Shown piece after piece: positions 1 through 64,000 of a stretch of DNA of 64,000 nt. Each line of letters starts with the position of its first letter. The stretch's first letter is position 1. The notes beneath the pieces were generated by a model. The model saw only the letters and a program-made list of their open reading frames with translations, made no database searches and had not been told where the DNA came from. The DNA is from Alloscardovia macacae (lineage in GTDB: Bacteria; Actinomycetota; Actinomycetes; Actinomycetales; Bifidobacteriaceae). The DNA lies in contig NZ_MWWT01000002.1 in assembly GCF_002259705.1 (NCBI RefSeq), positions 1 through 64,000 of the forward strand, in the 5' to 3' direction. Both the position numbers and the translations under genes were made by a program.

Positions 1-70
1 TTCCTTCGAGGATTACGCGCCCTCAGATGGAGAATATCTTCATCTGAGCGAATAGTAATCCTCGAAGGAA
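1..70. repeat. Large intergenic inverted repeat (stem-loop) at window edge
   Basis: Perfect 16-bp arms TTCCTTCGAGGATTAC (1-16) and its reverse complement (55-70). A nested second dyad, CTCAGATG (22-29) with CATCTGAG (41-48), lies inside. The element starts exactly at the window edge, so its true outer limit is unknown. It is the first of about a dozen such elements in this window; no other copy of this arm was seen. Confidence 0.85.
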
Positions 71-320
71 CGGAGCGCCTCTTCTGCATGGCGAGACATT
101 CATCGTCGTCGAGCTCAGAGTGTCTGTTCCCACGAATATGCCCATTATTACCCCCCCCCGGACTAATTTCCCTACGAAAAGACACGCCCATACGTCCCGC
201 GTATACCGACATGCACGACTCGCATATGCGCCGAGCTACTCCCCCGCGCGTGACCAGCACGGCACTTCTAGACTGAGGAACGTACTGAAGAAATTGACAT
301 AAAAAGAAGATACGAAACGT
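71..320. other. Intergenic region upstream of the MFS gene with a C9 tract
   Basis: No convincing gene is seen. It holds a run of nine C at 151-159 and a copy of the CAATT motif on the minus strand (287-299, GAAGAAATTGACA). The TTGACA in that copy looks like a -35 box, but 17 bp further lies the MFS start codon with no -10-like hexamer, so I do not call a promoter from it. Confidence 0.5.
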
Positions 321-1715
321 ATGACGAAAACGAAATTCGGCATCACTCTGCCACTGACGCTCCTTGCGTACTTCCTCATCCTCATGGATAATTCCATCAT
401 CTTCACGAGCTCCGTGCAGATAGGCGAAAGCCTGAATCTGACAGCATCTGAGCTCGCGTGGATCTCGAACGCCTACACGCTCACTTTCGGCGGATTCCTG
501 CTGCTGAGCGGCCGCCTGTCCGACGCGCTCGGACGCAAGCACATCTTCGAGCTGGGGCTGATCATCTTCGGCCTGAGCTCGCTGATCATAGGCGTGAGCA
601 CGAACGCTGTGGTCATCATCGCCGCGCGTGCTCTGCAAGGCGTGGGAAGCTCCATCATCGCGCCGACCACGCTCGCGCTCATGATGGACGCCTACACCGG
701 GCAGATGCGCACCCGCGCGATTAGCTATTACGGCGCGATGGCCGGCGTGGGCTCGAGTGTGGGGCTGCTGCTCGGCGGCGCGCTGACGAGCTTCTTCTCG
801 TGGCGCGCAGGCTTCCTCATCAACGTCCCGCTCACCATCCTGCTGTTCGCGCTCACCGTGCGGTATGTGCGCGACGGCGCTGCGGACGGCGAGACGTCCG
901 GCTCTCGCGCGAACGGCTCTCGCGCGACCAGCTCTCGCGCGACCGGCGGCATCGACTACGTGGGCAGCGTTCTGCCCGTTCTCGGCTTCGCGAGCCTGCT
1001 CTACGGTCTCGACGGGCAGGTAGCGCGCGGTTTCTTCCTGACCGCCGGCATCGTTCTGCTCATCTGCTTCGCGCTGTACGAGCGGATCGTCTTCGCCCGA
1101 TTCCACGTCGCGCCGGTCATGCCGCTGAGCTTGTTCGCGCATCCAGTCCGCTCGGGCGCCTACGCCGTGCGCGGCCTATTTATGATGGCCATGCTGCCGT
1201 ACTGGTTCCTTCTTCCGCAGGCACTCCAGCGCACGTATGGCTTCGACGCCCTGCAGTCCGGCTTCGCGTTCCTGCCGCTTACCATCATGACGTTCGCTGC
1301 GGCTTTGCTTCTGCCACGTCTCGTGAGTCGCTGGGGCAATTCTTCCGTCCTCGCTGCCGGAGTCCTCTTCTTGCTGGCTGGCCTCCTATGGGCTGCGTTC
1401 TCGTCGCTGGACTCGGGATACGTGCTCGCTGTAGCTCTTCCCATGCTTGTGATCGGCGGAGGACAGGCTCTCATCATGGCGCCGGTCACCTCCGCAGGTA
1501 TCTATAAGGCTCCCGATGAGATAGCTGGCTCGGCCAGCGGCATGACGAATGCTGTCCATCAGCTCGGCGGCCCACTGGGACTGTCCATCATCATGGCTCT
1601 GCCTGGTGGAAGCGTGGACATCGCATCCGCTCTGCACATTATGGCTGTGTTCATAGTCGTGGCACTCGTGGTTACTGTGGCCATCATTATTCCTGGATAT
1701 AGAAAAACTCACTAA
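321..1715 (+). CDS. MFS drug/multidrug exporter, DHA2-like
   Basis: A 464-residue, strongly hydrophobic membrane protein with the major facilitator signature between helices 2 and 3 (GRLSDALGRKHIFELG, about residues 63-78) and a motif C-like stretch near residue 140 (GVGSSVGLLLGG). The N-terminal pattern MDNSIIFTSSVQIGESL is typical of the DHA2 group of proton-coupled drug exporters. A hydrophilic loop around residues 189-211 consists of degenerate SR(A/T) repeats (SGSRANGSRATSSRATGG), which looks like a slippage expansion. The stop codon sits in a 10-bp tandem duplication (about 1704-1725). The next gene starts 31 bp downstream and is probably co-transcribed. The substrate cannot be predicted. 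The start has only a weak purine-rich ribosome site. Confidence 0.8.
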   Translation: MTKTKFGITLPLTLLAYFLILMDNSIIFTSSVQIGESLNLTASELAWISNAYTLTFGGFLLLSGRLSDALGRKHIFELGLIIFGLSSLIIGVSTNAVVIIAARALQGVGSSIIAPTTLALMMDAYTGQMRTRAISYYGAMAGVGSSVGLLLGGALTSFFSWRAGFLINVPLTILLFALTVRYVRDGAADGETSGSRANGSRATSSRATGGIDYVGSVLPVLGFASLLYGLDGQVARGFFLTAGIVLLICFALYERIVFARFHVAPVMPLSLFAHPVRSGAYAVRGLFMMAMLPYWFLLPQALQRTYGFDALQSGFAFLPLTIMTFAAALLLPRLVSRWGNSSVLAAGVLFLLAGLLWAAFSSLDSGYVLAVALPMLVIGGGQALIMAPVTSAGIYKAPDEIAGSASGMTNAVHQLGGPLGLSIIMALPGGSVDIASALHIMAVFIVVALVVTVAIIIPGYRKTH

Positions 1716-1746
1716 AACTCACTAAAAAATTAAGGAGAATATCAGA

Positions 1747-2454
1747 ATGACTAATGTCCTCATCCTGGGCGCTAATGGCCAGATAGCACGCATCGTCGCT
1801 CAGCGTGTCCTCGCAGAACAGCCAGACGTGGCTCTCACCCTCTACCTGCGCTCGGCTGAACGCGTGGCAGATCTCGTCGCTCTCGGCGGTGGCGCTGGCG
1901 ACGCTGTAAGTGCTGGTGCCGGTGCCGGTACTGGTGCTGCGGGGCGCGTGCGCATAGTAGACGGCGACATTCATGACGCAGCTACTCTCGAAGAGGCTAT
2001 GCGCGGACAGGACATCGTCTACATCTCGAATGTGGACCATGATGCGGATAATGCTCTGACTGAACTGGTCATCTCGACGATGAAAAAGACAGGTGTATCG
2101 CGTGTCATCGCGTCGAATGTGCTGGGCATCTATGGCGAAGTGCCAGGCGAATTCGGCCGTTGGAATGAATCCATCATCACTCCTGTGGGCATGACGCGCG
2201 CGCTGCGCTCCGATACCCTCCTCGACGAGTCTGGGCTCGACTACACGACGCTGCGCCTGCCATGGCTGAATGACCGTGATGAGATAGACTACACCATCAC
2301 CCACAAGGGCGAGGACTACGTGGGCGTCTCGGGGTCGCGTCAGTCTATGGCGGATGTGATCGTGAAGATTATAGCCGAGCCGTCCTTCCTGTCGCGCGAA
2401 AGTGTGGGCGTGGCGGCTGCGTACACGCAGGGGTCGGACCGTCCAGTGTACTAG
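1747..2454 (+). CDS. NmrA/SDR-type NAD(P)-binding oxidoreductase
   Basis: A 235-residue protein opening with the Rossmann dinucleotide motif GANGQIARIVAQ (residues 8-19) and with the layout of atypical short-chain dehydrogenases of the NmrA/NAD(P)H-binding type (PF13460-like): a YISNVDHD segment after the third strand, a VSRVIASNVLGIYGE segment, and DYTTLRLPWL near the active-site end. The Tyr-xxx-Lys triad of classical SDRs is not obvious. Residues about 46-66 are an Ala/Gly-rich repeat (AGAGAGTG) that interrupts the fold after strand two. A good ribosome site (TAAGGAG) precedes the ATG. It probably forms an operon with the upstream exporter. Its role, perhaps redox stress or quinone reduction, is inference only. 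Confidence 0.75.
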   Translation: MTNVLILGANGQIARIVAQRVLAEQPDVALTLYLRSAERVADLVALGGGAGDAVSAGAGAGTGAAGRVRIVDGDIHDAATLEEAMRGQDIVYISNVDHDADNALTELVISTMKKTGVSRVIASNVLGIYGEVPGEFGRWNESIITPVGMTRALRSDTLLDESGLDYTTLRLPWLNDRDEIDYTITHKGEDYVGVSGSRQSMADVIVKIIAEPSFLSRESVGVAAAYTQGSDRPVY

Positions 2455-2470
2455 AAAGACTCTCTCAGAT

Positions 2471-2558
2471 AAAAAACGCGACTTTTCTAGACGTCCGTCG
2501 AAAAAATCAAGCCCCCGAGCTTAAAAAATCGACGAACTTCTAGAAAAGTCGCGTTTTT
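2471..2558. repeat. Inverted repeat, family A, between convergent genes
   Basis: The left arm (2471-2500) and right arm (2530-2558) pair over about 29 bp with two mismatches. The arm core ACTTTTCTAGA...CGTCG is shared with elements at 11091-11164 and 39818-39839. A/T runs flank both arms, so it could also end transcription from both sides: the NmrA-like gene stops at 2454 and the opposing ATPase at 2574. Confidence 0.85.
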
Positions 2559-2573
2559 ACATTCTCAGCATCG

Positions 2574-3266
2574 CTACCAGCGCGCTGCGTCGATAAGCTG
2601 AGCAGTGTAGCGGTGCTGTGGATGGGCGAGAACTTCAGCCGTCGCCCCATCCTCGACTACACGCCCTGCCTGCATGACGATAATGCGTTCGGACAGCTGC
2701 TGAGCTACGCCGAGATCATGGAGCACGATGAGCGAGGCAAGGCTCCGCTCGTTCTGTACAGAGCGTAGCGACTCGATAATGTGCTTTTTCCCGAGGACAT
2801 CCACCGCACTCACCGGCTCATCTGCTACCAGAAGTGTCGGATGGGAGACGAGCGCGCGAGCGATAGCCACGCGCTGAGCCTGGCCGCCCGAGATGTCACT
2901 GATATAGCGCTGAGCGAGCTCATCATAGTCGAGGCTGACTGCTTCGAGCGCAGCGCGTACGTCAGCTTCTCCTACTCCAGGTACTCCTTCGCGTACGATG
3001 CGCTCTACTCGCCAGCGTGGGTCGAGCGAGGCGGCAGGATTCTGGAAGACGAGACCCGTCGTAGTCGGTTCTGCCACCTGAACATCTCCCGAGCTCGGCA
3101 CATCAAAACCGAGAGCGATGTTCAGCGACGTGGTCTTTCCCGACCCTGACTCCCCCACGATGGCCACATGCTCACCGTCACCCACGCTGAAGCTGACGTC
3201 ATCGAGGGCAGGCAGGGCAGAGCCCCGATAGCGTTTCGTCACATGGTTCAGACTCAGGATGCTCAT
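2574..3266 (-). CDS. Peptide/nickel-type ABC transporter ATPase (OppF/DppF-like)
   Basis: A 230-residue ATPase with Walker A GESGSGKT (about 37-44), signature [15 protein letters not shown] (about 124-138), Walker B LLVADEPVSAVD (about 145-156) and the switch histidine in VLHDLGVAQQ (about 182). It is the last gene of a five-gene operon running SBP-permease-permease-ATPase-ATPase. Its ATG overlaps the stop of the preceding ATPase by four bases (ATGA), implying translational coupling. It is short for an OppF (usually 300 or more residues) because it lacks the C-terminal oligopeptide/dipeptide extension with the Fe-S cysteines. The importer's cargo (oligopeptide, dipeptide or metal chelate) cannot be fixed from sequence. 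Confidence 0.85.
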   Translation of the reverse strand: MSILSLNHVTKRYRGSALPALDDVSFSVGDGEHVAIVGESGSGKTTSLNIALGFDVPSSGDVQVAEPTTTGLVFQNPAASLDPRWRVERIVREGVPGVGEADVRAALEAVSLDYDELAQRYISDISGGQAQRVAIARALVSHPTLLVADEPVSAVDVLGKKHIIESLRSVQNERSLASLIVLHDLGVAQQLSERIIVMQAGRVVEDGATAEVLAHPQHRYTAQLIDAARW

Positions 3267-4045
3267 GCGTTCTCTCCCTTCACGGCTATCTGATGTGCTG
3301 CGGCGACGAGCTCTTTCGTATAGTCCTCCTGCGGATGCGCGAGAAGCTCACTCGTCACCCCAGACTCCACCACAGAGCCATCATGCAGAACATAGCAGCG
3401 CTGAGTAGCCTTCGAAATGACGGTGAAATCATGACTGACGAGCAGCAGCCCCGCCCCCTGCTCTCCCGTCAGCGACACCAGCAAGTCCATGACGTGCTTC
3501 TGAGCCAGAGCATCCAGAGCTGTCGTCGGCTCATCGGCGAGAAGCAGCTGCGGCGACGAGATGAGTGCTTCCGCTATGGCGACGCGCTGCGCCTGACCTC
3601 CAGACAGCTCCGACGGGTAGCGCGATGCCAGATCCGGTGAAAGCCCCACACGCTCGAGAGCCTGGAGAACACGGTCACGGCGCTGAGCTCGCGTAAGCGC
3701 ATAGTGCAGTTTCAGTGGCAGCGCGACGTTCTGCTTCACTGTGCGCACGGGATTCAGAGCAGCCAGCGGATTCTGGAAGACAGCTGCGAGATACGTTCCC
3801 CGCATAGCTGCACGGTCGAGCTCGCTAAGCTGAAGAATATCCACACCCTCGACGAGGATGCGTCCTTCCGCTCGCATAGTCCGCGGAAGCGTGCCGAGAA
3901 TAGCACGTGTGATGAGAGACTTTCCCGAGCCTGAAGCGCCGATGAGCCCCACACGCTCTCCCGCGTTCACGCGAAGGCTGACGTCCGCGACGCGCGTGCG
4001 TCCATCGTCGAGCGTGATGGACAGATTCTGTATATCGATGCTCAA
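3263..4045 (-). CDS. Peptide/nickel-type ABC transporter ATPase (OppD/DppD-like)
   Basis: I place the start at a TTG codon (4045-4043), preceded by a strong ribosome site GGAGGTGAAGAA and overlapping the stop of the upstream permease (TTGA). This gives 260 residues beginning LSIDIQNLSITL. A longer frame open to 4105 would overlap the permease by 64 bp and adds an unlikely leader. Motifs: Walker A GASGSGKS, signature LSGGQAQRVAIAEAL, Walker B LLLADEPTTALD, H-loop LVSHDF. With the downstream ATPase it would form the heterodimeric motor of a peptide-type importer. Both ATPases lack the extended C-terminus seen in many Opp/Dpp proteins. Confidence 0.85.
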   Translation of the reverse strand: MSIDIQNLSITLDDGRTRVADVSLRVNAGERVGLIGASGSGKSLITRAILGTLPRTMRAEGRILVEGVDILQLSELDRAAMRGTYLAAVFQNPLAALNPVRTVKQNVALPLKLHYALTRAQRRDRVLQALERVGLSPDLASRYPSELSGGQAQRVAIAEALISSPQLLLADEPTTALDALAQKHVMDLLVSLTGEQGAGLLLVSHDFTVISKATQRCYVLHDGSVVESGVTSELLAHPQEDYTKELVAAAHQIAVKGENA

Positions 4046-4902
4046 TTCTTCACCTCCTGCGTTCTGTCTCCTCGAAGGAGAGGATTCGTCAGCGGATCTG
4101 CACACTCACGCACAGCATCTCCGAGGATATTCAGTGCTATCACAGCTACCGTGATGAGAAGACCCGGCCATATAGCTGTGGCTGGATGCAGAGTCACGAA
4201 GCGTGCTGCTGTGGCCAGGGACTGCCCCCACGACGCCACATGCGCTGGCACGCCGATACCGAGATACGTGAGCCCAGACTCAGCGAGAATGGCCGTGGCC
4301 GCACTATGCGAGACCGTGATGATGACTGACGGCATGACCTGCGGCAGGATATGCTGAACAAAGATGCGCCACTCAGACACACCCTTATACCGCGCATAAA
4401 CCACATACTGCGAGCGCGCCGCTGCCGCGGCAGCAGGACGCACCACACGCATGAGATTCAGAGCGTACACTATGGAGCACGCGAGGATTACAGCGAGTAC
4501 ACTCGCTCCAGCTGGAGCAGCGAGAATCAGTGCGATGACCACGGTCGGAATGGAGATGAGCGCATCGATGACGAGTACACTCACTGAACGCACACGCGCC
4601 GAGTGTGCCACGCTCAGCGCCACTCCCCCGACGCCGAGCACGGCAGTAAGAGCGATGACCGCGACCACGATGGCGAACTCTGTGGCAGAGCCAGCCATCA
4701 GCCACGTCGCGATATCTGCTCCCGCACCATCCGTTCCGAGTACATGTGCAGCAGACGGTGCAGCCCAGACACTGTATCCATCTGTATCAGTCAGCGCATA
4801 CGGCGTCCAGAGGAGAGATACAAGCCCCACGAGCGCCCACAGCACCACAAAGATGAGTGGTAGGAGTCCATCCCACCGGCGAATAAGACTGCGTAGTATC
4901 AT
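4042..4902 (-). CDS. ABC transporter permease, OppC/DppC-like
   Basis: A 286-residue permease. The ATG at 4902 overlaps the stop of the upstream permease (ATGA) and follows GGAGG; an upstream ATG at 4953 lacks this and would sit inside the neighbour. There is a first membrane helix (LLPLIFVVLWALVGLVSLL), then the binding-protein-dependent transport domain with five more helices. The EAA-type coupling loop is recognisable as YVVYARYKGVSEWRIFVQHILPQ. The region AAAAARSQY is Ala-rich. It is expected in the cytoplasmic membrane beside the OppB-like subunit. Confidence 0.85.
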   Translation of the reverse strand: MILRSLIRRWDGLLPLIFVVLWALVGLVSLLWTPYALTDTDGYSVWAAPSAAHVLGTDGAGADIATWLMAGSATEFAIVVAVIALTAVLGVGGVALSVAHSARVRSVSVLVIDALISIPTVVIALILAAPAGASVLAVILACSIVYALNLMRVVRPAAAAAARSQYVVYARYKGVSEWRIFVQHILPQVMPSVIITVSHSAATAILAESGLTYLGIGVPAHVASWGQSLATAARFVTLHPATAIWPGLLITVAVIALNILGDAVRECADPLTNPLLRGDRTQEVKN

Positions 4903-5903
4903 GACTGCACCTCCGTTCCACGTGAAACACCGGCCATACGTGGGTCGAGCCACGCCTGCACCACATCGATAACGAATCCTACAGCAAGGAAGAATGCCGC
5001 CAGAAGTAGCAGCTCCGTCTGCACTGCTGGCAGGTCGCGTTCAGAGATATCCGAGAGCAGTATGGTGGCCAGTCCTGGAAGGTTAAAGAGGCTTTCCACA
5101 GTCAGTACTCCCGTAATCATGGAGGCGAAGGTCACTCCTGCCACGGAGATAATCTGCGGCGTGGCGAGCCTGAGACCCGTACTGCGCACTGCCTGCGCGT
5201 ACGTCATTCCTGCTGCCATGCTCCACGTGAGGTAGTCATCTTTTTCCACCTCGAGGAGGGCTGAGCGCGTGTAGCGGGAGAATTGGGCACCGGTAATGAG
5301 GCCCACAGACAGCGCGGGCAGCAGCAGCGAGGCCGCAGCGCTCACGAGCGAGTCGGACGAGAAGCCCTGCGTGGGCAGAACGCCCAGCAGGCCGCTTCCA
5401 CGGCCGAAAGCGAGGATAAGCAGCAGCCCAGCCCAGAGCGCCGGAACAGCGCCACACACCTGCGCGAGGACGCGAAGGCCGTCGCGTACCCAGGCGCGCG
5501 GCGAGGTCAGCGAGGCCACGGCCGTCCAGATGCCCACGACGAGCGCGATGACCATGCTCAGAAGGATGAGCGGGAAGGTCACCGCGGCGCGCGAGGCCAG
5601 GCGCGTACTCATCGCTTCGCCCGTAATAAGCGACGTGCCGAGGTCGCCCGTCCACAGACTCGAGATGACCTGGCCGAGCCAGCGCCCGTACTGGACGATG
5701 AGCGGCTGGTCGAGCCCGAGCTGAGTACGCAGAGCCTCATACTGCGCTTGCGTGGAGTTCGTACCTGCCACGATGGCTGCTACATCGCCCGGCAGCACGC
5801 GCAGGGCGAGGAAGATGACCACCGAAACGATCCAGAGCATGAGAGCGAAGAGGGCGAGGCGCTGTAGAATGCGCGCTACCGTGCGAGATATCGACGTTCT
5901 CAT
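4899..5903 (-). CDS. ABC transporter permease, OppB/DppB-like
   Basis: A 334-residue inner membrane permease with the characteristic OppB N-terminus: ILQRLALFALMLWIVSVVIFLALRVLPGDVAA, then GLDQPLIVQYGRWLGQVISSLWTGDLGTSL. The coupling loop lies near YLTWSMAAGMTYAQAVRSTGLRLATPQIIS, and the C-terminal helix is followed by DVVQAWLDPR, where the family usually has DxxYxxxDPR. The start codon overlaps the stop of the substrate-binding gene (ATGA) behind AGGGAGG. The family's usual length is 305-340 residues, so it appears complete. Confidence 0.87.
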   Translation of the reverse strand: MRTSISRTVARILQRLALFALMLWIVSVVIFLALRVLPGDVAAIVAGTNSTQAQYEALRTQLGLDQPLIVQYGRWLGQVISSLWTGDLGTSLITGEAMSTRLASRAAVTFPLILLSMVIALVVGIWTAVASLTSPRAWVRDGLRVLAQVCGAVPALWAGLLLILAFGRGSGLLGVLPTQGFSSDSLVSAAASLLLPALSVGLITGAQFSRYTRSALLEVEKDDYLTWSMAAGMTYAQAVRSTGLRLATPQIISVAGVTFASMITGVLTVESLFNLPGLATILLSDISERDLPAVQTELLLLAAFFLAVGFVIDVVQAWLDPRMAGVSRGTEVQS

Positions 5904-7789
5904 CGCACACCTCCCTGCGCCGCCGCGGTGGCAGTATCCGCGCCCGCTGCACGGGCAGTCTGCGCACCTCCCTGCACTGAGGAACCGGCAGCCCCCGCCG
6001 ACTCAGTACCAAACGTCACATTCCACAGCGGCATATTCACCTGATTCATGGTCAGCGGGAAGCCCCGCACGCGCTTATCCCACGCGGTCACCACGCGATA
6101 GTTCATAATCCAGTCTGCCGCCGCATCCTCGCTGACCAGACGGGCAGCACGCGCCAGAAGCGAGTCGCGCTCAGAGTCCGTCACTGCTTCCATGGCCTGA
6201 GCGTAGAGCTTCTGCACGTCAGCGTTATCGTACCCATAGTAATACTCTGGGTTCGCCCACTGCGCGAAATCATGGCTTTCGTTATGGTCCACCATAGAGA
6301 TGTCAAAGTCGCGCTGCTTATAGACTGTGGACAGCCACGTGGCGAATTCCACGCGCTGTACATTCAGGTCTATGCCCACGCGTGCGAGCTGACTCCTCAG
6401 CTGCTGGCCTATCTCCGCAGGATAGGTATTCGCATACATGAGCCGAAGCCGGAGCGGATGGCTCGTGCTGTATCCCGCCTCAGCGAGAAGAGTGCGCGCT
6501 TTCTCCACATCCGTCGGATACAGGCCAGTCAGGTCTTCATATCCCGGGTCGAGGCTCGGGATAGGACCACCGAGTGGTGCATCTGTCCCACCGCGAGAGG
6601 CGATGATAGCGTTCTCATCGATGGCATAGCGGATGGCCTGGCGCACGCGCTTATCCTTCAGCACGCCCGCCGTGCCGTCTGCCGCAGATCCACCGCCCGT
6701 CGCATTATTAAACGCGAGCACGTATTTATCTGTACCGTCTCCCGTCTTATAAGTGAAGCGCGCATCGTTCTGTATCGCCCCCGTCAGCGTTCCACTAATA
6801 GGCGCGAGGACCTGCACATCTCCAGACGTGAAGGCGTTCAGACCGGCCTGCGGGTCAGCGAAGTAGCGCACGGTAATGGTCTGAATGTGTGCGCGCCGGT
6901 TCAGAGCCTGCTCGCCCCAGTACTTCGTTCGCGCAGTGAGCGTAGCGGAGACGCCCGGTTCGTAGGCGCTGAGCACGTAAGGACCAGAGCCGAGCGCCTG
7001 CGTTTTCGCGTCGTACGCGGAGCCCGACCTATCCGCGCCCGAGCCGTCCGCGCCCGAAGCATCCGCGCCCGAGCCGTCCGCGCCGGACAGCGCCTGCTCA
7101 TCGAAGACGAGCCCGCTGCGTCCAGACAGATTCCATAAGAGTTCCGAATACGGCTTACTCAGCTTCAGCACTACCGTCCGCGCATCGGGCGCCGAGACAG
7201 ACGCGAAATTCGCCACGCCGTTCGAGCCTTGCAGATGACCCTCCATCATGCTGCGGATAGACCAGACCACATCGCTTGCGTCGAGAGTATCCCCGTTACT
7301 AAACGTCATTCCCGCGTTCAGATGGAAGGTATACGTGAGTCTGTCCGCGCTCACCTCCCACGACTGCGCGAGGCCCGGCGAGACGGTATTATCCTCGTTT
7401 CTCGTCAGCAGCGCCTCGTACACGTTTCCTATGAGCAGCTGGTCGAGCGCTGTGCCAGACGTCTGGCGGATATCCAGATTCGTCGGCGCGAGCTGCAGAC
7501 CGATGCTGATGTGCGAGTGCGCCCCCGCGCCCGAAGCGCCCGACACGCCGTGCGATCCATCCCCTGTGCGCGCATACGCCACGACGACCGCACTGATAAG
7601 CAGCGCGAGCGCGACGACGATGCTGACCATAGGCCACCACACGTTCTGCACGATGCGTCTGCCTGTCTGGGCCGCGCGCACACCCGTCCGCGCTCGTGCT
7701 TGCGCGTTCAGCGCATCATCTGTTCCGCGCGTGAGCTGCGCGCGTTTATCTGCGGGAAGCGCACTGCCCCCGCTGTATCCTTTTTTCAC
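5900..7789 (-). CDS. Family 5 extracellular substrate-binding protein, membrane-anchored, ABC importer
   Basis: A 629-residue protein and first gene of the five-gene importer operon. Residues from about 90 match the SBP_bac_5 pattern: NVYEALLTRNEDNTVSPGLAQSWEVSADRLTYTFHLNAGMTFSNGD, and later KDKRVRQAIRYAIDENAI. The N-terminus is odd: about 50 hydrophilic residues precede one membrane helix (MVSIVVALALLISAVVVAYA), with no lipobox cysteine, so the protein looks like a signal-anchored rather than lipid-anchored receptor. A GAD(G/A)SG repeat interrupts the domain around residues 233-254 (DNA about 7018-7090). The C-terminus is also Ala/Gly-rich. The ligand is unknown; nothing nearby points to a specific peptide or metal. 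Confidence 0.85.
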   Translation of the reverse strand: MKKGYSGGSALPADKRAQLTRGTDDALNAQARARTGVRAAQTGRRIVQNVWWPMVSIVVALALLISAVVVAYARTGDGSHGVSGASGAGAHSHISIGLQLAPTNLDIRQTSGTALDQLLIGNVYEALLTRNEDNTVSPGLAQSWEVSADRLTYTFHLNAGMTFSNGDTLDASDVVWSIRSMMEGHLQGSNGVANFASVSAPDARTVVLKLSKPYSELLWNLSGRSGLVFDEQALSGADGSGADASGADGSGADRSGSAYDAKTQALGSGPYVLSAYEPGVSATLTARTKYWGEQALNRRAHIQTITVRYFADPQAGLNAFTSGDVQVLAPISGTLTGAIQNDARFTYKTGDGTDKYVLAFNNATGGGSAADGTAGVLKDKRVRQAIRYAIDENAIIASRGGTDAPLGGPIPSLDPGYEDLTGLYPTDVEKARTLLAEAGYSTSHPLRLRLMYANTYPAEIGQQLRSQLARVGIDLNVQRVEFATWLSTVYKQRDFDISMVDHNESHDFAQWANPEYYYGYDNADVQKLYAQAMEAVTDSERDSLLARAARLVSEDAAADWIMNYRVVTAWDKRVRGFPLTMNQVNMPLWNVTFGTESAGAAGSSVQGGAQTARAAGADTATAAAQGGVR

Positions 7790-7906
7790 TTGTTCTCCCT
7801 TAAGTCCCCGCGCCGGAAGGCGTCGTTGCTTCTAGAGTGTGTGTTACGCGCTTTAGTATACTCGTGTTCAGATACTTTCGTTCATGCAGCGACGCGAGGA
7901 GGACAC

Positions 7907-8686
7907 ATGCTTATAGCTGTGGACATAGGAAATACGAACATCGTCCTGGGCTTCATCGACCGTTCGCGGCCGATGGGTGAGGCTATCACGCATACGTACC
8001 GCCTGACCACGTCGAATGTGCGCACGAGCGACGAGTATGGCGTGAGCCTCCTGCAGTTTCTTCAGCTGAGCGGCTACACGGTAGACGACGTCGAGGATGT
8101 CATCGTCTGTTCGGTCGTTCCGAACGTCATGCATTCTTTCCGAGGGTCAATTCTTAAGTTCCTGCGCAAGACCCCCATCATCGTGGGACCTGGAATCAAG
8201 ACAGGGATGCGCATACAAATCGACGACCCGCGCTCGCTGGGAGCTGACTGCCTGACCGACTGCGTGGCAGCCTACACCGTGTACGGTGGACCCTGCCTGG
8301 TCATCGACATGGGCACTGCCACCACCTTTAACTACGTGGATGAGACGGGATCGATCACCATGGGCGTCATCCAGACTGGCCTGCAGACTTCTGCCCGCGC
8401 ACTCGCGGGGAATACAGCGCAGCTTCCCGAAGTCGAGATTAAGGCGCCGACCTCTGTGCTCGCGAAGAATACGAATTCTGCCATTCAGACCGGCCTGTAC
8501 TACGGATTCATCGGCGGAATCGAGCGTTTTATATCCGAGTGCAGGCGCGAGATAGGCACAGACTTCCAGATCATCGCCACGGGCGGATTCGGCCACGTCA
8601 TAGAACATGATGCACACTTCATCGACGTGTATGATCCTGATCTTATTTTTAAAGGTCTGCGTCTGATCTACGAGAAGAACCTGTAA
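7907..8686 (+). CDS. coaX: Type III pantothenate kinase (CoaX)
   Basis: A 259-residue enzyme that phosphorylates pantothenate in the first step of coenzyme A synthesis. The start is set by GAGGAGG eight bases before an ATG that begins MLIAVDIGNTNIVLGF, the ASKHA-fold phosphate loop. Other family motifs: DCVAAYTVYGGPCLVIDMGTATTFN and TGLYYGFIGGIERFI, and the C-terminal IIATGGFGHVI. The frame stays open far upstream, but that part overlaps the divergent binding-protein gene and has no family similarity. The gene converges with the pseudouridine synthase gene and overlaps its end by 38 bp. Confidence 0.93.
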   Translation: MLIAVDIGNTNIVLGFIDRSRPMGEAITHTYRLTTSNVRTSDEYGVSLLQFLQLSGYTVDDVEDVIVCSVVPNVMHSFRGSILKFLRKTPIIVGPGIKTGMRIQIDDPRSLGADCLTDCVAAYTVYGGPCLVIDMGTATTFNYVDETGSITMGVIQTGLQTSARALAGNTAQLPEVEIKAPTSVLAKNTNSAIQTGLYYGFIGGIERFISECRREIGTDFQIIATGGFGHVIEHDAHFIDVYDPDLIFKGLRLIYEKNL

Positions 8687-9464
8687 CGTCCAGAGCGTAG
8701 CGCGACTCGAAATGCATGACCTCGTGCGTATACGGGTCGGTGAATTCGAGACTGCGTGCGATGAGCTGAAGCGGGTCAGAAAAGTCATCATACGCACGCT
8801 TGGTCATATTCGGATAAAAGTCATCCCCCTTAATGGGAAGACCCAGCGAATTCATATGCACGCGCAGCTGATGCGTTTTCCCCGTCCTCGGGTACAGGGT
8901 ATACGCACGGTATCCAGCCTGCACCACGTCTGCAGGCTGGTGAGCACTCAGCTCGATGCGCGTATGCGCATTCACTTCACCCGGCTCTTCGAGGGCCTGT
9001 AAGATGTGATGTACCTTCACGATGCGAGAACGCCGCTCTAGAGGGAAAATTGCCCCATAGCCCAAGTCTGAGAGCGAACGCAGCGTCCCCGTGCGCGGCA
9101 CCTGCACAGGCGCACACGGGGCGAGACACTCATACACCTTGCGCGCCTGACGGTTCTGAAAGAGCAGCTGATAGCGGCCGCGCGCATCCGGGTCGCGCAC
9201 GAAAACGACGATGCCAGCAGTCAGGCGGTCGAGGCGATGCGCGGGAATGATATCCTCCTCGCCGAAACTCTCGCGCAGACGCAGCAGCGCAGTCGATCGA
9301 TACCACATGCCGCGCGGCATGGTAGGAAGAAAGTGCGGCTTATCTACGACGATGATGTGCTCATCCTCGTAGATAACGGGCAGGTCGAACGGAATATCCG
9401 GCTCATCGGTCACGAGCGCGTGCGGACGCTGCGGACGGTGGTTACGGTGGCGACGACGAGACAC
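8649..9464 (-). CDS. RluA-family pseudouridine synthase
   Basis: A 271-residue RNA-modifying enzyme that isomerises uridine in rRNA or tRNA. It carries the RluA signature HRLDRLTAGIVVFVRDPDAR (about residues 76-95), where the aspartate is the catalytic residue, and the later YTLYPRTGKTHQLRVHMNSLGLPIKGDDFY block. There is no S4 domain. The basic N-terminus (MSRRRHRNHRPQRPH) may help RNA binding. The target base cannot be assigned. A GTAG-N2-TAGAA promoter-like motif lies about 25 bp upstream (near 9488-9498). The 3' end overlaps coaX. Confidence 0.88.
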   Translation of the reverse strand: MSRRRHRNHRPQRPHALVTDEPDIPFDLPVIYEDEHIIVVDKPHFLPTMPRGMWYRSTALLRLRESFGEEDIIPAHRLDRLTAGIVVFVRDPDARGRYQLLFQNRQARKVYECLAPCAPVQVPRTGTLRSLSDLGYGAIFPLERRSRIVKVHHILQALEEPGEVNAHTRIELSAHQPADVVQAGYRAYTLYPRTGKTHQLRVHMNSLGLPIKGDDFYPNMTKRAYDDFSDPLQLIARSLEFTDPYTHEVMHFESRYALDVTGSSRRSDADL

Positions 9465-9494
9465 GAGCGCGCACTTCCTCCTGACAGTTCTAGG

Positions 9495-10736
9495 CTACTG
9501 GAGCGGGCCACCGAATCTAAACGGGAACCCCGGATAGCCTCCTACTCCGCCAAACTGTCCGAACTCATCCGGATTCTGCGGGTTCAGAGTATCCATGATA
9601 TCGTCGCCAGTATAGCGCAAGATAAGCATAGCGTGAGGCAGAGCGCGGATAAGATCCATCAGAATGATCTGATGACCTTCAGTCAGCTCCCCGTCTGGCA
9701 TATCTGAAGCCTCTGCATCAGAACTCTCCGGAATATCCTCGCTTCCTTGCCCGAGCGAAACGGATGCATCCGTCTTATCTGGAATTTCCGGAATGCCCAT
9801 CAGACGGCGCAGCTCAGATATCTGCTTCGAAAACTCCGCATCCTCGTCGCTGTCCTCGAAATCATCCTCGTCATCATCGAAGTCGTCGCTCTCATGACTG
9901 TGCAGCCACTCGTGCATGGAGTAGATATCCTCAGACACCATGCCTGCAGCCAGACTGTGTACGCATACGGCTGCTGCAGCCACCTGGCTGAGCATCTCCG
10001 GCTTATCCTGCAGCTTCGCAGCATTCAGCGCTATCATGGCTCCCATAATGCCTGCGAGCACGTCACCGCTGCCTGCTGTGGCCAGCCAGTGGGTAGCCTC
10101 TGGGCAGGTAAACATGGTACCATCTGCGCCTGCGACCACCGTGCGCGCGCCCTTAAAGACTACGGTGCAGCCGAGCTTCTGCGCGAGGTAGAGTGCCGTG
10201 GCTGTCCTGTTCTGCTGTGGGTAGTGAGCTGGAAGCTCATCTCCGAGCAGATGGAGAAGACGCTCTACTTCGCCCTGATGCGGTGTAATGACGCAGCGTG
10301 CACAGTTTCGCGCCTCGAAGTCCGCTACAGCAAAAGCTTCGAGAGCTCCCGCGTCCACCACAGCGAAAGAATCCATGTCATCGAGAGAACTAAGGATGGA
10401 AATCACATCTGCTCCCCTATCCTTATCCTCACTCGTCTCCGTACGGAAAAGTCCTGGGAAGCCCGAGCCGACGACCCACGCATCGATGCGCTGGCCAGGG
10501 CGTGCAGACAAGACTATCTCCGGATGATTCATAAGCAGTGCCATCCGCGCTTCCGGCGGACCGCTATACCGGACGTATCCGGCGCCGCATGAGGCTGCAG
10601 CACTCGCGGAGAGAATTCCTGCTCCAGGGTACTCCTGTGTCCCCGTGATCAGGCCCACCACTCCCCGCGTGTACTTCGAGTCCTGCGGCGTAGGGGCTGG
10701 GAACAGCCCTACGAGGTGTTCTGGTGTAATGTCCAT
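9495..10736 (-). CDS. nnrD: ADP/ATP-dependent NAD(P)H-hydrate dehydratase (NnrD/YjeF C-terminal type)
   Basis: A 413-residue repair enzyme that dehydrates damaged NAD(P)H hydrates. Visible motifs: KYTRGVVGLITGTQEYPGAGILSA near the N-terminus, VITPHQGEVERLL, TVVFKGARTVV and the diagnostic WLATAGSGDVLAGIMGAMIA with the catalytic Asp. It is the dehydratase domain alone; the epimerase half of the usual bifunctional protein is absent here. Residues about 280-365 are an acidic insertion rich in Asp/Glu/Ser, after which the fold finishes with a short helix. The start codon lies six bases after a TAAAAT -10 box, so the mRNA is probably leaderless. Confidence 0.88.
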   Translation of the reverse strand: MDITPEHLVGLFPAPTPQDSKYTRGVVGLITGTQEYPGAGILSASAAASCGAGYVRYSGPPEARMALLMNHPEIVLSARPGQRIDAWVVGSGFPGLFRTETSEDKDRGADVISILSSLDDMDSFAVVDAGALEAFAVADFEARNCARCVITPHQGEVERLLHLLGDELPAHYPQQNRTATALYLAQKLGCTVVFKGARTVVAGADGTMFTCPEATHWLATAGSGDVLAGIMGAMIALNAAKLQDKPEMLSQVAAAAVCVHSLAAGMVSEDIYSMHEWLHSHESDDFDDDEDDFEDSDEDAEFSKQISELRRLMGIPEIPDKTDASVSLGQGSEDIPESSDAEASDMPDGELTEGHQIILMDLIRALPHAMLILRYTGDDIMDTLNPQNPDEFGQFGGVGGYPGFPFRFGGPLQ

Positions 10737-10742
10737 GGCTTT

Positions 10743-10771
10743 ATTTTAGGAAGGATTTTGCTGGAGGGCAA
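10743..10771 (-). promoter_or_regulatory. Promoter of nnrD; predicted leaderless mRNA
   Basis: On the minus strand: -35 TTGCCC (10771-10766), a 17-bp spacer, -10 TAAAAT (10748-10743), then six bases to the ATG at 10736. No Shine-Dalgarno is possible in that space. Confidence 0.6.
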
Positions 10772-10928
10772 ATGGGCCTGGATGGGGGTGAGACGCGTGT
10801 GGCGCGGGGCGAGTGTGCGTGCATGTGCGTGCATGACAGGTCGGGGTTCTGAGAGGCTGAGTCTAGGAATGCTATAAATACGAGGGAAGTTAGACACGAG
10901 TAAAATTAAAATACAGACAAAACCGATC

Positions 10929-10993
10929 TATAATGCACGTTATTTCATTTTTCAGACCAGGCAGAGAATAAAAGTGGAATAACGTGCACTATA
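10929..10993. repeat. Inverted repeat, family D
   Basis: Arms at about 10929-10952 and 10967-10993 pair across GCACGTTATT(C/T)CA(C/T)TTTT with a few transitions. The core GTTATTCCACTTT recurs in the element at 39984-40039. No T-run follows either arm, so it is not a typical terminator. Confidence 0.75.
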
Positions 10994-11090
10994 CTTTCGA
11001 GCTCTATACCGGACAATGCCACGTATCGTTCACAAGACAGATTCCTGGCAAGCGAGGGGCGACCGACAGACGACCGAAAAATCATTTTTT

Positions 11091-11164
11091 CGACTTTTCT
11101 TGAAGTTCGTCGAAAAATAGTCGCTTCCAGGCTCCCCATTTTCCACGAACTTCAAGAAAAGTCG
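11091..11164. repeat. Inverted repeat, family A
   Basis: The left arm (11091-11112) contains TTTTCTTGAAGTTCGTCG and the right arm (11145-11164) is its complement over 20 bp without mismatch. Each arm is itself an imperfect dyad (CGACTT...AAG-TTC-GTCG). It is the same family as 2471-2558 and the single arm at 39818-39839. Confidence 0.85.
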
Positions 11165-11184
11165 CAATTTTGAGTTTTGCCGTC

Positions 11185-11236
11185 GGCAGGGACGGGAAGG
11201 CACGCCCCCGACCGTGCTTGCAGCCGCGTCCCTGCC
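11185..11236 (-). terminator. Possible glmS terminator hairpin
   Basis: Arms GGCAGGGACG (11185-11194) and CGTCCCTGCC (11227-11236) enclose a second GC-rich stem. It lies about 27 bp after the glmS stop. No clear U-run follows, so factor-independent termination is uncertain. Confidence 0.45.
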
Positions 11237-11262
11237 AGCAGCCCGAAGCGCTTACTCCACTC

Positions 11263-13149
11263 CTACTCCACCGTCACCGACTTCGCGAGGTTACGTGGCT
11301 TATCCACATCCAGTCCCTTCAGCTCGGCCATATTCATAGCGAAGAGCTGCAGCGGAATCACATCCACGAGTGGGCTCAGCAGCGTCGGGCACTGTGGACG
11401 CCAGAAGACCACATCCGCGTAGTCACGCACGTCGTCGTCACCTTCTTCTGCCACAGCGATGGTGTAGGCTCCGCGAGCGCGCACTTCTTCGATGGCAGAG
11501 ATGACCTTCGCATGCAGCACGTTACGTCCGCGCGCTGGTGGAACGATGATGACCACTGGCTCGCCTTCATCCACAAGCGCGATAGGCCCATGCTTGAGCT
11601 CACCGGCAGCGAAGCCCTCTGTAAAGGTATACGCTATCTCCTTGAGCTTCAGCGCGCCTTCCATGGCCACTGGGTAGCCCACGTGACGCCCGAGGAAGAG
11701 GAAGGACTCTGCATCCAGCGAGTGTTCTGCTGCCTCGCGCACAGACTCACCCTGTGTGTCCAGAACATGCTGGATCTTCGCCGGCATGGCACGCAGCTCA
11801 TCCACTATCTTACGAATTTCGTCATGGTACATGGTGCCCTTCACCTGCGCGAAGTACAGTCCCAGGACGTAGGCGGCCACTATCTGTGCCACGAATGCCT
11901 TCGTAGACGCCACCGCTATCTCTGGCCCCGCGTGCGTGTAGAGCACAGCGTCTGACTCGCGTGGAATGCTCGAGCCCTGCGTGTTACAGATGGCGAGCAC
12001 ACGAGACCCCTGCTCGCGCGCATGGCGCAGAGCCATGAGGGTATCCATGGTTTCACCCGACTGGGAGATGGCCACCACGAGCGTGCGTGGCGTGAGGATA
12101 GGGTCACGGTAGCGGAACTCGTGGGCGAGCTCCACTTCCACAGGAATGCGCACCCAGTGCTCGATGGCATACTTCGCGACCATGCCCGCATATGCCGCAG
12201 TTCCGCACGCGATGACGATGATCTTATCGATGGAGCGGAACACGTCCTCGTCGATGCGCACTTCGTCGAGGTTTAGGTCGCCCGTCAGGTTAAAACGTCC
12301 GAGGAGGGTATCTGCCACGGCCTGTGGCTGCTCGTGAATCTCCTTATCCATGAAGGAGGCCCAGCCGCCCTTTTCCGAAGCGGATGCATCCCAGTCCACG
12401 GTAAATGGCCGCAGCTCCACGTCATTCCCGAAGAAGTCCGTCACCGTCACCGAGTCCGCACTAATCTGTACGGCTTCATCCTGGCCGAGCTCGAGAGCCT
12501 GCTTCGTGTATGCCACGAATGCTGCCACGTCCGAGCCGAGGAAGTTTTCTCCCTCGCCCAGTCCCACCACGAGCGGCGAATCATGACGCGCTCCCACGAC
12601 CACGTCTGGCTGACGGCAGTCCGTAGCCAGAATGGTGAAGGTTCCCTCAAAGGTTCGTGCCACGCGGCGCAGCGCTTCGAAGATATCCGGATGGCCCGTT
12701 TCGGCGATGACCTCGTCCGCCACTTTTCCGAGCAGCTTTGCCGCTACTTCTGTGTCCGTCACGGAGTCAAACGTGTAACCTTCAGATAGCAGTTCCTGCT
12801 TAATCTGGGGCGCGTTTTCGATGATGCCATTATGGATGATGGCTACCTTCTCGTTCTGGCTCAGATGCGGGTGCGCGTTCTCATCGCTCGGCGCACCGTT
12901 CGTGGCCCAGCGCGTATGGCCTATGCCCACGGTCGCGTCTGGCAGCGGCGTCTGATCGATGCTCTGGACGAGATTATCCAGGCGTCCTTCCTTCTTGCGT
13001 ACGGCCACGCGCTGCATTCCTGGCGCGCTCAGCGCGACGCCCGCAGAATCATATCCGCGGTATTCGAGACGAGAGAGCCCCTGAAGGCATACTTCTAACG
13101 GTTTTGAGCAGGCTGGAGTGCTGCCTGCATATCCTACTATTCCACACAT
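11263..13149 (-). CDS. glmS: Glutamine-fructose-6-phosphate aminotransferase (GlmS)
   Basis: A 628-residue enzyme making glucosamine 6-phosphate for peptidoglycan. It begins MCGIVGYAG, so Cys2 is the N-terminal nucleophile of the glutaminase domain, followed by RLEYRGYDSAGVA and GHTRWATNGAPSDENAHPH. The two SIS isomerase domains show CGTAAYAG, SQSGETMDTLMAL and ending EVALAH-type segments; the C-terminus DKPRNLAKSVTVE is the family's conserved tail. Length is normal for actinobacteria. The ATG lies eight bases after a TAGAAT-like -10 sequence with no ribosome site, suggesting a short or absent leader. No glmS ribozyme is expected or seen here. Confidence 0.95.
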   Translation of the reverse strand: MCGIVGYAGSTPACSKPLEVCLQGLSRLEYRGYDSAGVALSAPGMQRVAVRKKEGRLDNLVQSIDQTPLPDATVGIGHTRWATNGAPSDENAHPHLSQNEKVAIIHNGIIENAPQIKQELLSEGYTFDSVTDTEVAAKLLGKVADEVIAETGHPDIFEALRRVARTFEGTFTILATDCRQPDVVVGARHDSPLVVGLGEGENFLGSDVAAFVAYTKQALELGQDEAVQISADSVTVTDFFGNDVELRPFTVDWDASASEKGGWASFMDKEIHEQPQAVADTLLGRFNLTGDLNLDEVRIDEDVFRSIDKIIVIACGTAAYAGMVAKYAIEHWVRIPVEVELAHEFRYRDPILTPRTLVVAISQSGETMDTLMALRHAREQGSRVLAICNTQGSSIPRESDAVLYTHAGPEIAVASTKAFVAQIVAAYVLGLYFAQVKGTMYHDEIRKIVDELRAMPAKIQHVLDTQGESVREAAEHSLDAESFLFLGRHVGYPVAMEGALKLKEIAYTFTEGFAAGELKHGPIALVDEGEPVVIIVPPARGRNVLHAKVISAIEEVRARGAYTIAVAEEGDDDVRDYADVVFWRPQCPTLLSPLVDVIPLQLFAMNMAELKGLDVDKPRNLAKSVTVE

Positions 13150-13275
13150 AACGCTTTATTCTATAAGACGCCGTATGCATTTCACAGTGCGCGCCGAAAC
13201 GTGCGCGAAACGTTTACTCTTCTCGAAGTGATGATGCCATGTCGAGCACGGAAAAATTGACCTGACGAAAAAGCC

Positions 13276-14115
13276 TTACAGAACCGCTTTCAGGAACTCC
13301 TGGAAGCGCTCGGTCTGCGGATGATCGACGATGTCTGCAGTACCAGACTCCACGACGACGCCGCCGTCCATAAAGACGATCTGGTCAGCCACTTCGCGCG
13401 CAAAGCCTATCTCGTGCGTGACGACCACCATAGTCATGCCGTCATCCGCCAGTTTACGCATAACGGACAGCACCTCACCCACGAGCTCCGGGTCGAGCGC
13501 GGACGTCGGCTCGTCGAAGAGCATAATGTCCGGATGCATGGCGATGGCGCGCGCTATGGCCACGCGCTGCTGCTGACCACCAGAAAGCTGGGACGGATAG
13601 TGGTTCGCACGGTCGGAAAGCCCCACCATCTCGAGGTACGTGCGTGCCTCAGCCAGAGCCTGCTCCTTCTTCATACCCGCCACGTGGACCGGCGCCTCGA
13701 TGATGTTCTCCAGCACGGTCATATGCGGGAAGAGGTTAAACTTCTGGAAAACCATGCCGATGTGCGCACGCTGGCGTGCCACTTCCTTATCAGACAAGGT
13801 CTGCAGAACTGTCTGTCCACCGCGCTGAACAGGCTTGTAGCCTATCATCTCTCCATCGACGTCTATCTCACCGCCCGTGATGGTCTCGAGCTGGTTAATC
13901 ATGCGCAGAAGCGTGGATTTACCCGAACCGGATGGGCCGAGGATGACGGTGACCGTGCTCGGCTGAATCTCGAGATTCACGCCTTTGAGGACGTGGAGGT
14001 CGCCGTACTCCTTATGAACGTCCGTGATGACGATTTGCGGCTGTACGGCCGGCTGTGCGTTCGTCTGTGTGGACGGCTGCGCGGCCGGCTGTACGTTCGT
14101 ACTCGTGTTAGGCAT
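13276..14115 (-). CDS. Polar amino acid ABC transporter ATPase
   Basis: A 279-residue ATPase with Walker [11 protein letters not shown]-loop [19 protein letters not shown], signature [15 protein letters not shown], Walker [20 protein letters not shown] and H-loop [15 protein letters not shown]; this last form is typical of the GlnQ/ArtP/HisP amino acid group. About 28 extra residues rich in Gln/Pro/Ala/Thr precede the domain ([18 protein letters not shown]), an imperfect repeat. It is the third gene of a three-gene importer (binding protein, permease, ATPase); the permease stop overlaps its start by eight bases. Substrate is probably a polar or charged amino acid, not resolvable here. Confidence 0.9.
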
Positions 14116-15043
14116 TCAGACCTCCCCAGAAGGCTTCATTCTGCTTCTTAATGTCATACTGGTTTTCACCCGAGCGTTTGCCCGGCTTCGGCGCATTCTT
14201 CGCACTCACTACCGGCTGTTCATCGAATCCGCGGCCGAAGTATTTCTCGAGGTAGGACTGGCCCACCATGAGGATAGACGTGATGAGCAGATACCAGATG
14301 GCTGCCACGATAAGCAGTGGGATAGGCTCGTAGATGCGGTTTGCGATGTTATTCGACATATACTGCAGCTCCATGGTGAACGGAACAGCAAGTACGAGCG
14401 ACGTGGTCTTCAGCAGACCTATGGCTTCATTTCCCGTAGGAGGCACGATGATGCGCATGGACTGTGGCAGGATAATGCGACGCATAATGAGACTGTGGCT
14501 CATGCCGAGAGCCTGCGCGGCTTCTGTCTGGCCGCGGTCCACGGCCTCGAGGCCTGCGCGCACTATCTCCGCAAGGTAGGCTGCTTCATTCAGAGCGAGG
14601 CCCAGAATGGCAGCCTTTCCCGCAGTGATAATATCCTGCGTATCCCAGCTCCACACACCCAGCGAGATCTTCGGCACCAGCACGGAGATGAGTCCCCAGA
14701 AGGTCAGCTGCGTATACACTGGTGTGCCGCGGAAGAACCAGATGAAGAACCAGCTCACCCAGCGCAGCACCACATTCGTGCTCTTGCGCATAATGGCCAG
14801 AGCCACGGCCAGCACGATGGCTACGCCCATGGACACCACAGTGAGCACGAGCGTCCACATCACGCCAGAAAGGATATGCTCGTTAAAGAGATACTTCCAC
14901 ACGGTAGGCCACGCGAAGTTCTCATTCGTCACGAGCCCGTAAATAATCCACACAGCCAGTAGCGCTACTACCACACCAGCTATAATAGGACCCGGTTTTC
15001 TCACGGGCAGCGCTTTAATGCGGTTAGGGATGTTATTCGCCAT
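14108..15043 (-). CDS. Polar amino acid ABC transporter permease
   Basis: A 311-residue permease of the His/Glu/Gln/Arg/opine family. The coupling loop reads [30 protein letters not shown], close to the family consensus, followed by [26 protein letters not shown]. Hydrophobic helices occur around residues 20-40, 70-90 and 100-125, and three more follow. The C-terminal 40 residues are hydrophilic ([23 protein letters not shown]) and longer than usual. One gene probably makes a homodimeric channel, as no second permease is present. Confidence 0.9.
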
Positions 15044-15096
15044 GTTCTCTTCTCTCCTCGTCGTCGCTTGTCTTACTTCGCGATTTACTTCGCGGT

Positions 15097-16023
15097 TTAC
15101 TTCACGTCCGGATTTATCTCAGCGCGCTCGATGGCGCCGTCTTCCACACCCCACGCGTGAAGGATGCGCATATACTCTCCAGAATCGATGAGCTTATTCA
15201 GCGCTCCCTGGATAGCCTCAGCAGTAGCAGTATCCTTCTTCGCTACCACGATGCCCTGTGGCGCCACATCATACGGATCCCCGAGCAGTTCGAGCTTCCC
15301 CTTCGTCTGCTTCACCGCATAAGCGGACACTGGCGTATCCGAGTACATCACGTCTGCACGTCCAGTAATCACCGCAGTAGTGGCCTGTGTCTGCGCTTCA
15401 TACACCTGCATATCGATGGCCGGCCTTCCACCACTCACACATGCGGCAGAAGCATCTTCGAGCGCTGTTTCTTCTGCAGTGCCCACCTGGACAGATGCGC
15501 GCACTCCACACAGGTTATCCGGGTCTACTTTCTTCGGATTTCCCGCGCGCACTGCGTAGCTCATACCCGCACGGTAGAACTCCACGAAGGTGACCGTCTT
15601 CTCGCGTTCGGCAGTGATGGTAAATCCAGAGACCCCCACGTCGAACTTACTGCCGACGGATGGGATGATGGTGCTAAAGGAAGAATTGACTATCCGCACA
15701 TCCAGCCCCAGAACCTTCGCCACAGCCTTAATGAGGTCTATCTCATAGCCGATGACCGTCTCGTTATCCTCGCCGGTAAACTCAGCCGGCGCCCACACGG
15801 CGTTCGAGCCCACCGTCAGCACGCCGTCCTTCTTCACCTCGTCGGATATGCGCGCAGCGAGCGCGTCGTCTCGCGTCACGCGGCTGAGGTCCACGTTCGC
15901 CTGCGCGTCGTCGAGCCCGTCGCTCGTACCGCATGCGGCCAGGCCGAAGATGAGCGACGCTGCGAGCGCGAACGCCACGCATACGGCTGTTCTCGCACGT
16001 ACTGTTTTCTGGACTATCCCCAC
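15097..16023 (-). CDS. Amino acid ABC transporter substrate-binding lipoprotein
   Basis: A 308-residue family 3 binding protein starting at GTG (16023), only two bases after the smpB stop, with its ribosome site GAGGGG inside the end of smpB. A lipoprotein signal peptide ends in the lipobox LAAC near residue 32. The mature part shows DGVLTVGSNAVWAPAEFTGEDNETVIGYEIDLIKAVAKVLG, the family 3 signature, and a late LLGDPYDVAPQGIVVAKKD. The stop codon is repeated in frame twice by a 12-bp tandem duplication just downstream (about 15064-15099). Confidence 0.88.
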   Translation of the reverse strand: MGIVQKTVRARTAVCVAFALAASLIFGLAACGTSDGLDDAQANVDLSRVTRDDALAARISDEVKKDGVLTVGSNAVWAPAEFTGEDNETVIGYEIDLIKAVAKVLGLDVRIVNSSFSTIIPSVGSKFDVGVSGFTITAEREKTVTFVEFYRAGMSYAVRAGNPKKVDPDNLCGVRASVQVGTAEETALEDASAACVSGGRPAIDMQVYEAQTQATTAVITGRADVMYSDTPVSAYAVKQTKGKLELLGDPYDVAPQGIVVAKKDTATAEAIQGALNKLIDSGEYMRILHAWGVEDGAIERAEINPDVK

Positions 16024-16025
16024 TC

Positions 16026-16514
16026 TTATCCCCTCATATTATGCTCACGCATGGCACGCTGTGCATCTCGCTTATCCTGCGCCTCACGCAGCGCTTGGCG
16101 CTTATCGTACTCGCGCTTACCCTTCGCCAGCGCTATCTGTACTTTCGCGCGGCCGTTCGAAAAGTAAAGGCTTAGGGGAACTATGGTATATCCTTTCGCC
16201 TGAATGCCGCGCGCGAATTTCTCTATCTGGACAGCATGGAGCAGAAGTTTGCGCTTACGCTTCGGTGCATGATTCGTCCACGTTCCGTTCAGATATTCCG
16301 GTATGTTCGCGCCTTCGAGCCACATCTCGCCGCGCTTATCCACGGTGACGAAGGACTCGGACAGGCTCGCTCGTCCCTCGCGCAGGCTTTTTACCTCGGT
16401 TCCCGTCAGCACGAGGCCCGCTTCGAGCGTGTCTTCTATAGTGTAATCGTGCCGCGCGCGCTTATTCTGCGCTATCATGCCGTTTTTCGGGTCTGCGGCT
16501 TTTTTCGCTGCCAT
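16026..16514 (-). CDS. smpB: SsrA-binding protein SmpB
   Basis: A 162-residue protein that delivers tmRNA to stalled ribosomes. Family blocks are clear: [31 protein letters not shown], the [20 protein letters not shown] segment and the basic tail [26 protein letters not shown]. It follows the prfB-ftsE-ftsX-CHAP genes as in other bifidobacteria. A GTAGACTAGAAA promoter-like motif lies about 50 bp upstream. The tmRNA gene itself is not seen in this window. Confidence 0.95.
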
Positions 16515-16601
16515 CGTTTTCGTCTTTCTTCTTTTTTTACTGCCAATTCTTCTGTTAGGTTTCTAGTCTACACCACGCGCGAAACGCATAAAGAACGCGA
16601 A

Positions 16602-16628
16602 AGCGCGCCACCTTATAGGCGACGCGCT
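16602..16628 (-). terminator. Terminator-like hairpin after the CHAP hydrolase gene
   Basis: AGCGCG (16602-16607) pairs with CGCGCT (16623-16628), and inner CCT/AGG pairs extend the stem with two mismatches. It is about 30 bp after the stop of the hydrolase gene, with a weak TTTCGCGTTC stretch following on the minus strand. Confidence 0.5.
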
Positions 16629-16657
16629 CTGCAGAGTTTCCTCGTGTATGCGTGCGT

Positions 16658-18073
16658 TTAGATGTGCACGTACTGGTAGGCGCTCGCATTACGGATAATG
16701 CGAGAATGTGCCACACCCTGGTACACTGCTCCGCACTCAGAGATGAGGACGGAACCGTCTGAATTCACACGTTCCACGATAGCCACGTGGCCATATGTGC
16801 GGTCAGATCCTGCCTGGCCAGCCTGGAAAACCATAGCTGCGCCCACGTGTGGCGTATTATTCACCACATAGCCGAGGCGACGGCCTGTATTCGCCCAGTC
16901 CTTACCGTTACCCATATAGGAGCCTACTGGAAGACCAAGTGCAGTACGGCGGTTATACGCATACCACGTGCACTGACTCCATGGGTAAGCACCACCGAGC
17001 ACTGCCGTACGGCCTGTGTTATGACCGTAGCAACTGGTGGCCGTAGGACCACAGTTTCCTGGGACGGAGTAGTCTCCAGCATTCTGCGCATTATAGTTCA
17101 CTGGTGCTGGCTGGCTGTTCGTATTCGAGCTCGTGTTCTGGCGCTTGCCCGTGTACTGGGACGTAGCTGCCTTCTTACGCGCTGCCGCTGCCTGAGCTGC
17201 TGCCTGAGCTGCGAGCTGGCGGTTATATTCATCTACCTGCACCTGAGCCTGTACCACAGCTGCTGCCTCGCGCGCTTCTGCCGTCTGCAGGTTCGCCTGC
17301 TGGGCGCTGAGCTGCTTCGACTTCTGGTCTGCCTGGCTGCGCAGGTCGTTCAGGCTCGACACCTTCGCATTCGCATCTGCAGATGCCTGCTGAGCTGCGG
17401 CCGACTGCTGATCTGCCTCAGCCTTCAGACCAGTAATGCGCTGCTCGATGGCAGTGAGGCGGTCTACACGGTTCTTCCCCGTGCTCAGCTCAGTAGCAGA
17501 ATCAGAAGCTGCCTTCGCTTCCACACGGCTTACTGCAGAGTCCGACTGCATGGTCTGAATGTATTCTTCCGCACTCTTCGAACCAGTCACCACGCTCATA
17601 GTCTTCGAAGCGTTCGAACCATGGAAGCTACTGCGAGCGAGAGCTGCCACCTTATCCTTCGCATCGTCGTTTGTGGCCTGAGCTGTGCTCAGCTGATTTT
17701 CGAGAGTGGTTTTATCGTTCTGAGCTGCAGTAAGGCGGTCTGCTGCTTCTTGTGCGCGCTGTGCAGCAGACGCTGCTGCATCCTGCGCCTGAGCAGCTGC
17801 CGTTTCTGCCGCTGGAATCTGATTATTCACGAGATCATTCAGGTCTGTGATCAGCCGTGCCAATTCATTATTCACTCCGGCCAGCTGCTGCTTAAGGCTT
17901 GCCTGTGCCTGCTGGTGCTGTGCCAAAGTCTGGTATGGCGTCAGTGCGTTCGCATCATCCATCGGAGAGATGTACCAGGAGACGATGCTTCCTGAAATCA
18001 GGGAAAGGGCTACGGTTCCTGCTGCTACCACGGCATTCATCCGTGTACGCACGTTCTTCCTAGTGGCCTTCAT
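16658..18073 (-). CDS. Secreted coiled-coil CHAP-domain peptidoglycan hydrolase
   Basis: I start it at 18073 (ATG after AAGGA), giving 471 residues; a longer open frame upstream overlaps ftsX. There is a signal peptide or anchor (MNAVVAAGTVALSLISGSIV), then a long Ala/Gln-rich coiled coil (about residues 45-320) like PcsB/CwlO proteins, a Ser/Asn linker, and a C-terminal CHAP amidase/endopeptidase domain with the catalytic Cys in YPWSQCTWYAYNRR and His in RTYGHVAIVERV. Its place directly after ftsE-ftsX suggests FtsEX controls its activity at the septum through the coiled coil; that link is established for PcsB and inferred here. Confidence 0.9.
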   Translation of the reverse strand: MKATRKNVRTRMNAVVAAGTVALSLISGSIVSWYISPMDDANALTPYQTLAQHQQAQASLKQQLAGVNNELARLITDLNDLVNNQIPAAETAAAQAQDAAASAAQRAQEAADRLTAAQNDKTTLENQLSTAQATNDDAKDKVAALARSSFHGSNASKTMSVVTGSKSAEEYIQTMQSDSAVSRVEAKAASDSATELSTGKNRVDRLTAIEQRITGLKAEADQQSAAAQQASADANAKVSSLNDLRSQADQKSKQLSAQQANLQTAEAREAAAVVQAQVQVDEYNRQLAAQAAAQAAAARKKAATSQYTGKRQNTSSNTNSQPAPVNYNAQNAGDYSVPGNCGPTATSCYGHNTGRTAVLGGAYPWSQCTWYAYNRRTALGLPVGSYMGNGKDWANTGRRLGYVVNNTPHVGAAMVFQAGQAGSDRTYGHVAIVERVNSDGSVLISECGAVYQGVAHSRIIRNASAYQYVHI

Positions 18074-18156
18074 TCTGTCATTCCTTTTTCTGTGTTCGGT
18101 TTTCGCCGATTCTTCCACACTAGTATATGTTTTTAGCCTGGTCAAGGCAGGAAAAA

Positions 18157-19080
18157 CTACGCGTGCAGGTACTTTCTCAGAGAGATGGAGGACGCTAGTA
18201 CAGACAGTATGATAGCCCCGCCTATAATCCATGGAGAAATCCACAGAACGCTCGTCATATCGATGAAGGACATCCATGTGACGGTCTTCGCCAGCCAGTC
18301 CGTAACGAACACTTTAATGACGACCATAAGAGCGCCTATCGCTAAGAGCGAACCGATGAGCGAGGCGAGTACTCCCTCTACGATAAACGGCATGCGGATA
18401 GTCCAGTTCGAAGCACCCACATAACGCATAATCTCGGTCTCTTTACGACGGCTCGCAGCACTCATGCGGATAGTCGTTCCCGTGAGCAGTACAGCCACGA
18501 TGATCATAACTCCTGCCAGCACTCCTGCCACCAGAGTACCGCGGTTCAGCACAGCGAATACTGGTTCGAATATCTCACGCTGATCCTGGACCTGTTCCAC
18601 GCCCTTCGTGCCACTCAGAGTCTCAGAGACGAGCTGATACTTGCTCGCATCTGCGAGCTTCAAGCGAATGGATGCCTGCATATCCGCAGCAGTCAGCGTA
18701 CGGCCTTCGTAAATGCCGCCTGGATACTGCTTCACAAAGGTATTCTTAAAGAAGTCTTCTTTACTGACGTAGGTGATATCTGATACGACTCCCGTAAGGT
18801 CCGTCTGAATCTTCGTCTCGATGTCCGTTACTTCTCCATCCGTAGGAGAGACTCCCGAAGCGCAGTTCGCCGAGCTACTCGTTCCATCAGGGCAGAGCCA
18901 CACGACCACTTCTACCTGGTCATACCAGTCCCCTTTCGCTCTCTGCACTTGTGTCTGCATGAGAGCTGCAGAGCCGATGAAGACGAAGGAGATGAAGGTG
19001 ACGAGCATAACGGAGATGACCATGGCACCATTTCGTCTAAAATTCGTTAGGGCCTGGGAAAGAATAAAACGTGCGCGCAT
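18157..19080 (-). CDS. ftsX: Cell division protein FtsX
   Basis: A 307-residue membrane protein starting directly after the ftsE stop. It has the FtsX N-terminus (MRARFILSQALTNFRRNGAMVISVMLVTFISFVFIG), a large extracellular loop of about 120 residues including YVSKEDFFKNTFVKQYPG, and three C-terminal helices with ASRRKETEIMRYVGASNWTIRMPFIVEGVLASLIGS, the conserved FtsX block. The extracellular loop is where FtsX usually grips its hydrolase partner, here presumably the CHAP protein encoded 83 bp downstream. Length is normal. Confidence 0.95.
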   Translation of the reverse strand: MRARFILSQALTNFRRNGAMVISVMLVTFISFVFIGSAALMQTQVQRAKGDWYDQVEVVVWLCPDGTSSSANCASGVSPTDGEVTDIETKIQTDLTGVVSDITYVSKEDFFKNTFVKQYPGGIYEGRTLTAADMQASIRLKLADASKYQLVSETLSGTKGVEQVQDQREIFEPVFAVLNRGTLVAGVLAGVMIIVAVLLTGTTIRMSAASRRKETEIMRYVGASNWTIRMPFIVEGVLASLIGSLLAIGALMVVIKVFVTDWLAKTVTWMSFIDMTSVLWISPWIIGGAIILSVLASSISLRKYLHA

Positions 19081-20181
19081 TTACTCGCCTTCCTTCGTGT
19101 GAGCATCAGTAGTGTCTGTGTCAGTGGATTCAGCTGCCGGAGGAGTCGGCGGAATTGGAGGCTTCGGAGGCGCGGGAACAGCTACCTTCTGCGCAGCCTC
19201 TTCAGTTTCCTCAGCCTCCTCAGAAACCGCCGGAATAATGCCCGTACCCCAGGTCAGCGTCTCCTCAGCCGGCGCGAACGCCTCACCGTAGCGCCCCGTG
19301 CGACCCGCATGAACGCTACGAGCCAAACGCGCGACACCTTCATCTGGGTCGTCATCTGCCAGCAGCTCCTGTGCCGGCGCAGACTGCACAGCATCCATAG
19401 AGCTCGTCACGACCGTATTAATCTCGCGCACAGCACGCATCGTCTGCTCTAGGCGAGACTTCTGCTCCGTCTCCGTATCCGGGAAGTACAGAGCGGAATC
19501 ATACATGCCGTTCTCTTCATCGCGCACGATGCGGCCACCATGCAGTTCCACCACGCGCTTACGCATGGAATTCACTATCTCTTCATTATGCGTAGCCATC
19601 ACGATGGTCGTACCCGTGCGGTTAATAGCCTCCAGCACTTCCATAATGCCCACAGAAGTGGTCGGGTCGAGATTACCCGTCGGCTCATCGGCCAGAATAA
19701 TAGCCGGATGGTTCGCATATGCGCGGGCTATGGCCACACGCTGTGCTTCACCACCGGACAGCTCGTGAGGCATGCGGTTCTCTTTACCCGTGAGCCCCAC
19801 AGCTTCCAGAACCTGAGGAACGATGGACTTAATGGTAGAACGCTTCGTACCTATGACCTCCAGCGCGAAAGCGACATTCTCCCACACCGTCATATTCTCC
19901 AGAAGCTTATAGTCCTGGAAGACGAAGCCTATACCTCGGCGGTAGTGAGGCACATGACGGTGCGAGATGCGCTGCAAGTCATTCCCCGCTACACGGATCT
20001 GGCCCGCACTCGCTTCCTCTTCACGTAGTAAGAGACTCAGCAGTGTAGACTTTCCCGCACCACTCGCCCCCACGAGGAAGACGAAATCCCCACGGTTAAT
20101 ATGCAGATTCACCTCGTCGAGCGCAGGCTTCGACGCGTGGTCGTACACCTTACTCACATTCTCTAAATCGATCAGTGCCAT
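19081..20181 (-). CDS. ftsE: Cell division ATP-binding protein FtsE with long C-terminal extension
   Basis: Residues 1-230 are a complete FtsE ATPase: Walker A GASGAGKSTLL, GFVFQDYKLLENMTVWENVAFAL, signature [19 protein letters not shown], Walker B IILADEPTGNLDP and H-loop MATHNEEIV. The remaining 130 or so residues are unlike E. coli FtsE (about 222 residues): a helical stretch (EQKSRLEQTMRAVREINTVV), then a disordered tail ending in PAPPKPPIPPTPP and acidic residues. Bifidobacterial FtsE proteins often carry such tails; the function is unknown. A ribosome site GAAGGA precedes the ATG. Confidence 0.93.
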   Translation of the reverse strand: MALIDLENVSKVYDHASKPALDEVNLHINRGDFVFLVGASGAGKSTLLSLLLREEEASAGQIRVAGNDLQRISHRHVPHYRRGIGFVFQDYKLLENMTVWENVAFALEVIGTKRSTIKSIVPQVLEAVGLTGKENRMPHELSGGEAQRVAIARAYANHPAIILADEPTGNLDPTTSVGIMEVLEAINRTGTTIVMATHNEEIVNSMRKRVVELHGGRIVRDEENGMYDSALYFPDTETEQKSRLEQTMRAVREINTVVTSSMDAVQSAPAQELLADDDPDEGVARLARSVHAGRTGRYGEAFAPAEETLTWGTGIIPAVSEEAEETEEAAQKVAVPAPPKPPIPPTPPAAESTDTDTTDAHTKEGE

Positions 20182-20211
20182 CGTTCGTCCTTCGTATATC
20201 CTTCGTATGTC

Positions 20212-21378
20212 TTACGCTTCGGTCGTTTCCGCAGCCTCGGCAGCTTCCGCAGCTTCAGCAGCTTCAGCAGCCTCACGCCGCTGCTGGTGCCTCCAGCGAA
20301 TCCCCGCATCGATGAACGCGTCGAGGTCTCCATCGAAGACGCCCTGCGTATCTGAGGTCTCATAACCGGTGCGCAAGTCCTTCACCATCTGGTACGGGTG
20401 GAGCACATAGGAGCGCATCTGGTCGCCCCAGCTGGCCTTAATATCCCCCGCCAGTTCCTTACGTGTCTTCGCTTCTTCCTCATGCTTCATGACCAGCAGC
20501 TTCGACTGAAGAATACTCATAGCAGCAGCTCGGTTCTGAATCTGGCTGCGCTCATCCTGCATAGTGATGACGATGCCCGTAGGAATATGCGTGAGGCGCA
20601 CGGCCGAATACGTGGTATTCACACCCTGCCCACCAGGGCCAGAGGACATGTACGTGTCGATGCGAATGTCTGAGTCTGGAACATCGATGTGGTCGGTTGC
20701 TTCCACGAGTGGAATCACTTCCACCGCAGCAAAGCTCGTCTGTCTACGCCCCTGATTATCAAACGGCGAGATGCGCACGAGACGATGCGTGCCACCCTCC
20801 ACAGAGAGCTTTCCGTACGCATAGTCTCCAGTAATCTGCACCGTAGCAGACTTAATGCCTGCTTCTTCGGCGTACGAGGTATCCAGAACCTGAGCCTTAA
20901 ATCCAGCACGCTCTGCGTAACGCAGATACTGACGAAGGAGCATCTGCGCCCAGTCTGCAGCATCCACACCGCCTGCACCCGAGCGAATGGTCAGTACTGC
21001 TGCGCGCTCGTCATACTCGCCATCCATGAGAGTCTGCACTTCCATCGCATCGAGCTGAGAGCGGGTCTGCGCGAGCTCCGCGCGCGCTTCCTCCAGGCTG
21101 TCCTCGTCCCCTTCTTCGGAGCCGAGCTCATACAGAGTCTCTATATCATCCAGGCTGCTTCGTGTCTCTTCGAGCTTACGCAGCTGGGTCTGGCTGGCGG
21201 AGAGCTGTGAGGTCACTTTCTGAGCATGCTCGGTATCATCCCAGAGGCTCGGAGCGCTCGCCTGCTGCTCGAGATCTGCTATCCGCGCACGCAAAGCGTC
21301 GAGATCCACAGCCTTCGCTATGGTCTCCCACTTCGCTCTCGCTTCACTCATATCCTGTGAAAAGTCATAATCTGCCAC
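20212..21378 (-). CDS. prfB: Peptide chain release factor 2 (RF2)
   Basis: A 388-residue class I release factor with the catalytic GGQ loop ([20 protein letters not shown]) and the stop-codon recognition tripeptide SPF in [13 protein letters not shown]. The reading frame is continuous from the ATG, so the programmed +1 frameshift of E. coli prfB is absent, as usual in actinobacteria. The C-terminus carries an unusual Ala/Glu repeat, [19 protein letters not shown], added after the normal end near RWRHQQRRE. The ATG follows TAGTGT by about six bases, so the mRNA may be leaderless. The gene precedes ftsE. Confidence 0.94.
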
Positions 21379-21490
21379 ATCTCTCTACACTACGCTATGC
21401 CCTAAGCAAGTGTGGGCATTCAGCGGATGACTGAACAGCTTTCGCACATTTAGCGAGATGGAAGCAGACACAAGAAAGAGAAATATACAA

Positions 21491-21568
21491 AAGTTATATA
21501 AAGTTATATAATAAAGAAAAAGTTATATAAAGTTATATAATAAAGAAAAAGTTATATAAAGTTATATA
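21491..21568. repeat. 29-bp tandem repeat with six GTTATATA boxes upstream of the AAA ATPase gene
   Basis: GTTATATA starts at 21493, 21503, 21522, 21532, 21551 and 21561, i.e. pairs spaced 10 bp with a 29-bp period, 2.7 units in all. Two units contain TATAAT. The repeat ends about 30 bp before the gene's start and is far more AT-rich than its surroundings. It looks like a cooperative operator or iteron array placed over a promoter. Confidence 0.85.
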
Positions 21569-21600
21569 CGAAGGCCTCTCGATTCACAAAGGAGGATTCC

Positions 21601-22686
21601 ATGACTCCTGTCACCGCCCATAACCCGTTCACACTGAACTTCGGAAAGACTCCGCTCACGAGCATCGACCGCTCGAGTACGAAGCAGACTATCCTCGATG
21701 AGTTCCGTTCCCCACTCATGAATACCCAGGTCTACGTCATATCAGGAGTGCGAGGCTCAGGGAAAACAGTTCTTCTTACGGAGATAGATAAGGAACTGAG
21801 CACAGATCCCACATGGATAGTGGTAGAGCTGAACAGCACACGCGATCTCCTCACAGGTCTGGCGAGTAAGCTTTACCAGCTTCCCGCCATTCGTCCACTC
21901 CTCGTCGACGCACAGATAGACTTATCTCTACTCGGCATAGGCGTCAAGCTCTCCACCTCAGAGCCCGTCACCGACATCGAGACTGGCCTCGAGCGCATCT
22001 TCACAGTACTGGCGAAGCTAAAAAAGCGCGTACTTATCTGCATCGATGAAGTCTCGAACACGCAGTCTATGAAAGAATTTGCATCGGCATTTCAGATCTT
22101 CATGCGCGAGGACTACCCCGTCTATCTGCTCATGACCGGCCTATATGAGAATGTCTCTGACCTCCAAAACGACGAAAACCTCACATTCCTCTACAGAGCT
22201 CCGAAAGTCTTCCTCTCCCCACTGAATATCTCCGCCATCAAGTCCCGCTACATGCAGCTCCTCGGACTCGATGAAACGCGCGCCCGCATGTACGCGCAGT
22301 TGACGAAAGGATACCCGTATGCTTTCCAGCTTCTCGGCTACCTCGCCTGGACGAATCCTGAGGCACCGTACGACCAGCTCCTCGCACAGTTCGACCAGAG
22401 CATTCAGGAGTACGTCTATCAGAAAATTTGGGCGGATATGTCTCATAAGGATCACGAAGTCCTCCATGCTATAGCCACGCTCAGCGCGCAGAACGCATCG
22501 GAGAGCATCTCCATTAAAGACATCCGCACGCAGGCAGGCATTTCCTCGAATCTCATGAACGTCTACCGTAATCGCCTCGCCCAGAAAGGCATCGTGGATA
22601 CGTCCGTCTACGGCTATCTGTCCCTCACGCTACCGCGCTTCGACGTCTACATCCGCGACTACTTCGTCGACGCGAGCGAGATTTAG
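21601..22686 (+). CDS. Orphan AAA/STAND-type ATPase with C-terminal helical/winged-helix-like region
   Basis: A 361-residue protein resembling the archaeal-type ATPase/AAA_16 group. Walker A is GVRGSGKT (residues 49-56), Walker B RVLICIDEV (143-151), a sensor-like YLLMTGLYENV follows, then a lid-type region (ISAIKSRYMQLLGLDE; TKGYPYAFQLLGYLAW). The C-terminal 90 residues (KDHEVLHAIATLSAQ, IRTQAGISSNLMNVYRNRLAQKGIVD) look like a winged helix, as in ORC/Cdc6-like and many DNA-binding AAA proteins. A strong ribosome site AAAGGAGG precedes the ATG. Neither neighbour suggests a role. A DNA-binding regulator acting on the upstream repeat, or a mobile-element remnant, are both possible. Confidence 0.75.
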   Translation: MTPVTAHNPFTLNFGKTPLTSIDRSSTKQTILDEFRSPLMNTQVYVISGVRGSGKTVLLTEIDKELSTDPTWIVVELNSTRDLLTGLASKLYQLPAIRPLLVDAQIDLSLLGIGVKLSTSEPVTDIETGLERIFTVLAKLKKRVLICIDEVSNTQSMKEFASAFQIFMREDYPVYLLMTGLYENVSDLQNDENLTFLYRAPKVFLSPLNISAIKSRYMQLLGLDETRARMYAQLTKGYPYAFQLLGYLAWTNPEAPYDQLLAQFDQSIQEYVYQKIWADMSHKDHEVLHAIATLSAQNASESISIKDIRTQAGISSNLMNVYRNRLAQKGIVDTSVYGYLSLTLPRFDVYIRDYFVDASEI

Positions 22687-22732
22687 GCGCGTACCAGTAA
22701 AATTGACATAAAACGCTAGAAAAGGAGAAAAC

Positions 22733-23719
22733 ATGACACAGCGTACAGCATGGGGCTGGGGCCTCGCATCTGTGGACGCCGCGGGCCGCACGCTCGACGT
22801 CTGGTATCCGGCGCTGAGCGTGGGCGACGCCGCGGACGTGCCGTCTGAAGCCGCGCGCGCGAACCATGCGTTCGGCGCGGCTGCATACGACGAGCCGGAT
22901 GCGCGAGGCGTGCGCCGCGTGCCCGTCTTCACCGTCTCGGCGCTCGACGAAGACATTACGGATGCCGCGGACGCGTATCTGCGCCTGCACCTGCTGTCCA
23001 TGCGTCTGGCCGCGCCGAATACGCTCAATCTTTCCGGCATCTTCGCAGCTCTGAATAACGTCGTGTGGACGAACTACGGTCCGTTCGCAGTGGAGGACTT
23101 CGCTCAGCGCAAGCTGGACGTGATGGCCGCATCCCCTGCAGCTCCAGCCGTCACCGTACTATCCATCGACAAATTCCCACGCATGGTGGACTACGTCGTG
23201 CCGACCGGCGTGCGCATCGGTAACGCAGACCGCATTCGTCTCGGCGCGCACCTGGCAGAAGGCACCACCGTCATGCACGAAGGTTTCGTAAACTTTAACG
23301 CAGGCACGCTCGGCGTCTCCATGGTCGAGGGCCGCATCTCCCAGGGCGTGGTCGTGGGAGACGGTTCGGACATCGGCGGCGGCGCATCCATTATGGGTAC
23401 GCTCAGTGGAGGCGGAAAGCACCGCGTGTCCATCGGACAGCACTCCCTGCTCGGAGCGAATGCCGGCATAGGCATCTCACTGGGAGATAACTGCGTAGTG
23501 GAAGCAGGCCTGTATGTGACGGCTGGCACGAAGGTGTCGCTGTATGATAAGCAGCGAGCAGCTGCTGGCGAGGCTTTCGATGTGGTGAAGGGCGCTGACC
23601 TCAGCGGCCTGGATAATATCCTGTTCATCCGTAATTCTGTGACGGGAGCCATCGAGGCGCGTTCGCGTGAGGCAGGAAAGATCGGCATCGAGCTGAATGC
23701 GGACTTGCATAAGAACTAG
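22733..23719 (+). CDS. dapD: 2,3,4,5-tetrahydropyridine-2,6-dicarboxylate N-succinyltransferase (actinobacterial DapD)
   Basis: A 328-residue enzyme of the lysine/meso-diaminopimelate pathway. It has the actinobacterial N-terminal domain ([22 protein letters not shown]) and a left-handed beta-helix of hexapeptide repeats from about residue 170: [42 protein letters not shown] and [22 protein letters not shown]. Length is normal. It is separated by 46 bp from the AAA ATPase gene, whose end is followed by a CAATT-motif copy; GAAAAGGAG gives the ribosome site. A strong terminator follows. Confidence 0.93.
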
Positions 23720-23757
23720 GAGCTAGGCGCTAGGAGAGCCTGAACTGCGAAGCGTCG

Positions 23758-23800
23758 CTGCCCGCTGGACTCGCTGTGCGCGGTCTAGCGGGCAGTTTTT
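23758..23800 (+). terminator. Rho-independent terminator of dapD
   Basis: CTGCCCGCT (23758-23766) pairs with AGCGGGCAG (23787-23795), followed by five T. It lies about 40 bp past the dapD stop; the intervening bases contain a small GCTAGG duplication. Confidence 0.9.
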
Positions 23801-23835
23801 ATATACGTAATACGTAATGCCTAGCTAGCAGTGCG

Positions 23836-23920
23836 TTCTGTGTAAGTCATCTCACGAAAGACACGATTTTCGGGGATCTACTACCTCTGAGGAGAAGAAA
23901 GTGAGATGACTTACACAGAA
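23836..23920. repeat. Inverted repeat with 20-bp perfect arms
   Basis: TTCTGTGTAAGTCATCTCAC (23836-23855) and its exact complement (23901-23920) enclose 45 bp. The outer ends resemble transposon terminal repeats, but no target duplication is evident. Downstream are two further small dyads: CCGTCAT/ATGACGG (about 23930-23970) and CCAGTA/TACTGG (about 23973-23990). It sits between convergent dapD and map. Confidence 0.85.
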
Positions 23921-24018
23921 TGGAGCTGCCGTCATGAGTAATCATTATTCTATCTCGGATATGACGGGGGCGGCCAGTAGGATACTGGTCACCCCTCGAA
24001 AGCAAAGCATGTCTGCGC

Positions 24019-24792
24019 CTAGTCGCGCGCCGTCAGAATAATCGGATCTCCATCCGTAATGGCTATGGTGTGCTCCGTATGCGCACCGCGCGACCCATCT
24101 GCAGAACGCAGAGTCCAGCCATCCTTCTCATCCTGGAAGATTTCATCCGTGGTAGACAGCCACCATGGCTCGATGGCTATGACCAGACCAGGACGCAGAC
24201 GGTATCCGTGGTGAGCACGACCATCATTCGGTACATGAGGATCCCCATGCATGATGTGGCCCACGCCATGACCACCAAACTCGAGGTTCACGTCATATCC
24301 GTAGCTCGCTGCCACTTCGCCGATGGCCGAGGAGATATCTCCGAGGCGGTTTCCTGCACGCGCCTGGTCGATGCCCGCAGCCAGTGCTTCTTCCGTGCTC
24401 TTAATGAGGCGCAAATCTTCTTCTGCGGCGTCTCCCACCACGAAGCTGATGGCCGAGTCTCCTACCCAGCCGTCCACGTTTATAGCGAGGTCGAGAGAGA
24501 GCAGGTCACCATTCTTCAGGTTATAGTCATATGGCACACCATGCAGAACAGCATCATTCACCGAAGTGCAGATGTAATGGGCGAATGGCCCTGTGCCGAA
24601 ATCTGGAGCGTAGTCCACATAGCAGGAGGACGCACCCTGGCGGTTTTCTATGGCATTCTTCACGAAGTTATCTATCTCGAGAAGATTCGTGCCCACTTTC
24701 GTCATTTTCTTCAAGTCCGAGAGGATCTGACCGACGAACTTTCCAGCTGGACGCATCTGCTGGATTTCTTGAGGAGTTTTGAGTTCTATCAT
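24019..24792 (-). CDS. map: Type I methionine aminopeptidase
   Basis: A 257-residue metalloprotease that removes the initiator methionine. I choose the ATG at 24792 (MIELKTPQEIQQMRPAGKFVG), the normal family start; an upstream open extension has no family similarity. Metal ligands are visible as the Asp in LSLDLAINVDGWVGDSAISF, the His in GGHGVGHIMHGDPHVPN and the Glu in GLVIAIEPWW, and the last Glu in GAHTEHTIAI. The ATG lies six bases after TATCCT and has only GAAAG before it, so a leaderless or weakly led mRNA is possible. mntP lies 95 bp upstream. Confidence 0.93.
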   Translation of the reverse strand: MIELKTPQEIQQMRPAGKFVGQILSDLKKMTKVGTNLLEIDNFVKNAIENRQGASSCYVDYAPDFGTGPFAHYICTSVNDAVLHGVPYDYNLKNGDLLSLDLAINVDGWVGDSAISFVVGDAAEEDLRLIKSTEEALAAGIDQARAGNRLGDISSAIGEVAASYGYDVNLEFGGHGVGHIMHGDPHVPNDGRAHHGYRLRPGLVIAIEPWWLSTTDEIFQDEKDGWTLRSADGSRGAHTEHTIAITDGDPIILTARD

Positions 24793-24887
24793 GCTTTCAG
24801 GATACGCGCATGGCAGAACAGCGTACCTGAGCAGAGAGTAAACAGAGAGCGACCAGAGAGCGCAGGCAGCGACCAGAGCAGCCGAAC

Positions 24888-25472
24888 TTAGAGGAGGCTC
24901 TTGATGCCGATGAACAGAAGCACCACCCCGCCTGCTATCTCGGCAGGCTTCTCCCACTTTTCACCAGCCGCACTTCCCATGCGCAGACCGAGAACGATGG
25001 CCAGTACCGTCGCGACCGCCACCACGGACACCGTCAGACCGAAGGGAAGGCTTCCTGAAAGTCCCAGGCTCGACCCCACTGCTATTGCATCGATGCTGCA
25101 GGCGAAGGAGAGCGCGGCCAGCGACTTCCACGTCAGCGGAGGCATGGAATTCAGCTGCTCATCTTCGCTCGACTTTTTCAGCGCGGAACGTACCATAGCG
25201 CCGCCCACGAGCGCGAGCAGCGTAAAGGAAATCCATGGACCCACACCTTCCACGAATGCAGAGAGCGTATCTCCGAGCAGGAATCCAGCAGAGAGCATGG
25301 CCACGTGCATTCCGGTAAACCATGCCGCCGACTTCGCATAATCAGCCACACGCAGCGCTCCATGCATGCGTGCTCCGATGGACATGCTCACGGACAGACC
25401 GTCGATAACGAGGCTCACTGCCAGCACCACTACTGCTGCTAGTACTGCCCAGAAACTCGTCATCTGCATCAT
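24888..25472 (-). CDS. mntP: Manganese efflux pump MntP
   Basis: A 194-residue, six-helix membrane protein of the MntP (YebN, DUF204) family. It shows the conserved acidic membrane motifs: LVIDGLSVSMSIGAR in helix 1 and LSFACSIDAIAVGSSLGLSG in helix 4, with aspartates expected to bind Mn(II). The ribosome site GGAAGTGACGC precedes overlapping ATGs. I looked for the yybP-ykoY manganese riboswitch upstream and saw none. The upstream region carries GTAGTCTAGCAC, one of the shared -10-like motifs. Confidence 0.88.
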   Translation of the reverse strand: MMQMTSFWAVLAAVVVLAVSLVIDGLSVSMSIGARMHGALRVADYAKSAAWFTGMHVAMLSAGFLLGDTLSAFVEGVGPWISFTLLALVGGAMVRSALKKSSEDEQLNSMPPLTWKSLAALSFACSIDAIAVGSSLGLSGSLPFGLTVSVVAVATVLAIVLGLRMGSAAGEKWEKPAEIAGGVVLLFIGIKSLL

Positions 25473-25675
25473 TTCGCGTCACTTCCCATCCGTCCTGTTC
25501 AAGCCTTGATAGTGCTAGACTACCGCCCGTTTTCGCTGGATGAGCGTTGTGACACCGTATAGTTACAGTTTCGAGGGGTCGAACTTTCCGCATTTTTTTG
25601 CTGTCAATTTTCCCTCTATGCGACTTTTGTCTCCATTCTCACGCGAAGTGCGCTACCCTAGAGGGTATGACATTT

Positions 25676-27778
25676 ATGACACACTCCTTTATACAGGCGC
25701 ACTCCCGTATGCGCATGCTGGAATCCGGCATCGACACGACGTCTCTGTCTCCATCCGTATCTGCCCGTTCAGATTTCTTCCGCCATGTGAACGGCACGTG
25801 GATAGATTCCTACGTTCTTCCGGATGATAAGGCTCGTTATGGCTCTTTCGACAAGCTGAACGATGACGCCGAAGAGCAGATTCATGACATTCTCGAGCAT
25901 TCTCCTGAAACCGCTCCGAAGTCTGCCGCGCTCTACCATTCCTTCATGGATACGGACACCATAGAAAAGGCTGGTATTAATCCTATCCGCGAAGACTTGA
26001 ACCGTATCGATGAAGTGACCACGAAGCGTGGGCTCACTCAGGTACTCGGACAGATGGATGCCGCTGGCGGTCCTTCCCTGTTCTCACAGGCAGTCTTCGC
26101 TAATCCTGGTGACCCTACGCATCATGTCGTGCACATCTTCCAGGCTGGTCTCGGACTCCCTGATGAAGCGTACTATCGTGAGGAAAACCACAAGCCAGTG
26201 GTCGAAGCGTACACTGCCATGGTGGCTCGTCTGCTCGAGCTCGCAGGATATGCGAAGGATGATAAGCAGAGTAGCCGCTTCGCTCGCCGATTCGTCGAAG
26301 TAGAACGCCGTATCGCGTCGAACCACTGGGATGTAGTCGCCTCCCGCGATAGCGAGAAGACCTATAACCCACGTAGCTTCGACGAGTTTGCTGCCGCTCT
26401 GAATAACTTTAACCTCGAAGAGTGGGCCGACTCCTGGCAGGAAGCATATAATAACACCGAAGCAGCCATCTCCCAGCCAGTATCTCTGCGCTGTGCGCTG
26501 AAGAACGTCATCATCTACCAGCCGAGCTTCATCGACGGTATCGATGAGTTCTGGGGCGAGGCAGATCTCGAGGATCTGAAGCTCTGGGCACGCGTCCACG
26601 TGCTTATCCAGTGGGCCAGCTACCTTCCAGCTGACTTCGAAAGCACGAAGTTTGACTTCTACGGTAAGGTCCTGCGCGGTACTTCCGTCCAGCGCGAGCG
26701 CTGGCGTCGTGCTGTCAGCCTCGTCGATGGCATCAGCGGTGAAGAAGTGGGCCAGGAGTATGTGAAGCGTCACTTCCCAGCCTCGTCGAAGCAGCGCATG
26801 ACCGAACTCGTAGCGAACCTTATTAAGGCCTACGAAGTGTCTATCATGTCCAGCACGTGGCTCGGTAAGGATACCCAGGCGAAGGCTCTGGAGAAGCTCG
26901 CGAAGTTCACACCGATGATAGGCTACCCAGAGAACTGGCGCGACTACTCTGCTCTGGACATTCGCCCAGAGTTCAGCCTCATCCATAATCTGCGTAATGC
27001 GAGCATGTATGAGACTGCCTACCAGCTCGCGAAAGCTGGAACCCCTGTGGATAAGCGCGAGTGGCTCATGACTCCACAGACCGTGAACGCGTACTACGAG
27101 CCGACCACGAACGTCATCGTCTTCCCTGCTGCCATTCTTCAGCCTCCATTCTTTAATGCCGAGGCGGATGATGCTGCGAACTACGGTGGCATCGGTGCTG
27201 TCATCGGCCATGAGATAGGCCACGGCTTCGACGACCAGGGTAGCAAGTATGACGGTGACGGTAACCTCACCGACTGGTGGACTGCCGAAGACCGTGAGCG
27301 CTTCGAGAATCTCACCGGCGCTCTGATCAGCCAGTATGATCAGTTCACCCCACGCTCCGTGGCTCAAAAGTACGAAGCTGAGGGGAAGGCTGACCAGATG
27401 CCTCACGTGAAGGGTGCTTTCACCATCGGTGAGAACATCGGTGATCTTGGTGGCGTGAACATCTCGCTGAAAGCGTATGCCCTCGCCCTCGGAGCACAGA
27501 ATGACTCGGAAGAAGAGATGAACCGCGCTCTGGCATCCGCTCCTGAGATGGACGGGTACACTGGACTGCAGCGCTTCTTCCTGTCTTACGCATCCATTTG
27601 GCGTAGCGTGAACCGCGTAGAGCTCGCCGAGCAGTATCTGCAGATAGATCCTCACTCTCCGGCAGAGTTCCGAGTAAACGGAATCGTACGGAATGTGGAT
27701 AGCTTCTACAGCGCTTTCGGCGTGACGGAGTCTGACGAGATGTATCTGGCGCCTGAAGAGCGCGTCCATATCTGGTAA
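25676..27778 (+). CDS. pepO: M13 family zinc metallopeptidase (neprilysin/PepO-like)
   Basis: About 700 residues, cytoplasmic (no signal peptide). The zinc site is VIGHEIGHGFDD (HExxH), the substrate-binding NAYY motif is in TVNAYYEPTTN, and the third ligand is expected in NIGDLGGVNISLKAY, as in M13 enzymes. I start at ATG 25676, which gives good spacing from AGAGGG; ATG 25667 is too close to it and an ATG at 25598 would add an unrelated leader. It is monocistronic and ends in a terminator. Likely role is degradation of imported oligopeptides. Confidence 0.92.
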   Translation: MTHSFIQAHSRMRMLESGIDTTSLSPSVSARSDFFRHVNGTWIDSYVLPDDKARYGSFDKLNDDAEEQIHDILEHSPETAPKSAALYHSFMDTDTIEKAGINPIREDLNRIDEVTTKRGLTQVLGQMDAAGGPSLFSQAVFANPGDPTHHVVHIFQAGLGLPDEAYYREENHKPVVEAYTAMVARLLELAGYAKDDKQSSRFARRFVEVERRIASNHWDVVASRDSEKTYNPRSFDEFAAALNNFNLEEWADSWQEAYNNTEAAISQPVSLRCALKNVIIYQPSFIDGIDEFWGEADLEDLKLWARVHVLIQWASYLPADFESTKFDFYGKVLRGTSVQRERWRRAVSLVDGISGEEVGQEYVKRHFPASSKQRMTELVANLIKAYEVSIMSSTWLGKDTQAKALEKLAKFTPMIGYPENWRDYSALDIRPEFSLIHNLRNASMYETAYQLAKAGTPVDKREWLMTPQTVNAYYEPTTNVIVFPAAILQPPFFNAEADDAANYGGIGAVIGHEIGHGFDDQGSKYDGDGNLTDWWTAEDRERFENLTGALISQYDQFTPRSVAQKYEAEGKADQMPHVKGAFTIGENIGDLGGVNISLKAYALALGAQNDSEEEMNRALASAPEMDGYTGLQRFFLSYASIWRSVNRVELAEQYLQIDPHSPAEFRVNGIVRNVDSFYSAFGVTESDEMYLAPEERVHIW

Positions 27779-27800
27779 GACTCACACCGCTCTAAAAAGT

Positions 27801-27840
27801 AGGGGCGTGTTTCACGGGAAACGTGGAGCACGCCCCTTTC
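27801..27840 (+). terminator. Terminator of pepO
   Basis: AGGGGCGTG (27801-27809) pairs with CACGCCCCT (27829-27837), followed by TTC. A second dyad, GTTTCACGGGAAAC, lies in the loop side of the stem. Confidence 0.75.
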
Positions 27841-27884
27841 TTCTACCTCTTCTCGGTGGCCACCGCGAGCGAAAGAAAGAATGG

Positions 27885-28475
27885 CTAAAAAGTGCTCTCC
27901 ACTTCCACGCCTTGTGCAGGAGTAGCAAATTCATCGACCACGTCATTACCGAGCTCCCCCGATGCTTCATCCGTAACTGGAGGAGTAAAAACAGACGGAT
28001 CTGCGGAGTAGTCGAACGGATTATCTGAAGGCGCAGGAGCGCCCGAATCTGTACCACTCTGCTCAGGTGCAGGCGCACCCGCATCCGCCGGAATCACATA
28101 CTCTCTCGGACGCACCTTCTCTGTCTTAAAGATGACACGTCCTGCGCTGAGGTCGAGGCCCACATGGGTGGCTTCGATGCTCGGAATAGTATGTGTCACG
28201 CCATCTTTCTCCCACGTATCTACTGTGAGGTTCCCCACGACTATGACAGGATCACCTTTCTTAATTCCGCCCAGCACATTCACAGCTATGCCGCGGAAGG
28301 CTTTCACATTTACCCACAGTGTGTCATTCGACTTCCACTGGTTATCTTTCGCGCTGAAGTAGCGCCGTGTGGATCCCACACGAAAGCTGCACGCAGGCAT
28401 CTGTGAGTTCATGGTCCACTGCTTCGGATCTGCTGCCACATATCCGGTGATAATGGTCTGCGCTATGTTCGCCAT
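27885..28475 (-). CDS. ssb: Single-stranded DNA-binding protein
   Basis: A 196-residue OB-fold protein: TIITGYVAADPKQWTMNSQMPACSFRVGSTRRYFSAKDNQWKSNDTLWVNVKAFRGIAVNVLGGIKKGDPVIVVGNL covers the fold. The C-terminal half is disordered and acidic. The usual acidic DDDIPF-type tip is replaced by a tail ending GVEVESTF, so partner binding may differ; bifidobacteria often encode a second SSB in the rpsF-rpsR operon, and this would be the accessory one. No operon partner is apparent. Confidence 0.88.
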   Translation of the reverse strand: MANIAQTIITGYVAADPKQWTMNSQMPACSFRVGSTRRYFSAKDNQWKSNDTLWVNVKAFRGIAVNVLGGIKKGDPVIVVGNLTVDTWEKDGVTHTIPSIEATHVGLDLSAGRVIFKTEKVRPREYVIPADAGAPAPEQSGTDSGAPAPSDNPFDYSADPSVFTPPVTDEASGELGNDVVDEFATPAQGVEVESTF

Positions 28476-28619
28476 AGCAGTATCTCCTTTGATTTGTCGC
28501 GATACTCGTTTTCTCGCTGTCTACCCTCTACTCTGACAGACCTTTTTCACCCTGACAAGCGTGAAAAGCATATGTTATCAGATGTGGAAACACGCCCGGA
28601 TGATACGGCTAAAAACGAG

Positions 28620-28643
28620 TTATCCACACCCCAGTTATCCACA
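28620..28643 (+). promoter_or_regulatory. Pair of perfect DnaA boxes
   Basis: TTATCCACA occurs at 28620-28628 and 28635-28643, same orientation, 15 bp apart, in the ssb-proS intergenic gap. dnaA/dnaN are not in this window, so this is not the usual origin position. It may titrate DnaA or act on ssb. Confidence 0.5.
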
Positions 28644-28678
28644 TCCCCGCCGAAGGACCCCGGGAAAATTGCCTTCCG

Positions 28679-28715
28679 AAAAACAAAAAGGCGGGATGCC
28701 CAGCAGCACCCCGCC
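28679..28715 (-). terminator. Rho-independent terminator of proS
   Basis: On the minus strand GGCGGGGTGC (28715-28706) pairs with GCATCCCGCC (28699-28690), with one mismatch, and is followed by TTTTTGTTT. It lies 25 bp after the proS stop. Confidence 0.88.
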
Positions 28716-28739
28716 CACGCTTCACGCGGAACACAACGC

Positions 28740-30581
28740 TTACAGCGCCTTCACCGCAGCCTGAATAGCCTCAGCAGCCTCAGCCACCGGCACGACCTGC
28801 GTCGCAGAGCCGTCGCGATGACGGATCTCGAGCGTGCCATTCTGCACGGTGTCGCGGCCAGACACCACGATGAGCGGCATGCCCAGCAGCTCAGAATCCT
28901 TAAACTTAATGCCCGGCGAGACCTTCGCACGGTCGTCGAAGATCACCTCGATGCCAGCCTCAGCCAGCTGCTCCACGAGCGTCTCCGCGGTCTCGAAGGC
29001 CATCTGATCGCGCCCCGTAGCGATGACGTGTACCTGAGCAGGCGCCACGGCAGCAGGCCACTTCAAGCCATTCTCGTCGTTATGGTACTCGGCGATGCAG
29101 CTCATCACGCGCGACACGCCGATGCCATAACAGCCCATCCACACAGGCACGGTCTTCCCGTTCTCGTTCAGCACGGTCAGATCCAGCGCCTTCGAGTACT
29201 TCAGCCCCAGCTGGAAGACCTGGCCTATCTCCACGCCACGCTCCAGGCTCAGCGGACCAGAGCCATCTGGGCTCATGTCTCCCGAGCGCACTTCCACAGC
29301 CTCGACGAAGCCGTTCGCTTCGAAGTCGCGGCCGTAGACGGCGTGATACACGTGCTTGCCAGCCTCGTCAGCGCCCGTAATCCACTCGGATCCGCGAGCT
29401 ATGTGCGCGTCGAGGAGGTACTTAATGCGTGGCTTCTTCTCCGCGCTGTCCGCGCCGTCCGCACCGTCCGCGTCGTCCGCACCCTGAGCATCCTGAGCGC
29501 TCTGCGGCCCGAGCACGCTCGGCCCGATGTATCCCTTCACCAGCTCAGGGAACTTCGCGAGGTCTTCAGCCGTCGCCTCTTCTATCTCTGCAGGAGTAAA
29601 GCTCGCTTCGAGGCGCTTCATATCCACCTGGCGGTCTCCCGGCACGCCGATGGCCACGACTTCGCGCTCACCCGTCGGGTGCACCACAGTAATGAGCAGG
29701 TTCTTCAGCGTGTCGCTCGCTGCCCACTCGCGACCATCCGAGCGTGGATGTAGCTCGTTCGACTTCGCCACCAGCTCATCTATAGTCGCAGAATCTGGCG
29801 TTTCGAGAGCCACCATAGGCTCGACGCCACTAAAGTCCATATCCTCCGGACGCACCGTCGTCAGCGCTTCGACGTTCCACGATGCACCGGACGGAGCCTG
29901 CGCGAAGGTATCCTCGCCGATAGGCAGTGGCGCGAGGAATTCTTCCGACGCCGAGCCACCCATAGGACCCGAGGTGGCATGCACCATAACATAATCCACC
30001 TTCAAGCGCTTAAAGATGCGCTCGTAGGCGTCGCGCTGGATGGCGTAGGACTTCTTCAGGTCCTCTTCGGTCATATCGAAGGAGTACGCGTCCTGCATGA
30101 CGAATTCGCGGCCGCGGATCATGCCCGCGCGTGGGCGGAACTCGTCGCGGTACTTCGACTTCATCTGGTACAGCGTGACCGGCAGATCCTTATACGAGGA
30201 GTACATGTCCTTCACCATGAGGGTGAACATTTCCTCGGCCGTAGGCACGAGCAGGTAGTCCTGGTCGTGGCGGTCCTTCACGCGGAAGATGTTATCTCCG
30301 TATTCTTCCCAGCGGTTCGTCGCCGTGTACGGATCTTTCGGCAGGAGGACTGGGAATTCCACTTCCTGGGCACCGGTCTTCGCGAGTTCTTCGCGGATGA
30401 TGCCTTCTATCTTCCTCAAGACCTTCAGTCCGAGCGGCAGCCACGAGTACAGGCCCGGACCTACTTTCCGGATATAACCGGCACGGATCAGCAGCTTCGC
30501 GGACGTGACGTCAGCGTCTGCAGGGTCATCGCGCAGTGTGCGCAGAAACATGCTAGACATGCGTAATACTTCAGAGCTCAT
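28740..30581 (-). CDS. proS: Prolyl-tRNA synthetase (bacterial type with editing domain)
   Basis: A 613-residue class II synthetase from the ATG at 30581 (MSSEVLRMSSMFLRTLRDDPADADVTSAKLLIRAGYIRKVGPGLYSWLPLG). Motif 2 includes RPRAGMIRGREFVMQDAYSFD, motif 3 is CYGIGVSRVMSCIAEY, and the INS editing domain spans about residues 240-400. Within the region that follows lies a repeat-like insertion QDAQGADDADGADGADSAE (DNA about 29443-29505). An upstream open extension runs into a family C inverted repeat and is rejected. The ATG lies seven bases after TACTCT with no ribosome site, so the mRNA may be leaderless. Confidence 0.94.
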   Translation of the reverse strand: MSSEVLRMSSMFLRTLRDDPADADVTSAKLLIRAGYIRKVGPGLYSWLPLGLKVLRKIEGIIREELAKTGAQEVEFPVLLPKDPYTATNRWEEYGDNIFRVKDRHDQDYLLVPTAEEMFTLMVKDMYSSYKDLPVTLYQMKSKYRDEFRPRAGMIRGREFVMQDAYSFDMTEEDLKKSYAIQRDAYERIFKRLKVDYVMVHATSGPMGGSASEEFLAPLPIGEDTFAQAPSGASWNVEALTTVRPEDMDFSGVEPMVALETPDSATIDELVAKSNELHPRSDGREWAASDTLKNLLITVVHPTGEREVVAIGVPGDRQVDMKRLEASFTPAEIEEATAEDLAKFPELVKGYIGPSVLGPQSAQDAQGADDADGADGADSAEKKPRIKYLLDAHIARGSEWITGADEAGKHVYHAVYGRDFEANGFVEAVEVRSGDMSPDGSGPLSLERGVEIGQVFQLGLKYSKALDLTVLNENGKTVPVWMGCYGIGVSRVMSCIAEYHNDENGLKWPAAVAPAQVHVIATGRDQMAFETAETLVEQLAEAGIEVIFDDRAKVSPGIKFKDSELLGMPLIVVSGRDTVQNGTLEIRHRDGSATQVVPVAEAAEAIQAAVKAL

Positions 30582-30668
30582 AGCTTTTAGAGTATTCGCG
30601 CGACGCGACTTTTGCGTGCGGTGCGAGTGTGCTTTTCTGCACTCTGCCAATTTTCCCGTTTTCGGACT

Positions 30669-30772
30669 GTTTGTAGTCACGAATGACCGCCTCCAGCGAA
30701 CGTTCGATACAGCACATCCGCGGTTTTCCGCCCATTCTGCTTTTTCCTCGACGGTCATTCGTGACGACAAAC
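30669..30772. repeat. Inverted repeat, family C
   Basis: Left arm 30669-30689 (includes GTAGTCACGAATGACCG) and right arm 30752-30772 pair over 21 bp with one mismatch, around 62 bp of spacer. Both arms and the bases after the right arm (CTGCCCATCTTCACAT) recur at 45324-45436. It sits between the proS start and the helicase stop. Confidence 0.85.
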
Positions 30773-30811
30773 TGCCCATCTTCACATTTTTATCCAGAGT
30801 GCTCGGAAGGT

Positions 30812-32260
30812 TTAGAAGAACGTCCCCTGACTGAACTCGTCTACGCCTGCGTCTGAGACAGACTCCGCAGAGCCCACGGCAGGCTCATCATTCCACATCA
30901 GCTGCACGGCCTCCCCTGCCCCATCATGGGCTGCGAGGATATCCACAGCACGTTCAGATGACTCCCGTAGCGAGGAGTCGAGCAGCAGCGCATCATCACT
31001 AATGTGATACGCTGCATCACTGATACCAGCCAGGAACATGCCATCCAGCCCCTGGACACGCGACAGCGCCACATACCCCATCCCCGGAGCGAAGGTACGC
31101 CGCAAATCCATAGCACAGCGGCTCAGCGTCATCCCTTGCGACTTATGAATAGTAATGCCCCACGCGCAGCGCAGCGGCACCTGAGACACCGTAGCCAGCA
31201 CAGTATCCAGCTCAGTAAACTCCCAGTCAGCCGGCTTCATGGCCACCACGTGTCCATTCTCGAACTCTACCAGCGGCCAGCCGCCTTTCTCCGCCGCCAT
31301 AAACCCCCGCACAGTGCCGAGCGACCCATTCGCATACTGACGGTCAGGGTCGTTCCGCAGAGCCATCACGTGCGCACCCTTTTTCAGTACGAGAGTCTGC
31401 GGGGCCAGCATATTTTTCTGAATGCGTTCGATGAACTGTGCCGAGCCTGAGGACGTGGACTGGTAGACATGCTCCTCAGAGTTCAGGGCCATAAGCCGCG
31501 AGGTATTCAGATTATCCGCCCGAGCATTCGTGGGGAACAAGTGCGTGATAGGAGCGCTGTCATCATAGGGCACACCGATGCGCCCGGAGATAACCGCGCG
31601 GTCCGCATCCCCCACATGCCCTGCACGGATGGCGCTGAGCACGCCGAGCAGCTGCCCGTCATCCTGGCGGTGCTGCTCCGTGAGGTAGCACACCACGGGA
31701 TTCAGCGCATCCCATGCGAACGATTCGGTCACAAATCCCTCGCGGTCACGCCCATCTGCCGCATAGCGCTCCCGCAGGAGTACAGCGGCAGGGTCCGCCC
31801 CGTAGATATCCTCATTTCTCTTCGCTCCAGAGACAGGAGGCAGCTGGAAGAAGTCTCCAGAAAGCACCACCTGAAGACCGCCGAATGGCGCAGAGTTCGA
31901 GCGAGCGCGCCGGCATACCTCGTCCACGAGGTCGAGCAGCCACGCGTGAATCATGGACACTTCGTCGATGACGAGCACGTCCGTCTTCATCAGCGTCTTC
32001 TTCTTGCGCCGAAGAATGCGTTTCATCATCTCTTCGTTCAGGAAGGTGCTCACTCCTATGCCGCTATACGAGTGAATGGTCTGTCCGTTCAGGTGCGTGG
32101 CAGCTATACCTGTGGACGCCGTCACTGCCACAGATAAGCCTGCCGCACGCGCCTGCTTCACGAAGGCGTTCAGCACGTACGTCTTTCCCGCGCCTGGTGC
32201 ACCCGTCAGGAAGACGGACGCGCCCGCGTTCATAATGGCCAGCGCCTCGCTCTGCAGCAT
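30812..32260 (-). CDS. PIF1/RecD-like DNA helicase (superfamily 1B)
   Basis: A 482-residue ATPase: Walker A GAPGAGKT (residues 20-27), motif Ia VAVTASTGIAATHLNGQTIHSYSGIG, motif II VLVIDEVSMIHAWLLDLVDEVCR, motif III VVLSGDFFQLPPV, and the C-terminal WGITIHKSQGMTLSRCAMDL with GYVALSRVQGLDGM. This is the PIF1-like helicase pattern, 5'-3' polarity in known members, unwinding G-quadruplexes or fork barriers. It lies 15 bp after orn and is probably co-transcribed with it. Confidence 0.88.
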   Translation of the reverse strand: MLQSEALAIMNAGASVFLTGAPGAGKTYVLNAFVKQARAAGLSVAVTASTGIAATHLNGQTIHSYSGIGVSTFLNEEMMKRILRRKKKTLMKTDVLVIDEVSMIHAWLLDLVDEVCRRARSNSAPFGGLQVVLSGDFFQLPPVSGAKRNEDIYGADPAAVLLRERYAADGRDREGFVTESFAWDALNPVVCYLTEQHRQDDGQLLGVLSAIRAGHVGDADRAVISGRIGVPYDDSAPITHLFPTNARADNLNTSRLMALNSEEHVYQSTSSGSAQFIERIQKNMLAPQTLVLKKGAHVMALRNDPDRQYANGSLGTVRGFMAAEKGGWPLVEFENGHVVAMKPADWEFTELDTVLATVSQVPLRCAWGITIHKSQGMTLSRCAMDLRRTFAPGMGYVALSRVQGLDGMFLAGISDAAYHISDDALLLDSSLRESSERAVDILAAHDGAGEAVQLMWNDEPAVGSAESVSDAGVDEFSQGTFF

Positions 32261-32275
32261 AATAGAGAATCCTTT

Positions 32276-32977
32276 TTAGTAATCTGCCTTCTCAGGCGTG
32301 TCCGTGCTCGTCAGAGCATTCCCCTGCTCTTCATACCGGCGCAGCAGGCTCGTGCTTTCCACCCGCTCAGCTCCAGCTACAGCCTCGGCCGCGCTCGGCT
32401 GCTCGGACACGAACATCATCTCGCGGTAGTAGCGCAGCTCGTCGATGGACTCGATAATGTCGGCGAGCGCGCGGTGTCCGCCATGCTTTTCTGGCTTGTT
32501 CTCATACACTGCTGGATACCAGCGGCGGCTGAGCTCCTTGAGCGTGCTTACGTCGATGATGCGGTAGTGCAGGCGGCTCATGAGGCCTGGCATGTAGGCG
32601 TCGAGGAATTTCTTATCCGAGTGAATGGAGTTCCCGGCCAGATGCGCTTTCCCGTTCCCTTCTGTAGGAAGGAACTTTTCCACGTACTCGATGATCTGCT
32701 GCTCAGCTTCTTCGAGGCTCAGACCGTTTTCCCATTCGTCCACGAGTCCGGAGGAGGTGTGCATGTTCCGCACGAAGTCATTCATGTGGTCCACAGCCTT
32801 CTGGCTCGGCTTGATGATGAGGTCTATGCCCTCGTCCAGGACGTTCATATTAAAGTCCGTAGGAACCACGGAGACCTCGCACAGCTCGTCGTGCTCGACG
32901 TCGAGGCCCGTCATCTCGCAGTCTATCCAGATGAGTCGTGAGTTTTCCGCACTGAGTGCGCCTACTGCGTCCGTCAT
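32276..32977 (-). CDS. orn: Oligoribonuclease (Orn)
   Basis: A 233-residue DEDDh 3'-5' exonuclease that degrades di- and oligoribonucleotides. Exo I is [21 protein letters not shown], Exo II lies around [16 protein letters not shown], and Exo III is [21 protein letters not shown] with the catalytic His and Asp. About 30 residues longer than E. coli Orn, because of a C-terminal tail. A GTAGGCTAGAAG promoter-like motif lies about 36 bp upstream. Confidence 0.93.
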
Positions 32978-33080
32978 GCTTTCTCCTTTATCTACGGCCT
33001 ATTTTTCCTTCTTCTAGCCTACTCTCCAGCCGAGAGCTCGCCACGCCCAGAGCAGCTGTCTCACACAGGCCACGCGCAAA

Positions 33081-33119
33081 ATGCAAACGTTTGCATAAAT
33101 CACCCAAAACCGCTACACT
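33081..33119 (+). promoter_or_regulatory. Promoter and LacI-type operator of the GH13 gene
   Basis: A perfect 16-bp palindrome ATGCAAACGTTTGCAT (33081-33096) ends in the -35 box TTGCAT (33091-33096); after 17 bp comes the -10 TACACT (33114-33119). Operator and -35 overlap, so a LacI-family repressor would block RNA polymerase. Its repressor is not obvious here; the LacI protein at 40117 probably has another operator. Confidence 0.75.
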
Positions 33120-33167
33120 GAAAATTGGAAAAACCAAAAACCATACACACTTAATGGAGAGTAACAC

Positions 33168-34886
33168 ATGACTAAAGAGCAGCAGAACGCAGGCCTATGG
33201 TGGCAGAACGCCGTCGTCTACCAGATCTACCCACGCTCCTTCGCGGACACCACGGGAAGCGGTCTCGGAGACATCCCGGGCATCACCGCACACATGGATT
33301 ATCTGAAGAAGCTCGGCGTGGACGCCATCTGGCTCTCGCCATTCTATCCATCCGCACTTGCAGACGGCGGCTATGACGTGGACGACTACCGGAACGTGGA
33401 CCCACGCCTGGGCACTATGGATGATTTCGATGCCATGGTGGACGCCGCACACGAGCGTGACATCAAGGTGGTCGTGGACATCGTACCAAACCACTCCTCG
33501 AACCGTCACGAGTACTTTAAGGCAGCCCTGAAAGCCGGTCCAGGATCCCCAGAGCGCGACCGCTACATCTTCCGCGACGGCCGCGGCGAGAACGGCGAGC
33601 TTCCACCGAACAGCTGGGAGTCCATCTTCGGCGGATCGGCGTGGGAGCGTGTGGAGGACGGCCAGTGGTATCTGCACATGTTCGCGCCAGAGCAGCCAGA
33701 CTGGAACTGGGATAACCCAGACGTCCATGAAGAGTTCCTCACCACGCTGCGTTTCTGGTGCGACCATGGCACAGACGGCTTCCGCGTGGACGTGGCACAC
33801 GCTCTGAAGAAGGATATGAACTCTCCAGAGCTCGACGAGGTCTCCCCTCGCGACGGCGCTACCCGCACGGATGGATCCCACCCACTCTTCGACCGTAATG
33901 AGGTGCACGAGGTCTACGCCGAGTGGCGCAAGCTCTTTAACGAATATAATCCTCCACGCTTCGCTGTGGCAGAGGCCTGGGTAAACCCAGCTCGCCAGTA
34001 CCTCTACGCGAGCCCAGATGACCTCGGCCAGATCTTTAACTTCGCCTTCGCTACGAAGCAGTGGGGTCGAAATAACTTCCACGAGGCCATCGAAGCAGGA
34101 ATCGAGACCACGGAGCGCTCGGGCTCCACGGCCACCTGGGTCATGAGTAACCACGACCTCATCCGCCACGCCTCGCGCTTCGCTCTGCCACAGATTCCAG
34201 CTCCAGACCAGCATCAGGTGGCCGTGGACTGGCTGCTGCGCGATGGAAAGAGCTACACAGAGAACCGCGAGCTCGGCACGAAGCGTTCGCGCGCTGCTCT
34301 CCTGCTCGAGATGGCTCTTCCTGGCTCGGCATACGTCTACCAGGGCGAAGAGCTCGGCCTCTTCGAAGTGGCAGATATCCCATGGGATCAGCTCGAAGAT
34401 CCGAGCGCCTTCTCCAGCCACGATGCTGGTAAGCTGAAGGGTCGCGACGGCTGCCGCGTACCACTGCCATGGGTGGGCGCGGATGAGGATGGCTCGTTCG
34501 GCTTCTCCCCTGCAGATGCTTCCGAGAAGCCTCATCTTCCTCAGCCAGCATGGTTTAAGGACTTCGCTGCGGATGTGGAGGATAAGGATCCGGATTCCAT
34601 GCTGAACCTGTACCGCGAGGTGCTGCGTCTGCGCCATGAGCTGCAGGCAGATGACCATAGCGTCCAGTGGCTCGACGAGGATAAGGAAAGCGGTCTGCCA
34701 GATGGCGCGGATGGCCTGCCAGGCGGCGTTATCGCCTACGCGCGCTCGAACGGCTGGGCGAATGTGACGAACTTCTCTGCTACCCCTGCCGAGCTTCCAT
34801 CCGGCCGCGTGCTGCTGACCTCAGGTCCGCTGACGGCAGACGGAAAGCTTCCTCAGGACACTTCTGCGTGGATTAAGCTAGACTAG
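33168..34886 (+). CDS. GH13 alpha-glucosidase (oligo-1,6-glucosidase type)
   Basis: A 572-residue cytoplasmic enzyme hydrolysing alpha-glucosides such as isomaltose, maltose or sucrose-like oligosaccharides. It opens WWQNAVVYQIYPRSFADTTGSGLGDIPGI and has IVPNHSSNRHEYF (region I), GFRVDVAHAL with the nucleophile Asp208 (region II), AVAEAWVNP with the acid/base Glu (region III) and WVMSNHDLIRH (region IV). Length and motif spacing fit bifidobacterial AglA/AglB-like enzymes. Ribosome site GGAG eight bases upstream. Expression is probably repressed by a LacI-type protein at the 33081 palindrome. The precise substrate is not predictable. Confidence 0.92.
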   Translation: MTKEQQNAGLWWQNAVVYQIYPRSFADTTGSGLGDIPGITAHMDYLKKLGVDAIWLSPFYPSALADGGYDVDDYRNVDPRLGTMDDFDAMVDAAHERDIKVVVDIVPNHSSNRHEYFKAALKAGPGSPERDRYIFRDGRGENGELPPNSWESIFGGSAWERVEDGQWYLHMFAPEQPDWNWDNPDVHEEFLTTLRFWCDHGTDGFRVDVAHALKKDMNSPELDEVSPRDGATRTDGSHPLFDRNEVHEVYAEWRKLFNEYNPPRFAVAEAWVNPARQYLYASPDDLGQIFNFAFATKQWGRNNFHEAIEAGIETTERSGSTATWVMSNHDLIRHASRFALPQIPAPDQHQVAVDWLLRDGKSYTENRELGTKRSRAALLLEMALPGSAYVYQGEELGLFEVADIPWDQLEDPSAFSSHDAGKLKGRDGCRVPLPWVGADEDGSFGFSPADASEKPHLPQPAWFKDFAADVEDKDPDSMLNLYREVLRLRHELQADDHSVQWLDEDKESGLPDGADGLPGGVIAYARSNGWANVTNFSATPAELPSGRVLLTSGPLTADGKLPQDTSAWIKLD

Positions 34887-34944
34887 TTTCTATGCCAATT
34901 CTCCCGCATCCTCGCGGGAGACTCTACGTGAAGGAGAACGCACC

Positions 34945-35481
34945 ATGCAGGCTATTATGCATACCACCATGGGAGACATCACCATCGAGCTCTTCCCAGA
35001 TGACGCCCCTGTCACTGTGGAAAACTTCGTGGGCCTGGCCACCGGCGAGAAGGAATGGACTGATCCCCTCACGGGCGAAAAGTCTCACGAGCCATTCTAT
35101 AACGGCCTCATCTTCCACCGCGTCATCAAGGACTTCATGATCCAGGGTGGATGCCCTCTGGGCACCGGCACTGGCGGTCCAGGATATAACTTTGATGATG
35201 AGATAAACCAGCACAGCTTCGCCGAGCCATATAAGTTTGCTATGGCGAATGCTGGCCGCCGTCCGAACCCATTCACCGGTCAGCTCTCCGGCACGAATGG
35301 CTCGCAGTTCTTCATCACCACGGTTCCTACCACCTGGCTGGATGGAAAGCACACCATCTTCGGCGAAGTCACGGACGAAGCCTCGCGCAAGGTCGTGGAC
35401 TCCATTAACGAGGTGGCCACGGATGCGCGCGATAATCCTCTCGAGCCAGTGATGATCGAGTCCATCGACATCATCCGCTAG
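34945..35481 (+). CDS. Cyclophilin-type peptidyl-prolyl cis-trans isomerase
   Basis: A 178-residue cytoplasmic cyclophilin that speeds proline isomerisation. It has FHRVIKDFMIQGGCPLGTGTGGPGYNFDDE (catalytic Arg and the hydrophobic pocket), MANAGRRPNPFTGQLSGTNGSQFFIT and the WLDGKHTIFGEV block. No signal peptide. A ribosome site AAGGAG precedes the ATG. A small hairpin CTCCCGC/GCGGGAG (about 34901-34920) between it and the GH13 gene has no T-run and may be an attenuator. Confidence 0.94.
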   Translation: MQAIMHTTMGDITIELFPDDAPVTVENFVGLATGEKEWTDPLTGEKSHEPFYNGLIFHRVIKDFMIQGGCPLGTGTGGPGYNFDDEINQHSFAEPYKFAMANAGRRPNPFTGQLSGTNGSQFFITTVPTTWLDGKHTIFGEVTDEASRKVVDSINEVATDARDNPLEPVMIESIDIIR

Positions 35482-35491
35482 TCTCCTGATG

Positions 35492-35532
35492 ATAAGGGGC
35501 GGAACTTGAATGTGTTCCGCCCCTTATTTTTT
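35492..35532 (+). terminator. Strong rho-independent terminator of the cyclophilin gene
   Basis: ATAAGGGGCGGAAC pairs perfectly with GTTCCGCCCCTTAT around an 8-base loop and is followed by T6. The T-run is also the beginning of the next inverted repeat. Confidence 0.95.
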
Positions 35533-35592
35533 GCTAAACGGCGCATTTTATGAGGTATGAATCTCATAAAATGCGCCGTTTGACAAAAAGTA
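35527..35592. repeat. Inverted repeat, family B
   Basis: Left arm 35527-35554 and right arm 35563-35592; the inner 20 or so pairs (AACGGCGCATTTTATGAG) are perfect and TTTTTG continues outward with mismatches. The TTTTTGCT...CGGCGCATTTT pattern recurs at 39873-39940. It sits between the convergent cyclophilin and araA genes. Confidence 0.85.
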
Positions 35593-35652
35593 CGCGGATC
35601 ACCGCCACCTACGCACAGGCCGACCCCGAAAGAGGACGAATTGACCTTCAGC

Positions 35653-37161
35653 CTAGAAGTGCTCGTTCAGACGGTAGAAGACGTCGCTGACGCGCAGATT
35701 CGTCTCAAACTGAGCCGGCGTCGTATTCTCGTCGATCACAGCCAGCTCCACGCCTGCGATGCGCGCGAAGTCCTCCCACGCCTCACGGCCCACCGTCGTG
35801 GTCATGCAGGTGTGATGCGCCGCGCCTGCCAGCAGCCAGCACTGCGTGGCCGCCTTCAAGCTCGGACGAGGCTCCCAGAGCGCACGCGCAGTAGGCAGGT
35901 TCGGCAGATCATGATCTGGCTCTACCACGTCCACCACGTTCATTACGAGGCGGAAACGCTCACGCACGTCGCTCATGGCGATGACCACAGCATCCTTCTT
36001 CGGCGTGGCCGTAAAGACGAGGCGCACAGGATCTTCCTTCCCGCCGATGCCCAGCGGATGAATCTCCAGGCGAGCCTTTCCATCCGTCTTCAGCGTAGGC
36101 GATACCTCAAGCATGTGGGCACCGAGAATCTTCTCCTTACCTGGCACGAGGTTATAGGAGTAATCCTCCATAAGCGAGCAGCCGCCCTCCAAGCCGTAGC
36201 CCATGACGTTACCGATGCGCACGAGCATAGCGGTCTTCCAGTCGCCCTCTGCAGAGAAGCCATAGCCATCCGCCATGAGGCGCTGAACTCCCACGCCTGG
36301 AAGCTGACGCAGAGCGCCGAGATCTTCGAAGTTATCCACAGCCACGGTGGCACCCACTTCGTCGAGCATGTCGCGCATACCAAGCTCTTCCTGAGCAGCC
36401 ACATACAGGGACTCGTAGCGCTCGCCGAGCAGCTCCGGCGCCACGTCGTACTCCTGCTTATACTCTTCGATCAGAGCCTCGACGCGCTCCTTCGACACAG
36501 CGTTCACATGCTCCACGAGTTCGTTCACCGGCCAAGTGTTTACCGAAGCGCCGAAGACGCGCTCTGCCTCGGTCTTATCCCCTTCGGTGACGGCCACGTT
36601 ACGCATGTTATCACCCCAGCGCATCACCTTCATGGTGTTTGCTGCATCCCAGCCAGCGCAGGCGCGCGTCCACACGCCGATGCGCTCTGCCACCTCAGGA
36701 TCGGTGTAGTGACCCACCACGATCTTACGAGGGATGCCCAGACGCGTGACGATGTATCCGAACTCGCGGTCACCGTGTGCCGCCTGATTCAGGTTCATGA
36801 AGTCCATATCCATGTCCTGCCATGGAATCTCCTCATGATGCTGCGTGTTCAGCTGCAGAAGTGGCTTCTTCAGCTCGTTCAGGCCGCGAATCCACATCTT
36901 CGCTGGGCTGAAGGTGTGCATCCATGCGATGACGCCGATGCACTCGGGCGCCGCGCTGGCCGCCTGCATGAACTGCTTAATGGAGTCCGAGTCCTTCAGC
37001 GTCGGCTTGAGTACGAGCTTCACCGGAATGGATGGGCTGGCGTCCAGCGTATCCACGATCTCGCGAGACTGCTGGGCTACCTGCTTGAGCGTCTCTTCAC
37101 CATACAGGTCCTGCGAGCCTACCGCGAACCAGATTTCTTTTCCTTCGAATGGGTTCTTCAT
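35653..37161 (-). CDS. araA: L-arabinose isomerase
   Basis: A 502-residue enzyme converting L-arabinose to L-ribulose. It begins [30 protein letters not shown], characteristic of AraA, and has the metal/active-site segments [63 protein letters not shown] and [13 protein letters not shown]. Length is normal. It is the last gene of araB-araD-araA, 24 bp after araD. A CAATT-motif copy (GGTCAATTCGTCC in the gene's sense) follows its stop. Confidence 0.96.
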
Positions 37162-37185
37162 CGAATATCCTTTCTTGTGTAAATT

Positions 37186-37878
37186 TTAATGCTGGCCGTA
37201 CACGTTCTGATAGCGGTCGTTCAGCTTATCGATGTCCGCCTGTGGGATAGGGATGACGCCGCCGAGCATGTGTGCAGCCCACACGGTGTGTGCCACTTCC
37301 TCGGTCATGGCCGCGGCCTTCACCGCTGCTTCTGCATCCTTACCGATGGTAAATGGCCCGTGATTCTGCATGAGCACGGCTGGAGACTTCGGATACTTCT
37401 TCAGCGTCTCCACCACGCCCTCGCCGATGGCTTCCGAACCGATGAGGCGGAATGGCCCCACTGGCACTTCCCCACCGAACTCATCTCCCATCATAGTCAG
37501 CGCGCATGGAATGTTCTTTCCCGTGGCTGCCCAGGCCGTGGCATACGTGGAGTGCGTGTGTACCACACCGTAGACGTCTGGCATGTGACGGTAGATGTAC
37601 GCGTGCGAGGCTGTGTCCGAGGATGGCGAGGCCGAGCCGTCCACCACGTTTCCGTCGAGGTCGCACACCACCATGCTGGCTGGCGTGAGGTATTCGTAGC
37701 GCAGGCCGGATGGCTTGATGACCATGAGATCTGCGGTCTTCAGGCGCTGCGAGACGTTCCCCGCGGTCCACACCACGAGATTCCACTTGAGCAGCTGGTC
37801 GTGCAGGCTCGCGACGATTTCGCGGACCTGCTTCACCTCAGCGCGCGTTTCTTCTGAGTAATCTGCTAATGTAGCCAT
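37186..37878 (-). CDS. araD: L-ribulose-5-phosphate 4-epimerase
   Basis: A 230-residue class II aldolase-fold, zinc-dependent epimerase producing D-xylulose 5-phosphate. Typical motifs: WTAGNVSQRLKTADLMVIKPSGLRYE, DTASHAYIYRHMPDVYGVVHTHSTYATAWAATGKNIP with the zinc histidines, and LMQNHGPFTIGKDAEAAVKAAAMTEEVA. Complete in length. The gap to araB is 18 bp, consistent with one mRNA. Confidence 0.95.
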   Translation of the reverse strand: MATLADYSEETRAEVKQVREIVASLHDQLLKWNLVVWTAGNVSQRLKTADLMVIKPSGLRYEYLTPASMVVCDLDGNVVDGSASPSSDTASHAYIYRHMPDVYGVVHTHSTYATAWAATGKNIPCALTMMGDEFGGEVPVGPFRLIGSEAIGEGVVETLKKYPKSPAVLMQNHGPFTIGKDAEAAVKAAAMTEEVAHTVWAAHMLGGVIPIPQADIDKLNDRYQNVYGQH

Positions 37879-37896
37879 GTTTTCTCCTGTACTTCT

Positions 37897-39597
37897 TTAT
37901 TTCGTTTCGAGGTCTATCGTATCGACGGCCGCGCGTTCTACCGGCAGCGCCTGCTTAAAGCGCGCGAAGAAGTCCTGGAATCCCGCGACGTCCTGTTCCT
38001 GTGGAGTTTCGGTCGTGTACCGTGCGTGCGCGAAGACCTGCTTATCCAGATATTCTGCCAATTCTTCCTCTGCATGACCGGTATACTCGGCGAGCACGGC
38101 CATACCCCACGCTCCGCCTTCTGCTGCGGTACTCATGACGCGGATAGGGGCATTAAACGCTGCGGCGAGGATACGCTGTGCCACCACGGGAGTAGTAAAG
38201 ATGCCACCATGTCCCACGAGAGAGTCCACGCGCACGTCCTCATCCTTCGTCATCACATCCATGCCCACCGTTACTGGTGCAAAGGCAGAGAACAGCTGTG
38301 CACGCATGAAATTGGCCAAAGACATGTGCGCCTGCGGACCGCGCGCGAAGACCGGACGTCCCTCAGCAAGTCCCACGAGGAACTCGCCCGAGTAGAAGCA
38401 GTAATTCAGCAGGCCGCCCGCGTTCGCCTCGCCGGACTCATCGTCCAGCGCCGCATTAAACAGCGTGGCATACAGCTCAGCGTCGGACATCTGCACGCCA
38501 GCCGCCCGCGTAAAGTCACGGAATAAGCTCACCCACGCGTTTAAGTCCGACGTAAAATTATTCGCATGGCTCATGCCTGCGAGGTCGCCCGCCGGCGTGG
38601 TCACCACATCCACTTCCGGATGCAGCGCCTTCAGCTTATCTTCGAGCACGACCATAGCGAAAATGGACGTGCCAGCCGAGACGTTACCCGTACGCACGCG
38701 TACCGAATTCGTGGCCACCATGCCCGTACCCGCATCTCCCTCAGGAGGAGCCAGGACAGAGCCAGCCTCCAGCGTACCCGTCGGATCGAGCAGAAGCGCA
38801 CCCGCCTGCGTAAGCGTGCCCGCATTCTGTCCTGCCACGAGAACTTCCGGCAGAATCTCACGAATACTCCACGTCTGCTGCTGAACGAGTGGCAGATTCT
38901 CGAACTTTTCGAGGAACTCCTCATCATACGTATGCGTGTGCGGGTCGATAGGGAACATGCCCGAAGCATCCCCCACGCCCAGAACCTTACGTCCCGTCAA
39001 CTGCCAGTGCACATACCCGGCCAGAGTAGTAATGTAGTCGATGCGATTCGTATGCTCCTCATCATCGAGAAGTGCCTGGTAAAGGTGTGCGATGGACCAG
39101 CGTTCCGGGATATTAAACTGGAACAGCTGCGAAAGCTCTTCATGCGCCGCATGCGTATTCGTATTCCGCCACGTGCGGAACGGCACGAGAAGCTCGTCCG
39201 CCTTACTGAAGGCGAGGTAGCCGTGCATCATGGCCGAGAAGCCCATGCGCGCGATGCGGGTGAGTGGGGTGTTATATATGGCCTCGACCTGCGCAGCCAG
39301 CTTCGCATACGCATCCTGCACACCTGCCCACACTTCCTCGAGGCTGTATGTCCACAAACCATCCTCGAGGTGATTTTCCCACGCATGGTCGCCCTGCGCG
39401 AGGGTATGGAACTGCTGGTCGATGAGCACTGCCTTAATGCGGGTCGATCCGAACTCGATGCCGAGGGATACTGCGCCCTGGGCGATGGCCTGGGCCGTCT
39501 GGGCCGCCTGGGCTACCTGGGCCGGCGTGGTGGCCGGGGTGATGGCCGGGGTCTGCGGTGTTTGCGGTGTCGGTGATGTCGCTGATGTCGCTGTCAT
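37897..39597 (-). CDS. araB: Ribulokinase/FGGY-family carbohydrate kinase (AraB)
   Basis: A 566-residue kinase. From about residue 45 it reads GIEFGSTRIKAVLIDQQFHTLAQGDHAWENHLEDGLWTYSLEEVWAGVQDAY, the FGGY N-terminal phosphate loop, and later GVQMSDAELYATLFNAALDDESGEANAGGLLNYCFYSGEF and GGIFTTPVVAQRILAAAFNAPI. Gene context with araD and araA makes L-ribulokinase the best call. The first 40 residues are an added Pro/Thr/Ala/Gln repeat (TPQTPAITPATTPAQVAQ) not found in the enzyme core. Confidence 0.9.
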   Translation of the reverse strand: MTATSATSPTPQTPQTPAITPATTPAQVAQAAQTAQAIAQGAVSLGIEFGSTRIKAVLIDQQFHTLAQGDHAWENHLEDGLWTYSLEEVWAGVQDAYAKLAAQVEAIYNTPLTRIARMGFSAMMHGYLAFSKADELLVPFRTWRNTNTHAAHEELSQLFQFNIPERWSIAHLYQALLDDEEHTNRIDYITTLAGYVHWQLTGRKVLGVGDASGMFPIDPHTHTYDEEFLEKFENLPLVQQQTWSIREILPEVLVAGQNAGTLTQAGALLLDPTGTLEAGSVLAPPEGDAGTGMVATNSVRVRTGNVSAGTSIFAMVVLEDKLKALHPEVDVVTTPAGDLAGMSHANNFTSDLNAWVSLFRDFTRAAGVQMSDAELYATLFNAALDDESGEANAGGLLNYCFYSGEFLVGLAEGRPVFARGPQAHMSLANFMRAQLFSAFAPVTVGMDVMTKDEDVRVDSLVGHGGIFTTPVVAQRILAAAFNAPIRVMSTAAEGGAWGMAVLAEYTGHAEEELAEYLDKQVFAHARYTTETPQEQDVAGFQDFFARFKQALPVERAAVDTIDLETK

Positions 39598-39693
39598 GCC
39601 GCCTCTCTTTCACTGCGTTGTGTCGTACGTCTTTCGTCGTTCACGTGGTTTTATGCGTGCGGAATTCTGCCGGTTCTGGCATCTTCTGACACA

Positions 39694-39745
39694 AAATGTG
39701 AACGTTCACATTTCTAATTATACTCGAGCAGCGGCGTTTGTGCAA
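39694..39745 (-). promoter_or_regulatory. araB promoter with LacI-type operator
   Basis: On the minus strand: -35 TTGCAC (39745-39740), 17-bp spacer, -10 TATAAT (39722-39717), then the perfect palindrome AATGTGAACGTTCACATT within 39694-39713 across the start site. The LacI-family gene lies about 370 bp upstream. Repressor binding here would block initiation or early elongation. Confidence 0.82.
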
Positions 39746-39817
39746 GTTCATCGACGGGGCGAGGGTGGGGAGGGGCGCGGGTGAGGGCTGTCTATGCCGC
39801 TGCTGATGCAAAAAAAG

Positions 39818-39839
39818 CGACTTTTCTTGAAGTTCGTCG
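39818..39839. repeat. Single arm of family A inverted repeat
   Basis: The 22-bp arm containing TTTTCTTGAAGTTCGTCG is identical to 11091-11112, and the following AAAAAATCATT also matches sequence at other copies. No partner arm is found nearby, so this is a half-element or a remnant. Confidence 0.8.
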
Positions 39840-39872
39840 AAAAAATCATTTCGGAGGCTTCGAACCGTTCAG

Positions 39873-39940
39873 TACTTTTTGCTGATCGGCGCATTTTCAC
39901 CCTGCCCAGCCGCCAAAAATGCGCCGAATAGCAAAAAGTA
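39873..39940. repeat. Inverted repeat, family B
   Basis: TACTTTTTGCT-GA-TCGGCGCATTTT (39873-39897) pairs with the complement at 39915-39940, with a two-base mismatch in the arm. Spacer 17 bp. Same pattern as 35527-35592. Confidence 0.85.
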
Positions 39941-39983
39941 GCACACTCCTGCGTGCCAGTACAGCAATCAGAGCACGTGTTCC

Positions 39984-40039
39984 TTGCGAGTTATTCCACT
40001 TTAAGCCCCATGACGGATGAAAAGTGGAATAACTCGCAA
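39984..40039. repeat. Inverted repeat, family D
   Basis: TTGCGAGTTATTCCACTTT (39984-40002) and its exact complement (40021-40039), 19-bp perfect arms with an 18-bp spacer. Shares GTTATTCCACTTT with 10929-10993. Confidence 0.85.
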
Positions 40040-40116
40040 AATACTGCGGCCTCTGCCCCGGCCAGTCACAGCCGAACCCAGACCCCAGCAGGCCCCAGCC
40101 CAGCCCACCCGGGCCC

Positions 40117-41295
40117 CTACCGAGTAGACGCCCGCAGCACCACCTGCGGCTGCACCATATACACGCAGTCCAGCTTCTCCGAGGCCACAAGTTCTACAGA
40201 ATCTTCATCCTCGTCAGTCGAATACTCCAGCATATCCAGCACGAGCTGCATAGCTGTGGATCCTACACGCTCATAGTTCGGATTTACTGTGGTCAGAGGC
40301 GGTACGAGACTCTCCGTGCCTGGCATGTCATCATATCCCACGATGCACACATCGTCCGGCACGCGCAGCCCCGCTTCGAGCACCGCTCGGCGCGCACCCA
40401 TGGCAAGCAGATCATTCGCCGCCCAGAACGCCACGCGTCCCGACTCTACCGACTCCGACTCCACCGACTCCGGCTCTCCCGGCTCGCCTGCACCGCCCGG
40501 CTCCCCTAGCACCCCCAGCGCACCCGCATCGCCAAAGGCCCCCCGCGCCAGCAGCGCCCCCACGCGATCATACGCATTCGTGCTCACCCAGTCATTCATC
40601 TCGAGCACGGTCACAGACAGGCCAGCCCCCACGCACGCCCTCTCGCAGGCAGCCCGCCGCGTAAAGGCATCGCGCCACTGCTGTGGTCCATCGAGGTAGT
40701 ACACGTGCGTCACCCCCGACGCAGCCAGCACCCCCGAGACAGCCTCAGACGCCTCGTCCTGATCAGTCGAAACGAATTTCACACGCGCAGCGTCGAAGCG
40801 CCGCGATTCAAGGTCTTGCAGCCCTTCTGCCGCCGTGATAATGACGTGCGGCACGCGCACACGGCCACTATTATCCAGCGCCAGCGTCACCATCGCCTCC
40901 GTCGGCGCCACGATGACCACGGCTTCCACCCCGAGTTTGATAAAGTTTTCTTCCACATCCGCGAAGTCCGCCGGATTCAGCCGCGCTTCGTCCACCGTGG
41001 CTACGCACACGTACAGTCCGCGACTGCGCGCCATGGATTCGATGGCAGCGATGGTCAGCAGAGGGCCAGAATACTGGGTTTGCGAGGCGATGACGCCTAT
41101 CATGCGTGTGCGCTGAGATTTGAGCGACTGCGCAGACAGATTCGGCCGGTAACCGAGCTGCGCGATGACGTCCTGCACCTTCTGCCGCGTGCTGTCGCGC
41201 ACGAGTGGCGAGTTATTAATGACGCGGGACACCGTTTGATACGAGACGCCGGCTGCCTTAGCCACGTCTACCATCGACACTTTACTTTCGCTCAT
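40117..41295 (-). CDS. LacI-family transcriptional repressor, probable arabinose regulator
   Basis: A 392-residue repressor. The N-terminal helix-turn-helix and hinge read MVDVAKAAGVSYQTVSRVINNSPLVRDSTRQKVQDVIAQLGYRPNLSAQSL, the LacI signature. The rest is a periplasmic-binding-protein-like sensor (MIGVIASQTQYSGPLLTIAAIESMARSRG; DDVCIVGYDDMPGTESLVPPLTTVNPN). Around residues 252-285 the sensor is interrupted by Gly/Ala/Pro/Glu repeats (GEPGGAGEPGEPESVESESVES). Its position beside araB and the operator in between suggest control of araBDA. The ATG lies seven bases after a good -10, so the mRNA may be leaderless. Confidence 0.85.
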   Translation of the reverse strand: MSESKVSMVDVAKAAGVSYQTVSRVINNSPLVRDSTRQKVQDVIAQLGYRPNLSAQSLKSQRTRMIGVIASQTQYSGPLLTIAAIESMARSRGLYVCVATVDEARLNPADFADVEENFIKLGVEAVVIVAPTEAMVTLALDNSGRVRVPHVIITAAEGLQDLESRRFDAARVKFVSTDQDEASEAVSGVLAASGVTHVYYLDGPQQWRDAFTRRAACERACVGAGLSVTVLEMNDWVSTNAYDRVGALLARGAFGDAGALGVLGEPGGAGEPGEPESVESESVESGRVAFWAANDLLAMGARRAVLEAGLRVPDDVCIVGYDDMPGTESLVPPLTTVNPNYERVGSTAMQLVLDMLEYSTDEDEDSVELVASEKLDCVYMVQPQVVLRASTR

Positions 41296-41302
41296 ACGCT
41301 CC

Positions 41303-41331
41303 AGACTACACTACTGCCCGCGTTATGTTAA
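41303..41331 (-). promoter_or_regulatory. Promoter of the LacI-family gene; predicted leaderless mRNA
   Basis: Minus strand: -35 TTAACA (41331-41326), 17-bp spacer, -10 TAGTCT (41308-41303), then seven bases to the ATG. It lies partly within the 3' end of rnhB. Confidence 0.6.
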
Positions 41332-41985
41332 ATGCCACGTGAGTCTATGGTACGGCGTCACGCCGTTCTCGCGTATGGCCGCGCGATGCTGCGCCGTCCC
41401 GTACCCCTTATTTTTCGCCCAACCGTACGCGCTCCATTCCGGATGCGCCGCGGCGAGCTCGTCCATCTGCCGGTCGCGCGTGACTTTCGCGTACACGCTG
41501 GCGGCCGCCACGCTCGCGCAGCTACCGTCCGCTTTAATCCGCGTGACCACGCGCGGCGTGAAGCTCAGTTCCGGCGCGTCCAGCATGCTCAGCGCCGGCG
41601 TGATGTAGTCGTGCGGACCGTCCAGAATAATGGTTGCTTCTTCTATGGCCAATTCTTCCGCCACCGTATGAATCGCCTTCAGCGCTGCGATGCCCAGGCA
41701 TGCGGAGATGCCCCACTCATCGATCTCTTCGTTCGTACACTCACCCACCGCGAGAGCGCGAGCGAAGGAGCGGAGAGGTTCCATGAGCGCTTCGCGACGC
41801 TTCGGACTCAGCTGCTTCGAGTCTTTCAAGTCTGAAGGAATATCCGAGCCGATGTCGTCTGCCCGAAATGCTGCAGCACCGAGAGTAACAGGACCTGCGA
41901 GGCATCCTCGCCCCACTTCATCCAGTCCCAGTATCCACTGTGCTCCAGCAGCCACGAGCTCAGTCTCTAGCTCCCAGTTCGGCAC
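41323..41985 (-). CDS. rnhB: Ribonuclease HII
   Basis: A 220-residue nuclease removing ribonucleotides from DNA. The start is GTG at 41985, overlapping the last base of the lepB stop (TAGTG), so translation is coupled. The catalytic acidic residues are in ILGLDEVGRGCLAGPVTLGA (the DE pair) and ILDGPHDYITP; also KADGSCASVAAASVYAKVTRDRQMDELA, a type 2 RNase H block, and the terminal WAKNKGYGTAQHRAAI. Order lepB-rnhB is common in actinobacteria. Confidence 0.94.
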   Translation of the reverse strand: MPNWELETELVAAGAQWILGLDEVGRGCLAGPVTLGAAAFRADDIGSDIPSDLKDSKQLSPKRREALMEPLRSFARALAVGECTNEEIDEWGISACLGIAALKAIHTVAEELAIEEATIILDGPHDYITPALSMLDAPELSFTPRVVTRIKADGSCASVAAASVYAKVTRDRQMDELAAAHPEWSAYGWAKNKGYGTAQHRAAIRENGVTPYHRLTWHLT

Positions 41986-42872
41986 TAAAGCCCCACGCTT
42001 TCGAAGACAGCACGGCCATTATTTAGCGTCTTCCAGTCGGCATACGGCCAGAAGACGGCCATGCCTATTCCTGTGATGGAGCTGAAGCGCACACAGCCAG
42101 AATTTCCATCGTTTAAGTGATAGCGCGAATCGGCAGAATTGGCCCTATTATCTCCGAGAACGAAAACGCTGCCAGCCGGAACCGTCACACTGAACGCCTG
42201 CTCGGACGGCTGAACGCCGGACTTGAGGTACGCGCTCTCGTCGAGGGCCACGCCGTTCACTGTCACGGGCGCGCCGTGTCCTTCCGAGGCGACGACGTCT
42301 CCCGGCATGCCGATGAGGCGCTTGACGAGGTAATTCTTCCCGCTGCCAATGCCGAAATTATGCGTGGCGCTGGCCGCAGCTTCGATGGTACTTTCGCTCA
42401 GCCAGTGCGAGTCATCCGAGAAGACGATGACGTCTCCGCGCTGCAGGCTCTGCGCACTCACGCCGATGTTCCGCGTGATGATGCGGTCGCCCACCATGAG
42501 TGTGTTCTCCATGGAACCGGATGGAATGATAAATAAGCCGAAGACGACGAAACGGAGGACGAGCAGTACGACGAGCGGGACGATGAAGTAGAGGGTAAAG
42601 TCCAGTGCATTCAGAACGCGGCGGTCGCGTTTGGTCAAGATTCTTTCTCCAGTGCTGTGGTGAGGAATGTAATCTACTGATGCTGCCCATTCGAATGGCT
42701 CGCGGGTTTGCTCCGCCTCACGCTTCGCTTTTTCTCTGAGCGAGCGGCGTGATTCATACTGGCGCACCTGGCGCGTCGGGTGTGCCTTATGCGGGCGCAG
42801 CGTCTCCTCGGCGCTCCAGCGCATCTGGGCGCGGCGCTTCGATGAGGATGCTCTACGCGGCTGATTCGTCAT
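41985..42872 (-). CDS. lepB: Type I signal peptidase
   Basis: 295 residues from ATG 42872; an upstream open extension overlaps the rplS terminator and is rejected. A 90-residue basic cytoplasmic N-terminus precedes one membrane helix (FTLYFIVPLVVLLVLRFVVFGLF). The nucleophile is Ser120 in IPSGSMENTLMVGDR; the general-base Lys is in KNYLVKRLIGMPGDVV, and box E is FVLGDNRANSADSRYH. It cleaves secretory signal peptides. Preceded by rplS and followed by rnhB. Confidence 0.93.
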   Translation of the reverse strand: MTNQPRRASSSKRRAQMRWSAEETLRPHKAHPTRQVRQYESRRSLREKAKREAEQTREPFEWAASVDYIPHHSTGERILTKRDRRVLNALDFTLYFIVPLVVLLVLRFVVFGLFIIPSGSMENTLMVGDRIITRNIGVSAQSLQRGDVIVFSDDSHWLSESTIEAAASATHNFGIGSGKNYLVKRLIGMPGDVVASEGHGAPVTVNGVALDESAYLKSGVQPSEQAFSVTVPAGSVFVLGDNRANSADSRYHLNDGNSGCVRFSSITGIGMAVFWPYADWKTLNNGRAVFESVGL

Positions 42873-42910
42873 GTCAGTAGCCTTAAGTCTCTGGCGTGTC
42901 TGGATACGAA

Positions 42911-42938
42911 GGACACCCGAGGCAAGCCCCGGGTGTCC
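42911..42938 (-). terminator. Terminator/attenuator between rplS and lepB
   Basis: GGACACCCG (42911-42919) pairs with CGGGTGTCC (42930-42938), a perfect 9-bp stem, 15 bp after the rplS stop and 39 bp before the lepB start. Only a short TTCGT follows on the minus strand, so partial readthrough into lepB is likely. Confidence 0.7.
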
Positions 42939-42952
42939 CATGCATAGCTATG

Positions 42953-43315
42953 TTACTTAGCAGAGTTATCGCGGCGCTCAGCGATACGTGCTGCCTTACC
43001 GCGCAGGTTACGCAGGTAGTACAGCTTCGCACGGCGGACCTTACCCTTACGAACGAGCTCTACAGAGTCGATCGATGGGGAGTGCAGTGGGAAGCGACGT
43101 TCCACACCCACACCGAAGGAGATCTTACGCACGAGGAAGGTCTCGCGCAGTCCTGCACCCTGGCGAGCGATAACCACGCCCTGGAATGCCTGAATACGGG
43201 AGTTATTACCTTCCTGAATCTTTACGTTCACCTTAACGGTGTCGCCAGGACGGAACTCTGGGATGGAGTCAGCAGCCTTCAGCTGCTTGGCTTCAAATGC
43301 TTCTATAGCGTTCAT
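42953..43315 (-). CDS. rplS: 50S ribosomal protein L19
   Basis: A 120-residue ribosomal protein: [66 protein letters not shown] is the L19 pattern, ending in [21 protein letters not shown] use the ATG at 43315, the normal length; an in-frame upstream extension is leader RNA. It is preceded by about 180 nt of structured leader. Confidence 0.97.
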
Positions 43316-43493
43316 GCTTAGCCTCATACGCCGCCACATATCAGCGTTAGGTCGGGGTCTTTTCCAGCATAAAGCGAAAAGACCACATGGATCTTCGTGA
43401 GTTTGCCCACGAAGCTGCCAGTCTGCTGCTGCCCGAGGGCGGCAGGCTAGACCTCCTGAGCAAGGCACCTATGTGGCGCTACCTCACTCGGCA
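43316..43493 (-). promoter_or_regulatory. Structured 5' leader of rplS, candidate autoregulatory RNA
   Basis: The leader between a probable start site near 43493 and the rplS ATG contains at least three perfect stems: CTGCC/GGCAG (43429-43433 with 43441-43445), CTTCGTG/CACGAAG (43393-43399 with 43408-43414) and GTCTTTTC/GAAAAGAC (43357-43364 with 43376-43383). Ribosomal protein genes are often controlled by such leaders; known L19 leaders are described in Firmicutes, and I cannot say this one is homologous. Confidence 0.5.
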
Positions 43494-43499
43494 TGTAAG

Positions 43500-43527
43500 A
43501 TTCTAGTCTACTCGGTTTCGTCTACAA
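43500..43527 (-). promoter_or_regulatory. Probable rplS promoter
   Basis: Minus strand: -35 TTGTAG (43527-43522), 16-bp spacer, -10 TAGAAT (43505-43500). The GTAGACTAGAA context recurs upstream of smpB and, in variant form, upstream of orn, the RluA-type gene and mntP. Confidence 0.55.
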
Positions 43528-43531
43528 AAGA

Positions 43532-43575
43532 CGACGGGTGTGTATCCGTGCGTGAAGCCAGATGCACACCCGTCG
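43532..43575 (-). terminator. Terminator of the FAD oxidoreductase gene
   Basis: CGACGGGTGTG (43532-43542) and CACACCCGTCG (43565-43575) form a perfect 11-bp stem; on the minus strand TCTTTTG follows. It lies about 30 bp after the stop of the oxidoreductase gene. Confidence 0.85.
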
Positions 43576-43604
43576 AGGGAAAATTGAGCTACAAAACCGA
43601 AAAA

Positions 43605-45194
43605 CTACTTGCTCTCGTGGTAGGACTTCTCAGTATTCACGCCCCACACGTTCGCCTTATCTTCGCGGCCGCTCTTAATGTTCGCCACGGCTTCCATGGA
43701 CGTGGCCATGGAATGATCCTGGTTATTATAATGATGCTGGCCGTTACGACCCACGCAGTAGACGTTCCCGAGCGAGTCTATCCAGCTGGTCAGCTCTCCG
43801 ATGCGGTCATACGTGTCGAAGTATGCAGGATATGCCTTCGGAACGCGCTCACGATGCGAGTCGATGACGTCATCCGCACTTTCGATGATGCGCATGCGAA
43901 TCATCTCCGCGATGGCGAACTTGCGCGCCTCGTCATCGGTCATGTTCCAGAAGTCATCACCCTCAGCAGTAAAGTACTCGAGGCCTATCCACACCGTGTT
44001 ATCTGGATCTGCCACGAGGTATGGGCTCCAGTTATTAAAGATCTGCAGGCGGCCGACCTTATATCCTGGATCCTGCACGTAAATCCAGTTATCTGGAACG
44101 ATAGGAGGATTACCGAGGGTAGGCACGTCTGTGGTGTTCTTCACACGCAGCTTCTTCACGAGCAGACCCACGGTGACGAAGTCACGGAATGGCAGGCCGT
44201 GTGCCACTTCCACCACGTTCTGTGGCACATCCACGCCACCGGATACGAAGGCGTCGGCGAGGTGGTTCAGCGGCATAGAGGAGATGACGTGATCTGCCTC
44301 GAGGGTGACCGTACCGCCATTATCCGTGACGTATTCCACAGCACTCGCGTGGCCATCCTGCACGCGGATGCCCGTAACGCGTGCGCCCATGATGATGTGT
44401 GCACCCTTCTCCACAGAATTCTGTGCCACGACATCCCACAGCTGGCCTGGACCCAGCTTCGGATACCAGAACTCTTCGATGAGAGAGGTCTCCACCTTCG
44501 AGTTATCTGCCTTACGTCCTGGGATGAGCTTCTTAAAAGCATTCCCCAGGATGTTCCAGATGTTCAGGCCCTTGACGCGCTGAGCGCCCCAGTCTGCGGA
44601 AATCTCCGACGGGTGACGCCCCCACAGCTTCTCCGTGTATCCTTCGAAGAACATGGAGTAAAGCTTACGGCCGAAGCGGTTAATGTAGAAGTTCTCGAGG
44701 TTATCCTCTGGCAGCTTATGCACAGTGGACCACAGGTAGCTGAAGCCTGCCTGCAGGGTGAGCCACAGACCCATAGCCTTAATAGTGTTCGGGCTCAGGC
44801 TGATAGGATAATCAAAGAAATGCTGGTTCCAGAAGATGCGCGAAAGACGGTGACGCTTCAGCATGACCTTATCGGTCTGCTCTGGGTCTGGGCCACCTGG
44901 CTCGAGGTCGTGATGACGGCCAAGCTTCGCATCATCATACGATGGAGCACCCTGTAGCGGCAGGACTTCCTGCCACCAGCGCATGATGCGATCATCCTTC
45001 GAGAAGAAGCGGTGACCACCGATGTCCATGCGGTTCCCGTTATGCTTCACGGTGCGCGAGATGCCGCCAAACTCGTGGCTGGCTTCCAGCACGGTTACAT
45101 CAAAACGATCCGCGGAATCTTTCACCAGCTCCCACGCAGCGGTCAGGCCTGCTGGGCCACCACCGATAATCACTACAGACTGTTTATCTGCCAC
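43605..45194 (-). CDS. FAD-dependent oxidoreductase, amine-oxidase/UDP-galactopyranose mutase-like
   Basis: A 529-residue flavoprotein with the FAD motif [21 protein letters not shown] at the N-terminus, followed by [34 protein letters not shown], a pattern shared by protoporphyrinogen-oxidase-like and UDP-galactopyranose-mutase-like proteins, and [29 protein letters not shown]. The C-terminus has [30 protein letters not shown], an FAD-binding end. A role in cell-envelope sugar metabolism is plausible for actinobacterial homologues but is inference; neighbours (rplS, DUF2469) give no support. Confidence 0.75.
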
Positions 45195-45548
45195 ATTAAC
45201 TCCTCAAAAAACAAATAATCGATATAAGTTTACTCTAGGGGTGGGATGGATGCGAGGGCGGGGTACAGAGGGCAGTGCAGATCCCCCTCTCGCGCACTCT
45301 CACCTTTTCTCGCGAAACCGTGAGTTTGTAGTCACGAATGACCGCTGAATTCGAGATATAAACTCAAGCATTCAGAGAAAACCCAGCATTTCCGCCACTC
45401 TCGTCATTTCTTCACCGGTCATTCGCGACTACAAACTGCCATTCTTCACATCATGTTCGAACCGAGCACACGGAAAGCCCACAGCACAAACGCGGACGCA
45501 GCCGGAAAACCCAGCCGCGCCCGCGCCTGACAGAAAAATTGACCTCGC
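45195..45548. other. Intergenic region with a family C inverted repeat
   Basis: Apart from the inverted repeat at 45324-45436 and a CAATT-motif copy at 45532-45544, nothing gene-like is seen. The repeat's inner spacer also contains a CTGAAT/ATTCAG dyad. Confidence 0.6.
45324..45436. repeat. Inverted repeat, family C
   Basis: The left arm 45324-45344 is identical over 21 bp to 30669-30689 (includes GTAGTCACGAATGACCG); the right arm 45416-45436 is its complement with one mismatch. The 16-17 bases after the right arm (CTGCCATTCTTCACAT) also match the copy at 30773, apart from a single-base gap and one substitution. The spacers differ. Confidence 0.87.
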
Positions 45549-45863
45549 CTACTCGAGGTCTCGCGGAACTTCTATCTCCGTCTTCTGCACTTCCTCCACG
45601 TTCACGTCTTTAAACGTGACGATCCGCACGTTCTTCACGAAACGGCTCGGACGGTAGACGTCCCAGACCCACGCGTCGGTCAGCTGCACGTCGAAATACG
45701 CGTCCTGCCCGGCCTGCCGCACGTTAAAATCCACGCGGTTCGCCAGATAAAAACGCCGCTCCGTCTCCACGACGTACGTGAAAAGCTTAATGACGTCGCG
45801 GTACTCCTTATATAACGCGAGTTCCGCGTCTGTTTCGTAGTTATCGAGATCTTCTGCGCTCAC
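45549..45863 (-). CDS. DUF2469 family protein
   Basis: A 104-residue, acidic, conserved actinobacterial protein of unknown function. The family pattern is clear: MSAEDLDNYETDAELALYKEYRDVIKLFTYVVETERRFYLANRVD, then AWVWDVYRPSRFVKNVRIVTFKDVNVEE. In many actinobacteria this gene sits beside rnhB and lepB; here rplS and the oxidoreductase gene separate them. The CAATT-motif copy GGTCAATTTTTCT starts four bases after its stop. Confidence 0.9.
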   Translation of the reverse strand: MSAEDLDNYETDAELALYKEYRDVIKLFTYVVETERRFYLANRVDFNVRQAGQDAYFDVQLTDAWVWDVYRPSRFVKNVRIVTFKDVNVEEVQKTEIEVPRDLE

Positions 45864-45890
45864 CTCGTACCCCTTCTGCTCGCGCTCTGC

Positions 45891-46862
45891 TTAGTCACGC
45901 TTACGCGCGTCGCCGAGCTTCCTCCACCACGGCCCGCTCGCCGCGCTACGGTCTTCTGTATCGATGTCCAATTTTTCACTCTCGTCGCTGATCACGTCTG
46001 CAGAGATATCCTCTTCTATCTCCTCGACCGTCACGGTAAGATCCTGCTCCTGATCGGTGACGCGCTTTTTCAGCTCCATCGTATGCTCATGCTGAGCAAG
46101 GGCTTCGCGTACACCCGGATTATCCATGATAGGATGCAGACCGAATGCTTCGAGTGAGCGGATAGGGTCATACTCGTCCACGAGCATGTCATAGACGTGA
46201 AGATCCATGTAGTGGTTTTCTACAGAATCCCACAGGGCATCGCGCGCCACACCCGTCTCCGTGAATCCGAGAGACTGGTAGACAGCCTGCGACCGCGTAT
46301 TCGCCGATGGAACGGATATCCAAATGCGGTGCAAGCCCATGCCTGCAGGGCGAGGAGCGAAACCAAAGGTCATGACGCGTGGCATAGCATCGCGTGTGAA
46401 TCCACGACCGCGGTAGTTTTCCCCGAGGATAACGTGGATGCGAGCCGAGCCCGCCCACGTGTCGATGTCCACGAGGAAAGCCATGCCGATGAACTCCTCC
46501 TCCACGAACAGGGACCACGCGAGTACGCCACGTTCCTGAGCATCGAGGGAGTGTGCACTGACGTGCTGGGCATCCTCACACTGTGAAGTGGCGCGGTGTC
46601 CTTCCTGCCAGGCGAGCGAGCGCTTCACCCATGCACGGATAATAGCACGCTCAGCCTCTGCAGTCTTTCCGAAGAGGATAAGCGAGCGAGAGAAGGCGCT
46701 GATGCTGTCCATTTTCTCGTAGTCTTCCCATGTGGCTGCACGCAGATGCACCATCTCCCCCTGAATATCCGGGATGGTGATGCTGTCTGCGAGGTGTTCG
46801 TGTGCTGCCTGCGCAGCTTTGTGTGCCGTGTGGTCTTCCTGTGCTCGGTTCGTCGGCTCCAT
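45891..46862 (-). CDS. GNAT-family N-acetyltransferase (RimJ/RimL type) with acidic tail
   Basis: Residues about 35-215 form a GNAT domain: GEMVHLRAATWEDYEKMD at the start, AWSLFVEEEFIGMAFLVDIDTWAGSARIHVILGENYRGRGFTRDAMPRVMTFGFA (the acetyl-CoA-binding RGRGFT) and IWISVPSANTRSQAVYQSLGFTETGVARDALW. This is the ribosomal-protein acetyltransferase-like subgroup; the substrate is unknown. The last 100 residues are a charged, probably coiled or disordered tail rich in Glu/Asp and ending WWRKLGDARKRD. Confidence 0.85.
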   Translation of the reverse strand: MEPTNRAQEDHTAHKAAQAAHEHLADSITIPDIQGEMVHLRAATWEDYEKMDSISAFSRSLILFGKTAEAERAIIRAWVKRSLAWQEGHRATSQCEDAQHVSAHSLDAQERGVLAWSLFVEEEFIGMAFLVDIDTWAGSARIHVILGENYRGRGFTRDAMPRVMTFGFAPRPAGMGLHRIWISVPSANTRSQAVYQSLGFTETGVARDALWDSVENHYMDLHVYDMLVDEYDPIRSLEAFGLHPIMDNPGVREALAQHEHTMELKKRVTDQEQDLTVTVEEIEEDISADVISDESEKLDIDTEDRSAASGPWWRKLGDARKRD

Positions 46863-46959
46863 GTCTGACTGTCTTCTTTCTGTCGGTTTCTCCCTCCCCT
46901 CTCGCTCCGTGCTGGAGTGCCGGGGCGGAGGCGGGAGAAGCCCGTTTCGGAGATGATGA

Positions 46960-47013
46960 ACGGGTTACCACACGCGAAGCTGCTGTGCAGCATACTCCAC
47001 GCTAGTAACCCGT
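46960..47013. repeat. Short inverted repeat downstream of gatB
   Basis: ACGGGTTAC (46960-46968) and GTAACCCGT (47005-47013) form 9-bp perfect arms with 36 bp between them. It lies between the gatB end and the GNAT start; no T-run, so its role is unclear. Confidence 0.6.
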
Positions 47014-47079
47014 AACCCTCTTCTTGTGTCGTTCTGCGCGATTCGACTGAATCCGCTACGTAATCTGCTACGTAATCTG

Positions 47080-48576
47080 CTACTTAATCTTCGCCATGAC
47101 GATGCTCGTGACGGTCTTCGCATCTGCCTGACCGCGCGTGGCCTTCATCACTGCGCCGATAATGGCACCCATCGGCTTCATGTTTCCGCTCTTGAGCTTC
47201 TCCACGATGTCTGGGTTCGCAGCCATAGCCTTATCTACTTCGGCTTCGAGTGCACCCGTATCCTGAACGACTTCGTAGCCATGCTTCGCCACGACCTCAT
47301 CTGGAGTGCCTTCGCCAGCGAGTACGCCTGCCACGGTCTGCTTCGCGAGCTTATCGTTCAGCTTTCCTTCGGAGATGAGTGCTTCCACACGTGCTACGTC
47401 CGCTGGAGTGATGTTCAGCTCGTCAAGCGTGGTATCCTGCTCGTTTGCTGCGCGAGAGATCTCGCCCATCCACCACTTACGTGCACCTGCAGCGCTGGCG
47501 CCTGCCTTCACCGTTTCTTCCACGAGGTCGAGTGCGGATGCATTCACGATGTCACGCATGTCGTTATCGCTCAAGCCCCATTCAGCCTGCAGTCGGTTAC
47601 GACGCTCGCGTGGCATCTCTGGCATCTGAGCCTTCAGCTCTTCGATGTGCTCGCGCGTGGTGTGTACCATGACGAGGTCAGGGTCTGGGAAGTACCGGTA
47701 ATCATCCGCATCGGTCTTTACACGACCGCCGGCCGTGGTCTGCGATGCCTCATCCCAGTGACGGGTCTCCTGGAGCACTTCTCCGCCCGCTTCGAGCACT
47801 GCTGCCTGGCGGCGGATTTCGTAGATGATAGTACGCTCGATGCCACGGAACGAGTTCACGTTCTTCGTCTCCGAGCGCGTACCGAATGGATCATCCGCAG
47901 ATGGACGCAGCGAGACGTTCACATCTGCGCGCATGTTCCCCTGCTCCATGCGAGCGTTCGAGATGTTCAGCGCCTTCACGATGTCGCGAATGGTACGCAC
48001 GTACGCGCCAGCCACTTCTGCTGCACGTGCCCCCGCACCCGTAATAGGCTTCGTGACGATCTCGACCAGTGGCACGCCAGCGCGGTTATAATCCACGAGG
48101 GAGTGGTCTGCACCTTCGATGCGGCCGTCTGCTCCACCCACGTGGGTGTTCTTACCAGCGTCATCTTCTACGTGTGCTCGCTCGATAGGAACGCGGAATA
48201 CTTCGCCATCCTCGAGCTCCACATCCAGGTATCCCTCGCCATTCAGTGGCTTATCATACTGGGAGATCTGGTAGTCTCGTGGCATGTCTGGGTAGAAGTA
48301 GTTCTTTCGCGCGAACTGGCTCCACTCGGCGATGTCACAGTGTAGTGCCAGACCGAGCTTGATAGCGTAGTCGATGGCAGACTTATTCACCACAGGGAGC
48401 GAGCCTGGAAGACCCAGAGATACTGGGGTCAGCTGCGTATTCGGATCCCCACCGAAGGAGACTTCTGCTGGGCAGAAGAGCTTCGTCTTCGTGTTCAGCT
48501 CCACGTGGACTTCGAGACCGATAACGGGATCATACTTTTCTACCGCTTCGGCGAACTTCATTAATTTTTCAGCCAT
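47080..48576 (-). CDS. gatB: Asp/Glu-tRNA(Asn/Gln) amidotransferase subunit B
   Basis: A 498-residue kinase-like subunit that activates Glu-tRNA(Gln) or Asp-tRNA(Asn). It opens [50 protein letters not shown] and has [40 protein letters not shown] and the C-terminal YqeY-like tail ending [12 protein letters not shown]. Order gatC-gatA-gatB. The stop codon is followed by two in-frame copies in a 12-bp tandem duplication (about 47055-47088). gatA lies 39 bp upstream. Confidence 0.95.
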
Positions 48577-48615
48577 TTTCTTTTCCTCTGTGCCTGAGCG
48601 TTCTTACTCGTGTTC

Positions 48616-50148
48616 CTACTCGCCCAGCCATGGCGTGGTCATCCACTGCCAGACTGGTCCGTTCCACTTATCTTCCAGGGCTGCTTCGAGTGCCGCTGCT
48701 GGCTTATAGAGAACTTCGTCATGCTGCTGTGGAGCGATGAACTGGAAGCCTACTGGCATGCCGTCTTCGCTCAGACCTGCTGGGATGGAGATAGCTGGCA
48801 CGCCTGCGAGGTTCGCAGGAATGGTAGCGATGTCTCCCAGATACATGGACAGTGGGTCTGCGCTCTTCTCACCGAACTTAAAGGCGGTGGATGGAGCCGT
48901 AGGAGAGACGAGGACGTCTACCTGCTCGAAGGCCTTATTAAAGTCTGCGATGATGAGAGTACGCACCTTCTGTGCGCTGCCATACCATGCGTCATAGTAT
49001 CCAGCAGACAGTGCATACGTACCGAGGATGATGCGGCGCTTTACTTCGTCACCGAATCCTGCTTCACGCGTGTATGCCATCATGTTCGCAGCTGTGGCTG
49101 GAACACCTTCTGGTGGCATGACGCGCAAGCCGTAGCGCATTCCGTCATAACGTGCGAGGTTCGAGGATACTTCCGAAGGCATGATGACGTAGTACGCACC
49201 CAGTGCATATTTCAGGTGTGGAAGGGAGACTTCTACGACCTCAGCGCCCATGGCTTTCAGCTCTTCTACTGCCTCTGTAAAACGCTGGGATACGCCCTCA
49301 TCAAAGCCATCTCCCGACAGCTCCTTAATGAGTCCCACCTTCATACCGCTGAGGTCACGCTTCTGACCTTCGAGGGCTGCAGACACCATAGCTGGTGCTG
49401 GGCTAGGGATGGACGTAGAGTCCTTCGGGTCATGACCACCGATGGTCTCCTGCAGGAGTGCAGAGTCCAGTACGGTACGTGTCACAGGGCCTATCTGGTC
49501 CAGAGACGATGCCATAGCGATGGCGCCGAAACGAGACACGCCACCATACGTCGGCTTCACACCCACCGTACCAGTGAATGCGCCTGGCTGACGAATAGAG
49601 CCACCTGTATCCGTTCCGAGTGCCAGTGGAGCTTCGAAAGCGCCGACTGCTGCTGCAGAACCGCCACCAGAACCGCCTGGTACGCGCTCAGTATCCCATG
49701 GGTTATTCGTGTTCCCGTATGCAGAGTGCTCGGTGGACGATCCCTGCGCGAACTCATCGAGGTTCGTCTTACCGAGGATAGGCATGCCTGCCTGCTTCAG
49801 TTTCGTAATAACTGTCGCGTCATACGGAGGAATCCAGCCTTCGAGAATCTTCGATGCAGCGGTGGTCTCGATGCCCTTCGTGACGATCATGTCCTTAATG
49901 GCTATAGGCACACCAGCTAGCGGCGCGAGCTCTTCACCCGCAGCACGCTTCGCATCGATGGCATCTGCCTGCTCGCGCGCCACATCTGCACTGACCTTGA
50001 GAAAGGCGTTAATCTGTGGCTCTGCGCTCTCGATGACGTCGAGGTGTGCGTCCACGAGCTCGCGAGAGCTGACTTCGCCCGCCTTAAATTTTTCTGCCAT
50101 CTGCGCTGCAGACAGCTGTACGAGGTTATTTCGTGTCTGAGTATCCAT
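48616..50148 (-). CDS. gatA: Asp/Glu-tRNA(Asn/Gln) amidotransferase subunit A
   Basis: A 510-residue amidase-signature protein releasing ammonia from glutamine. The catalytic Lys is in [10 protein letters not shown], and the signature [36 protein letters not shown] carries the two catalytic serines. [32 protein letters not shown] follows. Length is typical. gatC is 13 bp upstream. Confidence 0.96.
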
Positions 50149-50161
50149 CTGTTCTACTCTC

Positions 50162-50455
50162 CTACTCCCCTAAAATCTGTGGAGCCACGAACATGCCGGA
50201 CTCGGACTTCGGAGCACCGCTGAGTGCTTCTTCCTGCTTGAGTGGGGTGGCTGGTACGTCTGGACGCAGATACGCTTCCAGAGGTACTGGGTTCGCAGTA
50301 GGCTTCACGTCCTCGCCTGCTACTTCCTGAACCTGAGCGATAGCATCTGCTACAGCGTTTAGCTCGCCCTGGAGACGCGTTATTTCATCATTTGTGAGCG
50401 CTATCTGGGCCAGCTCGCCCAGATGCTCGATTTCTTCACGTGTAAATGTAGGCAT
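50162..50455 (-). CDS. gatC: Asp/Glu-tRNA(Asn/Gln) amidotransferase subunit C
   Basis: A 97-residue subunit bridging GatA and GatB. I take ATG 50455 ([45 protein letters not shown]), the normal family start. A longer open frame begins at 50491 but lacks similarity. The C-terminal half, [46 protein letters not shown], matches GatC. Confidence 0.94.
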
Positions 50456-50545
50456 AATGCTTAATCTTAGAGTCCGAACGCGACACCTCATGAGCGCACC
50501 GTTCGTTCTCCTTCTCCTTTCTTACGCGTCGTTCCGTCTTCCTTT

Positions 50546-51253
50546 TTAGCCAATTTTTCCGTGCTGCATAACCCATGTGTGCATAGCCACTGCTGCTGCT
50601 GCTCCGGCGTTCAGCGAGCGCACTGATCCCGTCTGCGATATGTACACCACATCATCTGCGAGGTCAAGTGCCTTCTGCGTGAGCCCAGGACCTTCCGCTC
50701 CGAAGAGCATAATGCAGCGTTCTGGGAAATCATAAGTCTCTATGGGAACGGCTCCAGGAACGATGTCGAGCGCTATAATGCGTGGACGCAGCTCGTTCTT
50801 CTCCTGCGCTTGACGACTGACATTCTCGAGAAACTCGTCCACACTCGCATGGTGGTACACATGCTGGTAGAGTTCGGTCATAAGTGAGCCTTTGCGGTTC
50901 CACTTCTTCGGACCGAGGATGTGTACCGCACGCGCTGTAAACGCATTCGCCGTGCGCACGATGGACCCGATGTTAAAGTCATGAGTCCAGTTCTCCACTG
51001 CCACTTCGAAACCATAGCGCCCCTGCTTATCGAGGTCATTCTTTATGGCTTCTACTGTCCAGTAACGGTAGCGATCCATGACATTTCTGCGGTCTCCTTC
51101 GTTCAGGAGTTCCTCATCGTATTCAGCACCTTCTGGACGAGGAAGGTCTGAATGCTCTTCTTCCCATGGTCCCACACCTACTTCGCGTAAGCCTGGGTCT
51201 CCCGCAGCGATGACTCTCTGCGTAAAGTCACTCGGCGGTATCATGTCACTCAC
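50546..51253 (-). CDS. SpoU/TrmH-family RNA methyltransferase
   Basis: A 235-residue SPOUT methyltransferase. The knotted SAM-binding region is visible in the C-terminal half: FPERCIMLFGAEGPGLTQKALDLADDVVYISQTGSVRSLNAGAAAAVAMHTWV, with motifs 2 and 3 (GAEGPGL and SQTGSVRSLNAGAAAAV). N-terminal part includes WTHDFNIGSIVRTANAFTARAVHILGPKKWNRKGSL. It would 2'-O-methylate rRNA or tRNA; target unknown. Its last codons (GKIG) are encoded by a copy of the CAATT motif. It overlaps the upstream gene by eight bases. Confidence 0.87.
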   Translation of the reverse strand: MSDMIPPSDFTQRVIAAGDPGLREVGVGPWEEEHSDLPRPEGAEYDEELLNEGDRRNVMDRYRYWTVEAIKNDLDKQGRYGFEVAVENWTHDFNIGSIVRTANAFTARAVHILGPKKWNRKGSLMTELYQHVYHHASVDEFLENVSRQAQEKNELRPRIIALDIVPGAVPIETYDFPERCIMLFGAEGPGLTQKALDLADDVVYISQTGSVRSLNAGAAAAVAMHTWVMQHGKIG

Positions 51254-52091
51254 CCGCCTTCTGGAGTTCTTTATCTGAGAAGACTGGAATAAATGGAATA
51301 CGAGTCACATTCTCAGTAATAGGATTCACGAGCTTAATGAACTGAGCACTCTCCGCGGTGTCCGAGTTCTTCGATTCCGAGCAGTGCCCGTGACCACCGC
51401 AGGTGCACTCGTGTGGCTCAGTCTCCTCACTTCCCTCATGCTCACAGTGACCAGAGCACGTATGCGAAGTGTCATCTGCGTCCGAAGTACCGAGAATGTC
51501 AGACAGATTCTGCTTCTTCTGCTCTGTATAATTCTCCAGCACACCCGTGCTCCCGACGAGGGAGGCGATAGCTACTATACGCGCTCCCTCATTTTCGAGC
51601 ACAGCAAAGTCGAGGTTCAGCTCATTCCCATGAGTGAGAGTAACCACAGACGACGTCTGCACGAAGGACTTTTCTGACAGCCACGCATCGATAAGAATAA
51701 CTCGCTTATCCTTAATGGACGGCCCCTTAATACCGGGGAAAACGAAATCCATAAGGAAACCATCGAGAAGCTGACCACGAGATGCTGCAGCATGAATCAT
51801 GGCAGAGACCAGTGGTATACCCGCTGCCGTCATAGCTCCTACAGCATCAAAGTCATCGATGCTAAAACCTGCAGTCTCGAGAGCATCGAGAAGAGCATGA
51901 CCTGCTAAGGTGGCACCGTCATGATGGTAGGTCACACCGGTAAGCTCGCTAAACTGCTTATCTGCCACTTCAGCGCGCAGAAGCTTTTCTAAGCGCTGCG
52001 TAGGCTCGAGCATGTCATCCGAGAGAGCTGCTATCTGCTCGCGGATATCCGAAGATCCGGTCGTCTTAAATTCCTGTGTCATAGTAGCCAC
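51246..52091 (-). CDS. Degenerate phosphoribosyltransferase-like protein with Cys/His cluster
   Basis: A 281-residue protein. Residues about 35-180 resemble an orotate-type phosphoribosyltransferase fold (DAVGAMTAAGIPLVSAMIHAAASRGQLLDGFLM and DKRVILIDAWLSEKSF). The usual PRPP loop (two Asp then Thr-Gly) is altered to DAWLSEKSF, so catalysis is doubtful. Residues 210-237 hold five Cys (212, 216, 229, 231, 237) and six His, resembling a metal-binding insertion, flanked by Glu/Ser-rich DNA. It precedes the SpoU methyltransferase and overlaps its start. An uncharacterised bifidobacterial orthologue group is likely; function unassigned. Confidence 0.6.
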   Translation of the reverse strand: MATMTQEFKTTGSSDIREQIAALSDDMLEPTQRLEKLLRAEVADKQFSELTGVTYHHDGATLAGHALLDALETAGFSIDDFDAVGAMTAAGIPLVSAMIHAAASRGQLLDGFLMDFVFPGIKGPSIKDKRVILIDAWLSEKSFVQTSSVVTLTHGNELNLDFAVLENEGARIVAIASLVGSTGVLENYTEQKKQNLSDILGTSDADDTSHTCSGHCEHEGSEETEPHECTCGGHGHCSESKNSDTAESAQFIKLVNPITENVTRIPFIPVFSDKELQKAGE

Positions 52092-52131
52092 CTTAGCGGT
52101 CAGTCTCGTCTAATGAGGGAATAGGGAGAGG

Positions 52132-53571
52132 TTACTTCTCGTCCCCATCCCAGCCCGGGAGAAGCTCTGGAGAGGTAATCTCACGGACATTACTCTTCTC
52201 TTCGTCCTCTATGATCTGTGGAATATCGAATAACGTATTCGCATCCAAAGCCTGGAGTTTACGAGCTGTCGGCACGACAGAGCCCTGTAATGAGCCTACG
52301 AAAGCATTATAATTCTTAATCGTATTTCCCAGTGACTTACCGAGTTTTATCGCGTGACCGCTCATCGTATTCAGACGCTTGAAAAGCTCACGCGATAAGT
52401 CGAAAAGTTCCTTCGCTTCATCACTCAGAGTCTGCTGCTGCCAGGCGAATGCTATGGACTTCAGCACCGACCACAGCGTGACAGGAGACGTGAGCGCCAC
52501 CTGCTGGCTGAATGCGTAATCCACTATGCTAGGGTCTACATCCAGAGCAGCCTGCAGTAGCGAGTCATTCGGTATAAAAGCGATGACGAAGTCTGGTGCC
52601 ACACGCTCTTCTTCCGCTATGGTCCAGTACCTGCGCTTCGCGAGCTCATCGATGTGTCCACGCAGTGCCTTCGCATGAGCCTGCAAGTACTCATCACGAA
52701 TCTTCAGCTCCTGCTCAGAAGCAGAGTCCGGAATCTCGAACGCACGCTGGTAGTCCGAGTATGGCACCTTCGCATCGATAGGAATGAACTTCTCATCTGG
52801 AAGATGCACTATCATGTCTGGGCGCTGCTTCTTCCCATCATCATTCGTGGTGTAGTACTGCGTCTCGAAGTCCACATGTTCACGAAGACCCGCAGACTCC
52901 ACGATGTTCTTCAGCTGTGCTTCACCCCAGAAACCACGCACCTTATTATTCCGCAAGGCCATAGCGAGGCTGGACGTCTCTTTATCCAGCTTCTCCTGTG
53001 CGCGACCAAGTCCGAGGAGCTGCTCGCCGAGCTTCCCCATCTCTGCCTGACGACCTTCTTCTATCTCAGCCACCTTCCGCTGCAAGGCTTCGAGATTCTG
53101 CTGGACAGGGCTAATAGCCTTCAGAACACGAGACTCTTCCTGCGAGGACTGTGCCTGCTGACGACGACGCTCTTCCTCACGCTTCTGCTCCGCCAGGCGT
53201 TCGCGCTGAACGCGCTCTGCTTCTGCTTTCTGAGCCACATCCAGCTGCGCTTCTGCAAACTCGAGCTTTTCCTTCATACCCGAAAGCTGTCCCTCGAGCT
53301 TCGCCGTGGCTTCGCGCTCCGCCGCGAGCGCGGAGCGATTCTCTTCATACTGGTCAGAAAGCTGATCACGCACAGAAGTAACTTCACGCAGCTGCACTTC
53401 GAGCTGCGCGAGCTTCTGCTCCTGCAGAGCCTGCTGCGCTATCTGCTCAGCAGAAATACCAGCCTCTTCAGGCATGGTAGATACAGACTTCTCCTGCACT
53501 TTCGCGACGAAGAATCCGAGTGCACCGCCGAGGGCGATGCCTATGATTAATGTTAGTATTAATTCGAACAT
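52132..53571 (-). CDS. rmuC: DNA recombination protein RmuC
   Basis: I start it at ATG 53571 (MFELILTLIIGIALGGALGFFVA), which makes 479 residues. One N-terminal membrane helix is followed by about 170 residues of coiled coil, then a nuclease-like domain: RGFWGEAQLKNIVESAGLREHVDFETQYYTT and RPDMIVHLPDEKFIPIDAKVPYSDYQRAFE, RmuC hallmarks. RmuC limits inversions and rearrangements; mechanism unclear. A perfect SOS box overlaps the start codon, suggesting LexA control. It diverges from the copper ATPase gene. Confidence 0.9.
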   Translation of the reverse strand: MFELILTLIIGIALGGALGFFVAKVQEKSVSTMPEEAGISAEQIAQQALQEQKLAQLEVQLREVTSVRDQLSDQYEENRSALAAEREATAKLEGQLSGMKEKLEFAEAQLDVAQKAEAERVQRERLAEQKREEERRRQQAQSSQEESRVLKAISPVQQNLEALQRKVAEIEEGRQAEMGKLGEQLLGLGRAQEKLDKETSSLAMALRNNKVRGFWGEAQLKNIVESAGLREHVDFETQYYTTNDDGKKQRPDMIVHLPDEKFIPIDAKVPYSDYQRAFEIPDSASEQELKIRDEYLQAHAKALRGHIDELAKRRYWTIAEEERVAPDFVIAFIPNDSLLQAALDVDPSIVDYAFSQQVALTSPVTLWSVLKSIAFAWQQQTLSDEAKELFDLSRELFKRLNTMSGHAIKLGKSLGNTIKNYNAFVGSLQGSVVPTARKLQALDANTLFDIPQIIEDEEKSNVREITSPELLPGWDGDEK

Positions 53572-53607
53572 ATGTTCGACTATAGCAGGAAGTATCGCTA
53601 TCCGCAA
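53564..53607 (-). promoter_or_regulatory. rmuC promoter with LexA (SOS) box
   Basis: TCGAACATATGTTCGA (53564-53579) is a perfect 16-bp palindrome matching the actinobacterial SOS box. Upstream on the minus strand: -35 TTGCGG (53607-53602), 17-bp spacer, -10 TATAGT (53584-53579), then seven bases to the ATG at 53571. The SOS box spans the start site and start codon, so the mRNA is probably leaderless. Confidence 0.82.
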
Positions 53608-53683
53608 AAACCTCGACACGCGGAATAGTGATGCGGAATCCAGCGTTGAACACTAAGAAGATAGAGAGAGAAAGGTATCACTC

Positions 53684-56200
53684 ATGATGTGGGTATATAT
53701 AGGCATCGCTCTCGTGTTCAGCGCTGCCATTCTCTGGTATTTCTTCTCCCCTCAGAGGGGAGCACATACCAGCGTGTCCGGGAACACACAGAGTATAGAA
53801 GTGGATGTTCACGGAGGATACTCCCCTTCTCTCATCCACGCTCAGGCAGGAACACCTCTCACCATCACATTTGACCGTCAGGAAGCGGGCGAGTGTACGT
53901 CTCATGTCATCTTCGCTGACTTAGGAATTGACGCACATCTTCCTGGACACCGGAAAACGTCCGTGAATCTCCCAGCTCTCCCAGCCGGGGACTATCCGTT
54001 CGCCTGCGGTATGAATATGGTTCACGGCATGCTGCGCGTAACGGGAAGCGCGGACGTCCAGCTGCAGAAAGCAGAGTCGGATGTTCATGTAGCAGACTCC
54101 CAGGAACGCGACGCGGAGATACGCGCACTGAAGAAGAAGTTTATCGTGGGAGCGCTCTTCACTATTCCCGTATCCTTCATAGCTATGTTCGGCATGATAT
54201 GGGGACATTCATGGCCGCAGTGGGTTATGAATCCCTGGCTTCAGGCAGTACTCATTACTCCTGTGATGGCCTACACAGGATGGGATATTCATCGCATAGG
54301 GTGGAATGCTATCCTTCACCGCGCACCCGAGATGAACGCGCTTATTACCGTGGGTACGACAGCAGCGTATCTGTTTAGCGCGCTCGCCACCATAGCACCG
54401 CAGATTCTTCCTGAAGGTTCACGAGACGTGTACTTCGACACGGTAGGCGTCGTGCTCACTCTCGTTATCTTAGGAAGTCTTCTCGAGTCGCGGGCGCGCG
54501 CTGGCACAGGGGACGCCATAGCAGCACTGATGAGGCTGAAGCCAGATACTGCCGTGTCTATCAGCGAGAAAGAACTGCAGGACGGCTCGTGGAAGCTGCC
54601 TACTGCCGGCACACAGATAGCCATGAACGCAGTGCAGTCCGGCACATTACTGAAAGTTCCTGGCGGACACACCGTTCCTACGGATGGGCGCATTCTCCGC
54701 GGATTAGCTCATGTAGATGAGTCCATGATCACAGGTGAATCACGCCCTGTAGAGCGCACAGAGGGGGATCCTCTCACCGGAGGTACACTCGTCCTCGATG
54801 CACCACTAGCCATGGAAGTAACCGCCACCGGTAAAGACACTGTTCTTTCTCAGATCGTACAGCTCGTGTCGAGCGCTCAAGCGAGTAAGGCTCCCGTGCA
54901 GGCGCTCGCGGATAAGGTGGCGCGCATTTTCGTACCCGTCGTCTTCCTCATAGCACTGTGGACCTTTACCGCATGGCTGAGCTTCGGCCCACAGCCACAG
55001 CTCACTTATGCGCTGACCACAGCAGTGACTGTCCTCATCATCGCCTGTCCATGTGCGCTCGGACTGGCCACTCCGCTGTCTGTAACAGCTGGCATAGGAA
55101 TAGGCGCGAAGAATGGCATTCTCGTCGCCTCTGCTGAAGCACTCGAAAGCGCTCGTCACATAGGAACCGTAGTCTTCGATAAGACGGGAACCATCACCGA
55201 AGGTAAGGCCGAAGTACTCAGTGTCAGTGATGGTACAGTGACCTACGCAGACGACCCTATCAAGCCTACATCGCGTGCTGCCATAGCACAGCTAAAGGCA
55301 CTGGGGATTCAGACCATCATGCTTTCCGGAGATAAGGCTGAGACTGCTGCATCCGTAGCGAAAGAAGCTGGCATCGATACAGTCATAGCCGAGGTAAAAC
55401 CGGCTGGGAAGGCATACTGGATATCGCAGATTCAGAAGCAGGTGTCCGAAGAAAGCCACCATACCTCCAGCCGCGAAAACCAGCTCGTAGCCATGGTGGG
55501 TGACGGCATTAATGATGCCCCTGCTCTCGCGCAGGCGGATCTCGGATTCGCCATGGGCACAGGTACAGACATAGCTATGAAGTCAGCCGACGTGACTCTC
55601 ATGACGGGAGACCTCGCCGGAGTAGCGCGCATGATACGCCTCAGCCGCGCCACCATGCGGAATATTCACGAGAATCTCGGGTTTGCTTTCGTCTATAACA
55701 TCGTGGGGCTCGTCGTCGCTACTGGTCTGCTCTATCCACTGACTGGCTGGCTGCTCAGCCCTATGATAGCCGGCGCTGCCATGGCACTGAGCTCCGTCAG
55801 CCTCGTGGTGAATGCGAACCGTCTGCGTTCCGTACGTATAGATTCACGTGTCGATGCCCCGACTACCGCACAGGATCAGCTCATCCCCGAGCATTCCGAA
55901 CCTCGCGTTATCCTCGGTACCGCACAGAATATTCCTGACAACACCCATCTCAGTACTCACGACACTCATCGCAGTACTCACGACCATGAAGGAGAAAATA
56001 TGTTTAACTTCCTGAAGAAAAAGCCAGCCGCCGCAGCCACCTCGAATCCTGCAGCAGAACACGTCCTCACCGACCCCATCTGTGGTATGACCGTGACGAC
56101 GGACGCCAGGTCCTACGAGTATGACGGTAAGATATACCACTTCTGCTCGGACCACTGCCTCGCCACATTTAAGGAGAATCCGAAACAGTACGTAAAGTAA
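53684..56200 (+). CDS. Cupredoxin - P1B copper ATPase - YHS fusion; nucleotide-binding domain missing
   Basis: An 838-residue fusion. Residues 1-25 form a membrane helix; about 30-120 form a cupredoxin-like domain (ECTSHVIF...ALPAGDYPFACGMNMVHGMLRV with Cys, His and Met ligands). About 145-770 is a copper-type P1B ATPase: TGES of the A-domain at 350-353, membrane CPC at 455-457, phosphorylation motif DKTGT at 499-503 and GDGIND at 606-611. Only 24 residues separate D499 from DDPIKPT (523), so the roughly 110-residue N-domain with its HP and GxG motifs is absent. Residues 797-838 are a YHS metal domain, preceded by an internal AAGGAG-ATG (start 56000) that would make a 66-residue YHS protein. 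Ribosome site AAAGG. Confidence 0.85.
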   Translation: MMWVYIGIALVFSAAILWYFFSPQRGAHTSVSGNTQSIEVDVHGGYSPSLIHAQAGTPLTITFDRQEAGECTSHVIFADLGIDAHLPGHRKTSVNLPALPAGDYPFACGMNMVHGMLRVTGSADVQLQKAESDVHVADSQERDAEIRALKKKFIVGALFTIPVSFIAMFGMIWGHSWPQWVMNPWLQAVLITPVMAYTGWDIHRIGWNAILHRAPEMNALITVGTTAAYLFSALATIAPQILPEGSRDVYFDTVGVVLTLVILGSLLESRARAGTGDAIAALMRLKPDTAVSISEKELQDGSWKLPTAGTQIAMNAVQSGTLLKVPGGHTVPTDGRILRGLAHVDESMITGESRPVERTEGDPLTGGTLVLDAPLAMEVTATGKDTVLSQIVQLVSSAQASKAPVQALADKVARIFVPVVFLIALWTFTAWLSFGPQPQLTYALTTAVTVLIIACPCALGLATPLSVTAGIGIGAKNGILVASAEALESARHIGTVVFDKTGTITEGKAEVLSVSDGTVTYADDPIKPTSRAAIAQLKALGIQTIMLSGDKAETAASVAKEAGIDTVIAEVKPAGKAYWISQIQKQVSEESHHTSSRENQLVAMVGDGINDAPALAQADLGFAMGTGTDIAMKSADVTLMTGDLAGVARMIRLSRATMRNIHENLGFAFVYNIVGLVVATGLLYPLTGWLLSPMIAGAAMALSSVSLVVNANRLRSVRIDSRVDAPTTAQDQLIPEHSEPRVILGTAQNIPDNTHLSTHDTHRSTHDHEGENMFNFLKKKPAAAATSNPAAEHVLTDPICGMTVTTDARSYEYDGKIYHFCSDHCLATFKENPKQYVK

Positions 56201-56227
56201 CGCAGCAGAACCTATAAAAACCACAGA

Positions 56228-56257
56228 GGGCTCACCGCATACCCATGCGGCGAGCCC
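56228..56257 (+). terminator. Hairpin after the copper ATPase gene
   Basis: GGGCTC-A-CCGCAT (56228-56240) pairs with ATGCGG-C-GAGCCC (56245-56257), one mismatch, 4-base loop. A CCTCGTATTCC repeat but no T-run follows, so it may be a weak terminator. Confidence 0.65.
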
Positions 56258-56316
56258 CTCGTATTCCCCTCGTATTCCACTATGCCTGTGATGCTCGAAG
56301 TCCAGTGCACATCCTT

Positions 56317-56811
56317 TTACACTGATATCCAGTAGCGCTCATGCATCTCACGCACATCTTCGAGCACTCCACCACAGCCCAGAATAATCTGCCTACTTGC
56401 AGCATTATCCACTGAACAGGTTATCAGCACACGGTCGAGCCCCTGCTCGCGAGCACGCTCGAGTCGGAGGCGAAGCTGCTGGCGCCCATAACCATGTCCA
56501 CGCATACCGGGCCGAATACAGTACCCTATGTGTCCTCCCACATTCAGAAGATACTCATTCAGCACGAGTCGGACACTGAGAAAACCGATTCCTGAGCCCG
56601 TGGACTCATCGAAACTCACATACTGCACTGCGGGCACGAATCCGGGTTTCGGCGCATGAAGATCACGCTCATTCTCCGCTAACCACGCATCATAGCGAAA
56701 CGGCATAAGATCTGCGAACATTCCATCATAAGGGGATTCCTCCGCTACAAATTCAGCCACCATCTCTTCCACTGCACGTGCATCTGATGGACCTGGTACT
56801 CGTAATTCCAT
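56317..56811 (-). CDS. GNAT-family N-acetyltransferase
   Basis: A 164-residue acetyltransferase: MELRVPGPSDARAVEEMVAEFV at the start, GIGFLSVRLVLNEYLLNVGGHIGYCIRPGMRGHGYGRQQLRLRLERAREQGLDRVLITCSVDNAASRQIILGCGGVLED in the middle, with RGHGYG as the acetyl-CoA loop. Substrate unknown. The Nudix gene lies 26 bp downstream on the other side of its start, so neighbours on this strand may be co-transcribed. Confidence 0.85.
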   Translation of the reverse strand: MELRVPGPSDARAVEEMVAEFVAEESPYDGMFADLMPFRYDAWLAENERDLHAPKPGFVPAVQYVSFDESTGSGIGFLSVRLVLNEYLLNVGGHIGYCIRPGMRGHGYGRQQLRLRLERAREQGLDRVLITCSVDNAASRQIILGCGGVLEDVREMHERYWISV

Positions 56812-56837
56812 AGGCTCCTTAAAGGAAGAATTGGCAG

Positions 56838-57416
56838 TTAAGAAATAAACTCATGCAGCACGAGCGCCATTCGCTGGTCTATGGCCTCGGCGCCGCGAAG
56901 CAGAGCGCGCGCTTCGTCCCGCGTCACCCACCGAACGGTGATATCCTCGCTCTCCTCGAGATGCTGCTGCACGTCTGTCTGCCCCGCATCCACCGTCATG
57001 TAGACGAAGGCGATGGATTCGTTCGTCATTCCGGGCGAGACATACGTAGGCCGCAGCACGTCGTCCACGCGCACGACGCGGTATCCCGTTTCTTCTGCCA
57101 ATTCTCGCTCTGCTGCGGCTTCAAAACTCGAATCATCGGGATCGATAAGACCTGCTGGGAAGGCCCAGACATATCCGTTTATAGCTGGCCGGTACTCGTG
57201 AATGAGAAGCATGCGGTCACCCTCGAGCGAGCGCGCGATGATGGTCACCGCATCACCTTCACCACGGTCGAGATCCTCGAGACTCGCAGCTGGCTTTCGC
57301 GTTACGACGTCGTAGCGCGCTGTCGAACCATTATCGAGCCCCACAGACACTTTATAAAAATGCAGGAAACGGCTCGGATCTACCGGCTCGTTTGCTTCTA
57401 TGCTGATGTTCTTCAT
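56838..57416 (-). CDS. Nudix hydrolase, ADP-ribose pyrophosphatase type
   Basis: A 192-residue hydrolase. The Nudix box runs GLIDPDDSSFEAAAERELAEETGYRV (about residues 88-113), with the conserved REL-EE-G core. The upstream strands (RMLLIHEYRPAINGYVWAFPAG) and downstream RPTYVSPGMTNESIAFVYMTVDAG are typical of ADP-sugar pyrophosphatases. Probable role: cleaving ADP-ribose or other nucleoside diphosphate sugars. A CAATT-motif copy follows its stop. Confidence 0.87.
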   Translation of the reverse strand: MKNISIEANEPVDPSRFLHFYKVSVGLDNGSTARYDVVTRKPAASLEDLDRGEGDAVTIIARSLEGDRMLLIHEYRPAINGYVWAFPAGLIDPDDSSFEAAAERELAEETGYRVVRVDDVLRPTYVSPGMTNESIAFVYMTVDAGQTDVQQHLEESEDITVRWVTRDEARALLRGAEAIDQRMALVLHEFIS

Positions 57417-57441
57417 ATCGCTCTATTCCACACGCAGATAT

Positions 57442-57528
57442 CTAAGCGAGCGCTTCGAAGACGTCCGCATACTCGTCCATAAATTCGCGTGCGTGCTGTA
57501 GTAATTCCTCATGTATCATATCTGTCAT
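57442..57528 (-). CDS. Possible small protein (28 residues) upstream of the Nudix gene
   Basis: A short frame, MTDMIHEELLQHAREFMDEY..., ends 25 bp before the Nudix start. Its amphipathic, charged composition looks protein-like, and the frame stays open further upstream into an inverted repeat at 57566. It could be a small leader protein, the truncated end of a lost gene, or chance. No family is recognised. Confidence 0.3.
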   Translation of the reverse strand: MTDMIHEELLQHAREFMDEYADVFEALA

Positions 57529-57565
57529 GGCATCCCATACTAGCAGGAAGCCTAAGCAAAGAAAA

Positions 57566-57659
57566 AGCTGCTGAGTTGTTTGTACATCCGCGCGTATCTT
57601 CCCGCCTGAAACCGTATCCAGGTCGGAAAACGCACGGATGTACAAACAACTCAGCAGCT
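57566..57659. repeat. Inverted repeat with 25-bp perfect arms
   Basis: Left arm 57566-57590 (includes TGAGTTGTTTGTACATCCG) and right arm 57635-57659 are exact complements. Beyond that GCGT and further bases still match with a few changes, so the homologous arms are near 40 bp. This is the longest dyad in the window and looks like a miniature transposon-type element; no target duplication is obvious. It separates the Nudix-side genes from the GH1 gene. Confidence 0.88.
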
Positions 57660-57693
57660 ACTCATCCATCATTAAAAAATGCCCCGCTTATAC

Positions 57694-59055
57694 TTACACT
57701 TCACGCGTCGCGATAATCCGCTTATACATCTCAAAGCTATCCTTCGGTGTGCGTTCCATCGTCTCATAGTTCATATGAACTATACCGAAGTACTTACTGT
57801 ACCCATATGCCCACTCGAAGTTATCGAGGAGCGACCAGAGGAAGTACCCGCGTACATCTGCTCCGTCAGAAATCGCCTGATGTACCGCTTCAAGATGTGC
57901 ACGCACATACTCACAGCGCTCGTCATCATGGACATGAGCATGTCCATCCTCCCATACGAGCTCATCATCACATGCTTCTCCATTTTCTGTAACCATCAGT
58001 GGCATTTCTGGATAATCGCTCGTAAGACGCATCAGCAGATTATAGAGACCACGGGGATCTATATTCCACCCCATAGCTGTATGTGGTCCCGATGTAGGCA
58101 GACTTTCTATGTCGCTACATCCTGGTGCACACGTCGCCCCCATATCCTGAGGGAACTGCGGGCGCCCACTGAGAGCCAGCAAACCACTAGAGTAATAGTT
58201 TATTCCCAGAACATCGAGCGACTGATGGATATCACGCAAGTCGCCATCGTGAATAAAGGACCAGTCACATATACCCTTCGTCGCTGCAAAAAGCTCCTCT
58301 GGGTAGTATCCTCTCAACATAGGGTCGAGCCACACACGGTTCGCTATGATATCTTGTCGCCGCACAGCATCAGCATCCCCTCGATTCATCTGGAGATTAA
58401 GCGTTACAGATACCTCGGAATCCCGTCCCACCACGTCACGCACAGCCTGTGCCATAAGACCATGAGCGAGGTTGAGATGGTGAACCGCTGAGAAGCACCC
58501 CGGACCTAGTCCTAGTCCAGGCGCATGAACCACATCCCCATACCCGAGGTATGCTGAGCACCACGGTTCATTCAGTGTCGTATACGTACGCACTCTACTT
58601 CCCAGGCGCTCTGCTACAGCATGCGTATAGTCAGCAAGCCTATAGGCAGTATCTCGGTTTAACCATCCACCCTTATCTTCGAGGTATTGTGGCAGATCCC
58701 AGTGATACAGTGTTACGACGGGTTTTATATCACGAGCAAGCAGTCCATCGACTATGCGCTCATAGTAGTCGAGTCCCCTAGCATTCACGAGACCATCCTC
58801 CGCAGGAATGACTCGTGGCATCGCGATAGAAAATCGGTATGCACCCACTCCGAGATCCGCTAGCAGATCCAAGTCTTTTTCCCACAGATGGTACGAATCA
58901 CACGCCTTATCACCTGTATGCCCCTCATATACACGCCCGGGAGTATGGGAGAATGTATCCCAGATAGAAGGCGTACGACCATCTTCTACCACAGCTCCTT
59001 CTATCTGATAGGAGGCCGTAGCAGTTCCAAAAATAAAGTCTGAATTAAACTTCAT
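57694..59055 (-). CDS. GH1 beta-glucosidase
   Basis: A 453-residue cytoplasmic glycosidase from ATG 59055 (after GAAAGGA); residues 1-20 MKFNSDFIFGTATASYQIEG are the GH1 start. Acid/base Glu163 is in TTLNEPW and nucleophile Glu357 in MVTENG. GW segments VVTLYHWDLPQYLEDKGGWLNR and YFLWSLLDNFEWAYGYSKYFGIVHMNYETMERTPKDSFEMYK complete the family pattern. Last in a cluster with an ABC importer, so its substrate is an imported beta-glucoside; whether cellobiose or a plant glucoside is unknown. It uses no phosphate-binding residues pointing to 6-phospho-glycosides that I can see. Confidence 0.9.
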   Translation of the reverse strand: MKFNSDFIFGTATASYQIEGAVVEDGRTPSIWDTFSHTPGRVYEGHTGDKACDSYHLWEKDLDLLADLGVGAYRFSIAMPRVIPAEDGLVNARGLDYYERIVDGLLARDIKPVVTLYHWDLPQYLEDKGGWLNRDTAYRLADYTHAVAERLGSRVRTYTTLNEPWCSAYLGYGDVVHAPGLGLGPGCFSAVHHLNLAHGLMAQAVRDVVGRDSEVSVTLNLQMNRGDADAVRRQDIIANRVWLDPMLRGYYPEELFAATKGICDWSFIHDGDLRDIHQSLDVLGINYYSSGLLALSGRPQFPQDMGATCAPGCSDIESLPTSGPHTAMGWNIDPRGLYNLLMRLTSDYPEMPLMVTENGEACDDELVWEDGHAHVHDDERCEYVRAHLEAVHQAISDGADVRGYFLWSLLDNFEWAYGYSKYFGIVHMNYETMERTPKDSFEMYKRIIATREV

Positions 59056-59118
59056 CGTTATCCTTTCTTTCAAGATATATTTCGCTCGATAAGTTCGCTA
59101 TAGTCTTATTCTTCTCCC

Positions 59119-60051
59119 TTACCCCTTTACTGCACCTGCCATAATGCCAGACACGAGCTGGCGCCCCGTAAAGACGAAGACCACAAGTAATGGTATAGCG
59201 GTAAGAATCACACCAGACATAATAAGGGTGTAGTCCGTAAAGTGAGCCCCCTTGAGTGCAGATGCAGCCACTGTGAGCATGCTGTTTTTATTTGGTCCGA
59301 GGATGAGCATAGGCCAGAAGTAGCTCGTCCATGATCCTATGAACGTGAAGAGGAAGAGCATGGAGGCGGCAGGCTTTGCCGCTGGTAGGGCTATGGACAC
59401 GAAGATACGTCCCATCGACGCGCCGTCTACACGTCCGGCTTCTATCAGCTCATATGGCAGCGCATCTTCGAGATACTGTGTCATCCAGAATACGCCGAAT
59501 GCACCTACCAGCCCCGGTATGATAACAGCGAGTAGCGAACCATATAGACCTACCTTTGTCGTCATAATGTACATAGGAACCACCGTCAGCTGCTGCGGAA
59601 TGGTCATAGTAGCCACCACGAGTGTAAGTAGCAGGTTACGGCCCTTAAAGCGTAGTTTTGCGAAAGCGAAGCCTGCCAGCGTACTGAAGAAGACTGTAGA
59701 GACCGATACTGTCAGCGTCACTATGGTCGTTCCGCCGAGAGCCTGCCAGAAGTTTATGTCTTCGAAAGCGAGCGCGAGATTCTTCATCAGCCCTGTTCCT
59801 GGAATCAGAGAGCGTACGCCATACTGCGTATCTGTACTGTTTTGTGATGCTATAGACACCGCATAATACAGCGGAAAGAGGAATGCAAGCAGCGCTATAC
59901 TAAGAACGAGATAGCTTCCCCACCCCGCACGCTTTTCTCCGTTCGTCATCACGAGTTTCGCTCGAGCACGTTTCGCTGTCCGCGCTACGTTCTTTCCATA
60001 TATCTGCTCGAGGGCTGGAGTACCCATACCATTTTTCGTTCGTGTAGTCAT
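59119..60051 (-). CDS. Carbohydrate ABC transporter permease (MalG-like)
   Basis: A 310-residue permease with six predicted helices. A 45-residue cytoplasmic N-terminus precedes helix 1 (SYLVLSIALLAFLFPLYYAVSIA). The EAA-type loop is QYLEDALPYELIEAGRVDGASMGRIFVSIALPAAKPAASMLFLFTFIGSW, typical of MalG/CUT1. It lies 63 bp before the GH1 start and 9 bp after the partner permease. In the CUT1 family the ATPase is often encoded elsewhere, as it seems here. Confidence 0.88.
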   Translation of the reverse strand: MTTRTKNGMGTPALEQIYGKNVARTAKRARAKLVMTNGEKRAGWGSYLVLSIALLAFLFPLYYAVSIASQNSTDTQYGVRSLIPGTGLMKNLALAFEDINFWQALGGTTIVTLTVSVSTVFFSTLAGFAFAKLRFKGRNLLLTLVVATMTIPQQLTVVPMYIMTTKVGLYGSLLAVIIPGLVGAFGVFWMTQYLEDALPYELIEAGRVDGASMGRIFVSIALPAAKPAASMLFLFTFIGSWTSYFWPMLILGPNKNSMLTVAASALKGAHFTDYTLIMSGVILTAIPLLVVFVFTGRQLVSGIMAGAVKG

Positions 60052-60060
60052 CGTTTTCTC

Positions 60061-61080
60061 CTACTGTGCCTTCTTCTGCATACGCTTTTTTCCTCGTGTT
60101 TCTGCATCTGCCAATTTTCTCGTGATACTAAAATTCACCACAGCGACGAGGACTATAACGAGGAAGAGGAGCCATGCGACTGCAGCCGCGCGACCTATGT
60201 TTGACTCTCCTATCGTGACTTTATTAAAACCAAGGTTATAGAGGTAGAGTGAAACGGTGAGAAACTGGTTGTTCGCTCCGCCAGCAGCTCCCGTACCGTT
60301 ATTAAACATCTGAACTTCATCAAAAATCTGCAGTCCACCGATAGTAGAGTTCAAAATCACGAAAATGAGGGTCGGCTTAAGCAGAGGAAGTGTGACAGAG
60401 AAGAATGTACGTGCTTTACCTGCACCATCGACCACCGCTGCTTCTATAAGATCTGTAGGAATAGCCTGCATAGCCGCGAGCAGTATCAGCGAGTTATATC
60501 CTGTCCAGCGGAAATTCACTATGGTAGCTATGGCTATGTGAGATGCGAGAGTATCAGCATGCCAGGCTATAGGTGCTAATCCTATGGTCTGTAAGAGGAC
60601 ATTAAATGCACCGCTCTTATCCGAAAAAATCTGAGAGAAGATGATACCACATGCAGATGGTGCTATGACATAGGGAAGCAGCACTCCCATACGCCAGAAT
60701 GTCTTCGCTTTGAGGTTCGCATTCAGTACCCAAGCTATGAATACCGCTGCAATAATCTGCGGCACAGAGGACAGTAAGAATATGGATACCGTGTTCCTCA
60801 TGGCCATCCAGAAATCTCTCTGATGGAGAACCCACTGGAAGTTTCCCACGAGTGACTGGTCACGAGTCCCGCACACTGCACCGCACACTGCCCATCCCGA
60901 GTCGCCAGTAATAGTGTTATAGTTCCTCATGGCCACCCATACCGTGAAGAGCAGTGGGAAAAGCCCTACGACAAGGAAGAGGATAAAGAACGGCGCTACG
61001 TAGAGATAAGGAGTCGCTTTATAAGAAAATACTGCGAATCTACCTGACGATGCTACAGAAGCCTGCTGTTTCTCGCTCAT
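60061..61080 (-). CDS. Carbohydrate ABC transporter permease (MalF-like)
   Basis: A 339-residue permease: helix 1 YLYVAPFFILFLVVGLFPLLFTVWVAMRNYN is the MalF N-terminal pattern, and the coupling loop is AAMQAIPTDLIEAAVVDGAGKARTFFSVTLPLLKPTLIFVILNSTIGGLQIFDEV. A 45-residue external segment with GWAVCGAVCGTRDQSLVGN contains two Cys that may pair. The pair of permeases and the upstream binding protein form one importer. Confidence 0.9.
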   Translation of the reverse strand: MSEKQQASVASSGRFAVFSYKATPYLYVAPFFILFLVVGLFPLLFTVWVAMRNYNTITGDSGWAVCGAVCGTRDQSLVGNFQWVLHQRDFWMAMRNTVSIFLLSSVPQIIAAVFIAWVLNANLKAKTFWRMGVLLPYVIAPSACGIIFSQIFSDKSGAFNVLLQTIGLAPIAWHADTLASHIAIATIVNFRWTGYNSLILLAAMQAIPTDLIEAAVVDGAGKARTFFSVTLPLLKPTLIFVILNSTIGGLQIFDEVQMFNNGTGAAGGANNQFLTVSLYLYNLGFNKVTIGESNIGRAAAVAWLLFLVIVLVAVVNFSITRKLADAETRGKKRMQKKAQ

Positions 61081-61118
61081 AATATCTCCTTTGATAAAAT
61101 CTATGATGCTCTATACAG

Positions 61119-61153
61119 TGTGGTGGTGCCACGCTTGACGAAGCACCACCACA
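61119..61153 (-). other. Intercistronic hairpin between binding protein and permease genes
   Basis: TGTGGTGGTGC (61119-61129) and GCACCACCACA (61143-61153) form an 11-bp perfect stem with a 13-base loop, 15 bp after the stop of the binding protein. No T-run follows. Such hairpins often protect the upstream mRNA or limit readthrough, so the binding protein would be made in excess over the permeases. Confidence 0.65.
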
Positions 61154-61168
61154 TGATGAAGAGAGATG

Positions 61169-62479
61169 TTAGCTCAAAGCCTTCACGTCTTCTACGAACT
61201 GCTTCCACGACTCTTCAGGAGTTTGCTCCTTCGTGCAATCCACTCTATCGAGTGCAGCACCGAACTTGCTGTCGATGTCGTAATACTTCGCATTAATATA
61301 TGGAATATGCTTGATTGTTTCTGCACGATTTGCAAAAATCTTACCTGTAGGAGCATTATTCAGGAAGTCATCCGTCTTATCTGCTACTTCTGGAGTAGCC
61401 TGAGCCTTAGGAGATGATGGGAAGTTCGATGCAGCCACAAATACCTTAGACTGCTGCTCTGGATTCGTCAGCCATGCTACGAGCTTCGCTGCTTCTTCCT
61501 TTACTGGAGAGGACTCTGGAATAGTCAGCCACGATCCACCTTGGTCCGTACCAGCTTCTCCAGGGAAGACATCAGCTACATTCCATCCCCTAAAGTCTGC
61601 ACCAGCATTACCCTTAACATTATTCACTTCCCATGCCGGACAAGTGAGCACTGCGAATCCATTTGGAGAGTTAAAAGATGCGTTCCAGTCATCAGACCAT
61701 GTGGATACCCCGGCAGAAAGATTCGCATTCTTCGTCAGAAGATTATACATATCATGGATTCCATCCTCAGTAGCGATAACCTTATCATCCTTTGATACGT
61801 ATACTTCTTCCTTCTGAACCTTCATTGCTGCAGCAACATCACCAAGATTATCAATGAACGGCTTTCCAGTCTTCTGAGTGTACCGTTGTCCGATCTCAAA
61901 GAACTTATCCCACGTAGCATTCTCGCCGCCGAAAAGTTCTTTGACTTGTTCACGGTCAGTAGGAAGCCCAGCCTGTTCAAAAAGATCCTGACGGTAGCAC
62001 AATGCAGTTGGACCGATATCCGTTCCAGCTCCTATAAGACGCCCAGAATCATCGGTACCCGTCTTCACTACCCAATCAGGCCAGTTATTATTCTTCGTAT
62101 AGTCTTTCAGGTCCATGAACTTATTCCCTATGGCACGGATAGAAGGCCACCAGGCTATGTCCACAGCAAAGATGTCATATGAATTTGAACCAGTGGAGAT
62201 AGAGGAATTAAAAGCAGTACGAGCCTCATCTGAAGAGGACGCCACTGTGGACTCTATCTTAATATTCGGATGAAGCTTTTCATACTCAGCAAACAAATCC
62301 GCACCAGGCTTTGCAGCAGTGGACTTCTCATAACCAAAGTTATTGAAAGTCTGGATTTTTATGACAGTTTTTCCATCAGCCGTCTTATTACCTTGAGTTG
62401 AGCTCCCACAGGCAGATAAACCAGCAAATATCATAGATGCTGTAACAGCTATGGCACCTAGCTTCATTGCTTTCTTCAT
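61169..62479 (-). CDS. Carbohydrate ABC transporter substrate-binding lipoprotein
   Basis: A 436-residue family 1 sugar-binding protein. The signal peptide ends in the lipobox FAGLSAC, with Cys at about residue 24. The mature part has IKIQTFNNFGYEKS, ANLSAGVSTWSDDWNASFNSPNGFAVLTCPAWEVNN and PESSPVKEEAAKLVAWLTNPEQQSKVFVAASNFPSSPKAQ, typical MalE/UgpB-type C-terminal blocks. First gene of the importer-GH1 operon. DNA here is visibly less GC-rich than in neighbouring regions. Several overlapping CGAAA/TTTCG dyads lie just upstream. Confidence 0.9.
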   Translation of the reverse strand: MKKAMKLGAIAVTASMIFAGLSACGSSTQGNKTADGKTVIKIQTFNNFGYEKSTAAKPGADLFAEYEKLHPNIKIESTVASSSDEARTAFNSSISTGSNSYDIFAVDIAWWPSIRAIGNKFMDLKDYTKNNNWPDWVVKTGTDDSGRLIGAGTDIGPTALCYRQDLFEQAGLPTDREQVKELFGGENATWDKFFEIGQRYTQKTGKPFIDNLGDVAAAMKVQKEEVYVSKDDKVIATEDGIHDMYNLLTKNANLSAGVSTWSDDWNASFNSPNGFAVLTCPAWEVNNVKGNAGADFRGWNVADVFPGEAGTDQGGSWLTIPESSPVKEEAAKLVAWLTNPEQQSKVFVAASNFPSSPKAQATPEVADKTDDFLNNAPTGKIFANRAETIKHIPYINAKYYDIDSKFGAALDRVDCTKEQTPEESWKQFVEDVKALS

Positions 62480-62764
62480 ACTTTTCCTTCCGTCGAAGGG
62501 TATGCGAAACTAGCATTTCGACATCACATCGAAACGACGAATTAGTCTCTCTCCCCTTGTTTTCTTTTCCCTCTCACCGTGGTGGGAAGTAGAGCTGCTG
62601 CGCTCTAAGCATTGAGAATAGGGGGGGGGGAGACTTCAGTTAGGCTTTCCTATCACCTTCGGCGTGTCGAAAACAAATAAACGGGGTAAAAACAGCTTAT
62701 TTTTCCTTCATTTAAAGTACAAATAAGCTTTTTTACCCCGTATATGTAAAGCATGATTACATAT
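62480..62764. other. clpB-sugar importer intergenic region: G10 tract, CGAAA dyads and an inverted repeat
   Basis: The region holds three CGAAA/TTTCG half-sites (62505-62509, 62516-62520, 62530-62534) near the binding protein's start, which could be an operator, a G10 tract (62621-62630), and an inverted repeat (62681-62741). No protein gene seen. Confidence 0.5.
62681..62741. repeat. Inverted repeat downstream of clpB
   Basis: ACGGGGTAAAAACAGCTTAT (62681-62700) pairs with its complement at 62721-62741, with a two-base mismatch in the arm. The clpB stop lies 23 bp away, so it may also end clpB transcription. Confidence 0.82.
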
Positions 62765-64000
62765 TTACTTTTCTCCCTCACCCCCGTCAGCCAGCGCCTC
62801 AGTAGCCCAGCTGGTCAGCTCGAGATGCTCGCCGCCAGTCTGATCCACGAGCACAGTGTCACCATCATGCACACGCCCGGACAGGAGCATACGTGCGAGC
62901 TGGTCGCCCACTTCGCTCTGGACGAGGCGGCGCAGTGGTCGCGCTCCGAAGGCAGGGTCGTAGCCCATGTCGGCGAGCCATTCGCGTGCCGAACTCGTAA
63001 CATCGAGAGTGATTCGACGGTCGGTCAGGCGCGAGGCCACAGCAGCCACCTGAATATCCACGATGCCCGCGAGTTCGTCGCGCGTCAGCGGTTCGAAGAC
63101 GATGAGGTCGTCGAGACGGTTGATGAATTCTGGCTTGAAGTGCGCGTGGACTGCGTTCAGCACGGCCTGCTTTCGCGCCGAGCTGTCCGAGCTGTCCGTA
63201 CCAGCCCCGAGAGCACCGTCCGCACCGGCGCCCGAGAGACCCGTCCCGAAAGCACCAGCCCCACCCACGAGGAACTGCGACCCCAGATTCGATGTGAGGA
63301 TCAGAATAGTATTCTTAAAGTCCACAGTCCGTCCCTGACCATCAGTCAGCCGCCCGTCGTCGAGCACCTGCAGCAGAATATCGAAGACTTCCGGATGCGC
63401 CTTCTCCACCTCGTCGAAAAGCACGACGGAGTAAGGGCGTCGGCGCACAGCCTCGGTGAGTTGGCCGCCCTCTTCATACCCTATGTACCCCGGTGCCGCA
63501 CCGATTAAGCGAGACACAGACGCCTTTTCCATGTATTCGCTCATGTCTATGCGCACCACAGCACGCTCGTCGTCGAAGAGGAAGTCGGCCAGAGCCTTCG
63601 CCAGTTCCGTCTTTCCCACGCCGGTCGGCCCGAGGAAGAGGAAGCTCGCCGTAGGCCTGTTCGGGTCGGAGATGCCGGCACGCGAGCGGCGCACTGCATC
63701 GCTGACTGCCCTTACGGCTTCCTTCTGGCCTATCACGCGCCGTCCCAGCTCGTCCTCCATGTGCAGGAGCTTTTCGTTTTCGCCCTGCATGAGGCGGCCC
63801 ACCGGGATGCCCGTCCAGTCCGAGACTATCTGGGCTATGGAGTCCGCGTCCACATGGTCAGGAACCATCGGCTCGTTCTGCGCTGCGGCATCGCCCGACG
63901 CCTCCGACGACGCCCCCGGCTGCCCTTCACCCGCAGCTGAGTTCTCCGCCGCAGCCAGCTCGCGCTGAATGCTCGGAATGTCGCCATACAGGATGCGCGA
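62765..64000 (-). CDS. clpB: ATP-dependent chaperone ClpB, C-terminal part
   Basis: The gene runs in from beyond the right edge; 412 residues are present. In frame from the window edge: [21 protein letters not shown], the end of the middle domain, an Ala/Gly/Ser-rich insertion, then [34 protein letters not shown] starting the second AAA domain. Walker [15 protein letters not shown], Walker [19 protein letters not shown], sensor [13 protein letters not shown] second insertion of Gly/Ala/Ser repeats ([21 protein letters not shown]) follows. ClpB rescues aggregated protein with DnaK. Confidence 0.92.

Follow-up and report, generated by a model that had tools for sequence, protein, structure and literature searches.

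A clade of copper P-type pumps without the nucleotide-binding domain in Bifidobacteriaceae

The window analysed here is a 64,000-nucleotide stretch of the Alloscardovia macacae contig NZ_MWWT01000002.1 (positions 1 to 64,000), and its forward strand encodes at 53684..56200 a copper P-type pump of 838 amino acids, which translates as a single open frame. The divergent neighbour of this gene (52132..53619, minus strand) belongs to a family conserved at the locus (F1), which we take to be rmuC-like. Pfam matches and the translation give the order of the pump's parts as a cupredoxin domain, a P1B core without the nucleotide-binding (N) domain and a YHS domain; the cupredoxin and YHS domains were absent from a preliminary description of this DNA, as was the occurrence of the same gap in dozens of related genomes. 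Part of an N-terminal anchor helix and the cupredoxin-like domain occupy aa 14-117 (53723..54034; PF13473, E 2.7e-17), the actuator (A) domain and its neighbouring membrane helices aa 288-477 (54545..55114; PF00122, E 1.2e-49), and the C-terminal, metal-binding-like YHS domain aa 796-837 (56069..56194; PF04945, E 2.1e-15), all on the forward strand, as are the features below. TGES can be read in the translation inside the A domain (aa 350-353; 54731-54742), and the metal-binding CPC motif of the membrane domain is C455-P456-C457 in the sixth core helix (55046..55054; invariant in 16 aligned rows).

The phosphorylation (P) domain, aa 477-657 (55112..55654), carries the remaining motifs. The aspartate of the phosphorylation motif DKTGT (55178..55192; invariant in 28 aligned rows) is D499, with its codon at 55178-55180, and translation and alignment place DDPIKPT, the strand that returns into the P domain, at aa 523-529 (55250..55270). 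HAD motif II is SGD at aa 548-550 (55325..55333; Ser in all 57 genomes of the main clade described below), the active-site lysine K576 and a clade-specific tryptophan, W579, share the segment GKAxWI (55409..55420), and GDGIND lies at aa 606-611 (55499..55516; translation, 16-row alignment). Only 24 residues separate DKTGT (D499) from DDPIKPT (residue 523), which leaves no space for an N-domain. The copper P-type ATPase profile TIGR01511 scores the pump at 491 bits against a cut-off of 397, and in a six-frame search of the genome only its positions 2-283 and 363-542 match: the unmatched positions, 284-362, are the place of the N-domain. The preliminary description had read the protein as a copper P1B pump missing exactly its N-domain, with these two motifs 24 residues apart, the other core motifs kept and the frame intact across the join, and this core reading is borne out: TGES, CPC, DKTGT, SGD, K576 and GDGIND are all present in one open frame, and the profile gap agrees with the spacing. 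One published account counts the A, N and P domains as a core common to every P-type ATPase and takes E433-D553 as the N-domain of CopA (PMC11970713). The window protein is a P1B copper pump by descent and by every other core feature tested; lacking the N-domain, it is no canonical P-type ATPase.

The best solved relative by sequence is CopA of Legionella pneumophila (LpCopA; PDB 3rfu, 4bbj), a P1B-1 pump which shares the membrane, A- and P-domain architecture and the TGES, CPC, DKTGT and GDGIND-type motifs. LpCopA has an N-domain and a cytosolic metal-binding domain, whereas the window pump has the cupredoxin and YHS domains instead. A full-length AlphaFold2 model was only moderate (pLDDT 66.5, best structural match LpCopA), and the P domain was therefore predicted alone (aa 477-657, 28 rows; pLDDT 93.3, pTM 0.89). 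The prediction is a complete HAD fold in which a short β-hairpin (aa 510-520, 55211..55243; strands aa 510-513 and 518-520) replaces the cap, at the site where other P-type ATPases have their N-domain inserted; the preliminary description had proposed such a prediction of the join. Against LpCopA (4bbj) the model gives Z 26.3 for 166 residues spread across chain positions 404-674, so that the inserted N-domain of LpCopA is skipped, and among the 50 matches listed P domains of P-type pumps score Z 22-26. The lack of an inserted cap domain is also a feature of capless (C0) HAD phosphatases such as KdsC (4um5, 4um7; Foldseek TM 0.66-0.75), a likeness of form and not of membership: KdsC enzymes are soluble phosphatases, not membrane pumps, and resemble the P domain through the HAD fold only. 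Methanocaldococcus MJ0968, a soluble archaeal P-type-like ATPase without a membrane domain, is a P-domain-like HAD protein that departs from the usual architecture.

A profile of the N-less P domain was run over 189 Bifidobacteriaceae genomes, and 57 of them contain an N-less pump, encoded in each case by a single gene with an uninterrupted frame. Each of 56 genomes has one full-length match (411-510 bits, the next matches reaching at most 282 bits); in the 57th, G091, the match is split in two by a very long linker before GDGIND. The 57 loci measured represent the first 56 genomes (L185 and L072 come from the same one), and G091 was read separately. Homologues come from Alloscardovia criceti, A. 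omnicolens and Scardovia wiggsiae, from Bifidobacterium thermophilum, B. boum, B. apri, B. moraviense and B. goeldii, and from two metagenome-assembled bifidobacteria; in all of the first 11 loci compared (same genus, family, named records) the N-domain is absent and the frame open. DKTGT and SGD are 43-80 residues apart in 57/57 of these main-clade genomes, so the gap is not due to chance, versus 134-194 residues in 27 of 28 conventional pumps. The remaining conventional pump, L027, gave a spacing of 92 through a false regex match and carries SEHP. An HP motif is a feature of the P1B ATPase N-domain in the part of the source cited here (PMC5089723); between DKTGT and SGD no HP-type motif was found in any of the 57 loci (56 genomes) or in G091.

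These comparisons bear on the simplest explanations, that the assembly has a gap or that a recent in-frame deletion has left a dead pump, both of which the preliminary description had considered. The intact frame over a clean join could be taken to speak for a deletion. The orthologue comparison which that description also suggested finds the same gap, with the N-domain absent, in 57 genomes, named Alloscardovia, Scardovia and Bifidobacterium isolates included, which argues against a segment missing from the assembly; the shared gap, the retained catalytic residues and purifying selection argue against a recent, inactivating deletion. We regard the probability of either as negligible, the orthologues having refuted both. 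The N-less pump is under purifying selection: dN/dS (Nei-Gojobori) lies at 0.07-0.22 for eight pairs of N-less genes and at 0.08-0.28 for four pairs with the N-domain, the pair L001/L114 having been left out for saturated dS.

Another 97 of the 189 family genomes carry a different pump matched by the profile (E<=1e-60), and SEHP is present in all 92 of these that were read (the genomes outside this set are G030, G116, G123, G124 and G137). The nearest relatives of the N-less pump are such conventional cupredoxin-type P1B pumps from Bifidobacteriaceae and other Actinomycetota (L100-L109, L019, L079-L082), which have an N-terminal cupredoxin domain in the family members examined and, in L079 and L082, a YHS-like end, but which retain the N-domain with SEHP that the window pump lacks. 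None of the 57 main-clade N-less genomes has a second pump gene at E<=1e-60, where independence would predict an overlap of about 29 genomes (P ~3e-24, kinship ignored). No other protein encoded in the window's genome exceeds the TIGR01511 cut-off, and the three further P-type ATPases there all have N-domains. The N-less pump thus replaces the conventional pump in main-clade genomes.

The surroundings of the gene are also shared: of 13 N-less loci compared, 10 have the rmuC-like gene next to the pump, and a second gene, presumably clpB-like, is near it in 8 of 13, lying beyond reach in the window itself. Among conventional family loci an rmuC-like gene is nearby only in L109 (1/11), in the other orientation. 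Two genomes of a neighbouring genus (G192 and G185) contain degenerate N-less pumps, L084 at 2145-4265 (-) and L085 at 2142-3491 (-), which adjoin rmuC-like and clpB-like genes and whose motifs are destroyed: DKTGT has become DQAVT or DQSAI, TGES has become TGNA or NGQG, and GDGIND has become SDGIEN or SDGFEN. They are either pseudo-pumps or decaying genes. Each of the two genomes also holds a conventional pump with SEHP, which fits a view in which the N-less pump can decay once a conventional pump is present, the functions of the two overlapping. The dN/dS of L084/L085 is 0.19 (dN 0.297 / dS 1.58), a value which by itself does not indicate relaxed selection.

Outside the main clade, minor N-less types occur in three further family genomes. 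Rows for other pump types (L002-L007) and for genomes already represented by L008 and L009 (L037, L038) were left out before loci were counted. Trees were built solely on alignment columns common to N-less and N-bearing pumps. The main N-less clade has 100/100 support in both trees (59 rows, with the degenerate L084 inside, and 42 rows) and is nested within N-domain-bearing actinobacterial pumps. On the best explanation its N-domain was lost a single time, in an ancestor of much of the Bifidobacteriaceae. Two further N-less proteins, L129 and L130, come from two genomes, are 92% identical and group with the N-bearing L131/L132 (100/100), and L133 sits on a long branch near the N-bearing L036 (86/60); all three are from small, fragmented family genomes. 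Mapped on the tree, presence or absence of the N-domain takes three changes to explain, and the branches with good support already require no fewer than that. There were apparently three separate N-domain losses in the family, the placement of L133 being the weakest.

Beyond the family, a sample of 396 genomes of the phylum yielded six genomes with a match at E<=1e-70, one being that of the window and the other five having SEHP-bearing pumps; among the matches listed there was no N-less pump outside Bifidobacteriaceae. With the P-domain profile, 325 of 396 genomes match at E<=1e-36, and all phylum matches listed except the window's start at model position 32 or later, past DKTGT (positions 23-27), as expected where an N-domain splits the match. 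A sample of 396 genomes of the order gave ten matches at E<=1e-48, eight of them unbroken and all from Bifidobacteriaceae, and two partial; the 40 matches listed from a plasmid collection are all in two pieces, spaced as by an N-domain. Few candidates were scored per genome in the phylum and order samples, which makes absence outside the family a sampling result and no proof. Three apparently independent losses in one family, with none seen outside it in these samples, suggest a family-specific cause.

The residues for phosphoryl transfer and dephosphorylation and the CPC copper site are conserved. The HAD-site residues D, K, T, S, D, K, D, N and D are kept in 28/28 rows from all three N-less lineages; DKTGT, SGD, GDGIND and CPC are conserved in 57/57 main-clade genomes, and TGES in each of the 40 main-clade loci long enough to reach it. 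The protein could nonetheless have ceased to be a pump and persist as a copper sensor, carrier or scaffold on the old fold: a protein deprived of its N-domain should be unable to use ATP in the ordinary way, and the degenerate copies in two related genomes, with their dN/dS of 0.19, imply that non-catalytic versions may persist. A sensor would have no need of the conserved catalytic motifs, however, and the N-less pump stands in for the conventional exporter, so we consider this explanation rather improbable.

The main rival to a small phosphodonor, which is discussed below, is that ATP is still used and that the P domain binds it weakly, gripping nothing but its phosphates, for which a low affinity would be enough at millimolar cytosolic ATP; the A domain or new aromatic residues (Y521, W579) perhaps help to bind it. 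All phosphate-contacting residues are kept, and a comparison of 28 main-clade rows shows no variation at the new residues Y521, W579 and W303. W579 itself is found in 57/57 main-clade N-less genomes versus 0/27 N-containing rows (L026 had been removed from the N-containing group in this comparison of 28 with 27 rows). The N-domain with its adenosine contacts, SEHP and glycines, is gone, however, and the two minor N-less lineages are without Y521-like and W579-like residues, so that no shared replacement pocket is seen. We judge continued use of ATP unlikely.

Ser548, a T to S change in motif II, occurs in 28/28 N-less versus 0/27 N-containing rows and in both other N-less lineages; it was dropped as a convergent marker of N-domain loss because four N-containing pumps (L131, L132, L138 and L120) also have SGD.

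The preliminary description had also raised the possibility of a changed mode of operation, for example with the nucleotide supplied in trans. A nucleotide-binding domain provided by another protein seems very improbable to us: a profile search for a stand-alone N-domain in 18 N-less and 3 N-containing genomes found none. In the 18 N-less genomes, matches at E<0.001 occurred only in frames 559-867 aa long, as would be expected of other P-type ATPases, and short-frame matches all had E of at least 0.003. The strongest matches were those in the N-containing control genomes. Next to the pump, the loci compared have no gene of at least 100 aa in common except the rmuC-clpB type neighbours. Nothing was found in favour of such a domain, though a partner that is diverged, smaller or unrelated may exist. 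Altered operation as such is supported; what fits best is that a small phosphodonor takes the part of ATP, a mode not named in that description.

Since the N-less state is conserved in many species, the pump probably runs on another energy-rich phosphate. We rate at about even the chances that it is a working copper exporter whose aspartyl phosphate would be formed with a small phosphodonor, acetyl phosphate being the most probable one. The pump would have derived from a cupredoxin-type P1B Cu(I)-ATPase by loss of the N-domain; D499 would still be phosphorylated and the E1/E2 cycle otherwise conventional; and the phosphoryl group would be supplied by a small donor, for which an adenosine pocket is unnecessary. 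Outside the membrane the cupredoxin domain would receive copper, and inside it the cytosolic YHS domain would bind it. Acetyl phosphate is the likeliest candidate, as the product of phosphoketolase in the bifid shunt, which is central in Bifidobacteriaceae. The part of the literature cited here describes its formation by bifidobacterial phosphoketolase from both F6P and X5P (PMC5315409), and reports that H,K-ATPase can hydrolyse both acetyl phosphate and p-nitrophenyl phosphate even when FITC blocks its nucleotide site (PMC4215238). The more specific proposal, that the protein is no ATPase at all and exports copper by primary-active transport with acetyl phosphate drawn directly from the phosphoketolase pathway, having arisen by up to three losses of the nucleotide domain in the very family best known for acetyl phosphate production in its central metabolism, is tentative, and we would put it at a little under even.

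Phosphoketolase (PF03894) was found in 21/21 N-less genomes tested, which represent all three lineages; in two of them the gene is cut short by a contig end. Of 14 control genomes, 3 have it. It was also found in all eight conventional-pump genomes tested with at least 90% completeness (G003, G005, G013, G015, G019, G028, G029 and G036) and does not separate N-less from conventional genomes inside Bifidobacteriaceae: the metabolism permits, and does not force, loss of the N-domain. Capless HAD enzymes often act on large substrates, and the capless KdsC structures among the Foldseek matches can be counted for a phosphoprotein such as HPr-P, or some other acyl phosphate, as the donor instead of acetyl phosphate. 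The HPr family (PF00381), however, has no match in 8 of the 21 N-less genomes (G000, G001, G002, G004, G034, G006, G033 and G203), a set which comprises the window's genome, three other tested genomes of its genus and both minor lineages, the minor-lineage genomes (G006, G033, G203) being 68-89% complete. HPr-P is therefore unlikely as the general donor, and we consider a phosphoprotein or another acyl phosphate in this role decidedly improbable. The genomes without a match apparently lack this carrier of the sugar phosphotransferase system.

Further points speak against this reading. Coriobacteriales belong to the same phylum as Bifidobacteriaceae. They may also run the bifid shunt, according to the part of the source cited here (PMC5315409), but the matches listed for the phylum sample include no N-less pump other than the window's. 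Another point is mechanical: the N-domain of an ordinary P-type ATPase makes contact with the A domain as well, packing against it, and its role in the cycle has no evident substitute in the N-less pump.

A search of the open-access literature on N-domain loss and on soluble P-type forms listed no N-domain-less pump. A conserved and selected N-less lineage breaks the rule that A, N and P domains are common to P-type ATPases, separates phosphoryl transfer from nucleotide binding in nature and offers a minimal pump in which to study how the aspartyl-phosphate cycle drives transport; it also bears on the copper tolerance of common gut bacteria. If acetyl phosphate is indeed the donor, fermentation would drive primary transport directly, with no ATP in between, and a non-ATP phosphate energy source would be new for the P-type pump class.

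Several smaller observations concern the variable parts of these proteins. W303 (54590-54592 in the window), invariant in 28/28 rows, lies in an A-domain insertion that is absent from the 27 N-containing rows compared. The linker from the GKAxWI helix to GDGIND (55418-55490 in the window, aa 579-602) is very variable in length in the main N-less clade: SGD and GDGIND are 48-122 residues apart, mostly further than in the conventional pumps read, and about 175 apart, with repeated units, in G091 (L198). L087, at 1410-3350 (+), and L130 (genomes G033 and G203) represent the second N-less type, copper-type pumps whose metal-binding domain is cytosolic and HMA-like; their 29 residues from DKTGT to SGD are the shortest join seen, and their nearest relatives, L131 and L132, retain the N-domain. 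In the third N-less pump, L086 at 2203-3810 (+) of G006, a match resembling a metal-binding domain lies in a separate short frame just upstream.
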